Shown one piece after another: positions 1 to 64,000 of a stretch of 64,000 bases of DNA. Made by a program: the position numbers and the translations under genes. The stretch is from a bacterium (lineage in GTDB: Bacteria > Vulcanimicrobiota > Vulcanimicrobiia > Vulcanimicrobiales > Vulcanimicrobiaceae). Where the stretch lies: assembly GCA_028869385.1 (NCBI GenBank), contig JAGWSR010000066.1:1-64000 (forward strand). Reading direction: 5' to 3'. The stretch's first letter is position 1. Each line of letters opens with the position of its first letter. Below the pieces are notes generated by a model, which had not been told where the DNA came from, did not search any database, and saw only the letters and a list, made by a program, of their open reading frames with translations.

Positions 1-966
1 GGCGGGCCGCCGCGCCCGGGCGGCGCGCGGCCGGGAGCGCGTTCTCCGCTCGTGGTCTTCGCGCTGCAACTCGCGCGCATTCCACCGGTCACGATCGATC
101 GCGGCGATGCGATCGTCACCATCGCGCCGAGCGGGCCGCCGTTGCTGCGCTTTCTCACCATCGACGCCGCGTTCGCGCTGGCGGCGATCGTCGCGATCGC
201 CGGGTTCGGGGTGCGGCGCGCGAGCCTGCAGGTGCGGGGCGAGCGCGCGGCCTTGCTCGCAACGCTCGATGAACGCCGCGCCGCCGCCGAGCGCTACCAA
301 CGCTTCCTCGCCGAGACCGGACACGAATTGCGCACCCCGCTCACGATCGTCTCCGGTTACGTGGATATTCTTCATTCGAGCCAGGCGCTCGCGGGCGTGG
401 ATGGCCGTATCATCGAGGGACTGCGGGCGGAGACCACGCGCATGCGCACGCTGGTGGAGAAGATGCTCACGCTCGCGCGTTTGAACTCACCCGTGAGCGT
501 GCCGCGCCTGCTCGATCTCGCCGACGCGGCTGGCGAGATCGTCGCGACCGCGCAGCGTCGGTTTCCCGAGCGTTCGATTGCCTTCGAATGCACGCGCTCC
601 GCGAGCATCGTGATCGACGGTGACGATCTCACGGAAGCGCTCGGCAATCTCATCGAAAACGCGGTGAAGTATGCTCCCGCGTCGCCGATTCGCGTGCATG
701 CCGGCGTACGCGGTGCGCTGGCGCGCATCGCGGTGAGCGACGACGGGCCCGGCATTCCCACCGACGAGCGCGATGCGATTTTCGAACGCTTCTACCGTGC
801 GCGCGATCGCAACGGCGCCGAAGGGCTGGGCTTGGGCCTCGCGATCGTCAAGCGCGTCGCCGATCGGTGGAGCGGCGCGGTAGAGCTCGAATCCCAGCCG
901 GGACACACTGTTTTCACCCTGCAGTTCCCTTTGGCCGATGAGGAGTCCGATGCCGATTCTCGGTAA
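1..966 (+). CDS. Sensor histidine kinase, 5' end outside window
   Basis: Membrane sensor histidine kinase that would phosphorylate the response regulator encoded next. The frame is open back to base 1, so the true start probably lies upstream; the first in-window start is GTG 52, giving 304 residues. Counting from there, a transmembrane segment lies at about 36-53 and the HisKA dimerisation helix carries the phospho-accepting His91 (GHELRTPLTIV). The ATPase domain has an N-box (IENAVKYA, Asn203), a G1 box (DDGPGIP, 230-236) and a G2 box (GLGLGLAI, 258-265). Only the end of an extracytoplasmic region is visible, so the stimulus is unknown. The 3' end overlaps the regulator's Shine-Dalgarno and start, which indicates one operon. 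Confidence 0.9.
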   Translation, partial: GGPPRPGGARPGARSPLVVFALQLARIPPVTIDRGDAIVTIAPSGPPLLRFLTIDAAFALAAIVAIAGFGVRRASLQVRGERAALLATLDERRAAAERYQRFLAETGHELRTPLTIVSGYVDILHSSQALAGVDGRIIEGLRAETTRMRTLVEKMLTLARLNSPVSVPRLLDLADAAGEIVATAQRRFPERSIAFECTRSASIVIDGDDLTEALGNLIENAVKYAPASPIRVHAGVRGALARIAVSDDGPGIPTDERDAIFERFYRARDRNGAEGLGLGLAIVKRVADRWSGAVELESQPGHTVFTLQFPLADEESDADSR

Positions 967-1636
967 ACCGACGGTGCTCGTGATCGACGACGAGCCGAAC
1001 ATGCGCGAGATGCTCGAGATCGGGCTCTCGCAGCACGGCTTCGTGGTGACGTGCGCGAGCGACGGCGTGCAAGCGCTCGCGCATCTCGAACGCGAGCAAC
1101 CCGACATCATCGTGCTCGACGTGATGATGCCGAAGATCGACGGCGTCTCGCTCGTTCCGATGATTCGCCGCGTCACCGAGGCCCCGGTCGTGATGCTCTC
1201 GGCGCGCACCGACACGCAGGATAAGATCGCCGCGCTCACCGCCGGCGCCGAAGATTACGTCGCCAAGCCCTTCGACTTAGGTGAGATCGCCGCGCGCCTG
1301 CGCTCGCAACTGCGGCGCCCGCAACTCGCCCAACGCGACGTCATCCGCTACGCGAACATCGTGATGGACGTCACCACGCGTGCGGTGGAGCGGGACGCGG
1401 AGCCCGTCACGCTGACGACCCGCGAGTTCGATCTGCTCGCGACGCTGCTGCGCGAGCCCGGTCGAGTCTTCACGCGCGAGCAGTTACTCGACCGCGTATG
1501 GGGGCGGGACGCCGCGGTGGAGCCGAACGTCGTCGAGACCTACATCTCGTACTTACGCTCGAAACTCGATGACCGAGGTGATAAACCGCTGATCCGAACC
1601 ATCCGAAGAGTGGGATATACGGCTCGCGCAGATTGA
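950..1636 (+). CDS. OmpR-family response regulator
   Basis: Two-domain DNA-binding response regulator of 228 residues. The receiver domain shows the acidic pair at 13-14, the phosphoacceptor Asp57 (VLDVMMP) and the conserved Lys106 (AKPFD). A C-terminal winged helix of OmpR/PhoB type follows at about 135-228 (LTTREFDLLATLL, then VVETYISYLRSKLD). I chose ATG 950 over ATG 938 because AGGAG at 940-944 sits at the right distance from 950 and the protein then starts directly before the receiver strand. It overlaps the kinase gene by 17 bp, so the two form a cognate pair. The target genes cannot be read from the sequence. Confidence 0.92.
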   Translation: MPILGKPTVLVIDDEPNMREMLEIGLSQHGFVVTCASDGVQALAHLEREQPDIIVLDVMMPKIDGVSLVPMIRRVTEAPVVMLSARTDTQDKIAALTAGAEDYVAKPFDLGEIAARLRSQLRRPQLAQRDVIRYANIVMDVTTRAVERDAEPVTLTTREFDLLATLLREPGRVFTREQLLDRVWGRDAAVEPNVVETYISYLRSKLDDRGDKPLIRTIRRVGYTARAD

Positions 1637-1646
1637 GGGAGGTTCG

Positions 1647-2333
1647 ATGCTCGCCGCGCTGACGTTTCTCCTCGCCGCGGCGACCGCCTCGCCTGCACCC
1701 GTGGTGCCCGCGCAGACGCCTCCGCCGGAGCCAAATCACGTCACGCTCGACATCCAGGGCGGGCCGCTGGTCACGTCGGGAAATGCCTGGATCGGCGGCA
1801 ACGGCACGATGACGCAACTCGGCGCGCGTTACGAGTTTCAGGCGACGCCCAAGGCGCGCTTCGCGAATACGTTGCAGTGGCAACGCCTCGCCTCGCACTA
1901 CGCCTTTGCGGGCGGCCCGCGCTGGAACTTCGACTACGATCAATTCGACGACGAGTTCGATGTGGAGCTTGGGCGACCGGATCTGCCGACGGGCGTGGGC
2001 GTGGGGTATTTTTCGTACAACCCCGTGTATGATTTCAACGAGACGTATGCGCTGCACGGCTTCGGCATCGGCGTGGATCGCTGGGCGAACTACTACATGC
2101 CGCGCTCGTACTACTATAGCGCGTGGTACTACCCGAGCTTGCGCGGCGCGACGCTCGATTACGGCAAATACGCCGTGCTGCGCCTCGACGTCGGCGTGAA
2201 TTTTCGCCCGAATCTGGTCGGCCCGTGGAACCTGCGCGTCGGCTTCATGAGCGACACCTGGTTCGCACGCAACGCCAACGCCAGCGATTCCGGCTTCAAC
2301 GGCCCATACGTCGGCGTTTCATTCTGGCACTAA
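1647..2333 (+). CDS. Secreted beta-rich protein, outer-membrane-like
   Basis: Hypothetical exported protein of 228 residues. A signal peptide (MLAALTFLLAAATASP) is followed by a proline-rich linker and then many short alternating strands rich in Tyr, Trp and Phe, ending in the aromatic terminus VSFWH. Such composition is usual for small outer-membrane beta-barrel proteins, but no family was recognised. It begins 11 bp after the response regulator stop, with GGGAGG just before the ATG, so it is probably co-transcribed with the two-component system and may be one of its outputs. Confidence 0.7.
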   Translation: MLAALTFLLAAATASPAPVVPAQTPPPEPNHVTLDIQGGPLVTSGNAWIGGNGTMTQLGARYEFQATPKARFANTLQWQRLASHYAFAGGPRWNFDYDQFDDEFDVELGRPDLPTGVGVGYFSYNPVYDFNETYALHGFGIGVDRWANYYMPRSYYYSAWYYPSLRGATLDYGKYAVLRLDVGVNFRPNLVGPWNLRVGFMSDTWFARNANASDSGFNGPYVGVSFWH

Positions 2334-2409
2334 GGCGGGACTTTTGGTTCAAAGGGGGCGCATTGCGCCCCTTGAACTGATCGGCAGCACGGTATTCTCG
2401 AAAGGCTGC

Positions 2410-3018
2410 ATGTTGATGGCTTTCTCGGTAGCACGTTGCGCGTCTATGATCGCGCTCGTTTTTGCGTTCTCACTCACGACCGGACTTTGCGGTACCCCGT
2501 CCCCAGTCTCCTCAACAATGCCGGTTCCTACAACCGTGGTCGTTCCGGGTGGAACGCCGGTTCGCGTCGCGGTAACCGATCCGGTGTCGTCGGCGACTGC
2601 GAAGGTCGGAGACACATTTAACGTTCGGTCGACGGACGATATCGTTGTCGACGGTTGGATCGTCGTCGCAAAAGGCGGTGGCGGGCAGGGCGAAGTGGTT
2701 TCTGTCGACCGCGCGGGCTCACACGGACACCCGGGGAACCTCGGAATAAAAATCGATTGGATCTATGCAGTCGATGGCGAGAAAATCCGTCTGACGAGTC
2801 AAGAAAAAAATGAAGAGGGCAAAGGCGAACAAGGCGTTTCTTCCACGATGACCATCGTGTCGTGGGCATTTCTGGGCCTTCCGGGCCTCTTCGCGCACAA
2901 CTGGGTCAAGGGACACGACGTGGTCCTCGACAGTTCGCACCCACTAAAGGCGTACGTAGACGATACCGTTCACATCGCGGCAACGACAAAGGCAGACGAC
3001 GCGGGGTTCGCGCACTAG
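2410..3018 (+). CDS. Secreted protein with beta-rich domain, unknown
   Basis: Exported hypothetical protein of about 202 residues when started at ATG 2410. The signal sequence is LMAFSVARCASMIALVFAFS. A longer reading from TTG 2344 would bury the signal peptide. After a Pro/Val/Thr linker there is a compact domain containing GTPVRVAVTDPVSSATAKVG and a Gly-rich turn (AKGGGGQGEVV), then a hydrophobic patch (TIVSWAFLGLPGLFAHN) that might be membrane-associated. Similar proteins in other genomes are annotated only as hypothetical, as far as I know. Confidence 0.6.
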   Translation: MLMAFSVARCASMIALVFAFSLTTGLCGTPSPVSSTMPVPTTVVVPGGTPVRVAVTDPVSSATAKVGDTFNVRSTDDIVVDGWIVVAKGGGGQGEVVSVDRAGSHGHPGNLGIKIDWIYAVDGEKIRLTSQEKNEEGKGEQGVSSTMTIVSWAFLGLPGLFAHNWVKGHDVVLDSSHPLKAYVDDTVHIAATTKADDAGFAH

Positions 3019-3020
3019 CG

Positions 3021-3335
3021 CTACTCCGTTACCTCGTCGCGTGTCTTGCGCGTGTCGCCGGCGTAGAAGCCGTAGCGGCCCTTGATGTGCTCCCAGCCGG
3101 ACTTGGGTTCGCCGTAGACCCAGGCGATATCGGGAACCTTGGTCATTCCATCCACGTAATCGGCGTAGTGGCACGTGCCTTTGTAGGGGCAGGTGTAGTC
3201 GTGCTGGGTGAGCGCGAGTTTCGAACTGACCGCGGCGGGATCCACGTACCAGTTGCCCTCGACCTTCTGCGCCTGGCCGTCGGCCGCGTCGGCGAGCACC
3301 GCTCCGGTGGTTTTCTCGATGATACGAACGCGCAT
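3021..3335 (-). CDS. DUF427 domain protein
   Basis: Small cytosolic protein of 104 residues with the features of the DUF427 family: the CPYKGTCHYADY segment, the strand pair around IAWVYGEPKS, and the terminal segment IKGRYGFYAGDT. Members are common in actinobacteria and other high-GC bacteria; their biochemical role is not established. It is convergent with the upstream secreted protein, with the two stops only two bases apart. GGAGG precedes the ATG on the minus strand at about 3341-3345. Confidence 0.8.
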   Translation of the reverse strand: MRVRIIEKTTGAVLADAADGQAQKVEGNWYVDPAAVSSKLALTQHDYTCPYKGTCHYADYVDGMTKVPDIAWVYGEPKSGWEHIKGRYGFYAGDTRKTRDEVTE

Positions 3336-3436
3336 GGTGACCTCCGAATGGGACGTTTGACCCGCAACTTTTGTGCATTTGCGCGATACAGCCTCTTTGG
3401 AACACCGCTTTCCCTATCGCAAAGGAGTCTCTTTTC

Positions 3437-4297
3437 GTGGCGCTTCGCAACGTCGTCTCGACCCTGAACAACGAGGGCAAGGAAGTTATGGGCCCAAACG
3501 TGCTGCTTTACCACGTCCCGTCGGACGGGATTGCGAACGGCACGCTGCTCACCGTCGAGAGCAATCACTTTTGCGTGCTTAAATCGCGCGGTGCGATTCT
3601 GAATGTGTACGAAACGGGGCAGTATCAGGTGGAGACGCCGCAGCATCCGCTCTTCGGCTCCATTCAAACCGCGTTCTACGGCGGCCAGAATCCGTGGCAG
3701 TACGAAGCGATCTACCTGAATCGCGCGAAGCTCGTCTGCACGACGCAAGGTCAGGCGCTTTCGAAAGAGATGGCCGAAATGGAGTACAGCGTGGATTACT
3801 ATATCCACGTGGACACCGGCGAAGACGCGGTCAACGTTGTGCAGCACATGCCCTACGCGGGGCACTTCATCACGACCGAGAACGTGAACGCTTACGCGGG
3901 CCCGGTGATCGAGCAGGCGATCAATCAGATCGTGCAGTGCACGCCGCTCGAACAAGTGAACGAGAAGATCCAAGAGATCACCGAAGCCGTGCACGAGAAG
4001 CTCGCGACCTTCCTCAAAGAGTTCGGCATTCACCTCAACAGCGTGAAGGTGCTGGTGCGCCCGTCGGATGAGCTGATGAAATCGCTCATCTCGCTCAAAG
4101 CGTTTGGGCTCTCGGAGATCGACGCGGTGCGCTACTACTGCGCGCTCGAGATGGCCAAGCGCGGCGTGATCAGCGCGCCGAACATGGCGTGCGGTGAGGG
4201 CTTCAACATCACGGGTGGTTCACCGATGCTCAACGTGCCGATGACGAGCGCGCCGGCACAAGGGGGCAACGGTAAGCGCCCGACGGAGAGTGCGTAG
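3437..4297 (+). CDS. SPFH (band 7)-domain protein
   Basis: Protein of 286 residues. AAAGGAG at 3421-3427 fits GTG 3437, so I reject the longer frame start at 3371. The sequence matches the cytosolic SPFH family often labelled virion core protein-like: no transmembrane helix, an N-terminal beta domain (VLLYHVPSDGIANGTLLTV), a band 7 body (DYYIHVDTGEDAVNVVQHM) and a helical stretch with LEQVNEKIQEITEAVHEKL. Such proteins oligomerise into scaffolds. The C-terminus is Gly/Pro-rich and lacks a zinc ribbon. The stop overlaps the next gene's GTG by one base, so the two are translationally coupled. Confidence 0.82.
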   Translation: MALRNVVSTLNNEGKEVMGPNVLLYHVPSDGIANGTLLTVESNHFCVLKSRGAILNVYETGQYQVETPQHPLFGSIQTAFYGGQNPWQYEAIYLNRAKLVCTTQGQALSKEMAEMEYSVDYYIHVDTGEDAVNVVQHMPYAGHFITTENVNAYAGPVIEQAINQIVQCTPLEQVNEKIQEITEAVHEKLATFLKEFGIHLNSVKVLVRPSDELMKSLISLKAFGLSEIDAVRYYCALEMAKRGVISAPNMACGEGFNITGGSPMLNVPMTSAPAQGGNGKRPTESA

Positions 4298-4854
4298 TGG
4301 ACCGCCGTCTCCATGAGATCGAAGACGGCCTCGGGCGCGAGCTCGGGGCCTTCCTCGGCTCGGTCAACTTCAGCGGCTACAGCGATCGCGAGCGGCTGCG
4401 TAGCGACGACCTTGCCGTACGCAGCGTCGCGAGCCAAGAGGTGCTCGTCGCAAAAAACGCGGTGAGCGAGGCGATCTCCGCCTGGTGGCGCGACGCCGCG
4501 GGTGAGCCCACGCGCGAGCAGCCGTTCCCGAAGCCCGAAGTCAATCACAAGTTGCGCGAACTGCGCGCCTTCGAGCAGTCGCTCGCGGATCTGGAGAGCG
4601 CAATTCGCTCGGCACCGGCACCGGATATCGACGCAGTGTGGAATCGCCGGAGCGACGGCGCGCAGGTGCTCAACGAACTGCTCGCGCTCGACAAAGCCCT
4701 GCTGGAGTCATCGCGTCGTCTCGCCGATTCGGCGCACGGCATCTCGGCAAGTACGCTTGCCGACGTGGAGCCCTTCGCGTCGCTTCGTGCGCCGCTTTCG
4801 GATCTTCAATCCGTATCGGAGCAACGCAAACGCTTGATCGCGAACGCACGATAG
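4297..4854 (+). CDS. Coiled-coil protein, partner of SPFH protein
   Basis: Hypothetical cytosolic protein of 185 residues starting at GTG 4297 (TAGTG overlap). It is almost entirely helical with heptad-like stretches (HKLRELRAFEQSLADLESAI; VLNELLALDKALLESSRRLA). No enzymatic motif is visible. Coupling to the SPFH gene suggests that it binds or assembles with that protein. No family was recognised. Confidence 0.7.
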   Translation: MDRRLHEIEDGLGRELGAFLGSVNFSGYSDRERLRSDDLAVRSVASQEVLVAKNAVSEAISAWWRDAAGEPTREQPFPKPEVNHKLRELRAFEQSLADLESAIRSAPAPDIDAVWNRRSDGAQVLNELLALDKALLESSRRLADSAHGISASTLADVEPFASLRAPLSDLQSVSEQRKRLIANAR

Positions 4855-4947
4855 GCAACGGAGAGCGAGCAGGCGAGCAGACCAGACGATAGATGGTCGT
4901 ATTCCGCCCGCCACGAACGCTTTCGGAGCTGGATAGAGGAGGGTTCG

Positions 4948-5721
4948 ATGACTGCGTCTCCATGGACCGTCGGCGACTTCCACATCATCGGCGCGGGCAC
5001 GACGCTCGTGGGAGAGGTTCTCTGCGAAGACGCCGGCATTGCCGCCGGCGCCAGCGTTCTCGACGTAGCTTGCGGTAGCGGAAACACCGCCTTTGCAGCC
5101 GCGCGCCGGGGATGCGTCGTCTCGGGTCTCGACCTGTACGACAAGCTGATCGATCGCGCACGGCTGCGGGCGGCAGCAGAAGGCTTCGACGTCGATTTTC
5201 GGGTGGGTAACTGCGAGCAGTTACCCTTTGCCGACGCGCAGTTCGAAAGCGTGCTCTCGACGTTCGGCGCGATGTTCGCGCCAAATCAGCCGCAGGCGGC
5301 AGCTGAGTTGCTGCGCGTCTGCAAACCCGGAGGCACGATCGCGCTCTCGAATTGGACGTTGGAGAGCCTGCCGGGCGGCATGTTTGCGCTGAGCGGTAAG
5401 TACGGCCCGCCGCGCCCCGCCGGAGCGCATGCGCCGATCGAGTGGGGAACCGTTCCGGGCCTCAAGCGCCTCTTCGGTGAGCGCGAGATACGGCTCCACG
5501 ATCGCGTGGTCTACTTTCGTTTCGCCTCGGTCGCGCAGATGATCGCGACCTTCAAAGAGCACTTCGGCCCGATGAAAATGCTCTTCGCCGGACTTCCGCC
5601 CGAGTTGCACGCGCAAATCGAAGAAGAGCTCACGACGCTGATTTCCAGATACAATCGCGCAGCCGACGGCACGCTGTGCGCAGCGATGACGTACGTAAAC
5701 GTGATCGTAAAGAACGGCTAG
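4948..5721 (+). CDS. Class I SAM-dependent methyltransferase
   Basis: Methyltransferase of 257 residues of the Methyltransf_11/UbiE-like type. Motif I is VLDVACGSGNTAFAAARRG, the acidic residue after strand 2 is in SGLDLYDK, motif II is GNCEQLPFADAQFESV, and a post-motif strand is GGTIALSNWT. The start ATG 4948 has GAGGAGGG just upstream. It stands alone, and the substrate cannot be told from the sequence. Confidence 0.85.
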   Translation: MTASPWTVGDFHIIGAGTTLVGEVLCEDAGIAAGASVLDVACGSGNTAFAAARRGCVVSGLDLYDKLIDRARLRAAAEGFDVDFRVGNCEQLPFADAQFESVLSTFGAMFAPNQPQAAAELLRVCKPGGTIALSNWTLESLPGGMFALSGKYGPPRPAGAHAPIEWGTVPGLKRLFGEREIRLHDRVVYFRFASVAQMIATFKEHFGPMKMLFAGLPPELHAQIEEELTTLISRYNRAADGTLCAAMTYVNVIVKNG

Positions 5722-5778
5722 CGGTCGCTTACGCGAAGAAGGAGCCCTGCTGTTTTATCCGCAAAATGTGCGGTTAAG

Positions 5779-6894
5779 ATGCGGCGGATGTACGTCTGGG
5801 AGCACCGGAACTGGCCGAACTTTAGCTGGGATGGTCACGTCATCGCGACTGCCCTCGGCGAGGCCAGGCGTGCTCAGGGGCTCGCATTGGGCGCCGTTCG
5901 GGCGATCGGCTTGGCCGCCCAGGACGCTCTCGTCGTCGATACGCTGACCGACGAGATCGTCAACACCTCAGCAATCGAAGGCGTGGTGCTCGATGCGGCC
6001 TCCGTTCGTTCGTCCGTCGTGAGGCGTCTTGGCCTCGATGGTATTGCCTCGCAGGCGCTCGATCGCGATGCGGAAGGCCTCGCCGAGATGCTCCTTGACG
6101 CAACGACGAACTACCTCGCGCCGGTGACGCCCGAACGCCTCTGGCGTTGGCATTCGGCGCTCTTCGCATCCGAAAGCGGCGCCGATTGGATTGGCCGCTG
6201 GCGCGACGATTCGCAAGGTCCGATGCAGGTCGTCTCCGGGGTCTATGCGAGCGCCCCGCGCGTACACTACGAAGCTCCGCCCGCAGAGAGAGTCCCAGAA
6301 GAGATGGAGCTGCTTTGTGCGTGGATCAATAGTCCGCCGCGAGCGCTCGACGATGGTATCGTGCGAAGCGCGATCGCGCATCTGTGGTTTCTTACGATCC
6401 ATCCGTTCGAGGACGGAAACGGTCGCATCGCCCGCACACTTGCGGATCTTCTCCTTGCGCGCGACGAGCAATCGCCACGGCGCTACATTAGCATGTCGAG
6501 CCAGATCAACGCGGACAAAGCCGAATACTACCGGGTCGTCGAAGCGACTCAAGCGGGAAGCGGCGATATCTCGAATTGGCTGCTCTGGTATCTCGGAGCC
6601 TATCGCATTGCCGCGGAACGAACGTTGCATACGATTGAGTTGACGCTCAAAGTGAAGAGCTACTGGGAAGCACATGCCGGCGCGTCCGTATCGGAACGGC
6701 AGAGAGGCGTGCTTCAACGCTATCTTGCGGGCGATTTCGAGGGCTTTCTCAACGCGAAGAAATACGCAAAGCTCGCGAAGGTCTCCGTTGACACGGCAGA
6801 GCGCGATCTCAAGGATTTGCTCGAAAAAGGCTTCATCGAGCGAAATCCCGGCGCCGGCAGAAACACCAGCTACGACACGCGCCTCGGCGATTAG
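5779..6894 (+). CDS. Fic-family AMP-transferase, class II
   Basis: Fic/DOC protein of 371 residues, predicted to transfer AMP from ATP to hydroxyls of target proteins. The catalytic motif HPFEDGNGRIAR lies at 208-219 with His208. An N-terminal inhibitory motif TSAIEG (63-68; pattern [S/T]xxxE[G/N]) makes it a class II, self-inhibited Fic. The N-terminus (VWEHRNWPNFSWDGH) fits DUF4172 and the C-terminal 60 residues form a winged helix (YAKLAKVSVDTAERDLKDLL), the usual layout of this family. ATG 5779 or ATG 5788 could be the start; neither has a clear ribosome site. It converges on the comM fragment. Confidence 0.88.
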   Translation: MRRMYVWEHRNWPNFSWDGHVIATALGEARRAQGLALGAVRAIGLAAQDALVVDTLTDEIVNTSAIEGVVLDAASVRSSVVRRLGLDGIASQALDRDAEGLAEMLLDATTNYLAPVTPERLWRWHSALFASESGADWIGRWRDDSQGPMQVVSGVYASAPRVHYEAPPAERVPEEMELLCAWINSPPRALDDGIVRSAIAHLWFLTIHPFEDGNGRIARTLADLLLARDEQSPRRYISMSSQINADKAEYYRVVEATQAGSGDISNWLLWYLGAYRIAAERTLHTIELTLKVKSYWEAHAGASVSERQRGVLQRYLAGDFEGFLNAKKYAKLAKVSVDTAERDLKDLLEKGFIERNPGAGRNTSYDTRLGD

Positions 6895-6897
6895 AAT

Positions 6898-8225
6898 CTA
6901 CGCGGCCCGTCCGTCGAGGCGTTCCAGGCTGCGATACTGGATTGCTTCGGCGACGTGCTCGGCGTGGATGGCGTCGCTGCAGGCGAGATCGGCGATGGTG
7001 CGGGCGACGCGGGTGATGCGGTCGAGGGCGCGGGCGGAGAACTGTCGCTTCGCGCTCGCCGCCGCAAGGAGTTGTAACGCGGCGTCGTCGAGCGGACAGT
7101 AGGTCTTCATCGCATTCGCTGGGATATCGGCATTCGCCGCGATCGAGCTTCCGGCGAAGCGCTGCTGCTGCAAGGTGCGCGCAGCCATGACGCGTTCGCG
7201 AATCGTTGCGGAGCGCTCGGCGCCGTCGCGTCGGACCATGTCGTCGAAGGGTACGCGAGCAATCGCGATCTGGATGTCGATGCGGTCGAGGAGCGGGCCC
7301 GAAAGTTTCGCGACGTACTTCGCGACGGCGGCATCGTCGCAGCGGCACTCGGCGTTGCGCATGCCGCGATATCCGCACGGGCATGGATTCATCGAGGCGA
7401 CGAGTTGGAATCGCGCCGGATACGTGAAGGTGCCCGCCGCGCGCGCGATCGTTACCGCTCCCTCTTCGAGCGGTTGACGCATCACCTCGATCGCGCTGCG
7501 GCTGAACTCGGGAAGCTCGTCCAAGAAGAGTACGCCGTGGTGGGCGAGCAAAATTTCGCCGGGCTTCGCGAGGGCACCACCGCCGACGAGCGCGGTCTGG
7601 CTTATCGTGTGGTGCGGAAAGCGAAATGGCCGCGCGTTCACCACGCCGTCGTGTGCGCGCAGCAAGCCGGCGACGCTGTAGATCTTGGTGACGTCGAGCG
7701 CTTCGCCGATCGTCATCGGCGGAAGAATCGAGGGCAGGCGTCGCGCGAGCATCGTCTTGCCGCAGCCGGGCGGCCCGACGAAAAGCAGGTTGTGCCCGCC
7801 CGCCGCGGCGATTTCGAGCGCGCGCTTCGCACCGAGCTGCCCGCGCACGTCGGCGAGATCGCCGTGCACCACATCATCGGCCGGGCGCAGATCGGGCGCC
7901 TTCGTGTAGCGCCGAAATGGTCCGCCGTTGCCGAGCAGCACCGATACCGCCGTTTGCAGCGAATCCACGGCGTAGAGTTCGATGCCATCCACCAGTGCGG
8001 CCTCATCGGCGTTCTGTTGCGGCACGATCAACTTCGTGAACCCGGCACCGCGCGCACCGAGCACCATCGGCAATATCCCATTCACGCCGCGCAACGTGCC
8101 GTCGAGTGCGAGTTCGCCGAGGGCGATGATGTTCTGCAGGGCGAGGCGATCGATCTGTTCGTCGATCGCGAGCAACGCGAGCGCGATGGCAAGATCGAAC
8201 GCGGGGCCTTCTTTGCGCAAGTCGG
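6898..8225 (-). pseudogene. comM: comM (yifB) 3' fragment, split by an element
   Basis: C-terminal six-sevenths of the Mg-chelatase-like AAA+ protein ComM, which in other bacteria is a hexameric helicase driving branch migration during natural transformation. Visible are the LonC-like part (GPAFDLAIALALLA), Walker A GPPGCGKT, Walker B GVLFLDELPEF, the zinc-like segment NPCPCGYRG and the C-terminal sensor region. The first 74 residues are missing here and lie at 25432-25651. The frame before Asp-Leu-Arg comes from the element. A GTG at 8235 could give a truncated product without the N-terminal domain. Joining at GCAAGTCGG restores the family motif PADLRKEG. Confidence 0.93.
8217..8225. repeat. 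Target-site duplication, left copy
   Basis: Direct repeat GCAAGTCGG, identical to 25432-25440. It lies in comM on both sides and brackets the 17.2-kb element, as expected for a 9-bp target duplication. Confidence 0.85.
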
Positions 8226-8236
8226 GGCCTTGCACA
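8226..8236. repeat. Terminal inverted repeat, left
   Basis: GGCCTTGCACA, the exact reverse complement of 25421-25431. Beyond 11 bp the two ends diverge. Confidence 0.75.
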
Positions 8237-8371
8237 CCATTGCGATGTTTCTCCGGATTTGGGAGTCATACGTGCGAATTCGCAGGCACGACGTCCGCTT
8301 GCGCTGAGCAATCCCCAAAAGCAAAGCCATCGTCTCAATCGGAAAGGGCGCCTTATCGGCCCGAAAAAGCC

Positions 8372-9970
8372 CTAGGCGCCGAGATCGACTGGCGTATCCG
8401 ATCGAAACAGGTTCACACGGCCGCCGCGCAACTGCCTGCGCAGCCGCCGGCGCTCCCCTTTGCGCCTACGACGCAAGCGAGCCGCGGCGCGGCGTGGAAG
8501 GTCTACGTCCCTCTCCGCGTCAACCGACAGGTCGATAAGGCGTTGAATTCGCGAATCAACGCGAAGCGGGGCGGTGCGCATAGCTGCCCATAGCGCTTGC
8601 ATCCGGTCAATAGCGAGTTGATTTTCTCTAATCGAGTTGTAGAGCTGCTGCAGCTGACTGGTAGGGCTGAACGCGAAGGTACCCAGCAAGCGTTCTAGAT
8701 GTTTTCCGGGCGAGAGCGCAAGGCTGCTTTGGGCAATCTCGGACAAATAGCTCGGGGCGGGCCACGCTGGCAATTGTATGCGTTGCAACTCTAGCCACGA
8801 CGGGTTTTTCGGGTAGTTGCTGCGGAGTCCCAGTGCTGAGGCGATCGACGGTCTGCCACCCGCAATAGAGTTCCAAAGGTCTTCATTCTTGCGACTTAGC
8901 GCCCCGAAATCACGCATCGACCACAAGCCAGCCTGCTCTAGCACTGAACGTGGACCGAGGCCAGCCGCCAGCTTGTTCTGCAGATTGGCAATCAATTTGC
9001 CTAGCGAAGCTACGCCAGAGTTAGCATTGGCAAGCTGCTCGACGTTCAATGTCGGCAAAGCAAGCCCCAGCGTTCGCTGCAGTCTCTCGAACGCTGGAAC
9101 CTGTATTGCAAATCTATTAGCCAATGCTTCCGCGGCAAGCGCTTGCGCCAGAAAACTCGAATATGTGAACGCAGGCCAAGCATATGTAGCCGTGCGCTTC
9201 GCGCTCTCATATTGAGGAACGAGTGTCGGTCCAAAAATAAGAGCGACTCGCTGCCCCGCTTCTGCAAACATCTCGAATACTAGAGCCGGATGGGTTCCCT
9301 CAAGGTTCTTGCCATCGACCCTCCACCAATCTTTCTTGCGTTCATTAGTCACTAAGAAAATTGGTGCTCTGCGCACGCGCGCGATCGCAATCAGCTCGAA
9401 CCAAATTATCAGGTCGTTAAATCTTAGGTCTAGTGACTTCGTCGCATCGGTAAAACCCGGCGGAATAGAACGTGCATAGCGGAAAGGGGCCGTGCGTCGG
9501 ATTCGGTCGTACTCTGCCGCGGGCAACGGCGCGCATGTTCGTGAGTCGACGGTCTCGAGGACTTGATGAAGGCGCGCCGCCGCCGCGCTCCTCCAAGTCG
9601 CTTCGTAGCGCGCTTTGATCGTCGCGAACTCGTTTTGGATCGATGAACGTTCCGATTCTCCAATACCGCGAGACACGGAGCGCACGGTAAAGGTTATACC
9701 ATTGCCGGACCGACGAACAGCCTCTTCAACTTTTGCTGCTCCAAGTCTGCGGACCTCACCAGCAACCGTCGCCGGAACAACGAGGCGGTCGCCGAAGTTG
9801 TCGAATATCTTCTTCGTCTCTTGGAGCGATAGGCTATCGCTGTCAATGACTGACAAGAGAAATGAACTATCGACAGCTAAGACCGCGCTCGAACCTGCGA
9901 GCGTCATCAGTTCACGTGCCGACAAACCCTTGACGGATAATGGCGTTCCGTTGTGCTCTACCCGCAGCAT
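8372..9970 (-). CDS. PIN_8-type nuclease-like protein
   Basis: Protein of 532 residues. The first 230 match the PIN-like domain PIN_8, a predicted RNase fold found in many defence loci. Visible are Asp34 in AVLAVDSSFLL, Glu72 in VVPATVAGEVRR, the IPPGFTDATKS segment, Asp186 in RFNDLIIWFELIAIA, and the diagnostic VTNERKKDWWRV at 207-218. The remaining 300 residues are helical, unrecognised, and may sense the trigger or bind a partner. It is the last gene of a minus-strand group; 213 bp separate it from the HEPN protein gene, so it may have its own promoter. Base composition is lower in GC than chromosomal genes here. Confidence 0.8.
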   Translation of the reverse strand: MLRVEHNGTPLSVKGLSARELMTLAGSSAVLAVDSSFLLSVIDSDSLSLQETKKIFDNFGDRLVVPATVAGEVRRLGAAKVEEAVRRSGNGITFTVRSVSRGIGESERSSIQNEFATIKARYEATWRSAAAARLHQVLETVDSRTCAPLPAAEYDRIRRTAPFRYARSIPPGFTDATKSLDLRFNDLIIWFELIAIARVRRAPIFLVTNERKKDWWRVDGKNLEGTHPALVFEMFAEAGQRVALIFGPTLVPQYESAKRTATYAWPAFTYSSFLAQALAAEALANRFAIQVPAFERLQRTLGLALPTLNVEQLANANSGVASLGKLIANLQNKLAAGLGPRSVLEQAGLWSMRDFGALSRKNEDLWNSIAGGRPSIASALGLRSNYPKNPSWLELQRIQLPAWPAPSYLSEIAQSSLALSPGKHLERLLGTFAFSPTSQLQQLYNSIRENQLAIDRMQALWAAMRTAPLRVDSRIQRLIDLSVDAERDVDLPRRAAARLRRRRKGERRRLRRQLRGGRVNLFRSDTPVDLGA

Positions 9971-10183
9971 AAGGGCAATCCGATTCGTACCTAGCGCCTT
10001 GACGCCCTAGTTCAGGCGAACTAGCGAACCTTATATTAAAGTCAAAGGCGAATGGTTCGAAGGTCCCATTGAGCGCCACGAATTCCAGCCCTTATCGCAG
10101 ATAAGAGCCTTGTGGCAACTCCGTCAAAGTGCGGCGCGATTGCCCAAACTCTCGCGGGTTGGCGCTCCACGAAGCTGGCGGAG

Positions 10184-11134
10184 CTATTCATTGTTATCGT
10201 CATCGTAAGGTGGCGGACTATGAAGGGCTTCGTTTACGTCATCCTCTGTAAACAATCCAAAGAAATCAGCGGCAGAGCGCGTAGAAGTCGTTTTGAATGG
10301 AGTACCGAGTCCGCATGCCGCAAGCTTGGCAAGACCGGAAACTTTAAAGCCGCAAGCAATGCACTCGAACGTCGAAGGGACGACAGTCTGCTTTTGAATG
10401 ATCTCATCATCTTCGGATATCTCAGTGGAAACGTCGCCCTGGGGTGTGCCGCGAAGCAAGCCCACTTGCTGACATGCTGGGCACGCAGCGCGGTGGCCTT
10501 TATCCTTCGACGCCCATACCTCGGCTAATCGCGCTGCCTGTTCTCTGTCATCAGGGGTCTTGTCCATCCAGACGGCCCTAAATTGCGCGACGTCCTGTCG
10601 GACCGATTTTGCTGCCGCGTCTTGCGACGCTGCGATCAGTTCTTCCGCAAGGTCTGGATCCTTGAAGAAATCAGCGAGACCAAGTCCCATGTGAGCCAGG
10701 AGCGCTTTGCACGCCATATAGTACTTAGGAAGCCAATCGCCCGCGCTTTCAAACGCGCTGGTGCCGCTGTGCAACTCTGAGTTTCTTCGCTCTATATGGT
10801 GGACACAAAAACTCTGTGATGACGAAAAGCCGGGGACCAGTACGGCGAGAATTTGGAAAATCTCAGCTATTCCGCGCGATCGAGGCACGAAGTCAGTCGT
10901 TCGCGGAGGAAACCCAAGGGCATGGTAGGTGTTCTGCCAATTGTTCTTGTCGGCCAACAACGTTGGTGACACGCGGGCCAGGGCAGCTCTCGCGAGAAAT
11001 TCCAAACTTAAGCCAGAGAACAGCCCGTACTCCCAATCGCTCCGGTCATGTTCGTGCATCTTCTGAGCGTAGAGCAAAGCTTTATTGAGTAGGGCTTCCT
11101 TAGACCAGCCATGTTCACTTGGAGTTGCCGCCAC
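10184..11134 (-). CDS. HEPN-like protein with zinc ribbon
   Basis: Protein of 316 residues starting with GTG, which overlaps the stop of the preceding gene by one base. The helical N-terminal part contains Arg117-x4-His122 (ERRNSELHSG), the catalytic signature of HEPN ribonucleases, inside a helix pair typical of that fold (WEYGLFSGLSLEFLARAAL). A zinc ribbon follows with CPAC (217-220) and CIAC (257-260). The C-terminus is acidic (PPPYDDDNNE). Established: HEPN proteins are frequent RNase effectors of toxin-antitoxin and phage defence systems. Inference: this is the toxic or effector part of the cassette. The HEPN call rests on the motif and helices only. Confidence 0.6.
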   Translation of the reverse strand: MAATPSEHGWSKEALLNKALLYAQKMHEHDRSDWEYGLFSGLSLEFLARAALARVSPTLLADKNNWQNTYHALGFPPRTTDFVPRSRGIAEIFQILAVLVPGFSSSQSFCVHHIERRNSELHSGTSAFESAGDWLPKYYMACKALLAHMGLGLADFFKDPDLAEELIAASQDAAAKSVRQDVAQFRAVWMDKTPDDREQAARLAEVWASKDKGHRAACPACQQVGLLRGTPQGDVSTEISEDDEIIQKQTVVPSTFECIACGFKVSGLAKLAACGLGTPFKTTSTRSAADFFGLFTEDDVNEALHSPPPYDDDNNE

Positions 11135-11793
11135 TACTTCACCTCGTCTAGGTAGATTCGTTGAATAAGCCTACCTCTATCTTCGTTCGACACGGCCTCT
11201 CTGCCATGTACTGCGCGCCAATTATCCACGAGAATGGCGTCATCGATGTCTCTCAGAACAACTCTCTCGCTTTCGATCTGAGCCACACGATCGTCCCAGC
11301 TTTTGCAGAGTTCTGCGGCGACCGCATTCATAGGGCTCAGGGCAAGAGGGTCCCAACGAAAGAGCTCTGTATCATCGTGCGTTGCTAGTGTTCGCCTGAG
11401 CGATGAGAACCCTGTCTGTTCGCTTTGAACGCGGAAGACCGCTCTCGACATGCTAGCACGGGGAATCGCCGAAAGGATTTGATTCAAGGCCAAAACGGTA
11501 GTAGCCACGGCAGAGCCGCTTACGCATCGGAGGAGTAAAAAGCGCGGAGGAACAGCCCAGCGTGCGAGATCCGTATGCAGCGGGAACGGCGCAAGGCCAA
11601 ACTGCCCACTGTAGGTGTTTTTCCTAGCGGTCGCGGTGTCGCTCGGTCGAAGGTTCTTCACCTCAATCCTCACGACTCGCAGCTCCGAAGCACAAAATGG
11701 CTCAAGGTGGATGGCCGCGTCAAAAATCGAATCGCCTGGACGCCACCTCGGTAAGAATAAGAACCCTCGCTCAGCTAGTCTGGGATCCACCAA
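11134..11793 (-). CDS. TauD-like Fe(II)/2-oxoglutarate oxygenase
   Basis: Protein of 219 residues with the arrangement of TauD/clavaminate synthase-type oxygenases: the metal-binding HTD motif (His73, Asp75) in the stretch FPLHTDLARWAVPPRFLLL, and the distal His197 with the co-substrate Arg199 in VDNWRAVHGRE. An in-frame TGA lies just before TTG 11793, so the start is TTG 11793 or GTG 11790, with GAGG upstream. The N-terminus is short for the family (usual length 260-300). The TAGTG overlap couples it to the HEPN gene, which is an unexpected partner for such an enzyme. The substrate is unknown; it could act on nucleic acid, a protein or a small molecule. Confidence 0.7.
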   Translation of the reverse strand: MVDPRLAERGFLFLPRWRPGDSIFDAAIHLEPFCASELRVVRIEVKNLRPSDTATARKNTYSGQFGLAPFPLHTDLARWAVPPRFLLLRCVSGSAVATTVLALNQILSAIPRASMSRAVFRVQSEQTGFSSLRRTLATHDDTELFRWDPLALSPMNAVAAELCKSWDDRVAQIESERVVLRDIDDAILVDNWRAVHGREAVSNEDRGRLIQRIYLDEVK

Positions 11794-12145
11794 TCCTCAT
11801 CGCTTCCGAAGCGCCCGACGTTGTTGTACGCTCTATGATAACGAAAACTCTCTCCGAAGAGTTATGTTGCTCCTTGGGCCGATCACCCCTTTATCCTAAT
11901 GGCTGTTTTCGGGCGATGTGCCCGCGCGACCGTGCGGGTTCCATGCCTGACTGAGCGGGCTTCATTAGCGGAGAAGCGTAACCCGTGCTAAACAGATCAG
12001 AAGTATCGCGGCGCTCGTAGACGAGGATGTTGATGGCCGCCCAGCAAGACTAGGCATCCCGCGAACTTCCAGTATCAGCGGCGCACCGTAAGACGAGCAG
12101 AGGTCCATGGGATGTTACGGGTCGGACCCGCGCGTTCTCGTATGG
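11794..12145. other. Intergenic region, no gene seen
   Basis: About 350 bp upstream of the dioxygenase gene. Stops are frequent in all frames. It should contain the promoter of the minus-strand cassette, but I see no convincing box. A short hairpin (cccgc/gcggg, near 11920-11938) lacks a T-run. Confidence 0.4.
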
Positions 12146-12403
12146 CTAACTGGACTTCTTCCGGGCGCTTCCCGACGCTGCAACTCCGAGCTTGCCTTCA
12201 CCCACTTGTTTCAATAGTTGGTGGCTGAAAGGGTGCTCTTGGGCTAGGCAGCTACGAACAAGGTCACGGCCATGCTCGTCGAGAGGTTCGGAAATCAAGA
12301 TTCCAAGAAGTCGCTGTCCGTTTAGGCGTTTTCGTCCCTTGACGCCGATGAGGCCACTCTGCGCTCTAAACTCCCAAACGTCGGCAAATATGAGTAGAAG
12401 CGA
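12146..12403 (-). pseudogene. Degenerate coding remnant, unknown
   Basis: An open stretch of 86 codons without a usable ATG or GTG start. The translation looks protein-like, for example LIFADVWEFRAQSGLIGVKG near the front and LAQEHPFSHQLLKQVGEGK near the end, with balanced composition. An in-frame TGA precedes it immediately. I read it as the C-terminal end of a decayed gene; the family is unknown. Confidence 0.3.
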
Positions 12404-12604
12404 TCATGACGATCCACAAGTGTCGGGACTTTTGGACTACTCGGCTTTGGTGGCGGCGCACCACGCTGTTCCAGGGGCATCAGCTGCCGTCTAGGAAGAA
12501 AGGTGAGCAGAGCTTATAATCTTCCTGTCGGTTGCTAGTCTGGTGATGCGCACAGCATTCTAAATAGCTAGCCGTTCAGAGTACGTGCTCTTGGGGGTGT
12601 CAAG

Positions 12605-13588
12605 ATGGCGGTTGCATCGAGGGTTCACAAGAACGGTAGCCTTGTCAAAAAGGATTCCGCAACCAAGAAGATTCAGCAGGCGGAGAAGCGTTACACAGCG
12701 AGCATTGCCCCTGCAAATCGGGGGTTCGTGGATCCCGGATTCGCTGCTGCGCTACGAGCTGTCGAAACCGCGATAGGGCGGCCTCTCTGGCTACTCGTCC
12801 AAGACGATGAGACTGAAGGTCCATTCGCCCAATTTAACGAGATCGGGCCACGCGTCGCTGATGCATTCTTCAATGCGCGCGCCGATCTTGAAAGCGGAAC
12901 GTCTCCCGTTCTGCTGATTCATTCAAGTGGTGGATTCGGTAAGGACGCGTATCGAATTGCGCGGCTTTTTCAAAAGCAATGCGACGGCTTTACCGCAATC
13001 GTTCCGCGGCGTGCAAAAAGCGCGGCTACCCTTCTTGCTTTAGGCGCGCAGGGCATTATTCTCGGGCCGTATGCCGAGCTTGGTCCTTTAGATGCACAAA
13101 TGGTCGATTATGATCGCGAGATTCGGATGTCGGCACTCGATGAGGTGAAGGCCTTAGAGCGTCTACACGCATCTTCGCTTGAAGCGGTCGACCAACTCGT
13201 TATTGCATTGATCGCGCGAACGCAAAAGAAGCTCGACACCCTTCTCCCCGTGGCACTGAACTTCGTTGCCGAGACGGTGAAGCCGCTTGTCGAAAAAATA
13301 GATACGATTCATTTTACGCAAATGTCTCGGACGTTGAAGGAGGCCGAGGAATACGCAAAGCGACTCCTATACCTGAACTATCAAAAGGCCCGAGCCGACA
13401 CGATCGCAAACCAACTAGTCGAGACATATCCGACTCACGGCTTCATGATTGATTTTGAAGAGGCCCGTCGGCTGGGAATAAAGGTTTCGGAGCCTAAGGA
13501 CGGACTAGCCGAGGCCTTGAATGCTTTGATACCTCACATTCGAGGAACGGTTATCGGCAGACTTGAGGAGGTCCAGGATGACGACTAA
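12605..13588 (+). CDS. SDH-type Clp-fold serine protease
   Basis: Protein of 327 residues of the serine dehydrogenase proteinase family (SDH_protease), related to ClpP/SppA. Expected features are present: the SSGG oxyanion segment (107-110, IHSSGGFGKDAYRIA), the nucleophile Ser139 in RRAKSAATLLALGA, and Asp163 in ELGPLDAQ. The C-terminal half is helical and usually mediates oligomerisation. There is no signal peptide, so it is cytosolic or membrane-peripheral. Members are often found in accessory and defence islands. The downstream 67-aa ORF overlaps its end by 11 bp, which indicates a two-gene unit. Confidence 0.85.
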   Translation: MAVASRVHKNGSLVKKDSATKKIQQAEKRYTASIAPANRGFVDPGFAAALRAVETAIGRPLWLLVQDDETEGPFAQFNEIGPRVADAFFNARADLESGTSPVLLIHSSGGFGKDAYRIARLFQKQCDGFTAIVPRRAKSAATLLALGAQGIILGPYAELGPLDAQMVDYDREIRMSALDEVKALERLHASSLEAVDQLVIALIARTQKKLDTLLPVALNFVAETVKPLVEKIDTIHFTQMSRTLKEAEEYAKRLLYLNYQKARADTIANQLVETYPTHGFMIDFEEARRLGIKVSEPKDGLAEALNALIPHIRGTVIGRLEEVQDDD

Positions 13589-13781
13589 AGGGACCGCTCT
13601 GGATGGAACGCGGAGTCTCGTCGAAAGCGCGATGCGCCTCTCGCGCTTAGACCGCGCCAGCAGTTGGGAGCATGTAGCGGCGATCGTTCGCAACCACTCC
13701 ATCGATCGAACCGACGAAGCGGATTCATCTATGGAAGATGAGATAAAAGTTGAAAGTCGCGGTGTTTCGGTAACGCCTTAG
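13578..13781 (+). CDS. Small protein coupled to SDH protease
   Basis: Hypothetical 67-residue protein. GAGGAGG ends about 7 bp before ATG 13578, and the gene overlaps the protease stop in ATGACGACTAA, so it is translationally coupled. The sequence has one predicted helix (TRSLVESAMRLSRLD) and an acidic second half. It is not a known family. It may be an adaptor, inhibitor or substrate of the protease. Confidence 0.6.
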   Translation: MTTKGTALDGTRSLVESAMRLSRLDRASSWEHVAAIVRNHSIDRTDEADSSMEDEIKVESRGVSVTP

Positions 13782-14302
13782 TGCGGAATGTGAAAACCAA
13801 GATTCACGAGTCGAAACTGCATCGCGGAGTCACTCACCCCGAACTTCCTGGCCATTTTCGCTATTGCGGAATCACTGAGGCCATGCGCAGCCTTGAGGCG
13901 ATCACGAACTTCCTCAGTCGGCATTAGCAATGCTGCTGCGAACTGGTTCGCTTCCGTCTCCTCGCGTTCCGTGGCAAAGCCAGCCGTAGGCGTTCGAGCA
14001 TTTATTCGTACAGATGCGTCAACCAGTAATGGACGCCCCGGATGCATTACGAGATGCCCGATCTCGTGCGCGATCGTGAACCGTTTACGGACTTCGGCAT
14101 TTGCTTGATTTACAGCGATTATCGTCTTATCGGCCTCTCTAATTAAAAGGCCTGAGACGTCGTTGTCATTTTCGAAATCGTGCTCGACAACAATGCAACC
14201 GAGATCTTTCGCGAGCTGCTTTACATCCACTGGAATTCCGCAGTTGTGCGCTTGCAGCAGCTCTTTCGCCGCGCGCTCAGCCGCAAAGGTCGCCCTAGCC
14301 AC
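13778..14302 (-). CDS. ImmA/IrrE-type metallopeptidase
   Basis: Protein of 174 residues with the zinc protease motif HEIGH (79-83) in FTIAHEIGHLVMHPG and a downstream Glu-rich helix (EREETEANQFAAALLMP), the standard layout of the ImmA/IrrE family. Such proteases cleave a cognate XRE repressor, inducing the genes it silences. The gene starts with GTG and overlaps the XRE gene by 8 bp. A similar HTH/metallopeptidase pair (CapH/CapP) is known to control CBASS operons after DNA damage, which makes this pair the likely switch of the divergent ubiquitin-like operon. Confidence 0.88.
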   Translation of the reverse strand: MARATFAAERAAKELLQAHNCGIPVDVKQLAKDLGCIVVEHDFENDNDVSGLLIREADKTIIAVNQANAEVRKRFTIAHEIGHLVMHPGRPLLVDASVRINARTPTAGFATEREETEANQFAAALLMPTEEVRDRLKAAHGLSDSAIAKMARKFGVSDSAMQFRLVNLGFHIPH

Positions 14303-14612
14303 GAGTGCTGTGCTTTACAATCTGCCGGGCGATGGTGCCATAACGCCCCTGCGTCTCGTTTAGCGTGGGCATATCGTCTTCTATTTGAACAAGATCAGTT
14401 GGGCTCGCGTTCAGCACACGGCATAGCTTGACGAGTAGTGGCACAGAAACGGCCTGCTGGCCGGACTCGATGTTCGTGATGGAAGTGCGCTCGAGGCCAA
14501 CAGCAGCAGCGAGCTGACCTTGGGTGAGCTTTTCCCTCGTGCGTAGTCCTTTAAGGGCTTCGCCCAGCCGGCGATTCACCTCAGCCGATTCCGGGAGACT
14601 CACGTTACTCAT
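14295..14612 (-). CDS. XRE-family repressor
   Basis: DNA-binding protein of about 105 residues from ATG 14612; a start at 14633 would place the operator-like repeat inside the gene. The Cro/C1-type helix-turn-helix is clear (LTQGQLAAAVGLERTSITNI, ending in ESGQQAVSVPLLVKL). It is divergent from the multi-ubiquitin operon and translationally coupled to the ImmA gene. Inverted repeats GTCA-N7-TGAC and AGTCA-N12-TGACT in the shared intergenic region are the likely operators for both directions. Confidence 0.88.
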   Translation of the reverse strand: MSNVSLPESAEVNRRLGEALKGLRTREKLTQGQLAAAVGLERTSITNIESGQQAVSVPLLVKLCRVLNASPTDLVQIEDDMPTLNETQGRYGTIARQIVKHSTRG

Positions 14613-14615
14613 GCG

Positions 14616-14694
14616 AGTCAATATTACTGACATCCGATCGGCCCGTCAAGTGCGATCAGGCGGCGATGTAGGAGTCAGCGATAATCACGTGACT
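14616..14694. promoter_or_regulatory. Operator-like inverted repeats
   Basis: Two sites share the half-site GTCA: GTCA-ATATTAC-TGAC at 14617-14631, just before the XRE start, and AGTCA-N12-TGACT at 14673-14694, just before the -35 box of the ubiquitin-like operon. Their positions suit an autoregulated repressor that also controls the divergent operon. Confidence 0.45.
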
Positions 14695-14698
14695 TTGC

Positions 14699-14728
14699 TT
14701 GACATTTTTGCGGTTCGGCTGTTATCGT
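14699..14728 (+). promoter_or_regulatory. Promoter of ubiquitin-like operon
   Basis: A perfect -35 TTGACA at 14699-14704 with TATCGT at 14723-14728 (18-bp spacing) lies 40 bp before the GTG start of the multi-ubiquitin gene and directly after an inverted repeat. It resembles a sigma-70 promoter under repressor control. Confidence 0.5.
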
Positions 14729-14767
14729 TGGCGAGCAGCGCTGTGGTGCGCAATGGAGGTCTTCGAA

Positions 14768-15307
14768 GTGAGCCAGGAGTTGAATTCGGAACCCGAGCAG
14801 CAGGCGGCTGGCGCCGCAAAGGGCATCATCGTCCAGATCAACGGCGAAAGCGTCTCGTTCGACGCGAAGCAAATCACAGGCAGCGAGATCAAGCAGGCCG
14901 CCGTTATCCAGGGCGCTCGCATCAAACTCGACTACGCACTAGCGGCGAGACGGGGCCATGTTTGGGAGTGGATCGGCGATGAGGAGCCTGTCGATCTTCA
15001 AGAGTGCGACCGCTTTTTGGCGATAGAGGCGCTTGAGCGCGAAGATGGGCCGCCCTGCGGATGCGAGCGACCTCGCACCGAGATCACGATCAAAGTGAAT
15101 CGGAAGCCTGTAATCATGCAGCGCCACGTGGCGACCGGTGCGCAGATCAAGGCGGCGGCGATCACGCAGGGCGTCAACATCAAGCCGGATTACGTCTTGA
15201 GCGCCAAGGAGCCTGACGGAAAGTGGGAAGTTGTTCCGGATGATCGCTGGTTGCGTCTCCACGACTGCGAGCAGTTCATGGCGGTGAGCCCAGAGGAGCA
15301 CGCATGA
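14768..15307 (+). CDS. Multi-ubiquitin (tandem beta-grasp) protein
   Basis: Protein of 179 residues with two tandem ubiquitin-like beta-grasp repeats of the Multi_ubiq type, at roughly 18-95 and 104-175. The repeats align well: TGSEIKQAAVIQGARIKLDY in the first against TGAQIKAAAITQGVNIKPDY in the second, each followed by a W-containing strand and an aromatic, acidic end (DLQECDRFLAIE; RLHDCEQFMAVS). GTG 14768 has GGAGG at 14755-14759; ATG 14753 is the alternative. No diglycine is seen at the C-terminus (PEEHA), so any conjugation would need processing by the JAMM protease in this operon or uses another terminus. The stop overlaps the E2-like gene by 4 bp. Confidence 0.85.
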   Translation: MSQELNSEPEQQAAGAAKGIIVQINGESVSFDAKQITGSEIKQAAVIQGARIKLDYALAARRGHVWEWIGDEEPVDLQECDRFLAIEALEREDGPPCGCERPRTEITIKVNRKPVIMQRHVATGAQIKAAAITQGVNIKPDYVLSAKEPDGKWEVVPDDRWLRLHDCEQFMAVSPEEHA

Positions 15308-15687
15308 ACCTGACTGACACGGTCGCCATCGCCATCCGAGAGCTTCAGGACCAGTTCGGAGCAACGCACGTAAGCTACGATGATGATGGATCCGGCGGTG
15401 CATACGTGCGGATCGACAATATCGAGCTCCCCGCGCCCTACAATTCTCCTACCTGGCTTGCATTTCACATCCCTTTTTGCATACCGAGCGCGCTGATCTA
15501 TCCGTTTTTCGTGCGCCATGATCTTCGCACGGATGCTTTTACGCACGTCGCGGTACGCGAGGCTAGCTGGCGCGCGACGCCCGCGACGCAAATTTCACTT
15601 AAGCCGAAAAATGCATCGGATCCCGAACTCGAAACGGCCGTTCAGAGAGCGATCAAGGTAATCGCGTGGCTAAAGGCCGCAGCATGA
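15304..15687 (+). CDS. E2-like protein (Prok-E2_E type)
   Basis: Protein of 127 residues, matched by context and fold-like pattern to the prokaryotic E2 family E that accompanies multi-ubiquitin proteins: LAFHIPFCIPSALIYPFFVR resembles the central strands and YP element of E2s, and the terminal helix is AVQRAIKVIAWLKAA. It has a single cysteine, Cys59, located before the YP element instead of after it, so a canonical catalytic cysteine is not evident. It is coupled by ATGA overlaps to both neighbours. The role is either an unusual transfer enzyme or a scaffold for the E1. Confidence 0.65.
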   Translation: MNLTDTVAIAIRELQDQFGATHVSYDDDGSGGAYVRIDNIELPAPYNSPTWLAFHIPFCIPSALIYPFFVRHDLRTDAFTHVAVREASWRATPATQISLKPKNASDPELETAVQRAIKVIAWLKAAA

Positions 15688-17066
15688 GCAGGATCCTGAT
15701 CCGAATCTCGGCTGCGGATCACGCGAAGCTCATGCGGCACCTTTTTCCAGGTGACGCGCTCGAACACGCCGCGGTAATGGCCGCGTCAGCGATCAATCAC
15801 GGGGATAAACGCATACTTCTCGTTCGCGAGGTTTTTCTCGCCAAAGACGGCGTGGATCATCTCGTGGGCCCCGCAGGCAAGCTCGTACTCGCCGCTCCAT
15901 TCGTCACTGAGAAGGCCGACTATTGTGCTGAGAATGGTCTCGTCTATCTCTCCGTACACAATCACGCCGGTACTGATCAGGTTAGCTTTTCCGCGACGGA
16001 TATTAGGGCTCATGAGCAACTCTATCCGACCCTTCTGCAGATCACGAACCAACCGGTCGGAGGACTCGTCTTCGCGAAGGCGGCTGTCGCTGGCGACATT
16101 TGGTCACCAGCAGAGCCGCGAGTCCCGCTCACTTCATACGTCGTGGCTTCACTTGCGCGTACTGAGCTCCGCGGCTCCCCTCGACGGGCCGCCGGAGTTG
16201 ATTCGACCCGTCACCGCCAAGTGCTGTTCCTCGGAGAGCGTGGACAAGCATTGCTGCGAGAACTCAAGGTCGGCGTGATCGGGGCCGGTGGTGCCGGCTC
16301 AATCATTGTCGAGTTGCTCGCCCGACTCGGGGTCGGAAACGTCGTCGTCGTCGATCCTGATCGCATTGAGGAGTCTAACTTCTCTCGTGTCCTCGGCAGC
16401 CGGAAACGTGACTACCGCCCGTTCTTTTGGAGTAAGCCGGCTAGAAAAGTGGATATCTCGAAGCGCGCTTACATAAATGCGAATCCTCGGGGCGCGATCG
16501 AATGTATCTACGACGATTTCCGCCGGCCATCAGTCGTAGCCCGCTTCATAGATTGCGACTATCTCGTGCTCGCAGCCGATCCTCCAAGCGTAAAGCTCCT
16601 CTTTAATCAGATATGCTTCCAGTATCTGATCCCCGGAGTCGCCGTCGGAGCGCGTGTCTTGGTTGAGCGGAACAGCGGTGATGTTTCCCAGGCGACAAGC
16701 AGCGTACGTCTTGTCGGTCCCGGTAGTGCATGTCTCTGGTGCAATGGCTTTATTACGCCAGGGATGCTTGCAGAAGAGGCCGCGGCGCCGCAGCAACGTA
16801 ACGCTCAGCGTTATATCGATGACCGCGATGTTCATGCCCCGAGTGTCGTGACTCTCAATGCTCAAGCAGCAAGCCACGCGATGAATCTGCTTCTGTTTGG
16901 CATGACTGGCATAGGACAACCACCGAACCACGCGTTCACCGTATTTGACGCTCTCGATTCATCCGTGAAAGAGATGAGGGCGACTCCATCTCGTTTGAAT
17001 TGCCCGAACTGCATGGGGCGTCACTCGCGCGGATCCAGCATTCCCCTGACGACGATTGCACGCTGA
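15684..17066 (+). CDS. JAMM protease-E1 (ThiF) fusion
   Basis: Protein of 460 residues. The N-terminal 145 form a JAB/JAMM isopeptidase: Glu27, then His92-x-His94 (VHNHAG), Ser103 and Asp106. The spacing between the second His and Ser is eight, one more than canonical. The C-terminal part is a ThiF/E1 adenylyltransferase with GAGGAG (200-205), an acidic strand end (VVVDPDRIEESNFSR, Asp224, Asn232, Arg235), Asp299, and two CxxC pairs (CLWC 350-353; CPNC 440-443) for zinc. It would adenylate the ubiquitin-like protein and, through JAMM, mature or deconjugate it. No catalytic cysteine could be assigned with certainty. ATG 15684 overlaps the E2-like stop. Confidence 0.88.
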   Translation: MSRILIRISAADHAKLMRHLFPGDALEHAAVMAASAINHGDKRILLVREVFLAKDGVDHLVGPAGKLVLAAPFVTEKADYCAENGLVYLSVHNHAGTDQVSFSATDIRAHEQLYPTLLQITNQPVGGLVFAKAAVAGDIWSPAEPRVPLTSYVVASLARTELRGSPRRAAGVDSTRHRQVLFLGERGQALLRELKVGVIGAGGAGSIIVELLARLGVGNVVVVDPDRIEESNFSRVLGSRKRDYRPFFWSKPARKVDISKRAYINANPRGAIECIYDDFRRPSVVARFIDCDYLVLAADPPSVKLLFNQICFQYLIPGVAVGARVLVERNSGDVSQATSSVRLVGPGSACLWCNGFITPGMLAEEAAAPQQRNAQRYIDDRDVHAPSVVTLNAQAASHAMNLLLFGMTGIGQPPNHAFTVFDALDSSVKEMRATPSRLNCPNCMGRHSRGSSIPLTTIAR

Positions 17067-17082
17067 AGGAGCCAACGGCACA

Positions 17083-17475
17083 ATGACCCAGATCAGCTTG
17101 GAGCAACGGATAGAGATCGCGAGCCGGCTCGCGGAGGCCACGCGTCAACTTGCATTGAGCGGCAGAATCCTGCTCTTCTCCACCATTTCTTCCCTCGCCA
17201 TTGGCTGCGTGATCCTCGCTGCGAGCATACTCGCCGCGGTCCATGCAAGCAAAGCAGCGGATGAGCACATTGCACGTGCAAACACCGAACTTATCGGACT
17301 TCAAAGGACTATCACAAGCCTAAGCAATGACGCACGCCGCCTCGATCGCGGCGTTGGGCACGTACATTTGCTCGAGGACGGAAACGGGTACCTTGTATGG
17401 ATGACGCCCGGCTATGATCTCCGTAAGGTTCCTTGCAGGAACGATTGCTACCGCATCGATGAGGCGTCGCGATGA
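17083..17475 (+). CDS. One-TM protein of ubiquitin-like operon
   Basis: Protein of 130 residues with a short N-terminal helix, one strong transmembrane segment at about 30-50 (LLFSTISSLAIGCVILAASI), a following coiled helix (HIARANTELIGLQRTITSLS) and a C-terminal region with a CRNDC pair. GAAGGAG lies at 17065-17071, 16 bp after the E1 stop. It overlaps the next gene by 4 bp. No family was recognised. Its place in the operon suggests a membrane anchor or effector, a role not obvious in other multi-ubiquitin loci. Confidence 0.6.
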   Translation: MTQISLEQRIEIASRLAEATRQLALSGRILLFSTISSLAIGCVILAASILAAVHASKAADEHIARANTELIGLQRTITSLSNDARRLDRGVGHVHLLEDGNGYLVWMTPGYDLRKVPCRNDCYRIDEASR

Positions 17476-18941
17476 TGACCTTGGCCAAAGCAAATGCTCG
17501 TTTTTCGGCAAAGGTCAACGAGATCAATAGCATCACGAAATCAGCTCTCGATCTAGCCGTAACAAACGCACAGGCTTTACTCGGTCGCTTGCATCCCGCA
17601 GACACGTCTTGGCTCACCAAGTGGGCTTTAGGCAAAGAGCTAAGTTTCATTGAGGAAACGGAACGTCTCGCGCACGAAAATCTTGAAAGGGCGCGCACCC
17701 AACTATCAGAGTGGAATGCCCTATCACCGAAGGAACAATCCTTACGTGTTGATGAGCAAGCCGCTACGGCGCTTCGCATTGAGAGTCCGGAGGTTATGCA
17801 AACTCTCGATGAATACCACCGTGGACGAAAGGCCCTGCTTGCGGCAGCAAAATCGATTTCGACGAAGTTTAGCGAGCCGCATGAAGCGTTCTTGAGCGGC
17901 CATCTGGAGGCATCGCTCTTCCCCGATGTCTTCACTGATGATGACGGGGCCGAGTATCGTCGCCTCTACGTCGAGCCTCCTGCGGGCCTTGGGCAGTATT
18001 TCGTAACGCCCAATTCAGCTACGTTTCCTGATGGTTCCGGGACGGGTGTCGCCCGGCTTAATGAGACCAATGGCTTTGGTTCAATTTGGCGTGATGATTC
18101 CTTCCAGTTTGTGTATGGCGAAAATGCTTACGAGCCTGCGAGCAAGGCTGAGTCGGCGTTAAACGCTCGCTTTTCTGAGGTTATCAGGCAGCGCGCGCAA
18201 CGGCTAGATCAATGGCAAGAGAATCTCATTTCAGCCGATATCATCGATGTCTTTGAGAAGCATTCTAGCTTTGTCATCTCTGTCAATGGGATGATTTACC
18301 ATGTCGTACTTACTGTTTTCAAGCAGCAGCATAAAGCTGAATCGTTGCACGGCGACCTCTGCGTCGTGGTGGAATCGCGCAGCGACGAGCAAAACGTGAT
18401 TGGTGCAGCGTATATGGAAGCCAAGAAAGTGGATCTAGTGTCTAAGCGCTTTCGGGCTATTAAGAAGGCTCAGCTCGACCGAATTGCCGAGAACACATTG
18501 AATCCCAAGCTGTTGCTATATTCTCCGGCGCCGCTTTCCTCGGACTGGTGGGCAGCGACGCTGGATCTCCAAGACTACCGCTCGCAGGCAGCGTTGGCAC
18601 GCGATGCGACCTTGGGTCTCAACGGCCGACCTCTTGGTACGCAATTCGTACGGCGATACTTTATCGGTAAAGATTTGGATACTCGGAAAGCAGCAGTGAC
18701 CGACGCAGTACGCGTGGCCGCGAAGTGTACGCGCGGACTTTACGTCTCGATTGGAGTCGCAGGAAGTGAGTTGCGGTCCCAGGAGCTGTGCCTGCAAATA
18801 CCCCCAAGAGTGCGATACTTGATGGCGCAGGCTTTTGGAGAAAGACTAGAGCCTTCACTTGAGAGGGAGTTTCGGCGCGATTTGCCCGGCCGTGGCCGTA
18901 GTGGCCGCAGTGGTCGAGATTACGGTGGGCTCGAGCTCTAG
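17472..18941 (+). CDS. Unknown 489-aa protein of ubiquitin-like operon
   Basis: Large cytosolic protein of 489 residues with no recognised domain. The first 140 residues are helical (coiled stretch FIEETERLAHENLERARTQL). The middle has mixed alpha/beta sequence (HSSFVISVNGMIYHVVLTVF; GDLCVVVESRSDEQNVIGAA). The end is Arg/Gly-rich (PGRGRSGRSGRDYGGLEL). It starts at ATGATG overlapping the TM protein stop, so it is the last cistron of the five-gene operon. It could be the conjugation target, an E3-like adaptor or the effector. The base composition matches the rest of the island. Confidence 0.65.
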   Translation: MMTLAKANARFSAKVNEINSITKSALDLAVTNAQALLGRLHPADTSWLTKWALGKELSFIEETERLAHENLERARTQLSEWNALSPKEQSLRVDEQAATALRIESPEVMQTLDEYHRGRKALLAAAKSISTKFSEPHEAFLSGHLEASLFPDVFTDDDGAEYRRLYVEPPAGLGQYFVTPNSATFPDGSGTGVARLNETNGFGSIWRDDSFQFVYGENAYEPASKAESALNARFSEVIRQRAQRLDQWQENLISADIIDVFEKHSSFVISVNGMIYHVVLTVFKQQHKAESLHGDLCVVVESRSDEQNVIGAAYMEAKKVDLVSKRFRAIKKAQLDRIAENTLNPKLLLYSPAPLSSDWWAATLDLQDYRSQAALARDATLGLNGRPLGTQFVRRYFIGKDLDTRKAAVTDAVRVAAKCTRGLYVSIGVAGSELRSQELCLQIPPRVRYLMAQAFGERLEPSLEREFRRDLPGRGRSGRSGRDYGGLEL

Positions 18942-18965
18942 CCGTTCCCTTTGTTTTGGGGAAGA

Positions 18966-18993
18966 GGGCTCCCGCAAGATGTTGCGGGAGCCC
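18966..18993. terminator. Strong hairpin between convergent genes
   Basis: A perfect 12-bp stem with a 4-base loop (GGGCTCCCGCAA, GATG, TTGCGGGAGCCC) lies between the end of the ubiquitin-like operon and the end of the transposase gene. There is no T-run on the plus strand; on the minus strand TCTTCCCC follows. It may work as a bidirectional terminator or protect the IS from read-through. Confidence 0.5.
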
Positions 18994-20321
18994 CGATACT
19001 AGGCAGCGCTACCAGCATCACCGCGGAAAAATCTTGGCATTATGCCGAGTTCTGCTGTCGCCATCACGAGACACTGAAGGTTGTGGCAAAGGACCTTTGC
19101 CAAGAGTTCGTTGATTTGACCATGCTTTGATCTTGCCGCTACGCGGTCGCCGAATTGCTGCTTGATCATAAACATCACCGTCTCGACATTCGACCTTTGG
19201 TGATAGCGGCTGAGTACGTCGGGGTCTTCTGCTCTGAACGCGTGAAACATTTGCTCCATAAATCTGTTCCCTCGCCCCGTCATTCCATCTTTAGGCGGGA
19301 TGAGAGGAACCAGCCCGAGCTTCGTCAGGACGTCGTAATTCGGCTTTCCGGTGTATGCCTTGTCGGCAACGACATCGCACAGTTGAACTCTCTTCATCGA
19401 GCCCCGGATCAAGCCTGGGAGCTGAGCGGTGTCTGCGCCATCGCTTTCGGTGACGACCGCGTCTGTGACGATGTGAGTCGCGGTATCGACTGCGATATGT
19501 AGCTTGATGTAATCCCGTTTGCGAGTGCGATGAAAGCGCACATCATACCATGTTGAGGAAGTGGAGGTTGTAAATCCACTAGAGTCGACAGCGATCGTGC
19601 GTTGGCCGAGATTTGCAAGGGGCGAGGAGCTCTCTCGGATCAGTTCTCTTAGGATAGCTCCGACTGCTGGGCGGCGCATGAAAGCCGACAGCGTGTTGAA
19701 GTGATAGCGCCGCGAAACACGCTGCGTCGTTACCCAGCGCTGCAGCACATCACCACAAAAATCGCGCCCTGATTCTCTGACGTAGACGCGCATGACACTC
19801 GCAAATAGAAGCTCCGAGATCGGCGCCGGCGGATGGCCACGCGTGGGATCTGGGTCTTCGATGACGCTTGCTAGCTGGAGTAAGAGTTCGGCTGCGCAGC
19901 TCTCGACCCAAGGCTTCGTCGCGTTATAGGTTTCCCAGTCACGCTTCCGCGGGAGCCCGTTCTGAGGAACGTCTGGCAGGTTGTCCTCATGACCTTCGAA
20001 GTACTCGACTGCGAAGATGTGTTTGCAGGGCTCGCGGCGATCGGCGAAGTCCGCACAATTGCACACAAACCGTCCTAAAACGTATCGGACGGTATAATAC
20101 GCGCCGTCTACGCTTTGAGACGTCACACTCCATTCTTTTCGTCGCGATGCTTTGCGAACGCCCTGACTTAAATAAATCTGGTATCCACGTTGCCGACGCG
20201 TGACTACGGCGCGCCCTGTCGTTTCTTCACGCGCAGAGTTATCGTTTCCCCAAGGAAACGAGAGTTGATTGTCGTCCATGGAAATGGGCTCCTAGGCCCT
20301 CGACTCCCGCACTTCGGCGTG
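18983..20321 (-). mobile_element. IS with SWIM-DDE transposase, ends approximate
   Basis: The transposase gene is flanked by TGCGGGAG at 18983-18990 and its inverse CTCCCGCA at 20314-20321, each followed inward by a CTAGG. These are the best candidates for terminal repeats, but they are short, the left one sits in the hairpin, and I found no target duplication. Boundaries are therefore tentative. Confidence 0.4.
18999..20279 (-). CDS. DDE transposase with N-terminal SWIM zinc finger
   Basis: Transposase of 426 residues. The SWIM finger FVCNCADFADRREPCKHI (Cys73, Cys75, Cys85, His87) precedes a DDE_Tnp_1-like catalytic core with Asp232 (TIAVDSSGF), Asp306 (DVVADKAYTG) and Glu366 (RSNVETVMFMIK). 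The frame is intact from ATG to stop, so the element may be active. A SWIM finger at the N-terminus of an IS5/IS4-like transposase is a recognised but less common layout. It lies inside the comM island and is probably a later arrival. Confidence 0.85.
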   Translation of the reverse strand: MDDNQLSFPWGNDNSAREETTGRAVVTRRQRGYQIYLSQGVRKASRRKEWSVTSQSVDGAYYTVRYVLGRFVCNCADFADRREPCKHIFAVEYFEGHEDNLPDVPQNGLPRKRDWETYNATKPWVESCAAELLLQLASVIEDPDPTRGHPPAPISELLFASVMRVYVRESGRDFCGDVLQRWVTTQRVSRRYHFNTLSAFMRRPAVGAILRELIRESSSPLANLGQRTIAVDSSGFTTSTSSTWYDVRFHRTRKRDYIKLHIAVDTATHIVTDAVVTESDGADTAQLPGLIRGSMKRVQLCDVVADKAYTGKPNYDVLTKLGLVPLIPPKDGMTGRGNRFMEQMFHAFRAEDPDVLSRYHQRSNVETVMFMIKQQFGDRVAARSKHGQINELLAKVLCHNLQCLVMATAELGIMPRFFRGDAGSAA

Positions 20322-20425
20322 GTATCATCGGGGCAGCGAATCGCGTCGGTGTGCGGATCAAAGCGAGCCGAAGCGATGAGTGAAATTGGCCCCCGAGATG
20401 GAGACGTCGTCGGGGGCTTTTGTTT
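20310..20425 (+). ncRNA. Putative small RNA with promoter and terminator
   Basis: TCGACT (20310-20315) and TATCAT (20333-20338) with 17-bp spacing form a fair promoter. About 80 bp later there is a clear intrinsic terminator (GCCCCCGA at 20389-20396, TCGGGGGC at 20410-20417, then TTTTGTTT). No plus-strand gene with a usable start lies between, so a short untranslated transcript of about 80 nt is the simplest reading. It could regulate the adjacent transposase or HTH genes. An IS-derived outward terminator is the alternative. Confidence 0.35.
20389..20425 (+). terminator. Intrinsic terminator
   Basis: 8-bp GC stem GCCCCCGA/TCGGGGGC with a 13-nt loop, followed by TTTTGTTT on the plus strand. 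No plus-strand coding gene ends here. Confidence 0.65.
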
Positions 20426-20447
20426 GCTCCGACGCCCCCCTGTTGGA

Positions 20448-20672
20448 CTACATATCGCCCCCGAGGCTGCAGCCGGCAAGAAGGCGTTCCAACGGCTGCC
20501 GGAGGATGCGCCACCTGCGGCCAAACCTTAGCGCTGGGATCTGCCCCTGCTGGGCCGCCCGGCGCGCCGCGCCGATAGAGACGCCCAAGAGCGCCGCGGC
20601 ATCGCCGAGCGAGAGCGTGCCGCAGACTAGCGCAGCGTGCTCGTCAGAAAAGCCAGGGAGACGATCGGTCAC
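20448..20672 (-). CDS. Excisionase-like HTH protein
   Basis: Protein of 74 residues with a MerR/excisionase-type helix-turn-helix: LSLGDAAALLGVSIGAARRA followed by the wing segment IPALRFGRRWRILRQPLERLL. It overlaps the upstream HTH gene by ATGA, so both are made from one message. Such proteins act as recombination directionality factors or as small regulators. No integrase was found near it. Confidence 0.7.
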   Translation of the reverse strand: MTDRLPGFSDEHAALVCGTLSLGDAAALLGVSIGAARRAAQQGQIPALRFGRRWRILRQPLERLLAGCSLGGDM

Positions 20673-20899
20673 GCGGCGCCACCAGGAGCCGTGAGCTTCA
20701 GCTTGGACTCGAAGGGTCCACGAAGGACGTAGACGGTCCTACCGACCTTAATCGCGTCGATCTGGCCGTCGGCAATCGCCTTGCGCACGACCCGCCGGGA
20801 GGTGCCTATGAGGGCAGCAGCTTCGTCGAGGGTGAGCACAGCTGGCCGTAGCGGCTCCGCTGCGTTCGGTAGCGATAGCAGCGAATGTGTATCCATCAT
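20669..20899 (-). CDS. Excisionase-like HTH protein
   Basis: Protein of about 76 residues from ATG 20899 (or 20896). The helix-turn-helix VLTLDEAAALIGTSRRVVRK and the wing IDAIKVGRTVYVLRGPFESK match the HTH_17/excisionase family. The longer frame to 20995 would run through an operator-like palindrome and is rejected. It is the first gene of a two-gene unit with 20448-20672. Confidence 0.7.
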   Translation of the reverse strand: MMDTHSLLSLPNAAEPLRPAVLTLDEAAALIGTSRRVVRKAIADGQIDAIKVGRTVYVLRGPFESKLKLTAPGGAA

Positions 20900-20955
20900 A
20901 GATCGAGAGTACGGGCGCGTGCTTAGCGGGTTCAAGTGGAACTTTAGGCAAATCC

Positions 20956-20994
20956 GGTTCTCATATGAGAAGGGTGTTCTCATCTCGGTTCTCA
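20956..20994. promoter_or_regulatory. GTTCTCA operator cluster
   Basis: A perfect 14-bp palindrome TTCTCATATGAGAA (20958-20971) is followed by two further direct copies of GTTCTCA (20975-20981, 20987-20993). The cluster lies between the divergent HTH genes, about 60 bp before 20899 and 35 bp before 21030, as expected of a shared operator or of excisionase binding arms. Confidence 0.55.
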
Positions 20995-21029
20995 CTTCGA
21001 GGACCCGCGAGCGCCGCCGGAGCTATCGT

Positions 21030-21797
21030 TTGGACGAAGCGGTAGACGATCCGGAGGAAGCTGCGAGGGAGCGGGCGACAACGATTCCGGAGAGCAATCG
21101 CGAGGTACTTGGCGAGCGAACGCGCCTCGCGTTGCGTCGCGTGCTGCTCGAGCATGGGATCACCGCTGGTCAGCTAGCACGTGCGATTCAGCGCAGCGAG
21201 CACGATCGCTATTACCGCTCGGTCCGAGCATATCTGAGCGAGCATGGACCTCAGCGGCCGAGAGCCGCTACAGCTTGGGCTCTTGGCGAAGCGCTTGCGC
21301 GACTCGGCGCCCGATGGAGCTCCGGCCTCTGGATGCTGCACGTATCCGGTCGCCTAGAATCGGTCATTGGCGTGGTGTCGGCGTACCTCAGCGACCCGAA
21401 CCCAGTAGCTGCGGAAGACCTTCGCCTGCTCTGGCGGCTGCTCTCATGCATTCAGGATCTTGATGGACCGGGAAGGCCGGCGTCTCCAGACTACATACGG
21501 CGATCGAGCGCAAGCCGAGAGCTTTGGCTGCACTTCGACCGCATCCGCCCACGACTCCAACGGGCGTTTTGGCGATGGAGCGATTCTAAGGACGCGGGCC
21601 GCATCCGCGAAGAGGATTCACTTGAAGCCGCATACTGGGTTGCAGCTTCGAGAAGCATTCCGCTCATGTTTCGGGAAACTGCCGTACACGCGCTACTTTC
21701 GATCACTTTCGCCGAACGGCTTCACCACGTGAGCAACGTGCGTGGAGCGCTGACGAACGACGGGGAGCTTATCGGGGCGCCGGCGCTCGATCACTGA
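21030..21797 (+). CDS. HTH-containing protein, unknown
   Basis: Protein of about 255 residues from TTG 21030, which has GGAG at 21019-21022. The frame is open further upstream but would cross the operator cluster. A Cro-like helix-turn-helix is suggested by LRRVLLEHGITAGQLARAIQ and the following helix RAATAWALGEALARLG. The rest is helical, rich in Arg and Trp, with no known family. It is divergent from the excisionase-like pair and overlaps the next, convergent gene by 29 bp. It is probably a regulator of the island. Confidence 0.55.
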   Translation: MDEAVDDPEEAARERATTIPESNREVLGERTRLALRRVLLEHGITAGQLARAIQRSEHDRYYRSVRAYLSEHGPQRPRAATAWALGEALARLGARWSSGLWMLHVSGRLESVIGVVSAYLSDPNPVAAEDLRLLWRLLSCIQDLDGPGRPASPDYIRRSSASRELWLHFDRIRPRLQRAFWRWSDSKDAGRIREEDSLEAAYWVAASRSIPLMFRETAVHALLSITFAERLHHVSNVRGALTNDGELIGAPALDH

Positions 21798-22437
21798 TCC
21801 TTCCTCGCTGGTATTGGATTAGGATCGACCGTACCAGACCGTTTAATGCCCGCCCCAGACCGCTCGCTGGTGCGATCCAGACGCGCCGGTCTCTTCCGCT
21901 GCGAACCGTCTTTATGAGGTTCGCCTTCTCGAAAGCGTTGACGATATAAACCACAGACTCGTAGCGAACCGCGGCGCTCTGCGAGACTTCACGGATACTG
22001 GATCCCGGAGCAACGCCCAGCGCGAGGATTACCTTCGTGCGAGCCTTCGATCCAAATAGCAGGTCTAGCGGTGGATCGCTTTGTGGTCGAATTCTAAGAT
22101 CGGGCCCGCCTTGCCGTTTCGTCGGTACATCGAAACGTGGCGAAGACCAGTATCGCGAAAGCGCTCCCAGAAACAACGCGAGCGCATCGTACGCAAGAAA
22201 GCGTTTATCGAGAGTCCAGTATGTCCGATGTCGCCCCTTTTTGATGACGACGCCCAGTCGCGAAAAATGCAGAAGTGCCCGCGCGACCCCTTTTTCATCA
22301 GCCTCGACGGCGCTGATCACTTGAACGGTTTGAAGTGGCCCATTCACGTACAGTGCGAGCAGGACGCGCTCACGTAGGCCGCGCCCAAAAATCAGCGGCA
22401 AGGCGGCCCGCCGGGCCGACAACGATCGCCTAGTCAC
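21769..22437 (-). CDS. Protein with two winged helices
   Basis: Protein of 222 residues starting at GTG. Two ArsR/MarR-like winged-helix domains are visible. The first is at about 18-75 (LLALYVNGPLQTVQVISAVE; then GVVIKKGRHRTYWTLD). The second is at about 130-200 (ARTKVILALGVAPGSSIREV; then ANLIKTVRSGRDRRVWIAP). They are joined by a linker with a hydrophobic patch. It is a likely DNA-binding regulator, convergent with the HTH protein before it. Target and ligand are unknown. Confidence 0.65.
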   Translation of the reverse strand: MTRRSLSARRAALPLIFGRGLRERVLLALYVNGPLQTVQVISAVEADEKGVARALLHFSRLGVVIKKGRHRTYWTLDKRFLAYDALALFLGALSRYWSSPRFDVPTKRQGGPDLRIRPQSDPPLDLLFGSKARTKVILALGVAPGSSIREVSQSAAVRYESVVYIVNAFEKANLIKTVRSGRDRRVWIAPASGLGRALNGLVRSILIQYQRGRISDRAPAPR

Positions 22438-22593
22438 GCGTCATGCCTAGCGCATGGGCGCCTGTGGCCACGGCGCCGGCGATGTCCCGGCGAGCAGCCT
22501 TGGAAAATGAGGCCAGCAAGACGGTCCATAAGAACTATTCGAAAGCACCTTCAGTGCGAGATCGCGAATCAAGCGAAAGGGAGGTCCTTAACT

Positions 22594-23181
22594 GTGCGAA
22601 GATACTCAATCTCGTTACTCCTCGCGCTCTGCGCGATCGTAGCGACAACTGCTCACACGAATGCGGATACGGGACCATCTCTTTCCGCAACCGATGCGTG
22701 GCTCCAAGCGAATCTTCCACAACTGACGTTTGGTGACGATGGCTATGAGCACGTGATGTCAGCTGCGACTTACTTGGCACACCGATGCACGCTTATTGTT
22801 CATCACAAGGTCGAATCGTCGCCCTCTAGTGCCGCCGATGAAACTACCAAGTATTATCGCATCACATTCAGGGGATACCCAGGCCGCTCCCTTGAGATTG
22901 GAAAGCCCTACTTTCACAAGGATAATTCGCCGAACCCGCTGGTAACGATGGCATACTCCGAAACCGTCGAGCTGAACCTGGCAAACATGGACCTTGCAAG
23001 TCTAAGAATCGTGCGGTTCACGCTTGACGGAAATCAGCCAGAAACAAGTGCAGCAATGCTAATGCTCTTTTCGCCTAAGGAGGTCGTCATATCTTCGACG
23101 GATCATGATATCGCCGCCCAAGGCCTTCACGCACTTAAGCATGCGGCTTTGCTTTGCGGGGCCAAGACGTCGCCGTTCTAA
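22594..23181 (+). CDS. Secreted protein, unknown
   Basis: Exported protein of 195 residues. The start GTG 22594 has GGGAGG upstream and places the signal peptide (VRRYSISLLLALCAIVATTA) at the N-terminus; the longer frame from 22507 would not. The mature part has a mixed alpha/beta sequence with two cysteines (HRCTLIV; LLCGAK) that may pair. No family was recognised. It lies alone in the right part of the island. Confidence 0.6.
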   Translation: MRRYSISLLLALCAIVATTAHTNADTGPSLSATDAWLQANLPQLTFGDDGYEHVMSAATYLAHRCTLIVHHKVESSPSSAADETTKYYRITFRGYPGRSLEIGKPYFHKDNSPNPLVTMAYSETVELNLANMDLASLRIVRFTLDGNQPETSAAMLMLFSPKEVVISSTDHDIAAQGLHALKHAALLCGAKTSPF

Positions 23182-23541
23182 CAACGTGTGCTCCCATGAC
23201 ATCGGCCAACTAATTTGCGCGAATTAGCCACGCGATCTTCGTTCTAAGGTCGAATCTTTCATATTCGAGAGGGTCGAGCCGGGCCTCCAGGCTCTCGCAT
23301 ACAAGTATGTAGAGCTCCACGTCGAACGCTTCCATAGCCTTGACGGTGCCCGATTATCCGACTAATGGGACATCGTGCCCCTGTGCGTCGCGCTGGCAAG
23401 CTGTGCGAGGAGACCATTGGCAGTTGCCTCTTTCTGTGTACGAAAGGCTCGCCGGGTATGCCCGTGCCACGCTCGGCCTTATAGCGATAACTGGCTCAAG
23501 ACACTAAACAGCACTACGGCATCATGTCGGGAAAGAGTGGC
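23182..23541. other. Gene-poor stretch
   Basis: Apart from the possible 41-codon frame on the minus strand, I see no gene, repeat or hairpin. A plus-strand frame at 23375-23575 has an Arg/Cys-rich translation without coding character. Confidence 0.4.
23210..23335 (-). CDS. Small 41-aa ORF, possible
   Basis: Small frame of 41 codons with an ATG start and a protein-like, amphipathic translation (MEAFDVELYILVCESLEARL, then an acidic/basic helix). A stop sits seven codons before the ATG and the ribosome site is poor. It could be a small protein or the remains of a larger gene. Confidence 0.35.
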   Translation of the reverse strand: MEAFDVELYILVCESLEARLDPLEYERFDLRTKIAWLIRAN

Positions 23542-24486
23542 TTACGCCCGAAGGCCGCAAGCCTGTGGCTGCTGAGTCGAGGCCTCCTTTACCGTGTAGC
23601 GTTGACGGAAACTTGAGCTCGGACCGTTTGATGGTATTCCAGGGGACAGATACGCATTGTCGCGGCTAAATGTTGAATGCAATTGCACAACCTCTGTCTT
23701 GCCGGCTACAGTGAGTTTGACAAGCAGGGGGGCATCGACCCATACCCAGTTGGACGAGGCGTTTCCGATCGCGAAGGAATAACTCTCCTTGCTATGTAGG
23801 GTGAGCGATTCTAGAAAAAACCAACCACCGCTATTCATAACCGTGAAACCACCAGGGGCCTCTATTGAATCGCAGGCGAGCGTGTCATTGAGATTGCGGC
23901 GCGATAAGTAATGAGCCATGAATTCCAGGCGGATTCCGGTAGCGCTGCCATTTCCCACGTTTGTCAGAGAACATGCCAGCCGCTCTGTGGACGGAGTCGC
24001 GAATGCCGCGCGTACGCCATAAGGAGCAAACCCTTGAGATGGCGGCTTGGTGAATGTAATAACGCCAGTAGTTAGTGGAAAATGCGTGACGTGGGAGCTG
24101 AGTGAAAGTTCCGCGTAGCTCGCGTTTTGAAGAGCCGTCTCGTGAAGCGACAACGCCTTTTCGCTAAACTGAACCTGAGACCACGTCGCCGAGGCGCTGA
24201 TCACGGCGACTAATAGCGCTCCGACCGCGATATACTCTGTGAGTCTTGGGCGCAACTCAAATGCGTCAACGCCCTTCGAAGTAATCCGATATCGTTGCGA
24301 ACCTGGCTCCCGAAGTACAAGGCCTTTCGCGACTAGCAGATCTAGAAGTACGAGGGCTTCCTTATTTGTCGCGCACGTTTGTTTTGCGATATCTGCCACG
24401 TCGAACCAACGACCTGGCTCATAAAATAAAACGCGCAACGTTTCATTTCGAGTACGATGTCGATATGCGCCCCGAGGCCACGTCAT
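23542..24486 (-). CDS. Membrane-bound winged-helix protein, ToxR-like layout
   Basis: Protein of 314 residues with an N-terminal winged helix (about 10-75; VADIAKQTCATNKEALVLLD, then QRYRITSKGVDAFELRP), one transmembrane segment (IAVGALLVAVISASATW, about 84-100) and a 200-residue beta-rich external domain (RLACSLTNVGNGSATGIRLE). This is the topology of ToxR/CadC one-component regulators, though the family is not one of these. Alternatively the external domain may be the functional part. It is separated by only 28 bp from the next minus-strand gene upstream. Confidence 0.6.
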   Translation of the reverse strand: MTWPRGAYRHRTRNETLRVLFYEPGRWFDVADIAKQTCATNKEALVLLDLLVAKGLVLREPGSQRYRITSKGVDAFELRPRLTEYIAVGALLVAVISASATWSQVQFSEKALSLHETALQNASYAELSLSSHVTHFPLTTGVITFTKPPSQGFAPYGVRAAFATPSTERLACSLTNVGNGSATGIRLEFMAHYLSRRNLNDTLACDSIEAPGGFTVMNSGGWFFLESLTLHSKESYSFAIGNASSNWVWVDAPLLVKLTVAGKTEVVQLHSTFSRDNAYLSPGIPSNGPSSSFRQRYTVKEASTQQPQACGLRA

Positions 24487-24514
24487 TCAGATTCTCCGGG
24501 AAGCCAACTACGCA

Positions 24515-24823
24515 TCACTGACCGTTTTCACTCGCCCGATCGCCTGCGGCAATCGCCTCTTTCTCGCAGACGAACGCGCCGTTCCGGGTACGGCCGTACC
24601 ATCGCTCGCCCTTGTAGTGATAAATGCCGCTGGGAATGTTGAGCCACACGACGACGTCGTGGGGGCAGTGCGCATGCGCGCTTGATTCGGTCGAGAAATA
24701 GTGAAGCGTTGTCGAGGCCACTACTGCGGCGGCAGCGGGCGCAGCAGATGGCGAACCCGCGAACGGGTTACCTAAGATCGCCAGGATCGTCGCGAATAGC
24801 AGTAGTCGGCGCATCATGAACAC
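24515..24823 (-). CDS. Small secreted protein
   Basis: Exported protein of 102 residues: signal peptide MRRLLLFATILAILGNPFAG, an Ala-rich spacer, then a conserved-looking module with CPHDVVVWLNIPSGIYHYKG, RWYGRTRNGAFVCEKEA and a final Gly/Asp tail. This module recurs in small secreted proteins of soil bacteria as far as I recall, without known function. Two cysteines could form a disulfide. Confidence 0.65.
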   Translation of the reverse strand: MFMMRRLLLFATILAILGNPFAGSPSAAPAAAAVVASTTLHYFSTESSAHAHCPHDVVVWLNIPSGIYHYKGERWYGRTRNGAFVCEKEAIAAGDRASENGQ

Positions 24824-25034
24824 CCCCGGTGACGAATTTCGAGCGACTAGCCGGCGCTCCCCTTATTCTTGTGGCCCATGGCCGAGTGCCTCGTCGGCAA
24901 TACGCGCGCCCCAGAAGCGCTTTCGCCGGTCGAATTGGCCTGGCTCGGCGAGATAGGCGGAGCGGCCCTTCCGACGGCGAGCCGCGCCGAGCCGGCCGAC
25001 GATGGTGAAAATGCTCCTCCCGCGCGGCGATTCA

Positions 25035-25322
25035 CTAAACTATTAGCGACTCGAGATAACGCCGTACCGCTACGAGGTCAGCAACGTTTCCATGCAGCAT
25101 TCGCTCCATAGGCGTATTGCCAGAGAAATCCATACTGTGACGCCGGATCCATGGGTGCGACAGGTCGCTATAACCAAAGACTGCCGTGATTGCCTCGTGG
25201 ATCGCTATCAAATGAGAAATCCGCTCAAGCTGATCCCGTGTAACGCGTATTGCTTCGCCTTGGTCGACGGCTCGACGGGCCGTTTGTTCGGTGATACCAA
25301 GTAGAAGTGCAGCCCTGATCGC
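25035..25322 (-). pseudogene. MbcA/ParS/Xre-type antitoxin remnant
   Basis: An open stretch of 96 codons without a start codon near its front; a TAA precedes it. The translation fits the Xre/MbcA/ParS toxin-binding antitoxin family: LGITEQTARRAVDQGEAIRV, then ISHLIAIHEAITAVFGYSDL, then WIRRHSMDFSGNTPMERML and a final VADLVAVRRYLESLIV. The N-terminal DNA-binding part is lost, about 100 bp from the right end of the island. The RES-type toxin that usually follows is not seen. It is a decayed toxin-antitoxin remnant. Confidence 0.65.
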
Positions 25323-25420
25323 TTATTTTGCTGACAGGGCGCGTGCGAGGATGGACCAGAAATACCACGCGGGCTTTGTTCGTGGTCAACGCGAGGAATC
25401 GAGAGTCAACGGCGACTTGA

Positions 25421-25431
25421 TGTGCAAGGCC
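25421..25431. repeat. Terminal inverted repeat, right
   Basis: TGTGCAAGGCC, the exact reverse complement of 8226-8236. It abuts the right copy of GCAAGTCGG. Confidence 0.75.
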
Positions 25432-25440
25432 GCAAGTCGG
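25432..25440. repeat. Target-site duplication, right copy
   Basis: GCAAGTCGG, identical to 8217-8225. Confidence 0.85.
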
Positions 25441-25651
25441 CTGGCGACAGATTGACCAGCAGCCGGCCGGCCGGGTAAGCGAAGCCGGAGTTGAAGATCG
25501 CCGCGCGCACGCGTTCGCTCGCCTCGCGCAATGCGCGGTCGGGCAGACCGATGATGGCAAAGCCCGGGGTTCCGGGCGAGCTATCGGCTTCCACGCGGAC
25601 GACGTAGCCGTCGATCCCGAGCATCCCGGCAGAGAATGCGAGCGCGAGCAT
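25432..25651 (-). pseudogene. comM: comM (yifB) 5' fragment
   Basis: The first 74 residues of ComM/YifB: ATG at 25651, the strand MLGIDGYVVRVEADSSPGTP, GFAIIGLPDRALREASERVR and the segment RLLVNLSPADLR. In ComM proteins this continues with KEG...DLAIALALLA, which is found 17.2 kb away at 8215 and below. Read through the element end, the frame adds seven foreign codons and stops. The fragment lacks the ATPase and cannot function alone. Confidence 0.93.
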
Positions 25652-25776
25652 ATCGCAGCTTCATCTGCGAGCTCGAGCGCGATTGACTAGGGAGAAGGGC
25701 GCAAAAAGCCTGCGAAGGCGGTCGCGAATGGAACCGAGAGACCGCTCGGTTCCGTTCCCGGTGGCTCGCGATCCTC

Positions 25777-26052
25777 ATGGCGGCCGTCGTTCTTGTGCCG
25801 ATTCCGTCATTCGCCATTTCTGAAAAAATGCTCGGAGACTACCTGAATCTCAGAAACGCGACCGGCTATCCCATCTACGTGGATTTTTACGATGGCATCT
25901 CCCTCCATCACATCGGACTTTTCGACAAGGGCGAAGTAAAGCGCGCAGGGCCCTACTACTTTGTGTGGCGCTTCTCCCACAACACATGTGGCTGGCCGCG
26001 CGCTATCGGTACGTGCTGGATGAGCGACCTTCCGGGGGGACCGAATAGCTAA
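25777..26052 (+). CDS. Small secreted protein, unknown
   Basis: Exported protein of 91 residues: short signal peptide MAAVVLVPIPSFA followed by a compact beta-rich domain (YPIYVDFYDGISLHHIGLFD) with two cysteines near the end (HNTCGW; GTCWMSD). ATG 25777 is the first start in the frame. No family was recognised. It lies just outside the island, upstream of the comM start on the opposite strand. Confidence 0.55.
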   Translation: MAAVVLVPIPSFAISEKMLGDYLNLRNATGYPIYVDFYDGISLHHIGLFDKGEVKRAGPYYFVWRFSHNTCGWPRAIGTCWMSDLPGGPNS

Positions 26053-26115
26053 CAGCCGCAGCGCGGCGCGCTCGGGGCGGGACGCGCGCCGTGCGTTTGC
26101 GAATCCGAACCTGCC

Positions 26116-26763
26116 ATGCTAAATCCGATCGTCATCCTCGATACCTTGCCCGCGGCGTCGCCGCAGCCGCATGCGATCGCAATCGACGGACAACGCGTTT
26201 GGATATCCTCGCGTGCGAGCAAGCGTATCGACGTGATGGATCGTGACGCGTGGCACAAGATCGACGAGCTCGTGCCGCCGGGCATGCCGTGGGGCATGAC
26301 GTTCGGCAACGGCGATATCGTGATGACGTGCGGCGAAGGTGACGACGACACGCGGCGCATTCGTCGCTATACGCCTGGCGTCGGATTCGTCGATGGCTAC
26401 CTCGCCTGCCCCGACGACACCGGTTCGCACCTCGCCATCGACGCCGACGGGCGCGTGCTGCTCGGCCAGTGGTATAACAAGCGCCTGCTCTCGTTGCGCG
26501 ACGACGGTTCGGTGGCGCGCGAGATCGCCACGCCGCATGGCATAGCGGGCGTCGCGGTGATCGGCGATAACGCGTGCGTCCTCGGCACCGACGACGAGGA
26601 CGACGGGGAGTATTACATCAGCCGCGTGGACCTGCGGACCGGCGAGGCGGCCGACCTGGCGACCGTGCCCTTCCGGGCGCGCGGCCTCGCCTGGGACGGC
26701 AGTCGCTTCTGGACCAACGAGCGCGAGGCCGACCGCACGATGACCTTCGTGCTCCCATCGTAA
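26116..26763 (+). CDS. Beta-propeller-like protein (SMP-30/NHL style)
   Basis: Protein of 215 residues made of repeated strands with the rhythm of a propeller: HAIAIDGQRVWISSRASKRI, SHLAIDADGRVLLGQWYNKR and ARGLAWDGSRFWTNERE. No signal peptide is seen. Similar proteins bind small molecules or act as lactonases, but the metal ligands typical of SMP-30 enzymes are not identifiable, so no activity is assigned. Confidence 0.6.
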   Translation: MLNPIVILDTLPAASPQPHAIAIDGQRVWISSRASKRIDVMDRDAWHKIDELVPPGMPWGMTFGNGDIVMTCGEGDDDTRRIRRYTPGVGFVDGYLACPDDTGSHLAIDADGRVLLGQWYNKRLLSLRDDGSVAREIATPHGIAGVAVIGDNACVLGTDDEDDGEYYISRVDLRTGEAADLATVPFRARGLAWDGSRFWTNEREADRTMTFVLPS

Positions 26764-26941
26764 CGCCGAGGTCACGCTTCTCCACAGATTGCACAAGCTA
26801 GAAGTCGCCTTTTGTGGACAACGAAGACCCGCGTTCGGCCCTGAAGCCCCTCCCGGGGCCTTGCGAGGAACGCTCGCGCGTCGCGCGCAAATGCCCGCCT
26901 TGCCGGTTCTCGGCCACCGCATCCGACCAGAGGAGAACGCC

Positions 26942-27910
26942 TTGAGACCTACTCGCTTGCTTGCTCTAGCCCTCGGTATCGGCGTTCTCGCCGCCTGCTC
27001 GAACAATGCGTCCCAGTCGAACGCGGGCGGCACGGCCTCCACGGCCCCCGGCGCGGGCGGGACGGCCATGACGATCGGCGTCTCCATCCAGAACCGCGAG
27101 GCCCAGTTCTATCAGGATATGGAGAGCGGCATGAAGAGCGAGGCCGCCAAGTACGGCTACAAGCTCATCGTCGTCGATGCGAGCCGCGATAACGCCAAGC
27201 AGCAGAGCCAAGTCGAAGACTTTATCTCGAACAAGGTCGGCGCGATCGTGCTCACGCCGTACGATTCCACCGCGATCGGCTCGGCGATTGCCGAAGCGAA
27301 CAACGCGAAGATCCCCGTCTTCACCGCCGACATCGCGAGCACGAGTAAGCGCGGCACCGTCGTCGCGCACATCGCGAGCGACAACGTGCAGGGCGGCGAG
27401 CAGGCCGGCAAACTCATGTGCGCCGCCGTCGGTAAGAGCGGCACGGTCGCGATCATCGACGAACCCGAAGTCACGAGCGTGCAAGATCGCGTGAAGGGCT
27501 TCAAGCAGGCGCTCGCGGCGGGTTGCCCGGGCGTGAAGGTCGTGGCCGACGTCGATGCCGGCGGTCAACGCGACAAGGCCAACAGCGATATGAGCGATCT
27601 GCTGCAGTCGAACCCGCACTTGAGCGGTGTCTTCGGCATCAACGACGACTCGGCGCTCGGCGCCCTCACCGCGGTTCGCGCCGCGGGCCTCAATGGCAAA
27701 ATCGCGATCGTCGGGTACGACGCCACACCCGAAGCGCGCGCCGCGATCAAGGCGGGCGACATGTACGGCGACGCGATCCAGTATCCCGAGAAGATCGGCG
27801 AACTCACGATCGACACGATCCACGACTACTTCGCGGGCAAGAAGCCGCCCGCGGTCGTGCACGTGAACGTCGGCTCGTTCACCAAAGCGGACGCGACGAA
27901 GGCGAAGTAG
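26942..27910 (+). CDS. Ribose-type sugar ABC transporter, binding lipoprotein
   Basis: Periplasmic-binding protein of the RbsB/Peripla_BP_4 type, 322 residues. The start is TTG 26942 with AGAGGAG 10 bp before; earlier frame starts would bury the signal. The lipobox LAAC near residue 18 predicts a lipoprotein. The mature part begins TIGVSIQNREAQFYQDMESG and has the typical hinge segments (GAIVLTPYDSTAIGSAI; VFGINDDSALGALTAVRAAG; IVGYDATPEARAAIKAG). It is the first gene of an rbsB-rbsA-rbsC-like operon. The substrate sugar is not determined by sequence alone. Confidence 0.9.
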   Translation: MRPTRLLALALGIGVLAACSNNASQSNAGGTASTAPGAGGTAMTIGVSIQNREAQFYQDMESGMKSEAAKYGYKLIVVDASRDNAKQQSQVEDFISNKVGAIVLTPYDSTAIGSAIAEANNAKIPVFTADIASTSKRGTVVAHIASDNVQGGEQAGKLMCAAVGKSGTVAIIDEPEVTSVQDRVKGFKQALAAGCPGVKVVADVDAGGQRDKANSDMSDLLQSNPHLSGVFGINDDSALGALTAVRAAGLNGKIAIVGYDATPEARAAIKAGDMYGDAIQYPEKIGELTIDTIHDYFAGKKPPAVVHVNVGSFTKADATKAK

Positions 27911-27936
27911 CCATCGCACCCGCTCCGCTCCTGGAA

Positions 27937-29412
27937 ATGCGCGGCATCGGGAAGTCGTTTCCCGGTGTCCGCGCGCTTTCCGACGTCACGCTGACGCTCG
28001 AGGCCGGCGAAGTGCTCGCGCTCGTCGGCGAAAACGGCGCCGGAAAATCGACGCTCATGAAGATTCTCGCGGGCGCGCAGCGCGCCGACGCGGGAACGAT
28101 TCTGGTGGACGGCAAGGAAGCGCGCATCGAATCCCCGCGCGATGCCGAGCTCTTGGGCATCGGCATGATCTACCAAGAGTTCAACCTCGTGCCGCAACTG
28201 ACCGCGATCGATAATATCGTGCTCGGTAACGAGCCCACGCGCGGCGGCCTCATCGACGAAGCGACGGCGCGCGCGCGCGCCAAAGCCGTGGTCGAAGAGC
28301 TCGGCATGGATCTGCCGCTCGACGCGCGCCCCGCGCATCTCTCGGTCGGCGCGCAGCAATTGATCGAGATCGCGAAGGCGCTCTCGCGCAAGGCGCGCAT
28401 TATCGTGATGGACGAGCCAACCGCCGCGCTCACCGATCGCGAGATCGACGCGCTCTTCGGCATCATCGCCAAGCTCAAGGCGGGCGGCGCCGGCATCATC
28501 TACATCTCGCACCGCATGGAAGAGTTGCCGAAGATCGCCGACCGCGTGACGGTCTTGCGCGACGGCACGGCGATCGAGACGCGCCCCACCGCGCAGTTTC
28601 CGCCGAACGAGATCATTCGCGCGATGGTCGGTCGTCCGCTGGATGCGCACTTTCCCGAACTCCCCGCAGTCGCAGCCGATGCGCCCGCGATGCTGCAAGT
28701 CGAGCATCTATTGCGCGCGCCCGCGGTCAACGACGTCAGCTTCACCGTGCGCTCGGGCGAGATCGTCGGTCTGGCGGGTCTCGTCGGCGCCGGGCGCAGC
28801 GAGATCGTGCGCGCGATCGCCGGTGCCGATCGCGTGCAGAGCGGCGTCGTGCGCGTCGGTGGTGAAGCGATCGCGCTGCGCGGACCCCGCGACGCGATCG
28901 ACGCGGGCATCGCCTTCATCACCGAGGATCGCAAAGGGCAGGGACTCGTGCTCGGCATGAGCGTGCGCGAAAATATCTCGCTCGCGCACCTCGCGCAATT
29001 CCTCAATCGCGAGCATCTCATCGACGAGAAACGCGAAACGCAGACCGCCGATAAGATGATCGGCGATTTGAGCATTCGCACGCCGAGTCCCGAACAGCTC
29101 GTGCGCAATCTCTCGGGCGGCAACCAGCAGAAGGTGGTGCTCGCGAAGTGGCTGCTCGGAAAGGCGCGCGTCTTTCTCTTCGACGAGCCGACGCGCGGCA
29201 TCGACGTCGCGGCGAAGGCCGAAATCTACGCCCTCATGCTCAACCTCTTGAAGAACGGAGCGGCTATCGTGATGGTATCCAGCGAACTGCCGGAGGTGCT
29301 CGGCATGTCGCATCGCATTCTCGCCATTCGCGGCGGGCGCATCGTGCGCGAATTCGCGCGGGCCGAAGCCACGCCCGACGCTGTGATCGCCGCCGCCACC
29401 GGAGCCGCATAA
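27937..29412 (+). CDS. Sugar ABC transporter ATPase (RbsA-like, two ABC domains)
   Basis: ATPase of about 491 residues with two ABC domains. The first has Walker A GENGAGKST (31-39), signature LSVGAQQ and Walker B IIVMDEPTAAL. The second has the degenerate Walker A LVGAGRSE, signature LSGGNQQK and Walker B VFLFDEPTRGID, exactly as in RbsA/MglA/XylG proteins. ATG 27937 gives a slightly short N-terminus and lacks a clear ribosome site; a non-ATG start up to 27 bp earlier is possible. The much longer frame upstream overlaps the binding-protein gene and is a shadow. Confidence 0.92.
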   Translation: MRGIGKSFPGVRALSDVTLTLEAGEVLALVGENGAGKSTLMKILAGAQRADAGTILVDGKEARIESPRDAELLGIGMIYQEFNLVPQLTAIDNIVLGNEPTRGGLIDEATARARAKAVVEELGMDLPLDARPAHLSVGAQQLIEIAKALSRKARIIVMDEPTAALTDREIDALFGIIAKLKAGGAGIIYISHRMEELPKIADRVTVLRDGTAIETRPTAQFPPNEIIRAMVGRPLDAHFPELPAVAADAPAMLQVEHLLRAPAVNDVSFTVRSGEIVGLAGLVGAGRSEIVRAIAGADRVQSGVVRVGGEAIALRGPRDAIDAGIAFITEDRKGQGLVLGMSVRENISLAHLAQFLNREHLIDEKRETQTADKMIGDLSIRTPSPEQLVRNLSGGNQQKVVLAKWLLGKARVFLFDEPTRGIDVAAKAEIYALMLNLLKNGAAIVMVSSELPEVLGMSHRILAIRGGRIVREFARAEATPDAVIAAATGAA

Positions 29413-29413
29413 C

Positions 29414-30415
29414 GTGACCGCGATTCTCAAGAACGTCTGGCTGCGCAACGCGCTGCTCGCCCTCATCGTCATCGTGCTGATGGCGATCGTCAACACGGCC
29501 GCGCACGGCGCGTTTCTGCAGCCGGGCAATATCGTGCAAGTGCTGCGGCAGATCACCTACAACTGCATCCTCGGCGTCGGTCAGACGTTCGTCATCATCA
29601 CCGCGGGCATCGATCTCTCTATCGGCTCGCTCGTCTCGTTGACCGGCGTCGTGATGGCGCTCGTCGCGAACTCGCTGCACATCGGCGGCCTGCCGCTTTT
29701 GATCGTGACGCTACTCGCGGGGCTTGCGGTCGGCGCCGCCGCCGGATGGGTGAACGCCGTCCCGGTCGTCAAGCTCAACCTGCCGCCGTTCATCACCACC
29801 TTCGCGATGCTCGAAGTGACACTGGGGCTCTCGTACATCATCTCCGGCGGTCGCCCGGTGGCGGTGACCTCCAATGCGTTTGAGGGCGTTGGATTCGGCT
29901 CGTTCCTCGGCAACGTAACCCACGCGCTGCACCTGCCCAGTATTCCCATGCCGGTCATCTGGATGATCGTCGTGATCGTGGTCGCGTCGGTGCTGCTCAA
30001 TCGCACGCGTTTTGGGCGCTACGTGTTCGCGCTCGGCGGCAACGAAGAAGCGGCGCGCCTCGCGGGCGTCAACGTGGGACGCGTGAAGACGCTCGTGTAC
30101 GTGATCAGCGGCATGTGCGCCGCCGTCGTGGGCTTTCTGTATATGGCGCTCTTCTCGTCGGGATCGCCGCAAACGGGCACCGGCGACGAACTGCTGGAGG
30201 CGATCGCCGCCGTCGTCGTCGGCGGAACGAGCCTCATGGGCGGTCAGGGCTCGATCGTCGGCACGTTCTTCGGCGCGCTCCTCATCGGCTTGCTCTACAA
30301 CGCGATGAACCTCATTCACGTTGACTCGTATCTGCAAAAAGTCGTGCTCGGCGTCGTCATCCTCCTCGCCGTCGTCCTCGACGAACTCCGCAAACGCTAC
30401 CTAGCAAAAGCCTAA
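29414..30415 (+). CDS. Sugar ABC transporter permease (RbsC-like)
   Basis: Inner-membrane permease of 333 residues with eight to ten hydrophobic helices of the BPD_transp_2 family. Family landmarks are the segment GQTFVIITAGIDLSIGSLVS, GRYVFALGGNEEAARLAGVN and LEAIAAVVVGGTSLMGGQGS. GTG 29414 follows the ATPase stop by one base. It completes the three-gene importer; an intrinsic terminator follows at 30526. Confidence 0.93.
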   Translation: MTAILKNVWLRNALLALIVIVLMAIVNTAAHGAFLQPGNIVQVLRQITYNCILGVGQTFVIITAGIDLSIGSLVSLTGVVMALVANSLHIGGLPLLIVTLLAGLAVGAAAGWVNAVPVVKLNLPPFITTFAMLEVTLGLSYIISGGRPVAVTSNAFEGVGFGSFLGNVTHALHLPSIPMPVIWMIVVIVVASVLLNRTRFGRYVFALGGNEEAARLAGVNVGRVKTLVYVISGMCAAVVGFLYMALFSSGSPQTGTGDELLEAIAAVVVGGTSLMGGQGSIVGTFFGALLIGLLYNAMNLIHVDSYLQKVVLGVVILLAVVLDELRKRYLAKA

Positions 30416-30440
30416 CCCGCTCCCCCGGTGTCACCGTCCC

Positions 30441-30623
30441 GTGTCACCCTGAGCCTGTCGAAGGGCGGCATGAGCCTGCCTCGTGTCACCCTGAGCCTGT
30501 CGAAGGGCGGCGTGAGGTAAACAATGAGCCCGGCACGATTGCGTGCCGGGCTCGTTTGCGTTGCGGCCCTTCGACAGGCTCAGGGTGACACACGTGCCCT
30601 TCGACAGGCTCAGGGTGACACGG
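30441..30623. repeat. Dispersed repeat cluster flanking a terminator
   Basis: Four copies of a repeat with the core CCTGAGCCTGTCGAAGG: two on the plus strand (from 30441 and 30483) and two inverted (30567-30592, 30597-30621), arranged around a terminator hairpin. The same element recurs at 44070-44141. Palindromic intergenic repeats of this kind are widespread in some high-GC bacteria and their origin is unclear. Confidence 0.8.
30526..30560 (+). terminator. Intrinsic terminator of sugar ABC operon
   Basis: 12-bp perfect stem GAGCCCGGCACG/CGTGCCGGGCTC with a short loop, followed by GTTTGCGTT. It lies between the plus-strand permease gene and the convergent minus-strand gene and may serve both. 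Confidence 0.7.
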
Positions 30624-30644
30624 AGAGTTGGGCTTTGCCCGCGT

Positions 30645-31313
30645 TTAGAACGGGAAGTCGTTCTGTGAGAGGTTGGCGTTGAGGTTGTAGTCGGTGAAGG
30701 ACTGATCCAGCACGACTTTTCCGTCGGCGTAGAAGATCTCGCGCAGCGGAAAGTGCGTTGCGTTCGAGAGCCAGAGCCGCTGCTCGCTTACACCGCCGTT
30801 GCTCGCGGGGTCGGCGACCTTGAGATCGAGGAGCGCCGTCTCAGCGCCGTCGATCTTGCCGCCCGGCATCTGCTTGAGCGTGCCTTTCGTATCGGCGTAC
30901 GTCGCCACGATCATCTGCGGCAGACCCTGGGGGATCGTGTATCCGCGCAGCGAGACCGCGCGATGGTCGTGCAGATCCACCTTCAGATGGATGCCCGAGA
31001 GGAAGCCGCCTTGGTGACCGCTGACCTGGTCGCCGCCGGCCCACACGCCGCCCGAACCGCGGCCGTCGCCCGATTCGATGAGTGTCTTCGCGAAGTGCGG
31101 TTTCATGAACGAGTAATCGTAGACGCGATCCTGCACGTCCGAGCCCTGCACCTCGTGCGAGTGCAGCTTGTACGTGAAGCTCGTGACCTTGCCGAAGGCC
31201 GCGTTGAAGGCCTCGATCGCGGGCGCCGAGTTCGCCGCGGATGCGGTGTGGGGTAGGCAGAGCGTGAGCAGGGCCGCCGTGGCGACGGCTACGAGGGTGC
31301 GGGATTTGCGCAT
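30645..31313 (-). CDS. Secreted LolA/LppX-like protein
   Basis: Exported protein of 222 residues. ATG 31313 has GGAGG upstream and starts a signal peptide MRKSRTLVAVATAALLTLCL ending at TASA. The mature sequence (AFGKVTSFTYKLHSHEVQGS; PHFAKTLIESGDGRGSGGVW; YNLNANLSQNDFPF at the end) has the strand-rich pattern of outer-membrane lipoprotein-sorting-like domains. That assignment is by pattern and not secure. The gene ends just after the repeat cluster. Confidence 0.65.
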   Translation of the reverse strand: MRKSRTLVAVATAALLTLCLPHTASAANSAPAIEAFNAAFGKVTSFTYKLHSHEVQGSDVQDRVYDYSFMKPHFAKTLIESGDGRGSGGVWAGGDQVSGHQGGFLSGIHLKVDLHDHRAVSLRGYTIPQGLPQMIVATYADTKGTLKQMPGGKIDGAETALLDLKVADPASNGGVSEQRLWLSNATHFPLREIFYADGKVVLDQSFTDYNLNANLSQNDFPF

Positions 31314-31323
31314 GGTTCCTCCG

Positions 31324-31938
31324 TTACGGTGTGGGTTCATCGTACAACAACGTGCCGTGCTTGCCTTCCACACCGATCAAGACGTCGCACTTGGCGTCGG
31401 CGGCGATCTCTTCGATGGTACGGCCGAGGGGGGCACCGGTGTACTTGCCTTCGCGGAATGAGCCGAGGATGATGAGGTTCGCTTTCTCCCGCTTGGCGAG
31501 GTCGAGAACGGCTTGCTTGGTCGAGCGAGACTTGATCGTCTCGGTCCGTAGGGAAACGCCATTATTGGTGGCGATCGTTTCGGCCGCGCCGAGCGCGTCG
31601 AGCGCCTCGCGCTCCTCGACCGGCATATCGGCGTCGGGCGGGAGCGTGTAGGGAACCTCGACGATATAGACCGCCAAGAGCTCCGAGCGCTCGCCGCGCG
31701 CGAGCTTTGCCGCGAGTGCCATCATGTGCGTCGAGAGAATATCGGGCGAGAAGACGACGATGATCGAGCCGACCATGCGCTCGAGTTCGTTCTCGGCCTC
31801 TTTGGCGAGCTTCTGTACGAACGACGCGGGCGGATGCAGCATCCACCAAAGCGTCGCGCCGATCGCGAGCGCGATCAGCAGCGCGATGACGGCGCCCTCG
31901 ATCGTGGGATGGATGCTTCCGGTCAAGACCTCGTTCAT
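31324..31938 (-). CDS. Membrane-anchored universal stress protein
   Basis: Protein of 204 residues: an N-terminal transmembrane helix (GAVIALLIALAIGATLWWML) followed by a Usp-like domain with the nucleotide-binding end (LGSFREGKYTGAPLGRTIEE, then AKCDVLIGVEG). Universal stress proteins fused to a TM anchor often accompany amino acid or cation transporters and tune their activity. It is the last gene of a three-gene unit with ATGA overlap to the 59-aa protein upstream. Confidence 0.82.
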   Translation of the reverse strand: MNEVLTGSIHPTIEGAVIALLIALAIGATLWWMLHPPASFVQKLAKEAENELERMVGSIIVVFSPDILSTHMMALAAKLARGERSELLAVYIVEVPYTLPPDADMPVEEREALDALGAAETIATNNGVSLRTETIKSRSTKQAVLDLAKREKANLIILGSFREGKYTGAPLGRTIEEIAADAKCDVLIGVEGKHGTLLYDEPTP

Positions 31939-32114
31939 CGCGCCTGCCTCGCGCGCACGAGTTGCAGCAGCCGGAAGGCGCCGAGCGCGATCATCGCCGC
32001 ACCGAGCACGAGCGCGGTGAACGTGCTCTTGATCGGGTAGGGAAACATGCGCACGATAATCACCGCGCCGACGACGACCATCGCGATCGCGAGCACGAAT
32101 CGCACGGCGTACAT
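31935..32114 (-). CDS. Small two-helix membrane protein, 59 aa
   Basis: A 59-residue protein with two hydrophobic helices (VRFVLAIAMVVVGAVIIVR; FTALVLGAAMIALGAFRLL) and a basic tail (VRARQAR). Its ATG overlaps the permease stop in TGATG, and its stop overlaps the stress-protein start in ATGA, so it is translated as part of the operon. It was easily missed because of its length. It may be a permease subunit or regulator. Confidence 0.75.
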   Translation of the reverse strand: MYAVRFVLAIAMVVVGAVIIVRMFPYPIKSTFTALVLGAAMIALGAFRLLQLVRARQAR

Positions 32115-33733
32115 CAGGCGTTCACCTCCGCGCGGCGCTCTTCGCTCGCTTTGAGGTTCGCGATGTACTCATCCATCAGTTCGAGCTCGCCGGCGCGCCG
32201 GAGGATCTCGGTCTGCTCGCTGCGCCAGTCGCGCTTGAACGAATGCAGTACCGGCAAGCCCTTGCGCTTGCGATAGATCATGTAGAGTCCCAAGCCGAAG
32301 AGAATCCAGAGCGGGCCCGCGACGCGTCCGATCGGATGGGTGATCATGGTGAAGATCAGGATCGCCACGATGCCGATGAACCCGAGCACCGCGATCAGCG
32401 GAAATTCCGCGCGCTCGCCGCGGAAGCGCAGTGGGATGTTCAAGGGAATCTTGAACTTGCGCGGGCTCAACGGGTCGAAGAGTCGCAGCGCGACCAGTGC
32501 GATGAAGACGAACGAGTAGCTCGTCGCGGCACCGAACGCGTAGAGATCGCCCAAGAAATCGATGCCGCTCTCGCCGTTGAAGTGCTGCGCGTAGAGCGTC
32601 GCCATCGTTGGGTCGAGCGACGGCAGCGCGGCAAAGACCACCTCGAGCAGCGCGACCGCAGTGAAGACGAAGAGCGAGACCATCGGCGTGCGGAAGGTCG
32701 GGTGCACGCGCTGGAAGATCGAGGGAAGAAGGCGACCCGACGACATCGCATAGGCGATGCGCGAACTACCGAAGACGCCGGAGTTCGAGGAGATTAAGAG
32801 CAGAATCGCGCCGAGCACCGGCACGTAGAACGCGGCGATCGCGCCCCAGTAGGGTACCTGCTTCGCGATCAGCGCCACGGCCTTGCCGTTGTTCTCCGTA
32901 TTGCCGAGGTACTGCCAGAACAGCTGCGCGTGCCCGTGCGCGTCGAGCGGGATCGGATGCCACGTCTGCATGCCGAGCGCCAGGTTCGCATATGAAAGCG
33001 CGAAGATCAGAATCGTCAGGATCAACGCGATCGAGGTTCGCGGGATGATCGAGGCGGGGCGTTGCGTCTCTTCGGCCGCTTGCGAGATCGATTCCAACCC
33101 CACGAACGAAACGATGGCGAGCGAGATACCCTTCATGAACTCGAAGGGCGTCGGCCAACTCGACTGCATCGTGTGCACGAGCAACGTCGGGTTGAAGGCG
33201 AAGAGAAATCCGAGCGTGAGGATCGCGGTCTCGCTCACGATGTCGAGCGCGCTCACGAACCCGTTGAACGCGGTGGATTCGCGAACGCCGATCACGTTGA
33301 GCAGGCAGAGACCGATGATGAGCCCGATCGTGAGCGCGAAGTGCGCCCATGGGTGCCCCGTCGAAGAGACGATCGGCAACAGTTCGCTCAAGTAGTCCAC
33401 GCAGCTCCACGCGAAGAGCGCGATGTCGATCGTGAAATCGAGCAGGACCGCCCAACCGGCGATGAAGCCGAAGATGTCGCCGAGGCCGCGCAAGACGAAG
33501 TACTGCCCGCCGCCCGCCACCGGATAGGTCGCGGCGAGCTCCGTGTAGGCGAGGCCGATGCAGATGTACACGATGCCCGCGAAGAGGAAGGCGACGTTCG
33601 AAGCTCCGGCTGCCGCGCCGAGCACGAGGCCGAGGCCCACGAAGATGTCGGCGCCGACATCGGAATAGCCCCACGAGAACGAGCCCCAAGGCGTGACGGA
33701 ACGGCGAAGTTCCGGTTTGTGATCCTTCGACAT
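32114..33733 (-). CDS. APC-family amino acid permease
   Basis: Transporter of 539 residues with about twelve transmembrane segments of the amino acid-polyamine-organocation superfamily. The family features are the first helix GADIFVGLGLVLGAAAGASN and GIVYICIGLAYTELAATYPV with the Gly-rich GGGQYF, and a central helix with FVGLESISQAAEE. A cytoplasmic C-terminus of about 60 residues is charged and helical. The substrate is unknown. It heads an operon with a small membrane protein and a universal stress protein. Confidence 0.9.
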   Translation of the reverse strand: MSKDHKPELRRSVTPWGSFSWGYSDVGADIFVGLGLVLGAAAGASNVAFLFAGIVYICIGLAYTELAATYPVAGGGQYFVLRGLGDIFGFIAGWAVLLDFTIDIALFAWSCVDYLSELLPIVSSTGHPWAHFALTIGLIIGLCLLNVIGVRESTAFNGFVSALDIVSETAILTLGFLFAFNPTLLVHTMQSSWPTPFEFMKGISLAIVSFVGLESISQAAEETQRPASIIPRTSIALILTILIFALSYANLALGMQTWHPIPLDAHGHAQLFWQYLGNTENNGKAVALIAKQVPYWGAIAAFYVPVLGAILLLISSNSGVFGSSRIAYAMSSGRLLPSIFQRVHPTFRTPMVSLFVFTAVALLEVVFAALPSLDPTMATLYAQHFNGESGIDFLGDLYAFGAATSYSFVFIALVALRLFDPLSPRKFKIPLNIPLRFRGERAEFPLIAVLGFIGIVAILIFTMITHPIGRVAGPLWILFGLGLYMIYRKRKGLPVLHSFKRDWRSEQTEILRRAGELELMDEYIANLKASEERRAEVNA

Positions 33734-33741
33734 GCGACTTT

Positions 33742-35064
33742 CTAGTAGATGATCCCGATCGCGGTGCGTTCGAGGGCGTTGATCATGTATTCGGCGTGCG
33801 CGTACTGTTCGTGCAGCCCGAAATTCTGGAAGATGCGTAGCGCCTCGTTCAACCGGTTCACCGCGTCGCGCAATTCGGTGCGGTCGCGTTTGCCGTCGGC
33901 GGCTTTCTGGAGGACCATCGTCGCGTACTTGAGCGCCGTCTTGCCGTACTCCACGTCGTTGTTGATGGCGGAGAGCTCGTGCATCGCCGAGAGGTAGGCT
34001 TCTTTCGCGCCTTCGTACTCGCGGCGCCGCGTGGCGATCATGCCTTTGAGCACGTTCTCTAGCGCATCGTTGCGGTTGCGCGTGCTCGCGAGCGCGCGAT
34101 CGAGTGCCTGGCGCAGCGTCGGATCGGTCGTCTTGTCGCCGGCGCTCGGCGAGAAGGTCTTGAGCGACTTGTGTTCGCCAAATGAAGGGACCGGTGCGGG
34201 CTGCGCGGGCTGTGCCGGCGTCGCGTGCGTGCCGCCGAGGCTCGGTCCGAGCAGCAGGCCGATCTCGTCGAGAAATTCGCGCGCGTTCTGATAGCGGCGA
34301 CCCGGGTCTTTCTCGATCGCGCGCATGATGACGCGTTCGAGCACTTCGGGCACGTTGCGGTTGATTTCGCGCGGTGGGGTGGGGAGATCGTGCACGTGCG
34401 AATACATCGTGGCGACGATGTCGTCGCGATCGTTGCGGAACGGCAGCGTACCCGTGAAGATCTCGTACATCACGATGCCGACCGAGTAAAGGTCGCTGCG
34501 CACGTCGGCGGGTTTGCTCAGAAACCGTTCGGGAGCGAGGTACGAGATCGTGCCGACGATCTGTCCGGTGCGCGTGGTCTGCGTCACCTCGCTCGCGCGT
34601 CGCGCGAGGCCGAAATCCGTGAGTTTGGTATGGCGCCCGTCCTCGACGATCATGATGTTCGACGGCTTGATGTCGCGATGGATGATGCCTTGGGCGTTCG
34701 CATAATCGAGGGCGCCGAGGACCTCGTAGATATAGTTCAGCGCTTGTTTGTAGCCGAGCTCGCCGCTTTCGAGTTGCGCGAGCGTCTTGCCACGCACGAG
34801 CTCCATCACGATGTAGGAGATGCCCTGATCTTCGCCCGCGTCGTACACGGCGACGATGTTCGGATGGTTGAGGCGCGCCATCGCGCGCGCCTCCATCAGC
34901 AGGCGCGCGTTCGTCTCGTCGGAGCGTTCGATAAGAACCTTCACCGCCACGTCGCGATGAAGGGTCTGGTCGAGCGCACGGTACGTATCGGCCGTCCCGC
35001 CTCGTCCGATCAGATCGGCGACCAGGTAGCGACCGCCGAGCGTCCGTCCTTGGAGTGACTCCAC
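33742..35064 (-). CDS. PknB-type Ser/Thr protein kinase
   Basis: Cytosolic protein kinase of 440 residues. The kinase domain (about 10-275) has the Gly-loop IGRGGTADTY (19-28), Lys42, Glu58 in helix C, the catalytic loop HRDIKPSN (Asp131), DFG (150-152) and APE in YLAPERFL. No transmembrane or PASTA region is present. The C-terminal 140 residues are helical and TPR-like (FQNFGLHEQYAHAEYMINAL). It ends 8 bp before the permease operon and may be co-transcribed, so it could phosphorylate the transporter or stress protein; this is inference. Confidence 0.9.
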   Translation of the reverse strand: MESLQGRTLGGRYLVADLIGRGGTADTYRALDQTLHRDVAVKVLIERSDETNARLLMEARAMARLNHPNIVAVYDAGEDQGISYIVMELVRGKTLAQLESGELGYKQALNYIYEVLGALDYANAQGIIHRDIKPSNIMIVEDGRHTKLTDFGLARRASEVTQTTRTGQIVGTISYLAPERFLSKPADVRSDLYSVGIVMYEIFTGTLPFRNDRDDIVATMYSHVHDLPTPPREINRNVPEVLERVIMRAIEKDPGRRYQNAREFLDEIGLLLGPSLGGTHATPAQPAQPAPVPSFGEHKSLKTFSPSAGDKTTDPTLRQALDRALASTRNRNDALENVLKGMIATRRREYEGAKEAYLSAMHELSAINNDVEYGKTALKYATMVLQKAADGKRDRTELRDAVNRLNEALRIFQNFGLHEQYAHAEYMINALERTAIGIIY

Positions 35065-35089
35065 TAGTCCGTTGTATCCATAGAGCGCG

Positions 35090-35431
35090 TTAAAAGGCGT
35101 TTCGATGGAGGGCTAGCCGATTACCGTCTATCGCGACCACGTCGAAGCGAAATCGCCTTCCAGGTGCCACGATTTGGGCATAGTCGGCGGCCGCGGCTCG
35201 CAGGGCGGCGCGCTTGCGGGGGCCGACCCCCGCGAGGGCCGAGCCGAAGCTGCTGCCGCAGCGGAGCTTCACCTCCACGAAGACCAGACAGTTGCCGTCG
35301 AGGCAGACGAGGTCGAGCTCGCCGCCGGGAAGGTGCACGTTGCGGGCGAGGATGCGGTACCCACGGGACGTGAGGAAGCGCGCGGCGGCATCCTCACCCC
35401 GGCGTCCCTTGCTGCTCGTACTCGCGCTCAC
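35090..35431 (-). CDS. yraN: YraN (UPF0102) endonuclease-like protein
   Basis: Small protein of 113 residues from GTG 35431 (GAGGA upstream). It has the restriction-endonuclease-like fold motifs of the YraN family: GRRGEDAAARFLTSRGYRIL at the start, GGELDLVCLD and FVEVKLR (the D-x-n-ExK site), and a terminal FRFDVVAIDG. The start lies inside the end of rnhB (38-bp overlap). Families of this kind sit next to rnhB in many bacteria. Confidence 0.88.
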   Translation of the reverse strand: MSASTSSKGRRGEDAAARFLTSRGYRILARNVHLPGGELDLVCLDGNCLVFVEVKLRCGSSFGSALAGVGPRKRAALRAAAADYAQIVAPGRRFRFDVVAIDGNRLALHRNAF

Positions 35432-36143
35432 CCGGGTCCTCTGCGCGCTCGTCGGCGGCGAACAAGAGCTCGAGCTGTGCGTCGCGCACCCGGGCAAAGC
35501 CCGCGCGGTGGTGGGCGCATGGGCCGAAGCGCCGCAGGGCTTCGAGGTGCTGGGGGGTTGCGTACCCTTTGTGCTCGGCGAAGCCGTAGCGGGGGTCCTC
35601 GTCGTGCAGGCGCGCCATCAGTTCGTCGCGATGGACCTTGGCGAGAATCGAGGCCGCGGAGATGACCGCGCAGCGCGCGTCGCCTTTGATCAACGGCTCC
35701 TGCGGACCGGGGAACGACTTGATGCGCACGGCATCGGTAAAGAGGTACTCCGGGATCGTCTCGCCCAGCGCGGCGATCGCGCGCTCCATCGCGAGGATGC
35801 TCGCCCAGTAGATGTTGATGCGGTCAATCTCCTCGACGCTCGCGAGCCCGATGCCCCAGGCGGCGGCGTGCTCGCGAATCTCGAGCGCGAGCTCCGCGCG
35901 CAGCTCCGGGCGCACTTGCTTCGAGTCGTTGAGGCCTTTGAGCATGAGCGGTTCGCTCGTCACGACGCATGCCGCAACCACCGGGCCGGCCAGCGGCCCG
36001 CGCCCGACTTCGTCCACGCCGCCGATCAGGCGAAAGCCGCGCGCGCGCGCGGCCAGCTCGAACTCGTGCAGGCGATGCAGGCGCCGTCGCTCGCGCTCGT
36101 AGGCGTTCTTCGCCTTACGTATCTTGCTCGACGTGTCCGCCAT
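35394..36143 (-). CDS. rnhB: Ribonuclease HII
   Basis: RNase HII of 249 residues, which nicks RNA-DNA hybrids at embedded ribonucleotides. The catalytic residues Asp44 and Glu45 are in GGVDEVGRGPLAGPVVAACV; further acidic residues are in YLFTDAVRIK and the tail (SAASILAKVHRDELM). ATG 36143 has GGAG upstream; the longer frame to 36230 overlaps ylqF. The N-terminal 40 residues are a charged extension. It overlaps ylqF by 29 bp. Confidence 0.95.
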   Translation of the reverse strand: MADTSSKIRKAKNAYERERRRLHRLHEFELAARARGFRLIGGVDEVGRGPLAGPVVAACVVTSEPLMLKGLNDSKQVRPELRAELALEIREHAAAWGIGLASVEEIDRINIYWASILAMERAIAALGETIPEYLFTDAVRIKSFPGPQEPLIKGDARCAVISAASILAKVHRDELMARLHDEDPRYGFAEHKGYATPQHLEALRRFGPCAHHRAGFARVRDAQLELLFAADERAEDPGEREYEQQGTPG

Positions 36144-36948
36144 CGGGCGACTCCAGGCTGATGCGTCCGAACGCGCCGTCGTTGAACGCGCGAACGTATG
36201 ACTGCGCGGCGTTGTGTTCGTCGATCTCACCGCCGCGCCGCATGAAACCGCGCGCCTGGCCGAAGGCTTCGAGATCCGGCACGGTGGTACGGCCTTTGCT
36301 CTTGGCGACGAGCCAGCGGTGAAAGTGGTACGCGACCTCGATCGGGTCGTAGCGTTCGCGCGGAACCGCGCCGATGAGCGCGAGCTTCCACTGCGATTCG
36401 GGCGAGCCGATCTTCGGCACGAGAATGCCCGGCGAATCCATCAATTCGATCGTCGGCGAGAGGCGGAACCATTGCAGTTGGCGCGTCACGCCGGCGCGAT
36501 CCTCGGTGCGCGCCGCCGAGCGGCGCAGCAACCCGTTGATGATCGAGGATTTTCCCGAATTCGGCAGCCCGACGATGATCGCGCGCGAGGTGCCCTTGCG
36601 TTCGGCGGCAAGCGCGTTGACGGCGTGCAGAATCTTGGAGACGCTCTGCTGCTGGTGGCCGTCCACGGCGATCGCGGTGCGTCCGCGCGCCGCGAAATCT
36701 GCGACCCAGGCTTTGGTCGTCGACGGATCGGCAAGATCGTTGCGGCTGAGCACCACGAGCCGTCGACGCGTGCCGATCATCTCGTCGAGCATCGGATTCG
36801 CGTCGCTGCGAGGCGCGCGCGCGTCGATCACTTCGACGACGATGTCGATGAGTTTGAGGTACTCGCCGATCTTGCGCATCGCGCGCACCATGTGGCCTGG
36901 ATACCACTGGACCACTTTATTGAGTGCGGCGTCTTGCGGTTGTGACAT
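36115..36948 (-). CDS. ylqF: Ribosome biogenesis GTPase YlqF (RbgA)
   Basis: Circularly permuted GTPase of 277 residues that acts in late 50S assembly. The G4 motif (LSRNDLAD) precedes G1 (IVGLPNSGKSSIINGLL), then G2 (AGVTRQLQW) and G3 (DSPGI), as expected for the YlqF/RbgA group. The N-terminus WYPGHMVRAMRKI is diagnostic. It sits between the lepB genes and rnhB in the conserved order. Confidence 0.95.
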   Translation of the reverse strand: MSQPQDAALNKVVQWYPGHMVRAMRKIGEYLKLIDIVVEVIDARAPRSDANPMLDEMIGTRRRLVVLSRNDLADPSTTKAWVADFAARGRTAIAVDGHQQQSVSKILHAVNALAAERKGTSRAIIVGLPNSGKSSIINGLLRRSAARTEDRAGVTRQLQWFRLSPTIELMDSPGILVPKIGSPESQWKLALIGAVPRERYDPIEVAYHFHRWLVAKSKGRTTVPDLEAFGQARGFMRRGGEIDEHNAAQSYVRAFNDGAFGRISLESPDGGHVEQDT

Positions 36949-36953
36949 CGTCG

Positions 36954-37463
36954 TTAGAGGGCGCCGATCGCGCCGAGCGGCCAGATGCCCCAGAGCGCGC
37001 GTCCCATCAAATCCGCATCGGGAACGGCGCCGAAGAAACGCGAGTCTTCGCTATTCGCGCGGTTGTCGCCGAGCACGTACACGTCGTTCGGCGGAACGGT
37101 CACTTCGGGAAAGCTTCGTGCGTCGGCGTAACGCACGTACGGTTCGCGCAGCGGCACGCCGTTGAGGATCACGGTACCGCGATCGACCGCGATGCGATCG
37201 CCGGGAAGGCCGATCACGCGCTTGATGAACGTCTCGGGAACGTCGCCGTCGTGCCGAAAGGCGACGACGTCGCCGCGGCTCGGCGCGTGCAAGCGGTACG
37301 CGAGCGTGTTGATGAGCACGTACTCACCCGAGATGATATGGGGTTCCATCGAGGGGCCCGAGACCTGCGGGGTGCGCACGAAGAATGCGGCGATCAATAC
37401 CGCGAGAATCGCCAACTGCAGCGAGAGACTCGCGAACGAACGCAGATTCCGGAGGCCAACCAT
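36954..37463 (-). CDS. lepB: Signal peptidase I, copy 1
   Basis: Type I signal peptidase of 169 residues, the shortest of three tandem copies. The N-terminal transmembrane anchor (LAILAVLIAAFFVR) leads to the nucleophile Ser38 (SGPSMEPHI) and the general base Lys81 (FIKRVIGLPGD); box E is VLGDNRANSEDSR. It ends 6 bp before ylqF. It is more divergent from the other two than they are from each other and lacks their 70-residue insertion. Confidence 0.93.
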   Translation of the reverse strand: MVGLRNLRSFASLSLQLAILAVLIAAFFVRTPQVSGPSMEPHIISGEYVLINTLAYRLHAPSRGDVVAFRHDGDVPETFIKRVIGLPGDRIAVDRGTVILNGVPLREPYVRYADARSFPEVTVPPNDVYVLGDNRANSEDSRFFGAVPDADLMGRALWGIWPLGAIGAL

Positions 37464-37499
37464 CTCGCGCTGTTCTTTACGAGCGCGAAGCCGCTTGTC

Positions 37500-38228
37500 C
37501 TACGGTTTGAGAATCTTCGCTTGGTCGAACGGCCAGAAGATCAAGAACGCGCGCCCCGTGAATCCCGCGGCCTCGCCGGCACGCGGTCCCGTCGCGAAGG
37601 TGCCGCCGACTTGCGCGAAGCCCCACACGTGCGAATCCTCCGAGTCGTTGCGATTGTCGCCCATCATGAAGTAGCAATTCGGCGGAATCGTGTCGGGCGA
37701 GGTCCACATGCGCTTCGGCGGGATGTTCGCTTGCGAAGGATCGAGCGGCATGCCGTCAACGTAGATGCCGTAGTTCTTGATCTCCAGGTCGTAGTTCGGA
37801 CGGTCGTTTTCGTAGGGCTCCACGAGGGCCTTGCCGTTGATGTACACGATGCCGTTGCTGATGCGCAGCGTGTCGCCCGGTCGGCCGATGACGCGCTTGA
37901 TGAAGTCGTCGGGCGTGGGGATCGGCGGGGGGAAGACGACGATGTCGCCGCGGTTCGGCGCGTGGAAGCGGTACTCGAACTTGTCCACCAGCAGCACGTC
38001 GTGCACCATGAGCGTCGGCACCATCGAGGCCGAGGGAATGTAGTAGGTGCGCGCGACCCACGTGATCAGCACCCACGCCGCGAGACCCGCATAGATAAAC
38101 GGGTCGAGAAATTCGCGCGCGATCGTTTTGAGGCGTCCGGGTTCCGGCACGGAGATCGCACGCACCGTGAGGATGAGGCGTGCGACGAAGAGGACGGCGA
38201 CGATGATGAGCAGTTCGCGAGGCGTCAT
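37500..38228 (-). CDS. lepB: Signal peptidase I, copy 2
   Basis: Signal peptidase I of 242 residues with two N-terminal hydrophobic helices, Ser68 (IPSASMVPTL), Lys111 (FIKRVIGRPGD) and MMGDNRNDSEDSH. An insertion with YDLEIKNYGIYVDGMPLDPS separates the Lys box from the final box and is shared with copy 3. Copies 2 and 3 are clear recent paralogues. Confidence 0.93.
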   Translation of the reverse strand: MTPRELLIIVAVLFVARLILTVRAISVPEPGRLKTIAREFLDPFIYAGLAAWVLITWVARTYYIPSASMVPTLMVHDVLLVDKFEYRFHAPNRGDIVVFPPPIPTPDDFIKRVIGRPGDTLRISNGIVYINGKALVEPYENDRPNYDLEIKNYGIYVDGMPLDPSQANIPPKRMWTSPDTIPPNCYFMMGDNRNDSEDSHVWGFAQVGGTFATGPRAGEAAGFTGRAFLIFWPFDQAKILKP

Positions 38229-38252
38229 GTGCAGATCGATACTTTTCTGTAG

Positions 38253-38990
38253 CTAACGGATGATACGCAGGCGGCCGAACGGCCAGAAGATCAGAAACGC
38301 GCGGCCCGCAAACGACGCTTCGACGTGCGAACTCGCGAGCGGACCGGCCACGAAGCGGCCTTGGGTCTGCGCGAAGCCCCACACGTGCGAATCGTCGGAA
38401 TAATTGCGATTATCGCCGAGCATGAAGAAAAACCCCTTGGGAATTCGATTCGGCGCCTGCCAGAGCGCTTTGGGCGGAACGTTGGCGCGCGTGGGATCGA
38501 GACGCTCGCCGTCCACGTAGATCCCGTAGTTTTTGATCTCGAGGTCGTAGGTGGGCTGCTCGTTCTCGTAGGGTTCGTTCAGCGCGACGCCGTTCCGGTA
38601 CACGATACCGCCGGAAATCCGAAGTGTGTCACCCGGCACGCCGATCACGCGCTTGATGAATTCGTCGCCCTGCGAGGGGATCGGCGGCACGAAGACCGCG
38701 ACGTCTCCCGAGCGCGGATCGTGGAGATGATAATCCAGCTCGTTGACCAGGAGCACGTCGTGCACCTGGAGCGTCGGCACCATCGAGATCGAGGGAATGT
38801 AGAAGGTGCGGATCACGAAGGTGATCAGCAAGAGCGCGATCAGGCCCGCCACGATGAACGCGTCGAGATAGTCGCGCAATGCAGCAACGGCCGACGACTG
38901 AGAGTCGCCGGCCGTAAAAGGTTTGAGACCGATCGTGATTCGGGCGACGGCGAAGACCGCGACCAGCCCGAGTAACTGCAGCGGGGTCAG
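38253..38990 (-). CDS. lepB: Signal peptidase I, copy 3, probable CTG start
   Basis: Signal peptidase I of about 245 residues with Ser69 (IPSISMVPTL), the Lys box FIKRVIGVPGD and MLGDNRNYSDDSH. An ordinary start at TTG 38879 would remove the first helix. In the same frame upstream, CTG 38990 begins LTPLQLLGLVAVFAVARITI, which parallels the N-terminus MTPRELLIIVAVLFVARLIL of copy 2. There is no ATG, GTG or TTG between, so a rare CTG start right after the rplS stop is likely. Confidence 0.88.
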   Translation of the reverse strand: MTPLQLLGLVAVFAVARITIGLKPFTAGDSQSSAVAALRDYLDAFIVAGLIALLLITFVIRTFYIPSISMVPTLQVHDVLLVNELDYHLHDPRSGDVAVFVPPIPSQGDEFIKRVIGVPGDTLRISGGIVYRNGVALNEPYENEQPTYDLEIKNYGIYVDGERLDPTRANVPPKALWQAPNRIPKGFFFMLGDNRNYSDDSHVWGFAQTQGRFVAGPLASSHVEASFAGRAFLIFWPFGRLRIIR

Positions 38991-38992
38991 GG

Positions 38993-39346
38993 CTACTGCT
39001 TGACGGCCTTCTTCTCTTTGATGCGAGCGGCCTTACCGATCTTCTCGCTCAAATAGTAGAGGCGGCTGCGGCGAACGATGCCGCGCTTGCTCACTTCGAT
39101 CTTTTCGACGCGCGGGCTGTGAAGCAGGAACGACTTCTCGACGCCAACACCGTGCGCCACGCGGCGAACCGTGATGGACTCGTGCGCGCCGCCGCCCTTG
39201 CGAACGGTCACGACGCCTTCGAACATCTGCGTGCGTTCCTTGCCGCCTTCCACGACCTTCGAGTACACCTTAACGGTGTCGCCCGGACGGAAGTCGGGGA
39301 CCGAGTCTTTGAGCTGTTCTTTATTCATTACGTCGATGACGTTCAT
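38993..39346 (-). CDS. rplS: 50S ribosomal protein L19
   Basis: Ribosomal protein L19 of 117 residues: [54 protein letters not shown] and [20 protein letters not shown] are typical. It lies at the interface of the subunits. ATG 39346 ([12 protein letters not shown]) was preferred to a longer frame start at 39397. It is normally adjacent to trmD; here a gene on the other strand separates them. Confidence 0.96.
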
Positions 39347-39478
39347 GGCGAATCTCTTGCTAAGACGAAGAAGAAGCCGAAGGTGGCCCCCCGGCATGAC
39401 AACCTCGGCAATATATCACGTCGAGGCTCTGCGGTGCAAGGCGGTTTCCGGCGTCAGGCGGGCGAAACGCGTGCGGCA

Positions 39479-40051
39479 ATGCGAAAGACCTACCTTGCCC
39501 TTGCCTTCACGGTCCTCCTCGCCGCCTGCGGGGGCGGCGGAGCGGGCAGCTCGGCGACGCCGGCGCTCCCGGTTGCCGCGCCGCAGCCGACGGCACCGGC
39601 CCCGACCGCAACGGCGGTCTCGGTGAGCGTGGGAACCTCACAGGGCGCGGTCGCCGCCGTATGGGCCGGGACGACGGCGATGGGCGTAAGCGTTCCCGCG
39701 ACGGCATCCGGCAGCGGGGTGCTTTCGATCGGCGGCTCCGCCGGGCTGCCGCTCTCGATCGTCAGCGAGCTCGGCGTCACGATCTACGGTTGCGTCTTAC
39801 TTGCGTCGCCCAGCGATCTCACGTTCGCGTCCACCCCGGGCATCACGGCGACGGTGGCGGCGGGCACGCCGATCGCCGGCCACGCCCTCTATCTCCAGCT
39901 CCTGGATTCCTACACCAATCGCGTCACCATGCCGCTTGGCGGTGCGGTGATCGCGACCGGACAGACCGTCACGTTCGCGTCGCCGTCGCAGCCGCTCTCG
40001 CTGACGAAGGGCGCCGGACAAGCGCTCTGCGTGTACGAGCCCGTTTTTTAG
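39479..40051 (+). CDS. Lipoprotein, unknown
   Basis: Predicted lipoprotein of 190 residues: MRKTYLALAFTVLLAACGGG with lipobox LAAC, a Pro/Ala/Thr linker, then a beta-rich domain low in charged residues (GVLSIGGSAGLPLSIVSELG; LSLTKGAGQALCVYEPVF). It is coded opposite to and between rplS and trmD, overlapping the trmD stop by 4 bp. The longer frame from 39119 overlaps rplS and is a shadow. Function unknown. Confidence 0.65.
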   Translation: MRKTYLALAFTVLLAACGGGGAGSSATPALPVAAPQPTAPAPTATAVSVSVGTSQGAVAAVWAGTTAMGVSVPATASGSGVLSIGGSAGLPLSIVSELGVTIYGCVLLASPSDLTFASTPGITATVAAGTPIAGHALYLQLLDSYTNRVTMPLGGAVIATGQTVTFASPSQPLSLTKGAGQALCVYEPVF

Positions 40052-40728
40052 TCGAGCAGATCTTTTCTCCGGGCGGCGGTGCGGGCGCGGGACTGTTCGC
40101 GGCGCCACTCGGCGATCTTGGCGTGGTTACCGGAGAGGAGCACCTCGGGGACCGAGACGCCGCGGAAGACCGGCGGCCGGGTGTAGCTCGGGTGGTCGAG
40201 CAGGCCTTCGGAAAAGGACTCGGCCTCCGCCGACTCGCGCGTGATGGCGCCTTCGAGCAGGCGCACCGTGGCGTCCATGAAGGCGATCGCGGGCAGCTCG
40301 CCGCCGGTGAGCACGAAATCGCCTAGGGAGAACTCCTCGATCGGATAGAGCGCGGTCAGGCGCTCGTCGATGCCTTCGTAGTGGCCACAGATCAGAACCA
40401 AGCGATCGAGCGCGGCGAAGCGCCGGGCGTCGGCCTGTTCGAAACGCTTGCCCGCCGGGCTCGGCACGGCGATGACCCGGCGTTCGTCGGGCGGAGCCGC
40501 AGCGAGAATCGCGTCGAGTACGCGCGCGACCGGTTCGATGCGCATCACCATGCCCGCGCCGCCGCCGTAAGGGGTGTCGTCGGCGCGCTCGCTGCCCTGG
40601 AGGGCGTCGATCAGGTAGTGGTAGCGGATATCCACGATTCCCGCCTCGACCGCCCGCCCGACGATCGAGAGCCCGACGAAGGGAGCGAAGACCTCGGGGA
40701 AGAGCGTGACGACGTCGATCGTGAACAT
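40048..40728 (-). CDS. trmD: tRNA (guanine-37-N1)-methyltransferase
   Basis: TrmD of 226 residues, which makes m1G37 in tRNA to prevent frameshifting. Typical segments: MFTIDVVTLFPEVFAPFVG, DDTPYGGGAGMVM, LVLICGHYEGIDERL, and the knotted SAM site SLGDFVLTGGELPAIAFMDA, then HPSYTRPPVFRG and LLSGNHAKIAEWRRE. Only 8 bp separate its start from the divergent TPR gene. Confidence 0.96.
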   Translation of the reverse strand: MFTIDVVTLFPEVFAPFVGLSIVGRAVEAGIVDIRYHYLIDALQGSERADDTPYGGGAGMVMRIEPVARVLDAILAAAPPDERRVIAVPSPAGKRFEQADARRFAALDRLVLICGHYEGIDERLTALYPIEEFSLGDFVLTGGELPAIAFMDATVRLLEGAITRESAEAESFSEGLLDHPSYTRPPVFRGVSVPEVLLSGNHAKIAEWRREQSRARTAARRKDLLD

Positions 40729-40736
40729 GCTCCCCG

Positions 40737-41219
40737 GTGTTCACGTTCTTGCGTCGTTTCGCTTTCCGCCGCCCCGCGCAGCCGCGCGAACGGGCCCTGT
40801 GGCTGCTGCGCTCGGGGCGCCCGGCCGAGGCCGAGACGCTGCTCGGCGAGCTGGCTGCGGCCCCCGAGCTCGATGCGACCGACCGCGCCTTTCTGCTCAA
40901 TAAGCGCGGCGTGGCCCGCATCGCGCTCGGGCGCGCGCACGACGCTCGCGAGGATTTCGAGGCGGCGCTCGCACTCGATCCCGCGCACGTGCCGGCCATC
41001 GTGAACCTTGGGAATCTGTCGCTCGAGGGTGGCGACGTCGCGGCGGCGATCTCGCAGTACGAGCGCGCGATCGCGCTCGACCCCGACTATGCGCCCGCCC
41101 ATCTCAATCTGGGGGCCGCGTACAAGCGATGCGGCCGATTCGCCGACGGGGTGCGCGAACTGCGCCTCGCACAGCGTTTGGAGGGGCGTCGGCGCGCAGC
41201 GCCAACGTCGCGGCTATGA
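40737..41219 (+). CDS. TPR-repeat protein
   Basis: Protein of 160 residues beginning at GTG 40737 with three tetratricopeptide repeats: AEAETLLGELAAAP, DAREDFEAALALDPAHVPAI and AAISQYERAIALDPDYAPAH. The N-terminus is basic. TPR proteins are adaptors; the partner is unknown, though the coupled Clp-N protein is a candidate. The ATGA overlap at 41216 couples it to that gene. Confidence 0.75.
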   Translation: MFTFLRRFAFRRPAQPRERALWLLRSGRPAEAETLLGELAAAPELDATDRAFLLNKRGVARIALGRAHDAREDFEAALALDPAHVPAIVNLGNLSLEGGDVAAAISQYERAIALDPDYAPAHLNLGAAYKRCGRFADGVRELRLAQRLEGRRRAAPTSRL

Positions 41220-41752
41220 ACGAGAACGTCGAGCAGATCCCGCTCTCGCGCGAACTTTTGGCGCTGATGCGGCACGCGGTCGACGTCGCGTCGTCGCTGC
41301 GCGAGCCGTTCGTGAGCGTGCGCGCGCTGCTCCTCGCGCTGCTCGACGAACCCGCGCTCGGCGCCGCGCTCGAACCGGTGCTGCCGCGCGAACGCCTCGA
41401 TGCCTACGCGTTACCCGAGGATGCGGGAACGCGTTTGACCGCATCGCGCGTTCCCGAGCCGAAGCTGCGACCCGGCGAGCGCGCCGCGATGCTGCGCTTT
41501 AACACGCTCGCGTTCAAAACGCCCGACGGCACGCGCAGCGTCTGGCTCAGCCGCGAAGCGCACGCGGTGTGGATCGAAGGCGCCAAACGCGTCGGCGAAA
41601 ACGGCGCGTATCTGCCCAAGCATCTCGCGCTCGGCATCGCCGCCGACGCGGTGCGTTCGCCGGGCATCTTCGCGCAGTTGCATCTCGCGCCGGGCGCGAT
41701 CGTCGACGCGATCACCGCGCACGAACAAGAAGAGAAGAAGGCGAAGCGCTAG
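41216..41752 (+). CDS. Clp N-domain-like protein
   Basis: Protein of 178 residues with Clp-N (double-repeat) character: LSRELLALMRHAVDVASSLR and VSVRALLLALLDEP in the first repeat, and YLPKHLALGIAADAVRSPGI in the second. The ATPase part of ClpA/ClpC is absent, so it is a stand-alone adaptor-like protein. ATG 41216 overlaps the TPR gene stop. The frame upstream to 41129 is a shadow of that gene. Confidence 0.65.
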   Translation: MNENVEQIPLSRELLALMRHAVDVASSLREPFVSVRALLLALLDEPALGAALEPVLPRERLDAYALPEDAGTRLTASRVPEPKLRPGERAAMLRFNTLAFKTPDGTRSVWLSREAHAVWIEGAKRVGENGAYLPKHLALGIAADAVRSPGIFAQLHLAPGAIVDAITAHEQEEKKAKR

Positions 41753-42216
41753 CGACCGCTCGCTTCGACGCACGTGATCTCTTCGAGATACTCGAAGAGT
41801 TGCGGAAGCGTGATCTTCTCGAGCGCGGTCTGCTGCTTGATGCCGTCGGCATCCTCACCTTCGTCGCGCAAATAGCAGCGCGTCTCGCCCGCCTCGTTCT
41901 CGCAGATGAAGGAGACCGCGAAGCCGCGCCCGGGCAACTCGTCGTAGATCCGCATCGTCTGCGGGTTCAGGATTTCGAGCGAGTGCGCTTGGTTGTGCGC
42001 GTCGAAGAGCAGAATCTTGAGGTGTTCGTAATTCGTCACCTCGATCGAGCCGACCACGAAGATGTTTTTGGCCGAAAAGAACTCGTGACCGCGTTTGCTG
42101 CGGCTCGAGACTTCGTAGAAGACTCGGTGCGCGACGAAGCGGTTGAGGATCTTGCGAAGGGTCGCAAGCGAGGCGAGCGTCTCGGTCCGATTGCCCCGCG
42201 TGTAGATGATCTTCAC
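41749..42216 (-). CDS. Conserved-looking hypothetical protein
   Basis: Cytosolic protein of 155 residues from GTG 42216 (VKIIYTRGNRTETLASLATL). Mixed alpha/beta sequence with strands such as KNIFVVGSIEVTNYEHLKIL and acidic helices (LEKITLPQLFEYLEEI). No family was recognised. The longer frame to 42528 crosses the divergent Tat gene and has low-complexity sequence, so it is not used. The stops of this and the Clp-N gene overlap. Confidence 0.55.
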   Translation of the reverse strand: MKIIYTRGNRTETLASLATLRKILNRFVAHRVFYEVSSRSKRGHEFFSAKNIFVVGSIEVTNYEHLKILLFDAHNQAHSLEILNPQTMRIYDELPGRGFAVSFICENEAGETRCYLRDEGEDADGIKQQTALEKITLPQLFEYLEEITCVEASGR

Positions 42217-42277
42217 GGCGGACGAGGATGCTTGCACACCCGGAGAAGGGTACCCTTCTCGCCAACAGGTCAGAACA

Positions 42278-42538
42278 ATGTTTTCGGTTCCCGACATCAT
42301 GGTCGTCTCGGTGCTCGCGCTCTTGCTCTTTGGGCCCGACCAGCTCCCGAAGATGATGCGCCAATTCGGACGGATCATGCGCGAGGTGCAGAACACCTCG
42401 CAAGGCTTCATCGCCGAGATGGAGCGGGCAGCCGATCCCGTGCCCGTCGTCACGCCGCCGCCGATGCCGCCCCCGCCCGAACTCCCCGAGCCCAAGGTGG
42501 AGGCTACGCCCCCGAAAGGCGACGCCACAGCGCGATAA
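42278..42538 (+). CDS. Sec-independent translocase TatA/TatB
   Basis: Protein of 86 residues. The N-terminal transmembrane helix MFSVPDIMVVSVLALLLFGP, the hinge FGPDQLP and the amphipathic helix MMRQFGRIMREVQNTSQGF are those of TatA/B proteins; the tail is Pro-rich. Pore-forming TatA and TatB cannot be told apart with certainty. No tatC is nearby. ATG 42278 is preferred because it begins at the helix. Confidence 0.85.
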   Translation: MFSVPDIMVVSVLALLLFGPDQLPKMMRQFGRIMREVQNTSQGFIAEMERAADPVPVVTPPPMPPPPELPEPKVEATPPKGDATAR

Positions 42539-42980
42539 CGCGCCGGACGTAGGCGCGCGTCTCGGGGTAGGGCGGGACACCGCCGTAGCGTTCGACCGCA
42601 CCCGCGCCCGCATTGTACGCGGCGAGGGCGTCGGCGTAGCGCTCCGCGGGTGCGAGCGCCGCATAGCGCGCGAGCAGTCCGCGCAGATGGACCGCGACGC
42701 CGTGGATGTTCGCTTGCGGGTCATCGGGATCGACGCCGAGCGCGTCGGCCGTGCCGGGCATCAGCTGGCCCAGCCCGCGGGCGCCGGCGGGTGAGATCGC
42801 GGCGTCGTTCCAGGACGATTCCACCGCGATCAGCGCCACGAGCAGCCGCGCGTCGAGTCCCTCGCGGTCGGCCTCGCGAATCGTCGTTTGCGCGTAGAGC
42901 GCGGCGCGCGTGCCGTCGAGGTGCGGGTTGAAGCGCTGCAACGCGCACGCATAAAGCAAAACGAGAGCGGCACTCGTCAT
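42504..42980 (-). CDS. Lytic transglycosylase (SLT domain)
   Basis: Protein of 158 residues of the soluble lytic transglycosylase type, cleaving peptidoglycan. The N-terminal hydrophobic segment acts as signal or anchor. Catalytic Glu54 is in LLVALIAVESSWNDAAISPA, followed by GARGLGQLMPGTA and YADALAAYNAGAGAV. It overlaps the tail of the Tat gene by 35 bp on the opposite strand. Confidence 0.9.
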   Translation of the reverse strand: MTSAALVLLYACALQRFNPHLDGTRAALYAQTTIREADREGLDARLLVALIAVESSWNDAAISPAGARGLGQLMPGTADALGVDPDDPQANIHGVAVHLRGLLARYAALAPAERYADALAAYNAGAGAVERYGGVPPYPETRAYVRRVIALWRRLSGA

Positions 42981-43027
42981 CGACGACGATAGTGCCCGCT
43001 CTCGTTCGAGAGGCGACGCGCGAACCG

Positions 43028-43312
43028 CTAGATGTTGAAGTTTTGGCGCAGCTCGTTGATACGCTCCGCGACGGCGCTACGCACTTGCGAGTGCAGGCGC
43101 TCTTTCTGTTCGTCGGGGAGACGGCGGTAGATGAAGTAGCCGGCTGCGGAGACGAGCCCGCCGAGCAGGCCGACCAGGAGCGCTTTGCCGACTTCGTTGT
43201 CGCTCTCTTCGCGCGCGGGTTCGCTGCCGAAGGCGCCTTGGTAGCCGTTGCTGCTGCTGTTCGTGCCCGACCACTGCTGTTCGGGCGGCGTGACGCGGAA
43301 ACTATCTGACAT
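43028..43312 (-). CDS. Small membrane protein, YtxH-like
   Basis: Protein of 94 residues: a polar, Ser/Asn-rich N-terminus, one transmembrane helix (GKALLVGLLGGLVSAAGYFI) and a charged helical tail (DEQKERLHSQVRSAVAERIN). The layout is like YtxH-type stress proteins, without clear homology. Confidence 0.6.
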   Translation of the reverse strand: MSDSFRVTPPEQQWSGTNSSSNGYQGAFGSEPAREESDNEVGKALLVGLLGGLVSAAGYFIYRRLPDEQKERLHSQVRSAVAERINELRQNFNI

Positions 43313-43339
43313 GGGTCCTCCTTCGGTACGCTGCCTATC

Positions 43340-43666
43340 TTACCCGGTTTGCCGCCGGTATGTTACATGCGCCGGAAATTGCTTGGCGATCTGCTCCACC
43401 GAGAGTTCGGCGGTGGCGACGATTGCCGTAACCGCCGCATCGTCGCGCGCGGATTCGGGAATGCGAAGATCGAGCTCGCCGCTGCGCTGCGTGACATCGA
43501 TGGCAATCTTGGCGTGCGCTTCGAGGCCGAGGCGAGCGGCCTGCAAGATGGCCGAGACGGCCGCGCAGACGATATCCTCACCGTGCTCGGCGAAGGCGGC
43601 GTGTCCGGAAGCGCAAAACCGGGACAGCCGATCGCGGCCGTCCCGGTAAAAGGTCACTTCGAGCAT
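43340..43666 (-). CDS. prp: Ribosomal-processing cysteine protease Prp
   Basis: Protein of 108 residues. The Prp motif is clear: SGHAAFAEHGEDIVCAAVSA with His22 and Cys34. Prp trims the N-terminal extension of ribosomal protein L27 in several phyla. It follows rplU by 13 bp, which fits the usual rplU-prp-rpmA order, but rpmA (L27) is not the next gene here. Confidence 0.88.
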   Translation of the reverse strand: MLEVTFYRDGRDRLSRFCASGHAAFAEHGEDIVCAAVSAILQAARLGLEAHAKIAIDVTQRSGELDLRIPESARDDAAVTAIVATAELSVEQIAKQFPAHVTYRRQTG

Positions 43667-43679
43667 CGGCGGCGAGCCG

Positions 43680-44000
43680 CTAGACGCTGATCTTCGTGAT
43701 TTTGACTTCGGCGAAGCGCTGACGGTGGCCGTTGAGCTTGCGGACGCGCTTCTTCGGCTTGTAGCGGAAGACGAGGATCTTCTTATCCTTCGCCTGACGA
43801 AGAACCGTGCCCGTCACCGAAGCGCCGCTGAGCGTCGGGGCGCCGACCTTCACGTCGCCGCCCGCGCTCGCGAGCACGACCTTGTCGAACGTCACGTCGG
43901 TGCCGACTTCGGCATCGACGAGATCGGTGCGGATGATCTCACCCTCGGCGACACGCACTTGCTTCCCGCCGGTCTCAATGATCGCGTACATAACTGCCAT
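43680..44000 (-). CDS. rplU: 50S ribosomal protein L21
   Basis: Ribosomal protein L21 of 106 residues: MYAIIETGGKQVRVAEGEII, KVGAPTLSGASVTGTVLRQA and FRYKPKKRVRKLNGHRQRFA are diagnostic. The start may be 44000 (MAVMYAII) or 43991 (MYAII). It forms an operon with prp. Confidence 0.96.
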   Translation of the reverse strand: MAVMYAIIETGGKQVRVAEGEIIRTDLVDAEVGTDVTFDKVVLASAGGDVKVGAPTLSGASVTGTVLRQAKDKKILVFRYKPKKRVRKLNGHRQRFAEVKITKISV

Positions 44001-44069
44001 ACATTACCAGCGCCACCCCAAGGGTGTCAACGGAGAAAGCCCCCACCCGCGTCACCCCGAGCCCCCAAC

Positions 44070-44141
44070 GTGTCACCCTGAGCCTGTCGAAGGGCCCCCG
44101 TGTCACCCTGAGCTTGTCGAAGGGCTGAGCTTGTCGAAGGG
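44070..44141. repeat. Dispersed intergenic repeat
   Basis: Two full copies and one shortened copy of the CCTGAGCxTGTCGAAGG repeat, direct orientation, upstream of rplU and before the next operon. It is the same element as at 30441-30623. The rest of the gap 44001-44217 holds no gene. Confidence 0.8.
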
Positions 44142-44217
44142 TTGACAGCGAACGCCGCAGCCGCTAGCCTGTAGATAAGTCTAAAATATAGACCAATCTG
44201 CAGTCGGAGGCCGCATC

Positions 44218-44787
44218 GTGGATTCATCGGACGCCCGGGAGCACTTGGAGATGGTCGAGCGCATCGTCGCCGCCTCGTCGCGCAAGCTCGAGGTGAGCGG
44301 CGAGTTCTTTCTGGTCTGGGGGCTCGCCTCGGGTACCCTCGACCTCATCTTCCAGCTCGTGAACGACGGGCGGCTCCCGCTCGCCACGGTGTGGGCCGGG
44401 CCGCTCCTCATCGTCGCCGCCGTGCTCTACACCGCCGTGCGGGTGCGTCGGTTTCGCGCCATGCCCGGCGCTCGGATGACGCTCCTCGAGCGCGAGTTTC
44501 TGAACGTGCTGTGGATCGCGCTCGCGATGGCCTTCGCGGTCAATCTCGTCGGCGGTCACATCTTCTCGCAGTGGGCGCAGGCGGCGATCTGGAGCGTGGC
44601 CGCGGCGATCGCGCTCTTCTACATCGCGGTACACGGCAATCGGCGCGCGCTCGTGGGCGGCATCGTGCTGCTCCTCTCGATCGCGTTTGCGAACTTCTCG
44701 GTGCCGATCGCCGGATACGTGCTCGCGGGCGGCATGTATCTCGGCTATGCGGGTTTCGGACTCGCCGACATGCTCGCGCGCGAGTGA
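44218..44787 (+). CDS. Multi-spanning membrane protein
   Basis: Protein of 189 residues from GTG 44218 (GGAGG upstream) with a cytosolic N-terminus (DAREHLEMVERIVAASSRKL) and about five transmembrane helices. No family was recognised. It is the first gene of an operon with a winged-helix regulator and an ABC exporter, and could be an accessory part of that exporter. Confidence 0.65.
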   Translation: MDSSDAREHLEMVERIVAASSRKLEVSGEFFLVWGLASGTLDLIFQLVNDGRLPLATVWAGPLLIVAAVLYTAVRVRRFRAMPGARMTLLEREFLNVLWIALAMAFAVNLVGGHIFSQWAQAAIWSVAAAIALFYIAVHGNRRALVGGIVLLLSIAFANFSVPIAGYVLAGGMYLGYAGFGLADMLARE

Positions 44788-44793
44788 TCTAGC

Positions 44794-45087
44794 GTGGACG
44801 ATCTCTTACTCTCCAAGATTCGCTTGAGCGTCGTGGCGGAATTGCTGAACGTGCAGTGGGTCAGTTTCACCGATCTCGCGCGCGCCATCGAGACCACCAA
44901 CGGTAATCTCGGCGCTCATCTGGCAAAACTCGTCGACGCCGGTTACATCGCCGAGGAGAAGACCTACGCGGGGCGTCGCCCGCTCTCGCGCTACTCGCTC
45001 ACCGAAACCGGTCGTGCCGCGTTCGTCGCACACGTTCGGCAACTCGAAGCGCTGCTCTCCGCGGCGCCGGAAGGGAATCGCTCATGA
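44794..45087 (+). CDS. Winged-helix regulator
   Basis: Protein of 97 residues with a winged helix of the ArsR/MarR-like type (VSFTDLARAIETTNGNLGAH, LAKLVDAGYIAEEKTYAGRR, SRYSLTETGRAAF). It probably controls its own operon, which codes for an ABC exporter. The stop overlaps the ABC ATPase start by 4 bp. Confidence 0.82.
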   Translation: MDDLLLSKIRLSVVAELLNVQWVSFTDLARAIETTNGNLGAHLAKLVDAGYIAEEKTYAGRRPLSRYSLTETGRAAFVAHVRQLEALLSAAPEGNRS

Positions 45088-45914
45088 CCCTCATCGATGC
45101 GCGCGAACTATCCAAGAGCTACGGCGAGGTACGCGCGCTTGTCGACGTCGGATTCGAGATCGGCGCAGGCGAGGTCGTCGCGCTGCTCGGTCGCAACGGC
45201 GCGGGAAAGACGACGACCATCGAACTCTTGCTCGGCTTGCGTAGCCCCGACGGCGGCGCGGTGACGATCTGCGGCGCCGAGCCGACCAGTGTCGCGGCGC
45301 GCGGTAGGATCGGCGCGATGCCGCAGCACACGGGATTTCCCGACAGCCTTCGGGTACGCGAACTCATCGAACTCGCCGCGGCGCACTACGAGCACCCGCA
45401 AGACGTCGCGACGGTACTAGCGTCCTTCGAACTCACCGCGCTCGCCGACGATCGCGTTGGGAGCCTCTCGGGCGGGCAGCAGCGGCGCGTGGCGCTCGCG
45501 CTCGCCTTCGTGGGCAACGCGCCCGTGGTCATGCTCGACGAGCCGAGCACCGGGCTCGACGTCGAAGCGCGCCGCGCCCTCTGGGAACACATCCGCGCCG
45601 CCGCCGACGACACGCGCTGCGTGCTCTTCACCACGCACTATTTAGAAGAAGCCGAGGCGCTCGCGACGCGCATTCTCGTGATCGACCGCGGCCGCATGCT
45701 CTTCGACGGTACGCCGCAGGCGTTTCGCGCGCGCTTCGGAGCGCGTCGCCTCGAGTACGTCGCCCCGAGCGGCGAGCGAACGGTCGTTACCGCCGACGAC
45801 ACCGATGCCTACGTCCGCGAGCTCGTCGCATCGGGCGCGCCGTTCCGCGATCTCATCATCACCCAGTCGTCGTTCGAGGACGTCTTCCTCGATCTCGTCG
45901 GAGGAGCGGTCTAG
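45084..45914 (+). CDS. ABC transporter ATP-binding protein (exporter type)
   Basis: ATPase of 276 residues, CcmA/DrrA-like. Walker A is GRNGAGKTT (about 35-43), signature LSGGQQRRVALAL, Walker B VVMLDEPSTGLD and the switch His is in TTHYLEEAE. It pairs with the permease that follows after one base. The likely role is export of a lipid-like or antimicrobial molecule. Confidence 0.92.
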   Translation: MTLIDARELSKSYGEVRALVDVGFEIGAGEVVALLGRNGAGKTTTIELLLGLRSPDGGAVTICGAEPTSVAARGRIGAMPQHTGFPDSLRVRELIELAAAHYEHPQDVATVLASFELTALADDRVGSLSGGQQRRVALALAFVGNAPVVMLDEPSTGLDVEARRALWEHIRAAADDTRCVLFTTHYLEEAEALATRILVIDRGRMLFDGTPQAFRARFGARRLEYVAPSGERTVVTADDTDAYVRELVASGAPFRDLIITQSSFEDVFLDLVGGAV

Positions 45915-45915
45915 C

Positions 45916-46656
45916 ATGGAGTTTCGTCTCGTACGCGCGCACGTCGTTGCGCTGCTGCGCGATCTGCTGCGCACGCCGTCGTTCCTGATTCCCACGGTCG
46001 GTTTTCCGACGATGTTCTACTGCATCTTCGCCCTCGGCTACGCCCGAACGAACGCGGACACGGCGAACTTCATCGTCTGCTCGTATGTCGGCTTTGCCAT
46101 GCTCGGCGTGACGCTCTTCCAATTTGGCGTTGGCGTGGCGAACGAGCGCGGACGCCCGTGGGAGCGTTACTTGCGAGCGCTGCCGGTGAGCGTAGCGACC
46201 CGCTTCGCGGCGCGCGTTATCGTCGCGTTGATCTTCGGCGCGGCCTCGGCGGGGCTCGTCGGCATCGTCGCACGGCTGCTCTCGCCGGTGACGTTGGACG
46301 CAGCGCAGTGGTTCCTCCTCGCGCTCGCGGCCGTGTTCGGCGCGATTCCCTTCGTACTGATCGGGCTCGCGATCGCCTATTGGGTGCCGGCGCGCGGAGC
46401 GCTACCGGTCACGAACCTACTCTATCTGCTCGGGCTCTTCGCGGGCGGCTTCTTCATGCCGCCGCAGTATCTGCCGTCGTTCGCGCAAGCGATCTCACCC
46501 TACACCCCCACCCGACAGTTCGGCGAGTTGCTCTGGAGCGTCACCGGTGCGCACGACGCGCCGCACGCGATGAGCGTCCTCGTCCTCTACGCGCTCGCAT
46601 TCGCGGCGATCGCGATCATCGGCTACCGTCGCGACGAGCGGACCCGTTACGCGTAG
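45916..46656 (+). CDS. ABC-2 type permease
   Basis: Inner-membrane protein of 246 residues with six hydrophobic helices in the ABC-2 membrane pattern, including GLFAGGFFMPPQYLPSFAQA and SPYTPTRQFGELLW, typical of this family. ATG 45916 is one base after the ATPase stop. It forms the membrane part of the exporter. Confidence 0.88.
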   Translation: MEFRLVRAHVVALLRDLLRTPSFLIPTVGFPTMFYCIFALGYARTNADTANFIVCSYVGFAMLGVTLFQFGVGVANERGRPWERYLRALPVSVATRFAARVIVALIFGAASAGLVGIVARLLSPVTLDAAQWFLLALAAVFGAIPFVLIGLAIAYWVPARGALPVTNLLYLLGLFAGGFFMPPQYLPSFAQAISPYTPTRQFGELLWSVTGAHDAPHAMSVLVLYALAFAAIAIIGYRRDERTRYA

Positions 46657-46700
46657 CCGTTCATAAAGGCACCGTCGCGTCGACGGGCTAAAGACGAGGG

Positions 46701-46994
46701 GTGATTGCGAATGCGAAACAACCGACCCCCGTGCCGCTCGTTCTGTTGGGTTCGCTCGCGACCGTCGTCGCGTTGAGCGGGCTCAGCATCGCCGCCTTTG
46801 CGTTGAATGCCGTCGCCGGACTGCTCTGCTGGTCGCTCTGCGGCCTCGTACCGCTCATCATCGGCATCGCGCACGCGGTGCGCGGGCACTCGCGCGCCGC
46901 GCTCTACTGGTTAGGCGTTGGAGTCGGGATGGCGCTCGCTGCCGTCGTCGGCGTCGCGCTCTTTGTGACGGTGCTCTCGCACGCGAACGTCTAA
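46701..46994 (+). CDS. Small membrane protein
   Basis: Protein of 97 residues from GTG 46701 with two or three transmembrane helices (VPLVLLGSLATVVALSGLSI; YWLGVGVGMALAAVVGVALF). It resembles DUF4190-like small membrane proteins. Nothing more specific can be said. Confidence 0.55.
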   Translation: MIANAKQPTPVPLVLLGSLATVVALSGLSIAAFALNAVAGLLCWSLCGLVPLIIGIAHAVRGHSRAALYWLGVGVGMALAAVVGVALFVTVLSHANV

Positions 46995-46997
46995 CGC

Positions 46998-49145
46998 CTA
47001 AGGTTCGAGCAGCAGCGTCGCTTTCGTCGCGGCTTTCACCGCGGCGTCGCTGAACGGAAGCGGCAGCAACGTGCCGTTCACCCAGGCCGTCGCTTCGTCG
47101 GTGTAGTGCCCGGAGCCGGGCTCGCCCGATTCGCCTTGCGGGATCGTGATGCCGCCGGCATCCCAGTTGCCGACATCCCATACGGCGTGAAAGCTCTGCG
47201 AGAACCCGTGGTTTTGCACGTGCACCGTTAACGCGTCACCGTCGCCGGCAAGGCGCGTGCCGTTGAGAAACGAGAGGCCGAGCGCCGCGAGCGGATGTCG
47301 CACGGTGATCGCTCCGGCGCTTCCCCACGGCGCGGGATCGTCACTCGTTTGCAAGAGCGACGATATCGGCAGCGCGGCGTTGCGTTCGCGCACGAGCGCG
47401 CTCATGAAACCCGCGTTCGCGATGGCGCTCAGACGTTCGCGCGCATTGAAGGCGACGGTCGCGGCGCGCGAGTCCGGCGAGAAACGCCCGTCCCACGACG
47501 CGAGCATCGCGACGTCGCCGCTTTGAGCCGCTGGGAGTTGCACGCCCTTCGCTTCGCTCACGATCAGTTTTGCGAGTTGCGCCTCGCCGACCGAGAGCGT
47601 GTCCATCTGCATCTTGGCGAAGTACGCCACGTCGTACGTCTTGCGCGCGCGCAGCAACTGCGCGACGCGATACGCACGATAGGGCGGCGCGAATTGGGCG
47701 CTGAGGCGCAACGGATACGACGGGCCGTACATTTTGTTGTTGGAGGTCCAAACGACCGCATCGCGCGACGGCGCGACCTGCGGTAGGCGATCGAATGGGA
47801 CCGGTGCGTAGGTCCGGGCGAGATCGCTCGCTGGGTGGATGCCGCGCGACCAGAGCGGATCGTTCGGAATCGAGCCGGCGAGATGATACGCAACGCTACC
47901 CGAGGTGTCGGCGAGCGCGAAGTTCTGCGTCGGTCCGGGGTAGGCGCGCAGGATCGCGAGGGCGTCGGCGATGCTCTTGGCACGGTCGAGCCCGTCGAAG
48001 GTGAGGATCGGCGATGTCGGATCTTCGTAGGCGTTCCAGCGTACGAGTACGAAGCGCATCGCTCCGTTCGCGTTCACCGTCGTGCCGAACTCGCGCGTGC
48101 CGCGATAGTAGCGCTGCACCACGTCCTTGCCGAAGCGCACGCGGATCGTCTCGTTCTTCCAGTCGGCCGCATCGAGGTGCGGCGGCGCGTCGAAGACCGA
48201 GAGCGAGGTAACGGTGCCGTTTGTCGCGGCCCATGCGAGATGCTCGTTGTGCCCGAGCGTGATGCCGGGCGTGCCCGAGAGGATCGCGCCGGCGACGTGA
48301 TAGCCGGGCGCCTCGAGATCGGCGAGATACCACACGCCGGGAATCTGCAGGCGCAGGTGCGGATCGTTCGCGAGGAGCGCGCGTCCGCTCGTCGTGTGCG
48401 CGCCGCCCGCCGCCCACTCGTTGCTGCCGATCGGCGGACGACGGTCGAGGAGCGCGCCGATAAGCGCGGCTCGCGACGTGCAGTGCGCCGGATCGGCAAT
48501 CTTCGCGAGACCCTCGGTCACCGGCGCGTCGAAGCACGGATCGGTGAGCGGATAACTGCGCCCCACGCGCTCCGCGACGTCGTTCCAATTATCCACGAGG
48601 TCGAGCACCGTGGCGAAGCCGACCGCGAGGCTGTCTTGCGGGCGCCACGGACGCGGCTTATAGAGCAGAATGCGAAACTCGACCGGCGTCGTCTCGCGCG
48701 CCATCGCGAGGTTCACGCCGTCGGCGAAGGCTTGCAGAAGCATCTGATCGTGCGCATTCATGCGCCGCCATTGCTCCTCGACGAGTGATTTTACGGGCAC
48801 GACGCGCGCGGCTTCGTCGGCGCGTACCGTCGCGCTGCCGAGCACTTCGGAGAGCTGTCCGTACACGTACCGGCGCAGCAGATCCATCTGAAAGAGACGA
48901 TCGGATGCCTCGACGTAGCCTTCGGCAAGAAAGAGATCGCGTTCGTTGGCGGCGCGAATGTGCGGCACGCCGCGCGCGTCGCGCAGAATCTGCACCGGAG
49001 CGCTCACGCCGCTCTGCGCGAGCGTGCCGCTCGTGCGCGCCGCGGCGTGCATGCCGCGCCAAATGTTGAGGGTGTAGCCGCCGGCGACGACGACGATGAC
49101 GAGCAGCAGAATCCCGAGCGCGCGAAGCGCGTTGCGCACTAGCAT
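46998..49145 (-). CDS. Penicillin acylase-family Ntn hydrolase
   Basis: Protein of 715 residues from ATG 49145. An N-terminal signal anchor (LGILLLVIVVVAGGYTLNIW) leads to the alpha subunit region. The autocatalytic nucleophile Ser241 is in PPIGSNEWAAGGAHTTSGRA, which ends the spacer and starts the beta subunit. Later landmarks include NDPHLRLQIPGVWYLADLEA and GHNEHLAWAATNG. Such enzymes cleave amides, including N-acyl homoserine lactones and beta-lactams; the substrate here is unknown. It overlaps the Rieske gene by 7 bp. Confidence 0.92.
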   Translation of the reverse strand: MLVRNALRALGILLLVIVVVAGGYTLNIWRGMHAAARTSGTLAQSGVSAPVQILRDARGVPHIRAANERDLFLAEGYVEASDRLFQMDLLRRYVYGQLSEVLGSATVRADEAARVVPVKSLVEEQWRRMNAHDQMLLQAFADGVNLAMARETTPVEFRILLYKPRPWRPQDSLAVGFATVLDLVDNWNDVAERVGRSYPLTDPCFDAPVTEGLAKIADPAHCTSRAALIGALLDRRPPIGSNEWAAGGAHTTSGRALLANDPHLRLQIPGVWYLADLEAPGYHVAGAILSGTPGITLGHNEHLAWAATNGTVTSLSVFDAPPHLDAADWKNETIRVRFGKDVVQRYYRGTREFGTTVNANGAMRFVLVRWNAYEDPTSPILTFDGLDRAKSIADALAILRAYPGPTQNFALADTSGSVAYHLAGSIPNDPLWSRGIHPASDLARTYAPVPFDRLPQVAPSRDAVVWTSNNKMYGPSYPLRLSAQFAPPYRAYRVAQLLRARKTYDVAYFAKMQMDTLSVGEAQLAKLIVSEAKGVQLPAAQSGDVAMLASWDGRFSPDSRAATVAFNARERLSAIANAGFMSALVRERNAALPISSLLQTSDDPAPWGSAGAITVRHPLAALGLSFLNGTRLAGDGDALTVHVQNHGFSQSFHAVWDVGNWDAGGITIPQGESGEPGSGHYTDEATAWVNGTLLPLPFSDAAVKAATKATLLLEP

Positions 49146-49438
49146 TCGACGACGATCTCGTCGCCGTCCACGCGCACCGGGAACGTCATCACCGGCATCA
49201 CCGCCGGGAGCGTCGCGGCGCCGGTCTCCACGTCGAAGGTCGCACCGTGTCGCGGACAGACGATGCAACGACCCTCAAGTTCGCCTTGATCGAGCGGCGC
49301 GCCGTCGTGCGTGCACACGTCTTCGATCGCGTAGAACGTGCCGCCGACGTTACAGATCAAGAGATCCGTGCCGTCGACGGGAAAGGCCTTTGCGGTTCCG
49401 GGAGCGATCGCGGAGGTTGGGCAGAGTCGTCGTTCCAT
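49139..49438 (-). CDS. Rieske [2Fe-2S] ferredoxin-like protein
   Basis: Protein of 99 residues with both Rieske ligand pairs: CTHDGAPL (Cys42, His44) and CPRHGATF (Cys61, His64). It is soluble and of the size of biphenyl-dioxygenase-type ferredoxins. It starts right after the preceding secreted-protein gene and shares the message with sufB, which suits Rieske proteins often found with iron-sulfur assembly genes. Confidence 0.9.
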   Translation of the reverse strand: MERRLCPTSAIAPGTAKAFPVDGTDLLICNVGGTFYAIEDVCTHDGAPLDQGELEGRCIVCPRHGATFDVETGAATLPAVMPVMTFPVRVDGDEIVVEC

Positions 49439-49439
49439 G

Positions 49440-49982
49440 TCAACGACCGACTTTGTGACACGGCTCCATTGTCCTCGGATCACCGAGGGCGACGATGTGA
49501 AATTTGAAGCCCGGACCGATGGTGACGTTGCGTCCGTCGCGCACTTGGTTGACCGCGGTGCGGAAGAGGCCGGGCAACGGCATGTAGCCCGCCGCGCGCT
49601 CCGCAAGCGTCGTCGCGGGAGCCCACAGCGTTGTCTCGCGCGGGTCGGCCATCACTTGGATGCCGATGCCGTGATAGATGATCTCGCGCATCTCGAGCAC
49701 GAGCGAGCCGTTGCGATTGCGATTGCTCGCCGCGCTCACTTGCCGTACGTAACCGTAGCCGATCGTGCCGCTCGGCACGAGATGGCCGTTGAGTCGCGCG
49801 GTGGTGGTGAGCTTGAAGCGAAAGCGCATGCCCGGATACGCCGTGGCGGAGTCCACGCGGTCCACCATCGTCGCGGGAATCGTGGCCTCGCAAACGAGAG
49901 CCCACGACCGAGCGGGTCGTGGGCTGAGACTGACGAGGGCGATGGTGAGGAGCGCGAGCGTGAAGACGAATCGCGCGCGCAT
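49440..49982 (-). CDS. Secreted protein, unknown
   Basis: Exported protein of 180 residues with signal peptide MRARFVFTLALLTIALVSLS and a beta-rich mature part (FRFKLTTTARLNGHLVPSGT; GPGFKFHIVALGDP). Two cysteines (VCEATI; EPCHKV) may form a disulfide. It lies 3 bp downstream of sufB and 1 bp upstream of the Rieske gene, so it is co-transcribed. No family was recognised. Confidence 0.6.
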   Translation of the reverse strand: MRARFVFTLALLTIALVSLSPRPARSWALVCEATIPATMVDRVDSATAYPGMRFRFKLTTTARLNGHLVPSGTIGYGYVRQVSAASNRNRNGSLVLEMREIIYHGIGIQVMADPRETTLWAPATTLAERAAGYMPLPGLFRTAVNQVRDGRNVTIGPGFKFHIVALGDPRTMEPCHKVGR

Positions 49983-49985
49983 CGG

Positions 49986-51395
49986 TCAGCCGACCGAACC
50001 TTCCATCTCCATCTTGACCAGTCGGTTCAATTCCACCGCGTACTCCATCGGGAGCTCCTTCACGAAGAAGTCGAAGAAGCCGTTCACGATCAGCGCGGTG
50101 GCGTCGGCCTCCGAGAGCCCGCGCGACATCGCGTAGAAGAGCTGATCTTCGCCGATCTTCGAGACGCTCGCCTCGTGTTCGACGGTCGCGTTCTGCTCGT
50201 GGATCTTCATCGTCGGCTTGGTGTCGCTCGACGACTCTTCGTCCATGATGAGCGCGTCGCACTTCACGCGCGTCTTCGCGCCGGTCGCGCCGGGGAAGAT
50301 TTCGACGAGTCCGCGGTAGGTGGTCTTGCCGCCGTGCGCGCTCACGCTCTTGTTCGTGACGACCGAGGTCGTGTTCGGCGCGGCATGGATGATCTTCGCA
50401 CCGGCGTCTTGATGTTGACCCTCGCCGGCGAACGCCATCGAGAGAATCTCGCCGCGCGCGCCCTCGCCCATCAGGTAGATGGCGGGGTACTTCATCGTGA
50501 GCTTGGAGCCGATGTTGCCGTCGACCCACTCCACGGTCGCATTCTTCTGCGCGACCGCGCGTTTGGTGACGAGATTGTAGATGTTGCGATACCAGTTCTG
50601 GATCGTCGTGTACCGGATCGACGCGTCGTCGAGCGCGATGAGTTCGACGACGGCGCTGTGCAGCGACGAGGTCGAGAACTTCGGCGCGGTGCAGCCCTCG
50701 ATGTAGTGAACTTTCGCGCCTTTATCGGCGATGATGAGCGTGCGCTCGAACTGGCCCATGTTCTCCGCATTGATGCGGAAATAGGCCTGGAGCGGCATCT
50801 TCACTTCGACGCCCGGCGGAACGTACACGAACGAGCCGCCCGACCACACGGCCGAATTCAGCGCGGCGAACTTGTTGTCGTTCGCGGGAATGACGGTCGC
50901 GAAGTACTTCTGCACGATTTCGGGATACTGCTTGACCGCGGTATCCATGTCGCAGAAGAAGACGCCCTGCGCCTCGAGCTCCTTGCTCACATTGTGATAG
51001 ACGACTTCCGATTCGTATTGCGCGGAGACGCCGGCGAGAAACTTGCGCTCGGCCTCGGGAATGCCCAAGCGGTCGAACGTGCGCTTGATGTCGTCGGGAA
51101 CGTCGTCCCACGAGCGCTCGGTCTTGTCGGTGGACTTCACGAAGTAGTGGATGTCGGCGAAGTCGATTTCGGAGAGCAACTGCGTGTCGCCCCACGTCGG
51201 CATCGGCTTCGAAACGAAGAGCTCGTAGGCTTTCAGGCGGAAGTCGCGCATCCAGTCGGGCTCGTTCTTCATCGAGCTGATGCGCTCGACGATCTCGCGC
51301 GTCAGGCCCTTATCGGACTTGAAAACGTAGTTCTCCGGATCGTGGAATCCGTGCCGGTAATCGTCGGAAAGGGGCGTCTGAAGCTCGGTCGACAT
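49986..51395 (-). CDS. sufB: Fe-S cluster scaffold SufB
   Basis: SufB of 469 residues, scaffold protein of the SUF iron-sulfur assembly complex. ATG 51395 ([16 protein letters not shown]) has AGAGGG upstream. The beta-helix core includes [50 protein letters not shown] with the conserved Cys, and the C-terminal [20 protein letters not shown]. No sufC or sufD lies within this operon, so SufC must be coded elsewhere. It is divergent from speD. Confidence 0.95.
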
Positions 51396-51404
51396 AGCCC
51401 TCTG

Positions 51405-51433
51405 AGGGTACCCCCGCCCTCTGATATAGTCAA
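51405..51433 (-). promoter_or_regulatory. Putative sufB promoter
   Basis: On the minus strand TTGACT (51433-51428) and TACCCT (51410-51405) with 17-bp spacing lie just before sufB. ACTAT occurs twice in a direct arrangement around it, which could be a regulator site; SUF operons are usually controlled by iron or redox. The -10 is weak. Confidence 0.35.
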
Positions 51434-51749
51434 GATAGTGAAGTCTGATCTTCACAAACCCTGCTTTCCTCGACGGCGGCGGCCTGCGAAGCATTTCCCT
51501 AAAGGGCTAGACAAGGGGGGGTGCAGGGGATATTATGTTCGCCGGACCCGAGGTCGCCACGGCGGCGTACGGGTCCGACGGTATGGGGTGGGCGCGCCCT
51601 TTTCGCGCCATCGCGGCGAATCGCCCGTGCACCGAAAAGCGCCGGCAAGAGTTCGTCGATAGGTCGGGGACGTGACTGCACTGCAGGCGCCAGCCGACGA
51701 AGTCCGGAGGTGGGATTTCCCCCGAGGGTTCAGGAGAGCGGTAATAAAA

Positions 51750-52160
51750 TTGAAGGCACTCGGTACGCACATTGTGTGTGAGCTGTCGGGCTGCGATGCA
51801 GCGAAGCTCACGGATGTGGATGCGGTCCGCGAGATGATGATCGGCGCGGCCAAAGCATCGCGAGCGACGGTGATGGAAGTCGCATTCCATCGATTCGAGC
51901 CCCAAGGTGTATCCGGCGTGGTCGTTCTCGCCGAGTCGCATATCTCGATCCACACGTGGCCGGAGACCGGCTACGCGGCGATGGATTTTTACACGTGCGG
52001 CGACCACACCGATCCGTGGCTCGCGTGCGAGTTCGCCGCCAAGGCGCTCGACGCGGCCAGCATGCTGACGACCGAGGTGAAGCGCGGAATCGCGCAGCCC
52101 GGCGGCCACTTCACCCACGTGGTCACGCGCGACCACGAAACGACCGCCCTCTCCGCATAG
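51750..52160 (+). CDS. speD: S-adenosylmethionine decarboxylase proenzyme
   Basis: Prokaryotic SpeD of 136 residues, making decarboxylated SAM for spermidine synthesis. The self-cleavage site Glu-Ser63 is in LAESHISIHTWPETGYAAMD, with His68 and Cys83 (FYTCGDH). TTG 51750 has AGGAGAG upstream and matches the family start (KALGTHIVCELSGCD); GTG 51672 would add 26 unusual residues. It acts with speE at 54817. A strong terminator follows. Confidence 0.93.
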   Translation: MKALGTHIVCELSGCDAAKLTDVDAVREMMIGAAKASRATVMEVAFHRFEPQGVSGVVVLAESHISIHTWPETGYAAMDFYTCGDHTDPWLACEFAAKALDAASMLTTEVKRGIAQPGGHFTHVVTRDHETTALSA

Positions 52161-52186
52161 GTTTCGACCCGCGAGGGATACCAGCA

Positions 52187-52220
52187 AACGCCGCGGCTTC
52201 ACGCCGCGGCGTTGTTTTTT
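52187..52220 (+). terminator. Intrinsic terminator of speD
   Basis: 11-bp stem AACGCCGCGGC/GCCGCGGCGTT followed by GTTTTTT. A textbook rho-independent terminator. Confidence 0.9.
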
Positions 52221-52353
52221 GCCTGCCGTTACTTCGCTCGCGGCATGAAGCGCGGCGGCCTGTGGCTAATGTAGCAAGTCCGCGTCGGCGCTTGGCCGTC
52301 GCGCGAATGTTGTTACTACTTGGAGCCCTAGAGAGATCGGAGTTGGTTTCCGT

Positions 52354-54735
52354 ATGAAGAGACGGATCGGTTTGCAGCTTGGCGGAGCGCTCGGTGTGCT
52401 CGCCTGCGCGCTGCTCGTCGCGTGCGGCGGCGGCGGAGGCGGCGGTTCACCGCTGCCAAACTCGGGAGGCGGCGGCGCGACGTCCACGCCGGTCGTGACC
52501 CCGACGCCCACGATCGCCCCCACCTCGCAGGCAACCTCGGTTGCGGTCACGGCCGGGGTGGCCGCGCAAGCTTCGTTCGGAGCCATCTCCAACGGCACCA
52601 CCACGGTGATCCAGAGCGCCACGGCAACGCTCCCGGTCGTCAGCGCGGCCGCGACGGCGAACCTGTCGCTCTCCGCTGCGCTGCCGAGCGGCGATCCGAC
52701 GCCTAGCGCGCACAACGTGCTGCTCAAACGCCCGCAGACGCTCGGCGCCGCGGCGACGGGGCTCGCCTACTTCGCGCTCAGCTTTAGCGCTGCAGAGCAG
52801 GTCACGGAGACGCCGGGCTTCACCGTCGTCTTCCCGAGCGGGCAGCCCTTGCCGCCCGAACCCACCAATTACTACTATCTCGTCGTGTACGATCCGACGG
52901 GCGGGCTCGGCACCGGTTGGCAAGAGGTCTCCGGCCCCGCGACGCCGTCGGCGAGCTCGCTGACCTTCACGCCGCAGGCGGTCTCGCCCGCGATCTCGCT
53001 CGTGGCCAACACGACGTACATCTTCGGCATCGTCTCGACGGGCACGCCGCTCATGACGCCGTCGCCGTCGCCGTCGCCGACGCCGACCGCGTCGCCGACT
53101 CCGACGACGTCGCCGACCTCGTCGCCGACCGCCACGCCGACCGGCACGGGCACCCCGACGCCGGCACCCGGCACGGCGCCGACGCTTCCGCCGGTGACCA
53201 ACTTCCGCGGCTGGGGCCCCTCTGACGTCGCGAACGCATTCAAGTTCCCGGTCCAGAGCGGCTACAACGGCCAGGGCCAGACGGTCGCCATCGTCGGCGA
53301 TGAAGTGCCGGCGAGCAGCGATGTCAACACCTACCTATCGAAGTTCGGTGTCACGGGCGCGATCTATACCGGCTCGATCGTCACGGTGAACGTTGACGGC
53401 GGCGCGATCCCAGGCAGCGACTCCGGCGGCCTCGGTGAGGCAACGCTCGACGTCGAGACCGTCTCGGGTCTCGCCCCGGGCGCCACGGTCCGCTTCTATG
53501 CGATCCCCGACCTCAGCGACCAGTCGTTCGTCGACGCGTATAACCAGGTGCTCACCGATAGCGGAACGAGCCCGGTCGGCGTGATGAGCCTCTCGTTCGG
53601 CGGCTGCGAAGGCTACAACGGCGCGAACTATACGACCGCCGAGCACCCGGTGCTCGAGAACCTCGCAACCTCCGGTATCGCCGTGGTAGCGTCCTCGGGC
53701 GACCAAGGCAACGAGTGCTACCTGGGCCAGCCCTCGCCCGGACCGCAGTTCACGCCGGGTCCGAACTATCCGGCCTCCGACGACTCGGTGATCGGCGTCA
53801 GCGGTACGCAGACCGATACCTCGATCACGAGCACCGTGCCGTGGAACGATCTCAACGGCGCGACCGGCGGCGGCGTCTCGTCGCTCTTCACCCCGCCTCC
53901 GGGCCAAATCGGTCTCTCGGGCCTCGCCTCGCAGACCTTCCGCAACGTTCCCGACGTGACGCTTCCCAGCGTGAAGGTCGCCGTCGAACTCGGCGGCTCG
54001 ATGCAGACCTTCGACGGTACCTCGTGGAGCGCGCCGGAGACCGCGGCGATGCTCTCCGAGATCTTCGAATACTGCGGAGGCCCGCTGCCGACGACGTTCA
54101 CCTCGCCGCAGAACCTGTTCTACAAAGCCTACGGCCGCAGCACGTCCGACTTCGTGGACGTGACCGGCGGGAACAACCAGTACAACGGCACGTCGCCGTT
54201 CTTCACCGCAGTTGCCGGCCCGGATAACGTCGGCGGTCTCGGTGAGCCGCTCGGCATCGACGTCGCCAACACGCTCTGCGCGAACCATACGCCGTCCATG
54301 GTGCGGGCGTCGCGCATGGCGCGAACGGTGCAGGGCTACGCGCCGGCCGTCGCGCGTACGCTGAACAACGTGCCGCGCGTCCCCGGCCTGCGTGACCTCG
54401 GGCCGCGCAATCCGAACGCCGACACGCGCATCGTGCTCGTGCTGCGTTCGAACCCGTCGCTGCCGAGCGATCTGCAGAACGTCGCATCGCAGCTGAACGC
54501 CGCGGGCTTCCGGGTGACGTCGGCGACCGGCATGGTCATCGACGCCTACGCACCGGCCTCGGTCGTGTCGGGATACTTCCGCTCGAATCTGCACGATTTC
54601 GCGCAGGGCGGAGCGGGAACGCGCTTCTCCAACGTGAGCGCGGTGACGATCCCGGCGGCGATCGCGCCCTACGTCCAGGGCGTGATCACCAACAACCTCA
54701 TCGTGGCGCGGCACTTCACCCACCGCATCCACTAG
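52354..54735 (+). CDS. S53 (sedolisin) peptidase lipoprotein, C-terminal pro-like domain
   Basis: Exported serine-carboxyl peptidase of 793 residues. Lipobox LVAC (near residue 26) is followed by Gly- and Pro/Thr-rich linkers up to about 285. The catalytic region has Glu362-x3-Asp366 (GEATLDVET), the oxyanion Asp in SSGDQGNECY and the nucleophile Ser557 in DGTSWSAPE, plus a calcium-site segment (DVTGGNNQYNG; GGLGEPLG). The usual N-terminal pro-kumamolisin domain is absent; instead residues about 685-790 look like one (LNAAGFRVTSATGMVIDAYA; IPAAIAPYVQGVI). This order is unusual. Confidence 0.88.
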   Translation: MKRRIGLQLGGALGVLACALLVACGGGGGGGSPLPNSGGGGATSTPVVTPTPTIAPTSQATSVAVTAGVAAQASFGAISNGTTTVIQSATATLPVVSAAATANLSLSAALPSGDPTPSAHNVLLKRPQTLGAAATGLAYFALSFSAAEQVTETPGFTVVFPSGQPLPPEPTNYYYLVVYDPTGGLGTGWQEVSGPATPSASSLTFTPQAVSPAISLVANTTYIFGIVSTGTPLMTPSPSPSPTPTASPTPTTSPTSSPTATPTGTGTPTPAPGTAPTLPPVTNFRGWGPSDVANAFKFPVQSGYNGQGQTVAIVGDEVPASSDVNTYLSKFGVTGAIYTGSIVTVNVDGGAIPGSDSGGLGEATLDVETVSGLAPGATVRFYAIPDLSDQSFVDAYNQVLTDSGTSPVGVMSLSFGGCEGYNGANYTTAEHPVLENLATSGIAVVASSGDQGNECYLGQPSPGPQFTPGPNYPASDDSVIGVSGTQTDTSITSTVPWNDLNGATGGGVSSLFTPPPGQIGLSGLASQTFRNVPDVTLPSVKVAVELGGSMQTFDGTSWSAPETAAMLSEIFEYCGGPLPTTFTSPQNLFYKAYGRSTSDFVDVTGGNNQYNGTSPFFTAVAGPDNVGGLGEPLGIDVANTLCANHTPSMVRASRMARTVQGYAPAVARTLNNVPRVPGLRDLGPRNPNADTRIVLVLRSNPSLPSDLQNVASQLNAAGFRVTSATGMVIDAYAPASVVSGYFRSNLHDFAQGGAGTRFSNVSAVTIPAAIAPYVQGVITNNLIVARHFTHRIH

Positions 54736-54757
54736 CTCGCGATCCGCGCATCGCCGA

Positions 54758-54794
54758 ACGACGGCCCCCGCAACCGCGGGGGCCGTCGTCGTTG
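54758..54794 (+). terminator. Terminator after S53 peptidase
   Basis: A perfect 14-bp stem (ACGACGGCCCCCGC/GCGGGGGCCGTCGT) with a 4-base loop lies 22 bp after the peptidase stop. Only two Ts follow, so it is less certain as an intrinsic terminator. Confidence 0.6.
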
Positions 54795-54816
54795 GTGGCG
54801 AACCCACGAGCCCGCT

Positions 54817-55707
54817 ATGCCGAAGACCGAATACTGGCAGTGGTACGTCGAGGAGTCCGCTCCGACCGAACAGCACCACCATGCCATCGACCACGTTTAC
54901 TACGCCGGACGCTCGGAGTTCCAGCAAGTCTCGGTGATCAGCACGCCGGTCTTCGGCAAGATGCTGATCCTCGACGGCGACACGCAGAGTTCGCAGAACG
55001 ACGAGAAGATCTATCACGAGACCCTCGTGCATCCCGCGATGGCGGGCGCGCGCGATCGTCGCGACGTGCTGATTCTCGGCGGCGGTGAGGGCGCGACGTT
55101 GCGCGAAGTGCTGCGCCACCCCGACGTGACGCGCTGCACGATGGTCGACATCGACGGCCTGGTCGTCGAGCTCTCCAAGCAGTATCTGCCCGAATGGTCC
55201 GACGGCGCGTTCGACGATCCGCGCGCGCGGGTGATCGTGGGCGACGCGCTCGCGTTCATGCGCGAGGATCGCGATCGCTACGGCGTCATCATCTCCGATC
55301 TCACCGAGCCGCTCGAAGACTCGCCGAGCAACATCCTGTTCAACAACGACGTCTTCGGCCTCATCAAATCGCGTCTCGCCGACGACGGCATCTACGTGCT
55401 GCAAGCGAGCACGACCGCGTTCCACAACCTCTCGCTGCACTGCAAGATGGCGCGCACGCTGCGCCGGCACTATCGCTACGTGGCGAGCTTCTCGCACCTC
55501 GTGCCCGCTTTCGATACCGAATGGGCCTTCCTCGCGTGCAGCGACACCGTGGATCTCGCGGCGCTTGACCCCGCCGCGGTGGACGCCTACTGCGGCAAGC
55601 TCGCCGGCGAGAATTTCTTCTACGACGGGCAGACCCACCGGCGGCTCTTCTCGCTGCCGCTCTACCTGCGCCGGGCGCTCGCCGCGTCGGGGCCGGTTTT
55701 CTCTTAA
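54817..55707 (+). CDS. speE: Polyamine aminopropyltransferase (spermidine synthase)
   Basis: SpeE of 296 residues, transferring the aminopropyl group from decarboxylated SAM to putrescine. The SAM site DVLILGGGEGATLREVLRHP, the acidic strand end TMVDIDG, GDALAFM and the catalytic Asp in IISDLTEPL are all present. The N-terminus WYVEESAPTEQHHHAIDHVY is longer than in short homologues. It works with speD, which is 2.7 kb upstream beyond the S53 gene. Confidence 0.94.
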   Translation: MPKTEYWQWYVEESAPTEQHHHAIDHVYYAGRSEFQQVSVISTPVFGKMLILDGDTQSSQNDEKIYHETLVHPAMAGARDRRDVLILGGGEGATLREVLRHPDVTRCTMVDIDGLVVELSKQYLPEWSDGAFDDPRARVIVGDALAFMREDRDRYGVIISDLTEPLEDSPSNILFNNDVFGLIKSRLADDGIYVLQASTTAFHNLSLHCKMARTLRRHYRYVASFSHLVPAFDTEWAFLACSDTVDLAALDPAAVDAYCGKLAGENFFYDGQTHRRLFSLPLYLRRALAASGPVFS

Positions 55708-55753
55708 ATGTCATAGACGGCGGGCCCGCAGACGGCTACGCTTCCGGAGGCCC

Positions 55754-56215
55754 ATGACGCACGATTTTGCGGAAGCCCCGCATCGCTGGGAGAAGGAAAA
55801 GTCGCACTTCGTCAAGCTGCTCGACCTGAAGCTCGAGAAGGTCGAGCACGGACGAGCGGTGATGCGCATGCCTTTTCGCCCCGAGATCGCCAATGGCGCG
55901 GGCGCCGTTCACGGCGGCGCCATCGTGAGTCTGTGCGACACCGTCTTTTACGTGGCGCTGGCATCGATCTACGGTCGCGCGCAAGACACCGTTACGGTGG
56001 CATTGCAATGCAATTTCCTCTCGCCCGCGCTGCCGCCGCACGACTTGATCGCCGAGGCGACCGTGCTGCGCTCCGGTAAGCGCATCTGCTACGGCGAAGT
56101 GCAGGTCACGAGCAACGGCAAGCTCGTCGCGCACGCGACGCTGAATTTCCTCAACACCTATCCGCACGAAAAGACGCCGAAGGCGGCGCTCCATTCGAAG
56201 GACGATATGTCATGA
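55754..56215 (+). CDS. PaaI/hotdog-fold thioesterase
   Basis: Hotdog-fold acyl-CoA thioesterase of 153 residues. The PaaI-type motif NGAGAVHGGAIVSLCDTVFY covers the catalytic segment, followed by strands TVALQCNFLSPALPP and KRICYGEVQVTSNGKLVAHA. ATG 55754 was chosen because the upstream frame is a shadow of speE. It overlaps gcvT by 4 bp and so shares its operon. Confidence 0.88.
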   Translation: MTHDFAEAPHRWEKEKSHFVKLLDLKLEKVEHGRAVMRMPFRPEIANGAGAVHGGAIVSLCDTVFYVALASIYGRAQDTVTVALQCNFLSPALPPHDLIAEATVLRSGKRICYGEVQVTSNGKLVAHATLNFLNTYPHEKTPKAALHSKDDMS

Positions 56216-57315
56216 CCGCTTCAACCGACCTGCGGCGTACGGCGCTGCACGACGATCACGCGCGCATGGGCGCGCGCATGGTGCCTTTCGCGGGCTTCTT
56301 GATGCCGGTGCAGTACGCGGGCGTGCTGCGCGAGCACGACGCCGTGCGCCATCGCGCTGGACTCTTCGACCTCTCGCACATGGCGCAATTCGTGCTCGAA
56401 GGCGAGCGCGTTGCGGAGTGGGCCGAGACGCTCACGATCAACGCGGTCGGCTCGATGAAGCCGATGCAGGCGCGCTACAACATCTTCTGCAACGCGCAGG
56501 GCGGCGCGCACGATGACACGATCTTCTATCGTCTCGACGGCCGCTGGCTGCTCGTCGTCAACGGCGCGAACGCCGAGAAGATGTGGGCGCATCTCCAAGC
56601 CAACCGCGCCGACGACGTGCGCCTCACCAACCTGCACGGCTCGCGCGCGCTGATCGCGATTCAGGGTCCGAAGTCGGTCGAGATGCTGCAGCCGCACACG
56701 AACGTGGATCTCGCGAACGTCAAGTACTACTTCTGCGCCGAGGGCAGCGTGTACGGTCATCCCGCGGTGATCGCGCGCACCGGCTACACCGGCGAAGACG
56801 GCTTCGAACTCTTCGTCGACGGCGAGCACGCGTCGGAGATCTGGAACGCCCTGCTGCGCGATCACGCGCAGGACGGGCTTGAAGCCTGCGGCCTCGGCGC
56901 GCGCGACGTGCTGCGTCTGGAGGCGGGCATGCCGCTCTACGGTCACGAGTTGACCGAGGAGATCACGCCGGTTCAGGCGGGCTTGCAGTGGGCCCTCAAG
57001 ACGGCAAAACCCGAGTTCATCGGCCGTAACGCCCTCATCGAGCAGATGGAGCGCGATGACTACGCACGCGTCGTGGGCCTCGTCATGGAGGGCCGCGTTC
57101 CGGCGCGCGAGGGCTACAAGGTCTTTCTCGGCGACCGCGAGGTCGGCGAGGTTCGCAGCGGCTCGATGGCCCCCTCGGTGGGCGGCAAGAACATCGCAAC
57201 CGCCCTGGTGGCAAAAGATGCCGCAACCGTCGGCACGGTTCTCGCGGTCGAGATTCGCGGAGCCAAGCACGACGCGACCGTGGTCCAATTACCGTTCTAC
57301 AAGCGCGCGAAATAA
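56212..57315 (+). CDS. gcvT: Glycine cleavage T-protein (aminomethyltransferase)
   Basis: GcvT of 367 residues, transferring the methylene group to tetrahydrofolate. Family landmarks: MVPFAGFLMPVQYAGVLREH, AGLFDLSHMAQF, NIFCNAQGGAHDDTIFYRLD, LEACGLGARDVLRLEAGMPL and YGHEL. It is first in the order gcvT-gcvH-gcvPA-gcvPB. Confidence 0.96.
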   Translation: MTASTDLRRTALHDDHARMGARMVPFAGFLMPVQYAGVLREHDAVRHRAGLFDLSHMAQFVLEGERVAEWAETLTINAVGSMKPMQARYNIFCNAQGGAHDDTIFYRLDGRWLLVVNGANAEKMWAHLQANRADDVRLTNLHGSRALIAIQGPKSVEMLQPHTNVDLANVKYYFCAEGSVYGHPAVIARTGYTGEDGFELFVDGEHASEIWNALLRDHAQDGLEACGLGARDVLRLEAGMPLYGHELTEEITPVQAGLQWALKTAKPEFIGRNALIEQMERDDYARVVGLVMEGRVPAREGYKVFLGDREVGEVRSGSMAPSVGGKNIATALVAKDAATVGTVLAVEIRGAKHDATVVQLPFYKRAK

Positions 57316-57338
57316 CTACGAGAGCAAGGAGAGAACAC

Positions 57339-57719
57339 GTGGCCCAGCCCGCAGACCTGCTGTACAGCAAAGAACACGAATGGGTGAAGATCGAGGGCGA
57401 GACCGCGCTCGTCGGTATCACCGACTACGCGCAGAATTCGCTCGGCGACATCGTGTACGTCGAATTGCCGCGTGTCGGCAAGCAGATCGACCAGTTCGGT
57501 AACGTCGGCGTCGTCGAATCGGTCAAAGCGGTCTCCGATCTCTTCACGCCGATCGGCGGCGAAGTCGTCGAGATCAACGGCGCGCTCGAGAACGATCCCG
57601 CCGCGGTCAATCGCGATCCGTACGGCGCGGGCTGGCTCTTCAAAGTGAAGCTCACGAACGCGGGCGAGACGGGCAACCTGCTCTCGGCCGCCGACTACGA
57701 GAAGATCGCGACCGAATAA
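57339..57719 (+). CDS. gcvH: Glycine cleavage H-protein
   Basis: GcvH of 126 residues from GTG 57339, with AAGGAGAG upstream. The lipoylated Lys63 is in VGVVESVKAVSDLFTP; the start LYSKEHEWVKIEGETALVGI and the end GYGAGWLFKVKL-like segment (PYGAGWLFKVKLTN) are standard. Confidence 0.97.
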   Translation: MAQPADLLYSKEHEWVKIEGETALVGITDYAQNSLGDIVYVELPRVGKQIDQFGNVGVVESVKAVSDLFTPIGGEVVEINGALENDPAAVNRDPYGAGWLFKVKLTNAGETGNLLSAADYEKIATE

Positions 57720-57747
57720 CTCCTCTCACTCGCAGGATGATCGCATA

Positions 57748-59109
57748 GTGTACACGCCGCATACGCAGGCAGATATTCGCGCGATGCTCGACGCCATCGG
57801 CGTCGGCTCGCTCGACGAACTGCTCGCCGTTCCCGACGCCGTCGCGCTCAAAGCCGAGCTCGACATCGTGCCCGCGCTGCCGGAATATCAGATCGCTCGA
57901 CGCTTCGAGCACTTCGCCGCGAAGAACGCGGGCGTCGATTTCGTCTCGTTCTTGGGAGCGGGCGCGTACCGGCACTATGCGCCGCCGGCCATCGCGACGC
58001 TCGCGATGCGCGGTGAGTTCCTTACCGCGTACACGCCGTACCAAGCCGAGGTCTCGCAGGGCTATCTGCAAGCGATCTACGAGTGGCAGAGCTACATCTG
58101 CCTGCTCACCGGCATGGACATGGCGAACGCCTCGGTTTACGACGGGGCGACGGCGCTCGCCGAAGGCACGATCATGGCGATCAACGCGAACGGGCGCAAG
58201 AAAGTGCTCGTCTCGCGCGCGGTCGATCCGAACTATCGCGCCGTGCTCAAGACGTACTGCGACGGTCTCGACATCGCGATCGACGAAATCGCGATCGCGG
58301 CCGACGGCACGACCGATCTCGCGGCGCTGAAGGCGGCGGTCGCGAGCAAAGAGTACGCGGCGGTCGCGCTGCAGACGCCGAACTTCTTCGGCAACATCGA
58401 CACGCTCGACGCCGACGCGCTCGCGGCGGTGCGCGAGAGCAGCACCGTGCCGATCGCGGTGGTGAGCGAGGCGATCTCGCTCGCGGCGCTCGCGACGCCG
58501 GCCTCGTGGGGCGCGGAGATCGTCGTCGGCGAGGCGCAGAGCTTCGGGGTGGCGCTCGCGTACGGCGGTCCCTACGTCGGCTTCATCGCGGCGACCAAAG
58601 AGCACATGCGTCGCATCCCGGGGCGTTTGGTCGGCAAGTCGGTGGATAACGACGGCCGCACCGCCTACGTGCTCACGCTGCAGGCGCGCGAACAGCATAT
58701 CCGCCGCGAGCGCGCGACCTCGAACATCTGCACCAATCAAGCGCACTGCGCGCTGATCGCCACGATCTACCTCGCGCTCATGGGTAAGACCGGCCTGCGC
58801 GACGTGGCCGCGCTCAACCTCGCGCGTTCGCGCGAACTCGCGACCTCCGTCTCGGCGATCGCGGGCGTGGATCTCAAGTTCACCGCGCCATTCTTCAACG
58901 AGATTGTGGTGGACGTGCATCAGAACGCCGACGACGTGCTCGCGAAACTGCGCGAGCGCAAGATTCTCGGCGGCGTCGCGCTCGGGCGCTTCTATCCGGA
59001 ACTCTCGACCTGCATTTTGATGAACGCGACCGAACTCACCTCGACCGGTGATATCGAAGCGCTCGCAACGGCTCTCTCCGAGGTTGTTCATGTCCACGCA
59101 AACGTCTAA
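57748..59109 (+). CDS. gcvPA: Glycine decarboxylase subunit 1 (P-protein alpha)
   Basis: GcvPA of 453 residues, N-terminal half of the two-subunit P-protein. Landmarks: VDFVSFLGAGAYRHYAPPAI, YTPYQAEVSQGYLQAIYEWQ, LTGMDMANASVYDGATALAE, and the end region AREQHIRRERATSNICTNQA. The start is GTG 57748. The 3' end overlaps gcvPB by 20 bp. Confidence 0.96.
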   Translation: MYTPHTQADIRAMLDAIGVGSLDELLAVPDAVALKAELDIVPALPEYQIARRFEHFAAKNAGVDFVSFLGAGAYRHYAPPAIATLAMRGEFLTAYTPYQAEVSQGYLQAIYEWQSYICLLTGMDMANASVYDGATALAEGTIMAINANGRKKVLVSRAVDPNYRAVLKTYCDGLDIAIDEIAIAADGTTDLAALKAAVASKEYAAVALQTPNFFGNIDTLDADALAAVRESSTVPIAVVSEAISLAALATPASWGAEIVVGEAQSFGVALAYGGPYVGFIAATKEHMRRIPGRLVGKSVDNDGRTAYVLTLQAREQHIRRERATSNICTNQAHCALIATIYLALMGKTGLRDVAALNLARSRELATSVSAIAGVDLKFTAPFFNEIVVDVHQNADDVLAKLRERKILGGVALGRFYPELSTCILMNATELTSTGDIEALATALSEVVHVHANV

Positions 59110-60622
59110 CGATCGTCCGAACGCGGCGCCGCCGCTCATCTTCGAACTCGGTCAAGAGGGCCGCGCGAATCGCTACGTCGAGGAAGGCCGCCCGCTCGAT
59201 CAGTTCTTGCCGACGTCGCTCCTGCGCGACGAACTGCCGCTGCCGGATAACAGCGAGTTGGAAGTGGTGCGCCACTTCACCAAGCTCTCGCAGCGTACGT
59301 TCGGCATCGACCTCGGCTTCTATCCGCTCGGATCGTGCACGATGAAGTACAATCCGCGCGTGAACGACGCGATGGCGAGCAAACGCGAGTTCGCGCAGTT
59401 GCACCCGTACACGCCCGACGAGCACGCGCAGGGCGCGCTGCAGGTGATGTACGAGCTCGAGCGCTCGCTTTCGTCGCTCTTCGGCATGGCGGCGTTCAGC
59501 CTGAATCCGTCGGCGGGCGCACATGCGGAACTCGCGGCGCTCTTGATCGCGAAGAAGTACTTCAAGGATCGCGGCGAGTCGCATCGCGATAAGGTCATCG
59601 TGCCCGATACGGCGCACGGAACCAATCCCGCCTCGGCCGCGATGTGCGGCTTCAAAGTCATCAGCCTTCCCTCCGACGAACGCGGCCGCGTGAGCGTCGA
59701 GGAGATCAAGAAGGTCGTCGGTCCCGACACGGCCGTCTGCATGATGACCAATCCGAACACGCTCGGGCTCTTCGAAGATCACATCCACGAAATCGCCGCG
59801 GCGGTGCACGAAGTCGGCGGCTTGATGTACTACGACGGCGCGAACGCGAACGCCATCATGGGCAACGTGCGTCCGGGCGACATGGGCTTCGACCTCATGC
59901 ACCTCAACCTGCACAAGACGTTCACGATTCCGCACGGCGGCGGCGGTGCCGGACACGGCCCGGTCGGCGTGGCGGCGCATCTGGTGGACTACCTGCCGAC
60001 GCCCTACGTTCGCGCGACGCCGGCGAAGGCCGACGCAACAGCATCGAACGGTCGCCCGCTCGCGCCGAGCGACGCCATGACCTACGAGCTCGACTTCGAC
60101 CGTCCGAAGTCCATCGGACCGATGCGCTCGTTCTGGTCGAACTTCGCGCACGCCGTGCGCGCGCTCGCGTACATCTACGCGAACGGCGCCGACGGGCTGA
60201 AGAAGGTCTCGCAACTCGCCGTCCTCAACGCGAACTACGTGCGCGTGAAGGTCGCCGATTTTTTAGAGACGCCGTACCCGGAGATCTGCCGTCACGAGTT
60301 CGTCGCCTCGGCGCAGGACCTGAAGAAGGCGACCGGCGTGAAGGCGCTCGATATCGCGAAGGCGCTGCTCGATCACGGCATGATGGCGCCCACGATGTAC
60401 TTCCCGCTCATCGTGCCCGAGTGTCTGATGATCGAGCCCACCGAGACGGAGTCGAAGGAGACGCTCGACCACTTCGTCGAGGTGCTGCGCGAGATCGTCG
60501 AGACCGCGCGCAAGGAGCCCGAGACGATCATGGCCGCCCCGGTGAAGACCGTCGTCGGTCGCGTGGACGAAACCCGCGCCGCCCGCCAGCCCGACCTCAA
60601 GTGGGAGCCGGCGTCGGCCTGA
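59090..60622 (+). CDS. gcvPB: Glycine decarboxylase subunit 2 (P-protein beta)
   Basis: GcvPB of 510 residues. The PLP lysine, Lys276, is in LNLHKTFTIPHGGGGAGHGP. Other landmarks are FYPLGSCTMKYNPRVND and DTAHGTNPASAAMCGF. ATG 59090 lies within the end of gcvPA. The L-protein (lipoamide dehydrogenase) is not coded here and is probably shared with other complexes elsewhere. Confidence 0.96.
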   Translation: MSTQTSNDRPNAAPPLIFELGQEGRANRYVEEGRPLDQFLPTSLLRDELPLPDNSELEVVRHFTKLSQRTFGIDLGFYPLGSCTMKYNPRVNDAMASKREFAQLHPYTPDEHAQGALQVMYELERSLSSLFGMAAFSLNPSAGAHAELAALLIAKKYFKDRGESHRDKVIVPDTAHGTNPASAAMCGFKVISLPSDERGRVSVEEIKKVVGPDTAVCMMTNPNTLGLFEDHIHEIAAAVHEVGGLMYYDGANANAIMGNVRPGDMGFDLMHLNLHKTFTIPHGGGGAGHGPVGVAAHLVDYLPTPYVRATPAKADATASNGRPLAPSDAMTYELDFDRPKSIGPMRSFWSNFAHAVRALAYIYANGADGLKKVSQLAVLNANYVRVKVADFLETPYPEICRHEFVASAQDLKKATGVKALDIAKALLDHGMMAPTMYFPLIVPECLMIEPTETESKETLDHFVEVLREIVETARKEPETIMAAPVKTVVGRVDETRAARQPDLKWEPASA

Positions 60623-60623
60623 T

Positions 60624-60740
60624 CTAGCCCCCGTGCTTGGCCCGGTAGAGCAAGCGGTCGAAATCGCTCATGAGGACGTGCCAGACGAAGGCGCGGATGG
60701 CGAGGCCGACGAGCAGCCCCACGAAGCAGACGAGTAGCAT
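60624..60740 (-). CDS. Small 38-aa membrane protein, possible
   Basis: A 38-codon frame, ATG 60740 to stop 60624, preceded by AAGGGGGGGG. The peptide has one hydrophobic helix (LLVCFVGLLVGLAIRAFVW) and a basic tail. It is convergent with gcvPB, 1 bp apart. It looks like a real small membrane protein but is too short to be sure. Confidence 0.5.
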   Translation of the reverse strand: MLLVCFVGLLVGLAIRAFVWHVLMSDFDRLLYRAKHGG

Positions 60741-60846
60741 GGGTAACCCCCCCTTTCCAGGGGAGCCTAGCGCATCTGGCTGCCAAAGGGTTGGCGTAGA
60801 CGGAAAAGGGTAGCCCTTTAGGCAGGCGCTTCTTGGCGCCGGGGCC

Positions 60847-60852
60847 TATAAT
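60847..60852 (+). promoter_or_regulatory. TATAAT box before Nudix-scp operon
   Basis: A perfect TATAAT, 63 bp before the Nudix start. No good -35 box at 16-18 bp upstream. Confidence 0.35.
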
Positions 60853-60914
60853 GGTGGTAATCGGGGGCGTCGCTTGAGGCCCCCTTACCTATCTCCCAAC
60901 GCGGGTGCTTCGAC

Positions 60915-61394
60915 ATGCGAATCAAGTATGAGGTGTCGGCCGGTGGTCTGGTTTTGCGACGTCGCGAGACCGGCTTCGACGCGTTGTTGATCGGGCGCGG
61001 CGAGCCGCGCATCTGGACGCTGCCGAAGGGCCACGTCGAAGCGCGCGAGTCGAACGAGCAAGCGGGTCTGCGCGAAGTCCGCGAAGAGACCGGCTGCTGG
61101 GGTGAGATCATCACCCGTCTGAACGAGATCTCGTACTGGTTCTACGTCGGCAAAGCCAAGCACAAGAAGTCGGTGACGTTCTTCTTGATGCGTTACCTCT
61201 CGGGCGACACCGCCAACCACGACCACGAAGTGGACGAGGCGCGCTGGTTCGAGGTGATGGCTGCGCGTAAGGCGCTCAAGTACGTCAACGAGAAGCGCCT
61301 CGTGGACATGGCGCTCGAGTATATCGCTGACAATCCCGCCGCCTTCGGCGACGTTCCCATCGTCGCGCGGACGGCCGAACAGAAAACCTCTTGA
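60915..61394 (+). CDS. Nudix hydrolase
   Basis: Nudix protein of 159 residues. The Nudix box spans 39-61 (GHVEAR...REVREETG) with the metal-binding Glu residues of REVREETG. Substrates of the family are nucleoside diphosphate derivatives; none can be picked. It is the first gene of an operon with scpA, scpB and a methyltransferase and overlaps scpA by 4 bp. Confidence 0.9.
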   Translation: MRIKYEVSAGGLVLRRRETGFDALLIGRGEPRIWTLPKGHVEARESNEQAGLREVREETGCWGEIITRLNEISYWFYVGKAKHKKSVTFFLMRYLSGDTANHDHEVDEARWFEVMAARKALKYVNEKRLVDMALEYIADNPAAFGDVPIVARTAEQKTS

Positions 61395-62191
61395 CCGACG
61401 TCGCCCCTGTTGTAGAGACGACCGAGACCGCCGAAAACGTCGACGAACGCGCCCTGCGCGTCCAGCTCGACGTGTTCGACGGTCCGCTCGACTTGCTCCT
61501 CAGCCTCATCAAAGAGCAGCAGCTCGACATCGCGACCGTGCCGCTTGCGTCGGTCGCCGAGCAGTACCTCGCGTACGTCCGCACGCTCGAGGATCTCGAC
61601 GTCGAAGTCGCCGCCGAGTATCTGGTGATCGCGGCCACGCTCGTATTTCTAAAATCCAAAGCGCTGCTGCCCCCGATTCCGCAAGAGTTTCTCGACGAGA
61701 CCGAAGAGACGCCCGAGCAGGTCGAAGAGCGCCTGCGCCGTCGTCTGCTCGCCTACTCGAAGTACCGCGAGCTCGGCGTGCAGCTCAAGGCGCGCATGGA
61801 CGAGGCGAGCGGATTCTACTTTCGCGACTCGGGCGATCCCACGAGCGAACTGCAGCAGCGCTACCGCGTCGACGCCGAGAAACTCAAGCGCGCCTTCATC
61901 GCGATGCTCCAGCAGGCGCGCCCCGAGAAACGCGAGATCGTGCGCGAACGCGTCTCGCTCATCGCGCAGATGGATTACATCTCACGGCAGATCAAGGAGC
62001 ACGGCGAGGTCTCGTTCTTCGCGCTCTGCCGCGATCTCGGGATGACGCGCGAGATCATCATCGTCACCTTCCTCGCCATCCTGGAACTCGTGCGTCGCCA
62101 CCGCGCGACCTTCGAACAGCCCGACCTCAACGACGACATCCGCCTTCTCCCGATGCCGCCTGCTTCCGCAGAGGCCGAGACACAAGGGTAA
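61391..62191 (+). CDS. scpA: Segregation and condensation protein A
   Basis: ScpA, the kleisin subunit of the SMC condensin, 266 residues from TTG 61391. The N-terminal SMC-binding region is typical (LDVFDGPLDLLLSLIKEQQL, AAEYLVIAATLVFLKSKALL) and the C-terminal winged helix ends the protein. It acts with ScpB, coded next. Confidence 0.95.
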   Translation: MTDVAPVVETTETAENVDERALRVQLDVFDGPLDLLLSLIKEQQLDIATVPLASVAEQYLAYVRTLEDLDVEVAAEYLVIAATLVFLKSKALLPPIPQEFLDETEETPEQVEERLRRRLLAYSKYRELGVQLKARMDEASGFYFRDSGDPTSELQQRYRVDAEKLKRAFIAMLQQARPEKREIVRERVSLIAQMDYISRQIKEHGEVSFFALCRDLGMTREIIIVTFLAILELVRRHRATFEQPDLNDDIRLLPMPPASAEAETQG

Positions 62192-62193
62192 CC

Positions 62194-62889
62194 GTGCAGA
62201 CCGAAGAGCCCATCATCGCCCCCGAGACGCCCGCGCACGAAGACGCGCGCGACGACGCGCACGACGACGCGCACGACCTGCACCTCGCCGCGCAGCGAAT
62301 CGCTCCCGCGGTCGAAGCCTTGCTCTTCGTCGCGAGCGAGCCGCTCGAGACCAAGCGCCTCGCGAAGCTCACCGGCGAGGACGAGAAGGCCGTCGCGCTC
62401 GCGATCCAAGAACTCTCCGAACGCTACGGCGGCGACGGCGGCGTCGTGCTGCGCGAGGTCGCGGGCGGATATCGCCTGGCCACGTCGTCGCTCGTGCGCG
62501 ACGTGGTCGAAGCCTATCTGCTGCCGCCGAAGACCTCGCTCTCCACGCCCGCGCTCGAAACGCTCGCGATCGTGGCGCACATGCAGCCGGTCACCAAGAG
62601 CGAGATCGAAGCGATCCGCGGCGTGAACTCCGACAGCGTGGTGAACACGCTCTCGGATCGCGGATTGATCGGCGAGGCCGGACGCAAAGATGTCGTCGGC
62701 CGCCCGATGACCTACAAAACGACGTCGCTCTTTCTCGAGTCCTTCGGCCTCAACTCGATCGACGATCTGCCGCAGCTCGAGCTCGAACCCGGCCAGCCGC
62801 TCGAACTCAACCTGTTGCTCCCGCCGCAGGCAGCCGAGGGCGAGCCGGTGGAGAGCCCCGAGAATTCTGCCGATACTCCGAACGCATGA
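62194..62889 (+). CDS. scpB: Segregation and condensation protein B
   Basis: ScpB of 231 residues from GTG 62194. After an acidic N-terminus (HEDARDDAHDDAHDLH) come two winged-helix domains with VEALLFVASEPLETKRLAKL, ALETLAIVAHMQPVTKSEIE and VVGRPMTYKTTSLFLESFGL. It is the ScpA partner in the SMC complex. The stop overlaps the following methyltransferase gene by 4 bp. Confidence 0.95.
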   Translation: MQTEEPIIAPETPAHEDARDDAHDDAHDLHLAAQRIAPAVEALLFVASEPLETKRLAKLTGEDEKAVALAIQELSERYGGDGGVVLREVAGGYRLATSSLVRDVVEAYLLPPKTSLSTPALETLAIVAHMQPVTKSEIEAIRGVNSDSVVNTLSDRGLIGEAGRKDVVGRPMTYKTTSLFLESFGLNSIDDLPQLELEPGQPLELNLLLPPQAAEGEPVESPENSADTPNA

Positions 62890-63620
62890 CGACCTTCGAT
62901 TCGCTCGCCGCTGACTACGACGCCGGACGACTCGGATATTCGAACGAGCTCTACAGCGCGCTCGAAGGCTTCGGCCTGCCCCCCCGCGCGCGCATCCTCG
63001 ACGTCGGATGCGGCACGGGTCTCGCGTGCGCGCCGCTCGTGGCGAAGGGCCATCAGGTGACCGGACTCGATCCGTCGGAAGCGATGCTCGAGGTCGCCCG
63101 CCGGGCCTTTCCACAGGCGACGTGGGTCGCCGGGACCGCCGAGCAGCTGCCGTTCGACGACGCGTCGTTCGGAGCGGTGCTGAGCGCGCAGACGTTCCAT
63201 CGCGTGGATCGCGCCGCCGCCGTCGCCGAGATCGCGCGCGTGCTCAAACCCGGCGGCACGGCGGCGATTTGGTGGAAGCATCTGATGAGCGACGACGCGG
63301 CCAAGATTATTCGCGACAGCGTCGCCTCCGAACTCGGCGTCGAACCGCCGCGCAGCGGTCTGCAGGGCGGCTTTCGCGAGTTCTACGCGGTGCGCTTCGC
63401 CGAGCACTCGCTGCGCGTGATCCCGTGGCGCACGGCCGTGCCGCTCTCGAAGTTCATGCGCTACGAGCGCTCGTGCCAAGCGGTACGCGACGCGTTGGGT
63501 GCCCGCGCGGATGAGTATTTCGCGCGCGTGGAGAAGCGCTTGCGCGAGCGTTTGCCCGCGGGCGACGATCCGATCGTCGCGCTCGCGTTCACGCATTATC
63601 TCTATCTCGCAAAGAAGTAA
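62886..63620 (+). CDS. Class I SAM-dependent methyltransferase
   Basis: Methyltransferase of 244 residues, Methyltransf_11 type: ARILDVGCGTGLACAPLVAK, VTGLDPSEAMLEVARR, GTAEQLPFDDASFGAVLSAQ and LKPGGTAAIWW. It is coupled to scpB but unlikely to work in chromosome segregation; the substrate is unknown. Confidence 0.88.
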   Translation: MTTFDSLAADYDAGRLGYSNELYSALEGFGLPPRARILDVGCGTGLACAPLVAKGHQVTGLDPSEAMLEVARRAFPQATWVAGTAEQLPFDDASFGAVLSAQTFHRVDRAAAVAEIARVLKPGGTAAIWWKHLMSDDAAKIIRDSVASELGVEPPRSGLQGGFREFYAVRFAEHSLRVIPWRTAVPLSKFMRYERSCQAVRDALGARADEYFARVEKRLRERLPAGDDPIVALAFTHYLYLAKK

Positions 63621-63628
63621 CGATCCGC

Positions 63629-64000
63629 ATGCGCATCGGTATCCACGTTCGCATGTCCGGCGGCTATGCGAAGGCGTTGGAACACGCCCGCAGCGTCGGC
63701 TGCACGGCCATCCAGATCTTCTCGAGCAATCCGCGCAGCTATCGCACGAGCAAGCCCGACGCTCCCGCGCTCGAAGCCTTCGCCGCGATGCGCCGAGAAG
63801 CGGGCATCGACCCGTGCGTCATTCACACGCCGTATCTCATCAATCTCGCGAGTGAAGATCCCAAAGTGCTGCACGGCTCGATCGGACTGCTGAAAGCCGA
63901 TCTCGAAAGCGCCGCGGTCGGCGAGATGAAGTACGTCAACACGCATCTCGGCTCGTACGGCAAACGCGACCGAAACGAAGGTTTCGCCGCGATCTGCACC
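63629..64000 (+). CDS. nfo: Endonuclease IV, 3' end outside window
   Basis: First 124 residues of an endonuclease IV-like AP endonuclease, a zinc enzyme of base excision repair. The start MRIGIHVRMSGGYAKALEHA, the segment CTAIQIFSSNPRSYR and the metal-site stretch MKYVNTHLGSYG match the TIM-barrel family (pattern IHV, QIFSSNPR, xHxG). The frame is open to the window edge. Confidence 0.88.
   Translation, partial: MRIGIHVRMSGGYAKALEHARSVGCTAIQIFSSNPRSYRTSKPDAPALEAFAAMRREAGIDPCVIHTPYLINLASEDPKVLHGSIGLLKADLESAAVGEMKYVNTHLGSYGKRDRNEGFAAICT

Follow-up and report, generated by a model that had tools for sequence, protein, structure and literature searches.

Known systems offer precedents for the control of a toxin by its partner. 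In the HEPN/MNT systems, the antitoxin chemically modifies the HEPN RNase (PMC7641770), and in Hha/TomB an oxygen-dependent antitoxin oxidizes the toxin (PMC5155140). Fusions of HEPN domains with zinc ribbons were surveyed by Anantharaman in 2013; the words TauD, dioxygenase, oxygenase and oxoglutarate do not occur in that survey. Among the clavaminate-synthase-like (CSL) oxygenases, residues R328 and R332 of KDO1 bind 2-oxoglutarate (2OG) and the substrate carboxylate (PMC6224419). No description of a TauD-HEPN pair, or of a link between TauD and defense, was found in Pfam, NCBIfam, PADLOC or the open-access literature searched.

The window, a stretch of 64,000 nucleotides from a bacterium of the family Vulcanimicrobiaceae, harbors such a pair. 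Three genes had been proposed in the initial annotation as a single cassette, and all of them were confirmed in place on the minus strand:

11134..11793, minus strand: TauD-like Fe(II)/2OG oxygenase gene (clavaminate-synthase-like), first gene of the pair, 219 aa, TTG start
10184..11134, minus strand: HEPN-like/zinc-ribbon gene, second gene of the pair, 316 aa, GTG start
8372..9970, minus strand: PIN_8 nuclease-like gene, 532 aa (Pfam PIN_8, 3.2e-26), a neighbor outside the conserved module

The GTG start of the HEPN gene and the TAG stop of the TauD gene overlap by one base, while a gap of 213 bp separates the HEPN gene from the PIN_8 gene. With the HEPN protein as the sole query, a search of 84,980 species genomes, plasmids and viral contigs found 85 further loci. 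Including the window, a small TauD-like gene lies directly upstream on the same strand in 86 of 86 loci, and the two genes overlap in 74 of these. The coupling proposed from the one-base overlap is borne out by the same order and strand everywhere, and the search for the pair in other genomes, whose failure had been named in advance as grounds for refutation, strongly favored it. The conservation of order and strand, together with the overlap, is far beyond chance. Seven extra plasmid loci are likewise paired, one of them from Streptomyces. The hosts belong to Pseudomonadota, Acidobacteriota, Verrucomicrobiota, Planctomycetota, Bacillota and Actinomycetota, in addition to the phylum of the window itself.

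The reverse search, from the TauD protein, gave 25 genomes, each with one TauD of the oxygenase family (E<1e-53) that is paired with HEPN in every case; the next-best TauD in these genomes was no better than 5e-9. In a mirror-tree comparison the TauD and HEPN proteins correlated at r=0.91, against a permutation maximum of 0.21. Every intact HEPN gene among the loci had the oxygenase beside it. The oxygenase was found without HEPN twice, as an intact gene in locus L125 and as a remnant in L121. A broken HEPN gene stands next to an intact oxygenase in four loci (L003, L073, L077 and L176) and the reverse case was never found, an asymmetry of 4:0 that falls short of significance once the lengths of the two genes are considered. 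As proof of toxicity this asymmetry was rejected, the cases being too few. The pair is obligate, overlapping and jointly inherited.

The distribution of the pair is mobile and patchy. It is carried on conjugative plasmids, and its adjoining genes include Gabija, AbiV/AbiH, AbiEi/AbiEii, SIR2, VapBC, restriction and TrlF genes; no consistent metabolic neighbors were found among the neighboring genes. The 50,697 phage records gave no HEPN or TauD match, and all five viral-contig matches were paired. Within its own phylum the pair occurs in 1 of 149 genomes, that of the window, and vertical inheritance there was rejected. Together, the overlapping genes make up a mobile module of two components, present in at least seven bacterial phyla. 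The cassette of three genes did not hold up. Plasmid relatives of the PIN_8 gene adjoin restriction or SIR2 genes and not the oxygenase-HEPN pair, and PIN_8 is absent both from the annotated neighbors of the pair and from the most frequent families near it. The PIN_8 gene is a separate island gene, outside the conserved unit.

The assignment of the first gene to the TauD-like Fe(II)/2OG oxygenases was upheld by profile (Pfam TauD, 2.1e-8, above the cut-off; 5e-16 against CAS1) and by fold. Its AlphaFold (AF2) model (pLDDT 93.5, pTM 0.89) has a double-stranded beta-helix with the HxD/E...H iron triad, and its best Foldseek matches in the PDB are KDO1 and clavaminate synthase (4.6e-10). The following residues are those of the active site:

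11569..11577, minus strand: HTD, residues 73-75, first two iron ligands, aligned with HTE of CAS1, KDO1 and NapI
11200..11226, minus strand: DNWRAVHGR, residues 190-198, conserved motif with the distal iron-ligand His196
11158..11172, minus strand: R208 and R212, predicted 2OG-/carboxylate-binding arginines, invariant in 47 sequences

All loci whose TauD is complete have HxD or HxE. In the 47 sequences N191, H196 and R198 are invariant, and D190 and W192 nearly so. The four-residue spacing of R208 and R212 is that of KDO1 R328/R332 (positions P18 and P19). By profile alignment, KDO1 E145 (alpha-amine, P2 Gln/Glu) and the lid fall in insertions that are absent from this oxygenase, which also lacks about 100 N-terminal residues of its relatives. 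As judged from sequence and model, the protein appears to be a trimmed clavaminate-synthase-like amino-acid hydroxylase.

The second protein was modeled as a helical structure with similar confidence values (AF2, pLDDT 93.1, pTM 0.80). Three features are conserved:

10769..10786, minus strand: RNSELH, residues 117-122, HEPN-type Rx4H motif, ending helix 104-123
10352..10483, minus strand: zinc ribbon, CPAC (218-221) and CIAC (258-261) with a long beta hairpin between them (DSSP E224-239, E244-257)
10187..10207, minus strand: C-terminal tail YDDDNNE, conserved nearly to the last residue

R117, N118, E120 and H122 are invariant in 47 sequences, as are the four zinc-ribbon cysteines, and the motif is kept in locus L036 (RRNSELHTG). 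RNxE[LI]H, invariant in the family, agrees with the HEPN pattern R-[NDH]-x3-5-H, which closes one helix of a helical bundle. The tails end in YGND in clade B (Y 27/27, G 26/27, N 27/27, D 25/27) and in NNE plus 0-1 residue in clade A (N at -3 in 17/20), where the exact last residue varies. All Pfam matches over the motif were below threshold, the best being HEPN_Apea (0.0054), followed by HEPN_Cthe2314 (0.054 and 0.18). Foldseek with the model returned Csm6 (probability score 0.51) and HepT (0.15), none at E<1, and no match among viral structures. Profile-profile comparison with DUF4145 and HepT gave no match, although two accepted HEPN families likewise missed each other. The protein has no family in PADLOC, Pfam, NCBIfam or PHROGs, and a known defense family was rejected as its identity. 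Of the earlier description as HEPN/zinc ribbon, the invariant motif and the ribbon stood in a confident helical model, while HEPN homology proved weak; membership is suggested by the invariant motif and its position in the model.

The pair suggests a toxin-antitoxin or phage-defense switch that reads oxygen or 2OG. It is a co-inherited, mobile two-gene operon of an enzyme and a putative toxin, as in type VII systems. The explanation we prefer, tentatively, is that the pair works as a type VII-like toxin-antitoxin or abortive-infection module: the oxygenase would hold the HEPN RNase in check by a modification dependent on O2 and 2OG. The antitoxin gene is usually the first in such operons. In favor of this explanation are the obligate pairing and joint inheritance, the invariant catalytic residues of both proteins, the position of the oxygenase gene as the first, the presence of the oxygenase beside every intact HEPN gene, the carriage on conjugative plasmids among defense genes, and the precedents of HEPN/MNT and Hha/TomB. 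What we infer, namely that the HEPN protein is an active and toxic RNase, which way control runs, what is modified and what triggers the switch, would combine as follows. The second gene would encode the toxin, an endoribonuclease of HEPN type that carries a zinc ribbon toward its C terminus, and the first a small Fe(II)/2OG oxygenase controlling it. While O2, 2OG and Fe(II) are present, the oxygenase would hydroxylate the HEPN protein, the candidate site being the C-terminal tail, which is invariant, acidic and contains Asn; the hydroxylated RNase would be kept inactive or unstable. A phage or a stress that halts the oxygenase or its renewal may then release the RNase, which would cut cellular RNA. 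Several observations speak against this explanation: HEPN homology is weak both by sequence and by Foldseek, the nearest characterized oxygenases have free amino acids or small derivatives of these as substrates and not proteins, and L125 shows that the oxygenase can exist alone.

A narrower and rather doubtful reading makes the oxygenase a protein C-terminal hydroxylase that would admit the HEPN protein's own tail (...YGND/...NNE) to its active site and hydroxylate it, so that O2 and 2OG would set the RNase toxin on or off. It is prompted by the loss of the lid and of the alpha-amine pocket with the carboxylate arginine kept; the variation of the last residue in clade A weakens the tail as substrate. 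The conserved tail offers a concrete substrate hypothesis. If it is hydroxylated in this way, prokaryotes would have a counterpart of HIF-type oxygen sensing by hydroxylation, serving toxin-antitoxin or anti-phage control.

The oxygenase may instead activate the RNase in a sensor-effector defense, through a hydroxylated small molecule (an amino-acid derivative) sensed by the HEPN/zinc-ribbon protein or through modification of HEPN after infection. Its relatives hydroxylate free amino acids, R212 corresponds to the arginine that binds the substrate carboxylate, and the loci sit among defense genes. However, the position contacting the alpha-amine (KDO1 E145) and the lid needed to enclose a free amino acid are both missing, and harmless HEPN genes without the oxygenase, which should be common if the oxygenase were only an activator, were not seen; we regard activation as unlikely. 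A type II-like system, in which the oxygenase fold acts as an antitoxin by binding and catalysis plays a secondary part, would account for the tight operon with the oxygenase first, the plasmid carriage and the joint evolution, but it is improbable, as invariance of all catalytic and 2OG-binding residues over seven phyla is unexpected for a mere scaffold. The zinc ribbon is a common nucleic-acid-binding element. The oxygenase might modify an RNA, a tRNA or a translation factor targeted by the RNase, a self-protection resembling restriction-modification on RNA; this would explain the obligate pairing and the ribbon, and the open, lidless active site could take a macromolecule. We hold it to be distinctly improbable, the oxygenase not being close to known nucleic-acid oxygenases and its profile and fold matches being amino-acid hydroxylases. 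Finally, an ordinary metabolic pair with a coincidental motif and no nuclease, which the weak HEPN detection would permit, is very improbable in view of the invariant RNxE[LI]H at the helix end, the four invariant zinc cysteines, the patchy, mobile spread, the defense-gene neighbors and the lack of consistent metabolic ones. Among the three roles first suggested for the oxygenase, modifying the nuclease and sensing O2 or 2OG remain the best candidates; modification of nucleic acid has the least support, since the nearest relatives are hydroxylases of amino acids.

The preferred type VII-like module can be compared with known systems on both of its components. The PADLOC 2.0 system profiles gave no match for the oxygenase, the HEPN or the PIN_8 protein. 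The CSL oxygenases KDO1, CAS1, AsnO, VioC and NapI have in common with this oxygenase the fold, the HxD/E...H site and the arginines four residues apart, and CAS1 also lacks the P2 Gln/Glu. However, they have about 320-360 aa, with a lid and about 100 more N-terminal residues, whereas the oxygenase described here has 219 aa, is lidless and is obligately paired with HEPN. The fusions surveyed by Anantharaman share the architecture of the HEPN/zinc-ribbon protein. The need for oxygen in antitoxin action is a proposed likeness to Hha/TomB, although TomB, small and helical, has neither iron nor 2OG and is homologous to neither protein of the pair. In the type VII system HepT/MntA, a HEPN protein with RN-x3-H is controlled by the enzyme of the adjacent gene, as is proposed here; no sequence homology to HepT was detectable. 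There the enzyme is a nucleotidyltransferase, while here it is an oxygenase and the HEPN protein bears a conserved tail as well as a zinc ribbon. A switch of this kind would couple cell death or dormancy with oxygen, iron and central carbon metabolism, and a fixed pair of 2OG oxygenase and HEPN RNase, spread by plasmids over at least seven phyla, would add hydroxylation to the few known chemistries by which antitoxin enzymes silence toxins.

Three genes lie in a low-GC island that spans roughly 8.3 to 26 kb of the window and has about 54-58% G+C against 60-68% in most of its surroundings. Their positions are those reported in the initial annotation:

11134-11793, minus strand, small TauD-like oxygenase (Pfam TauD, 2.1e-8, above cut-off)
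10184-11134, minus strand, HEPN/zinc-ribbon protein
8372-9970, minus strand, PIN_8 protein (Pfam PIN_8, 3.2e-26)

No curated family was matched by the HEPN/zinc-ribbon protein. Its start codon (GTG) has one base in common with the oxygenase stop codon (TAG), which confirms the proposed coupling of the two genes. Among 149 genomes of the window's own phylum, only that of the window carries the HEPN gene, which was therefore probably acquired horizontally. The low-GC island also harbors a transposase-like gene (18999-20279) with an N-terminal CxCxxF...CxH zinc-finger-like segment. A ubiquitin-like conjugation island (12605-18941) adjoins the pair and contains:

14699-15307, Multi_ubiq protein
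15666-17066, fusion of a JAMM-motif (HNHx7SxxD) domain and a ThiF E1
within 12605-18941, ClpP-like SDH protease
within 12605-18941, ImmA/IrrE peptidase and HTH regulator
within 12605-18941, ORF of 127 aa that may be E2-like
within 12605-18941, protein of 489 aa without assigned family

The distribution of the pair was studied with the HEPN protein alone as query. A tblastn search against plasmids returned 44 records, 32 of them predicted to be conjugative, and the small oxygenase was directly upstream in all 11 plasmid loci inspected first; it is also present where the plasmid gene table omits it. Scanning one genome per species (84,980 species) for one peptide pattern of the HEPN protein detected 69 loci, and five more came from viral contigs. 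The oxygenase profile placed an oxygenase immediately upstream, on the same strand, in 86/86 loci including the window, so that the association first noticed there recurs elsewhere. In 74 of the 86 the two coding sequences overlap, most often by 4 nt (50 loci) or 8 nt (20 loci). Hosts are Pseudomonadota (alpha, beta, gamma and Magnetococcales), Acidobacteriota, Verrucomicrobiota, Planctomycetota, Bacillota (Paenibacillus) and the phylum of the window. A second plasmid search, with a divergent HEPN member, added Streptomyces (Actinomycetota), also paired; all seven further plasmid loci (L175-L181), Streptomyces included, have the pair.

The three-gene cassette originally proposed was not sustained: the module is a pair, and plasmid relatives of the PIN_8 protein adjoin other defence-type genes instead. 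These relatives align to the PIN part only; in the window's PIN_8 protein, the roughly 300 residues that follow this domain match no family. Genes near the pair include Gabija, AbiV, AbiH, AbiEi/AbiEii, SIR2, VapBC, BrnTA, restriction-modification, ABC-three-component and TrlF. A TrlF-family ATPase gene directly adjoins the pair on several unrelated plasmids, as a recurrent optional neighbour:

L009:5232-9834, L178:2328-6918 and L180:2316-6918 (plasmid loci), TrlF upstream of the pair
L012 and L177 (plasmid loci), TrlF downstream of the pair

The pair is also found on large clinical or sewage plasmids of Acinetobacter wuhouensis (L007) and Pseudomonas aeruginosa (L012 and L177); on the Acinetobacter plasmid, OXA-58 and genes for macrolide resistance lie within 9 kb.

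In the reverse direction, the oxygenase profile gave exactly one strong match (E 7e-54 or better), always paired, in each of 25 pair-bearing genomes. The next TauD-like match there reached 5e-9 at best, in longer reading frames without HEPN. The oxygenase was rare (about 1%) in evenly drawn sets of 385 alphaproteobacterial and 369 gammaproteobacterial genomes. Strong matches were nearly all paired, the exceptions being an intact oxygenase adjoining a JmjC-like gene (locus L125) and a truncated remnant (L121), both without HEPN. Searching the 385 alphaproteobacterial genomes for HEPN yielded five intact genes, each of them in a pair, besides one degraded copy. The pairwise distances of the oxygenase and those of the HEPN protein are strongly correlated (r=0.91; maximum of 2000 permutations, 0.21). 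The oxygenase and the HEPN protein act together, as their obligate pairing, overlapping genes and joint evolution show. An intact family oxygenase without HEPN (L131:465-2832), placed 490 bp upstream of a gene for a JmjC-like oxygenase, may represent a free-standing use of this enzyme. A small TauD of 208 aa that is more distant (L123:279-3419) is flanked by a nitroreductase-like gene and an ABC transporter, probably as part of a peptide-biosynthesis cluster.

The AlphaFold model of the oxygenase is confident (pLDDT 93.5, pTM 0.89). Its TauD-like assignment was upheld by Foldseek and profile searches, which concur on the clavaminate-synthase-like family (KDO1 lysine 3-hydroxylase, clavaminate synthase, asparagine oxygenase, VioC and NapI). 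The iron triad (HxD or HxE plus distal His) is kept, and R208 and R212 are invariant among 47 diverse members. The corresponding KDO1 arginines, R328 and R332, serve to bind 2-oxoglutarate and the carboxylate of the substrate (PMC6224419). In the alignment the enzyme lacks three residues including KDO1 E145, the position that binds the substrate alpha-amine in most relatives. The lid insertion of its clavaminate-synthase-like relatives and about 100 of their N-terminal residues are absent too. Together, the kept arginines and these absences suggest an open active site, still able to bind a carboxylate but with no hold on a free alpha-amine. Such a site would suit the C-terminus of a peptide or some other macromolecular substrate, although conservation of the second arginine alone does not prove this, because that residue also contacts 2-oxoglutarate in KDO1 and KDO5.

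The HEPN protein model (pLDDT 93.1, pTM 0.80, also confident) comprises a helical domain, a helical hairpin, a zinc ribbon with a long beta hairpin and a flexible tail. RNSELH lies at the end of helix 104-123; its residues R117, N118, E120 and H122 do not vary among 47 members, nor do the four Cys. Two HEPN families have sub-threshold Pfam matches over precisely the RNSELH motif, and weak Foldseek matches include the HEPN RNases Csm6 and HepT. No such comparison is significant alone; in a profile-profile control, accepted HEPN families likewise fail to match each other. The C-terminus is conserved almost to the last residue: one clade ends in YGND (Y 27/27, G 26/27, N 27/27, D 25/27), the other in NNE followed by at most one more residue. 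The Streptomyces protein still ends in YGND, although it shares only about 25% identity with the divergent query by which it was detected.

The oxygenase may restrain the HEPN protein, since no intact HEPN gene without oxygenase was found among the loci examined, lone oxygenases exist, and breakage is one-sided. The HEPN gene is broken beside an intact oxygenase in four loci (frameshifts in L003 and L176, an insertion in L073, a nonsense mutation in L077), the converse was never seen among the loci examined, and both genes are broken in L064; this 4:0 count is suggestive only. Toxin silencing through hydroxylation by a 2-oxoglutarate oxygenase was not found in the open-access papers searched; subscription journals or preprints may hold prior work. 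There are precedents for enzymatic silencing of a HEPN RNase in HEPN/MNT (PMC7641770) and for oxygen-dependent toxin silencing in Hha/TomB (PMC5155140). By its anatomy and distribution, the module works like a toxin-antitoxin or abortive-infection unit, putatively of type VII.
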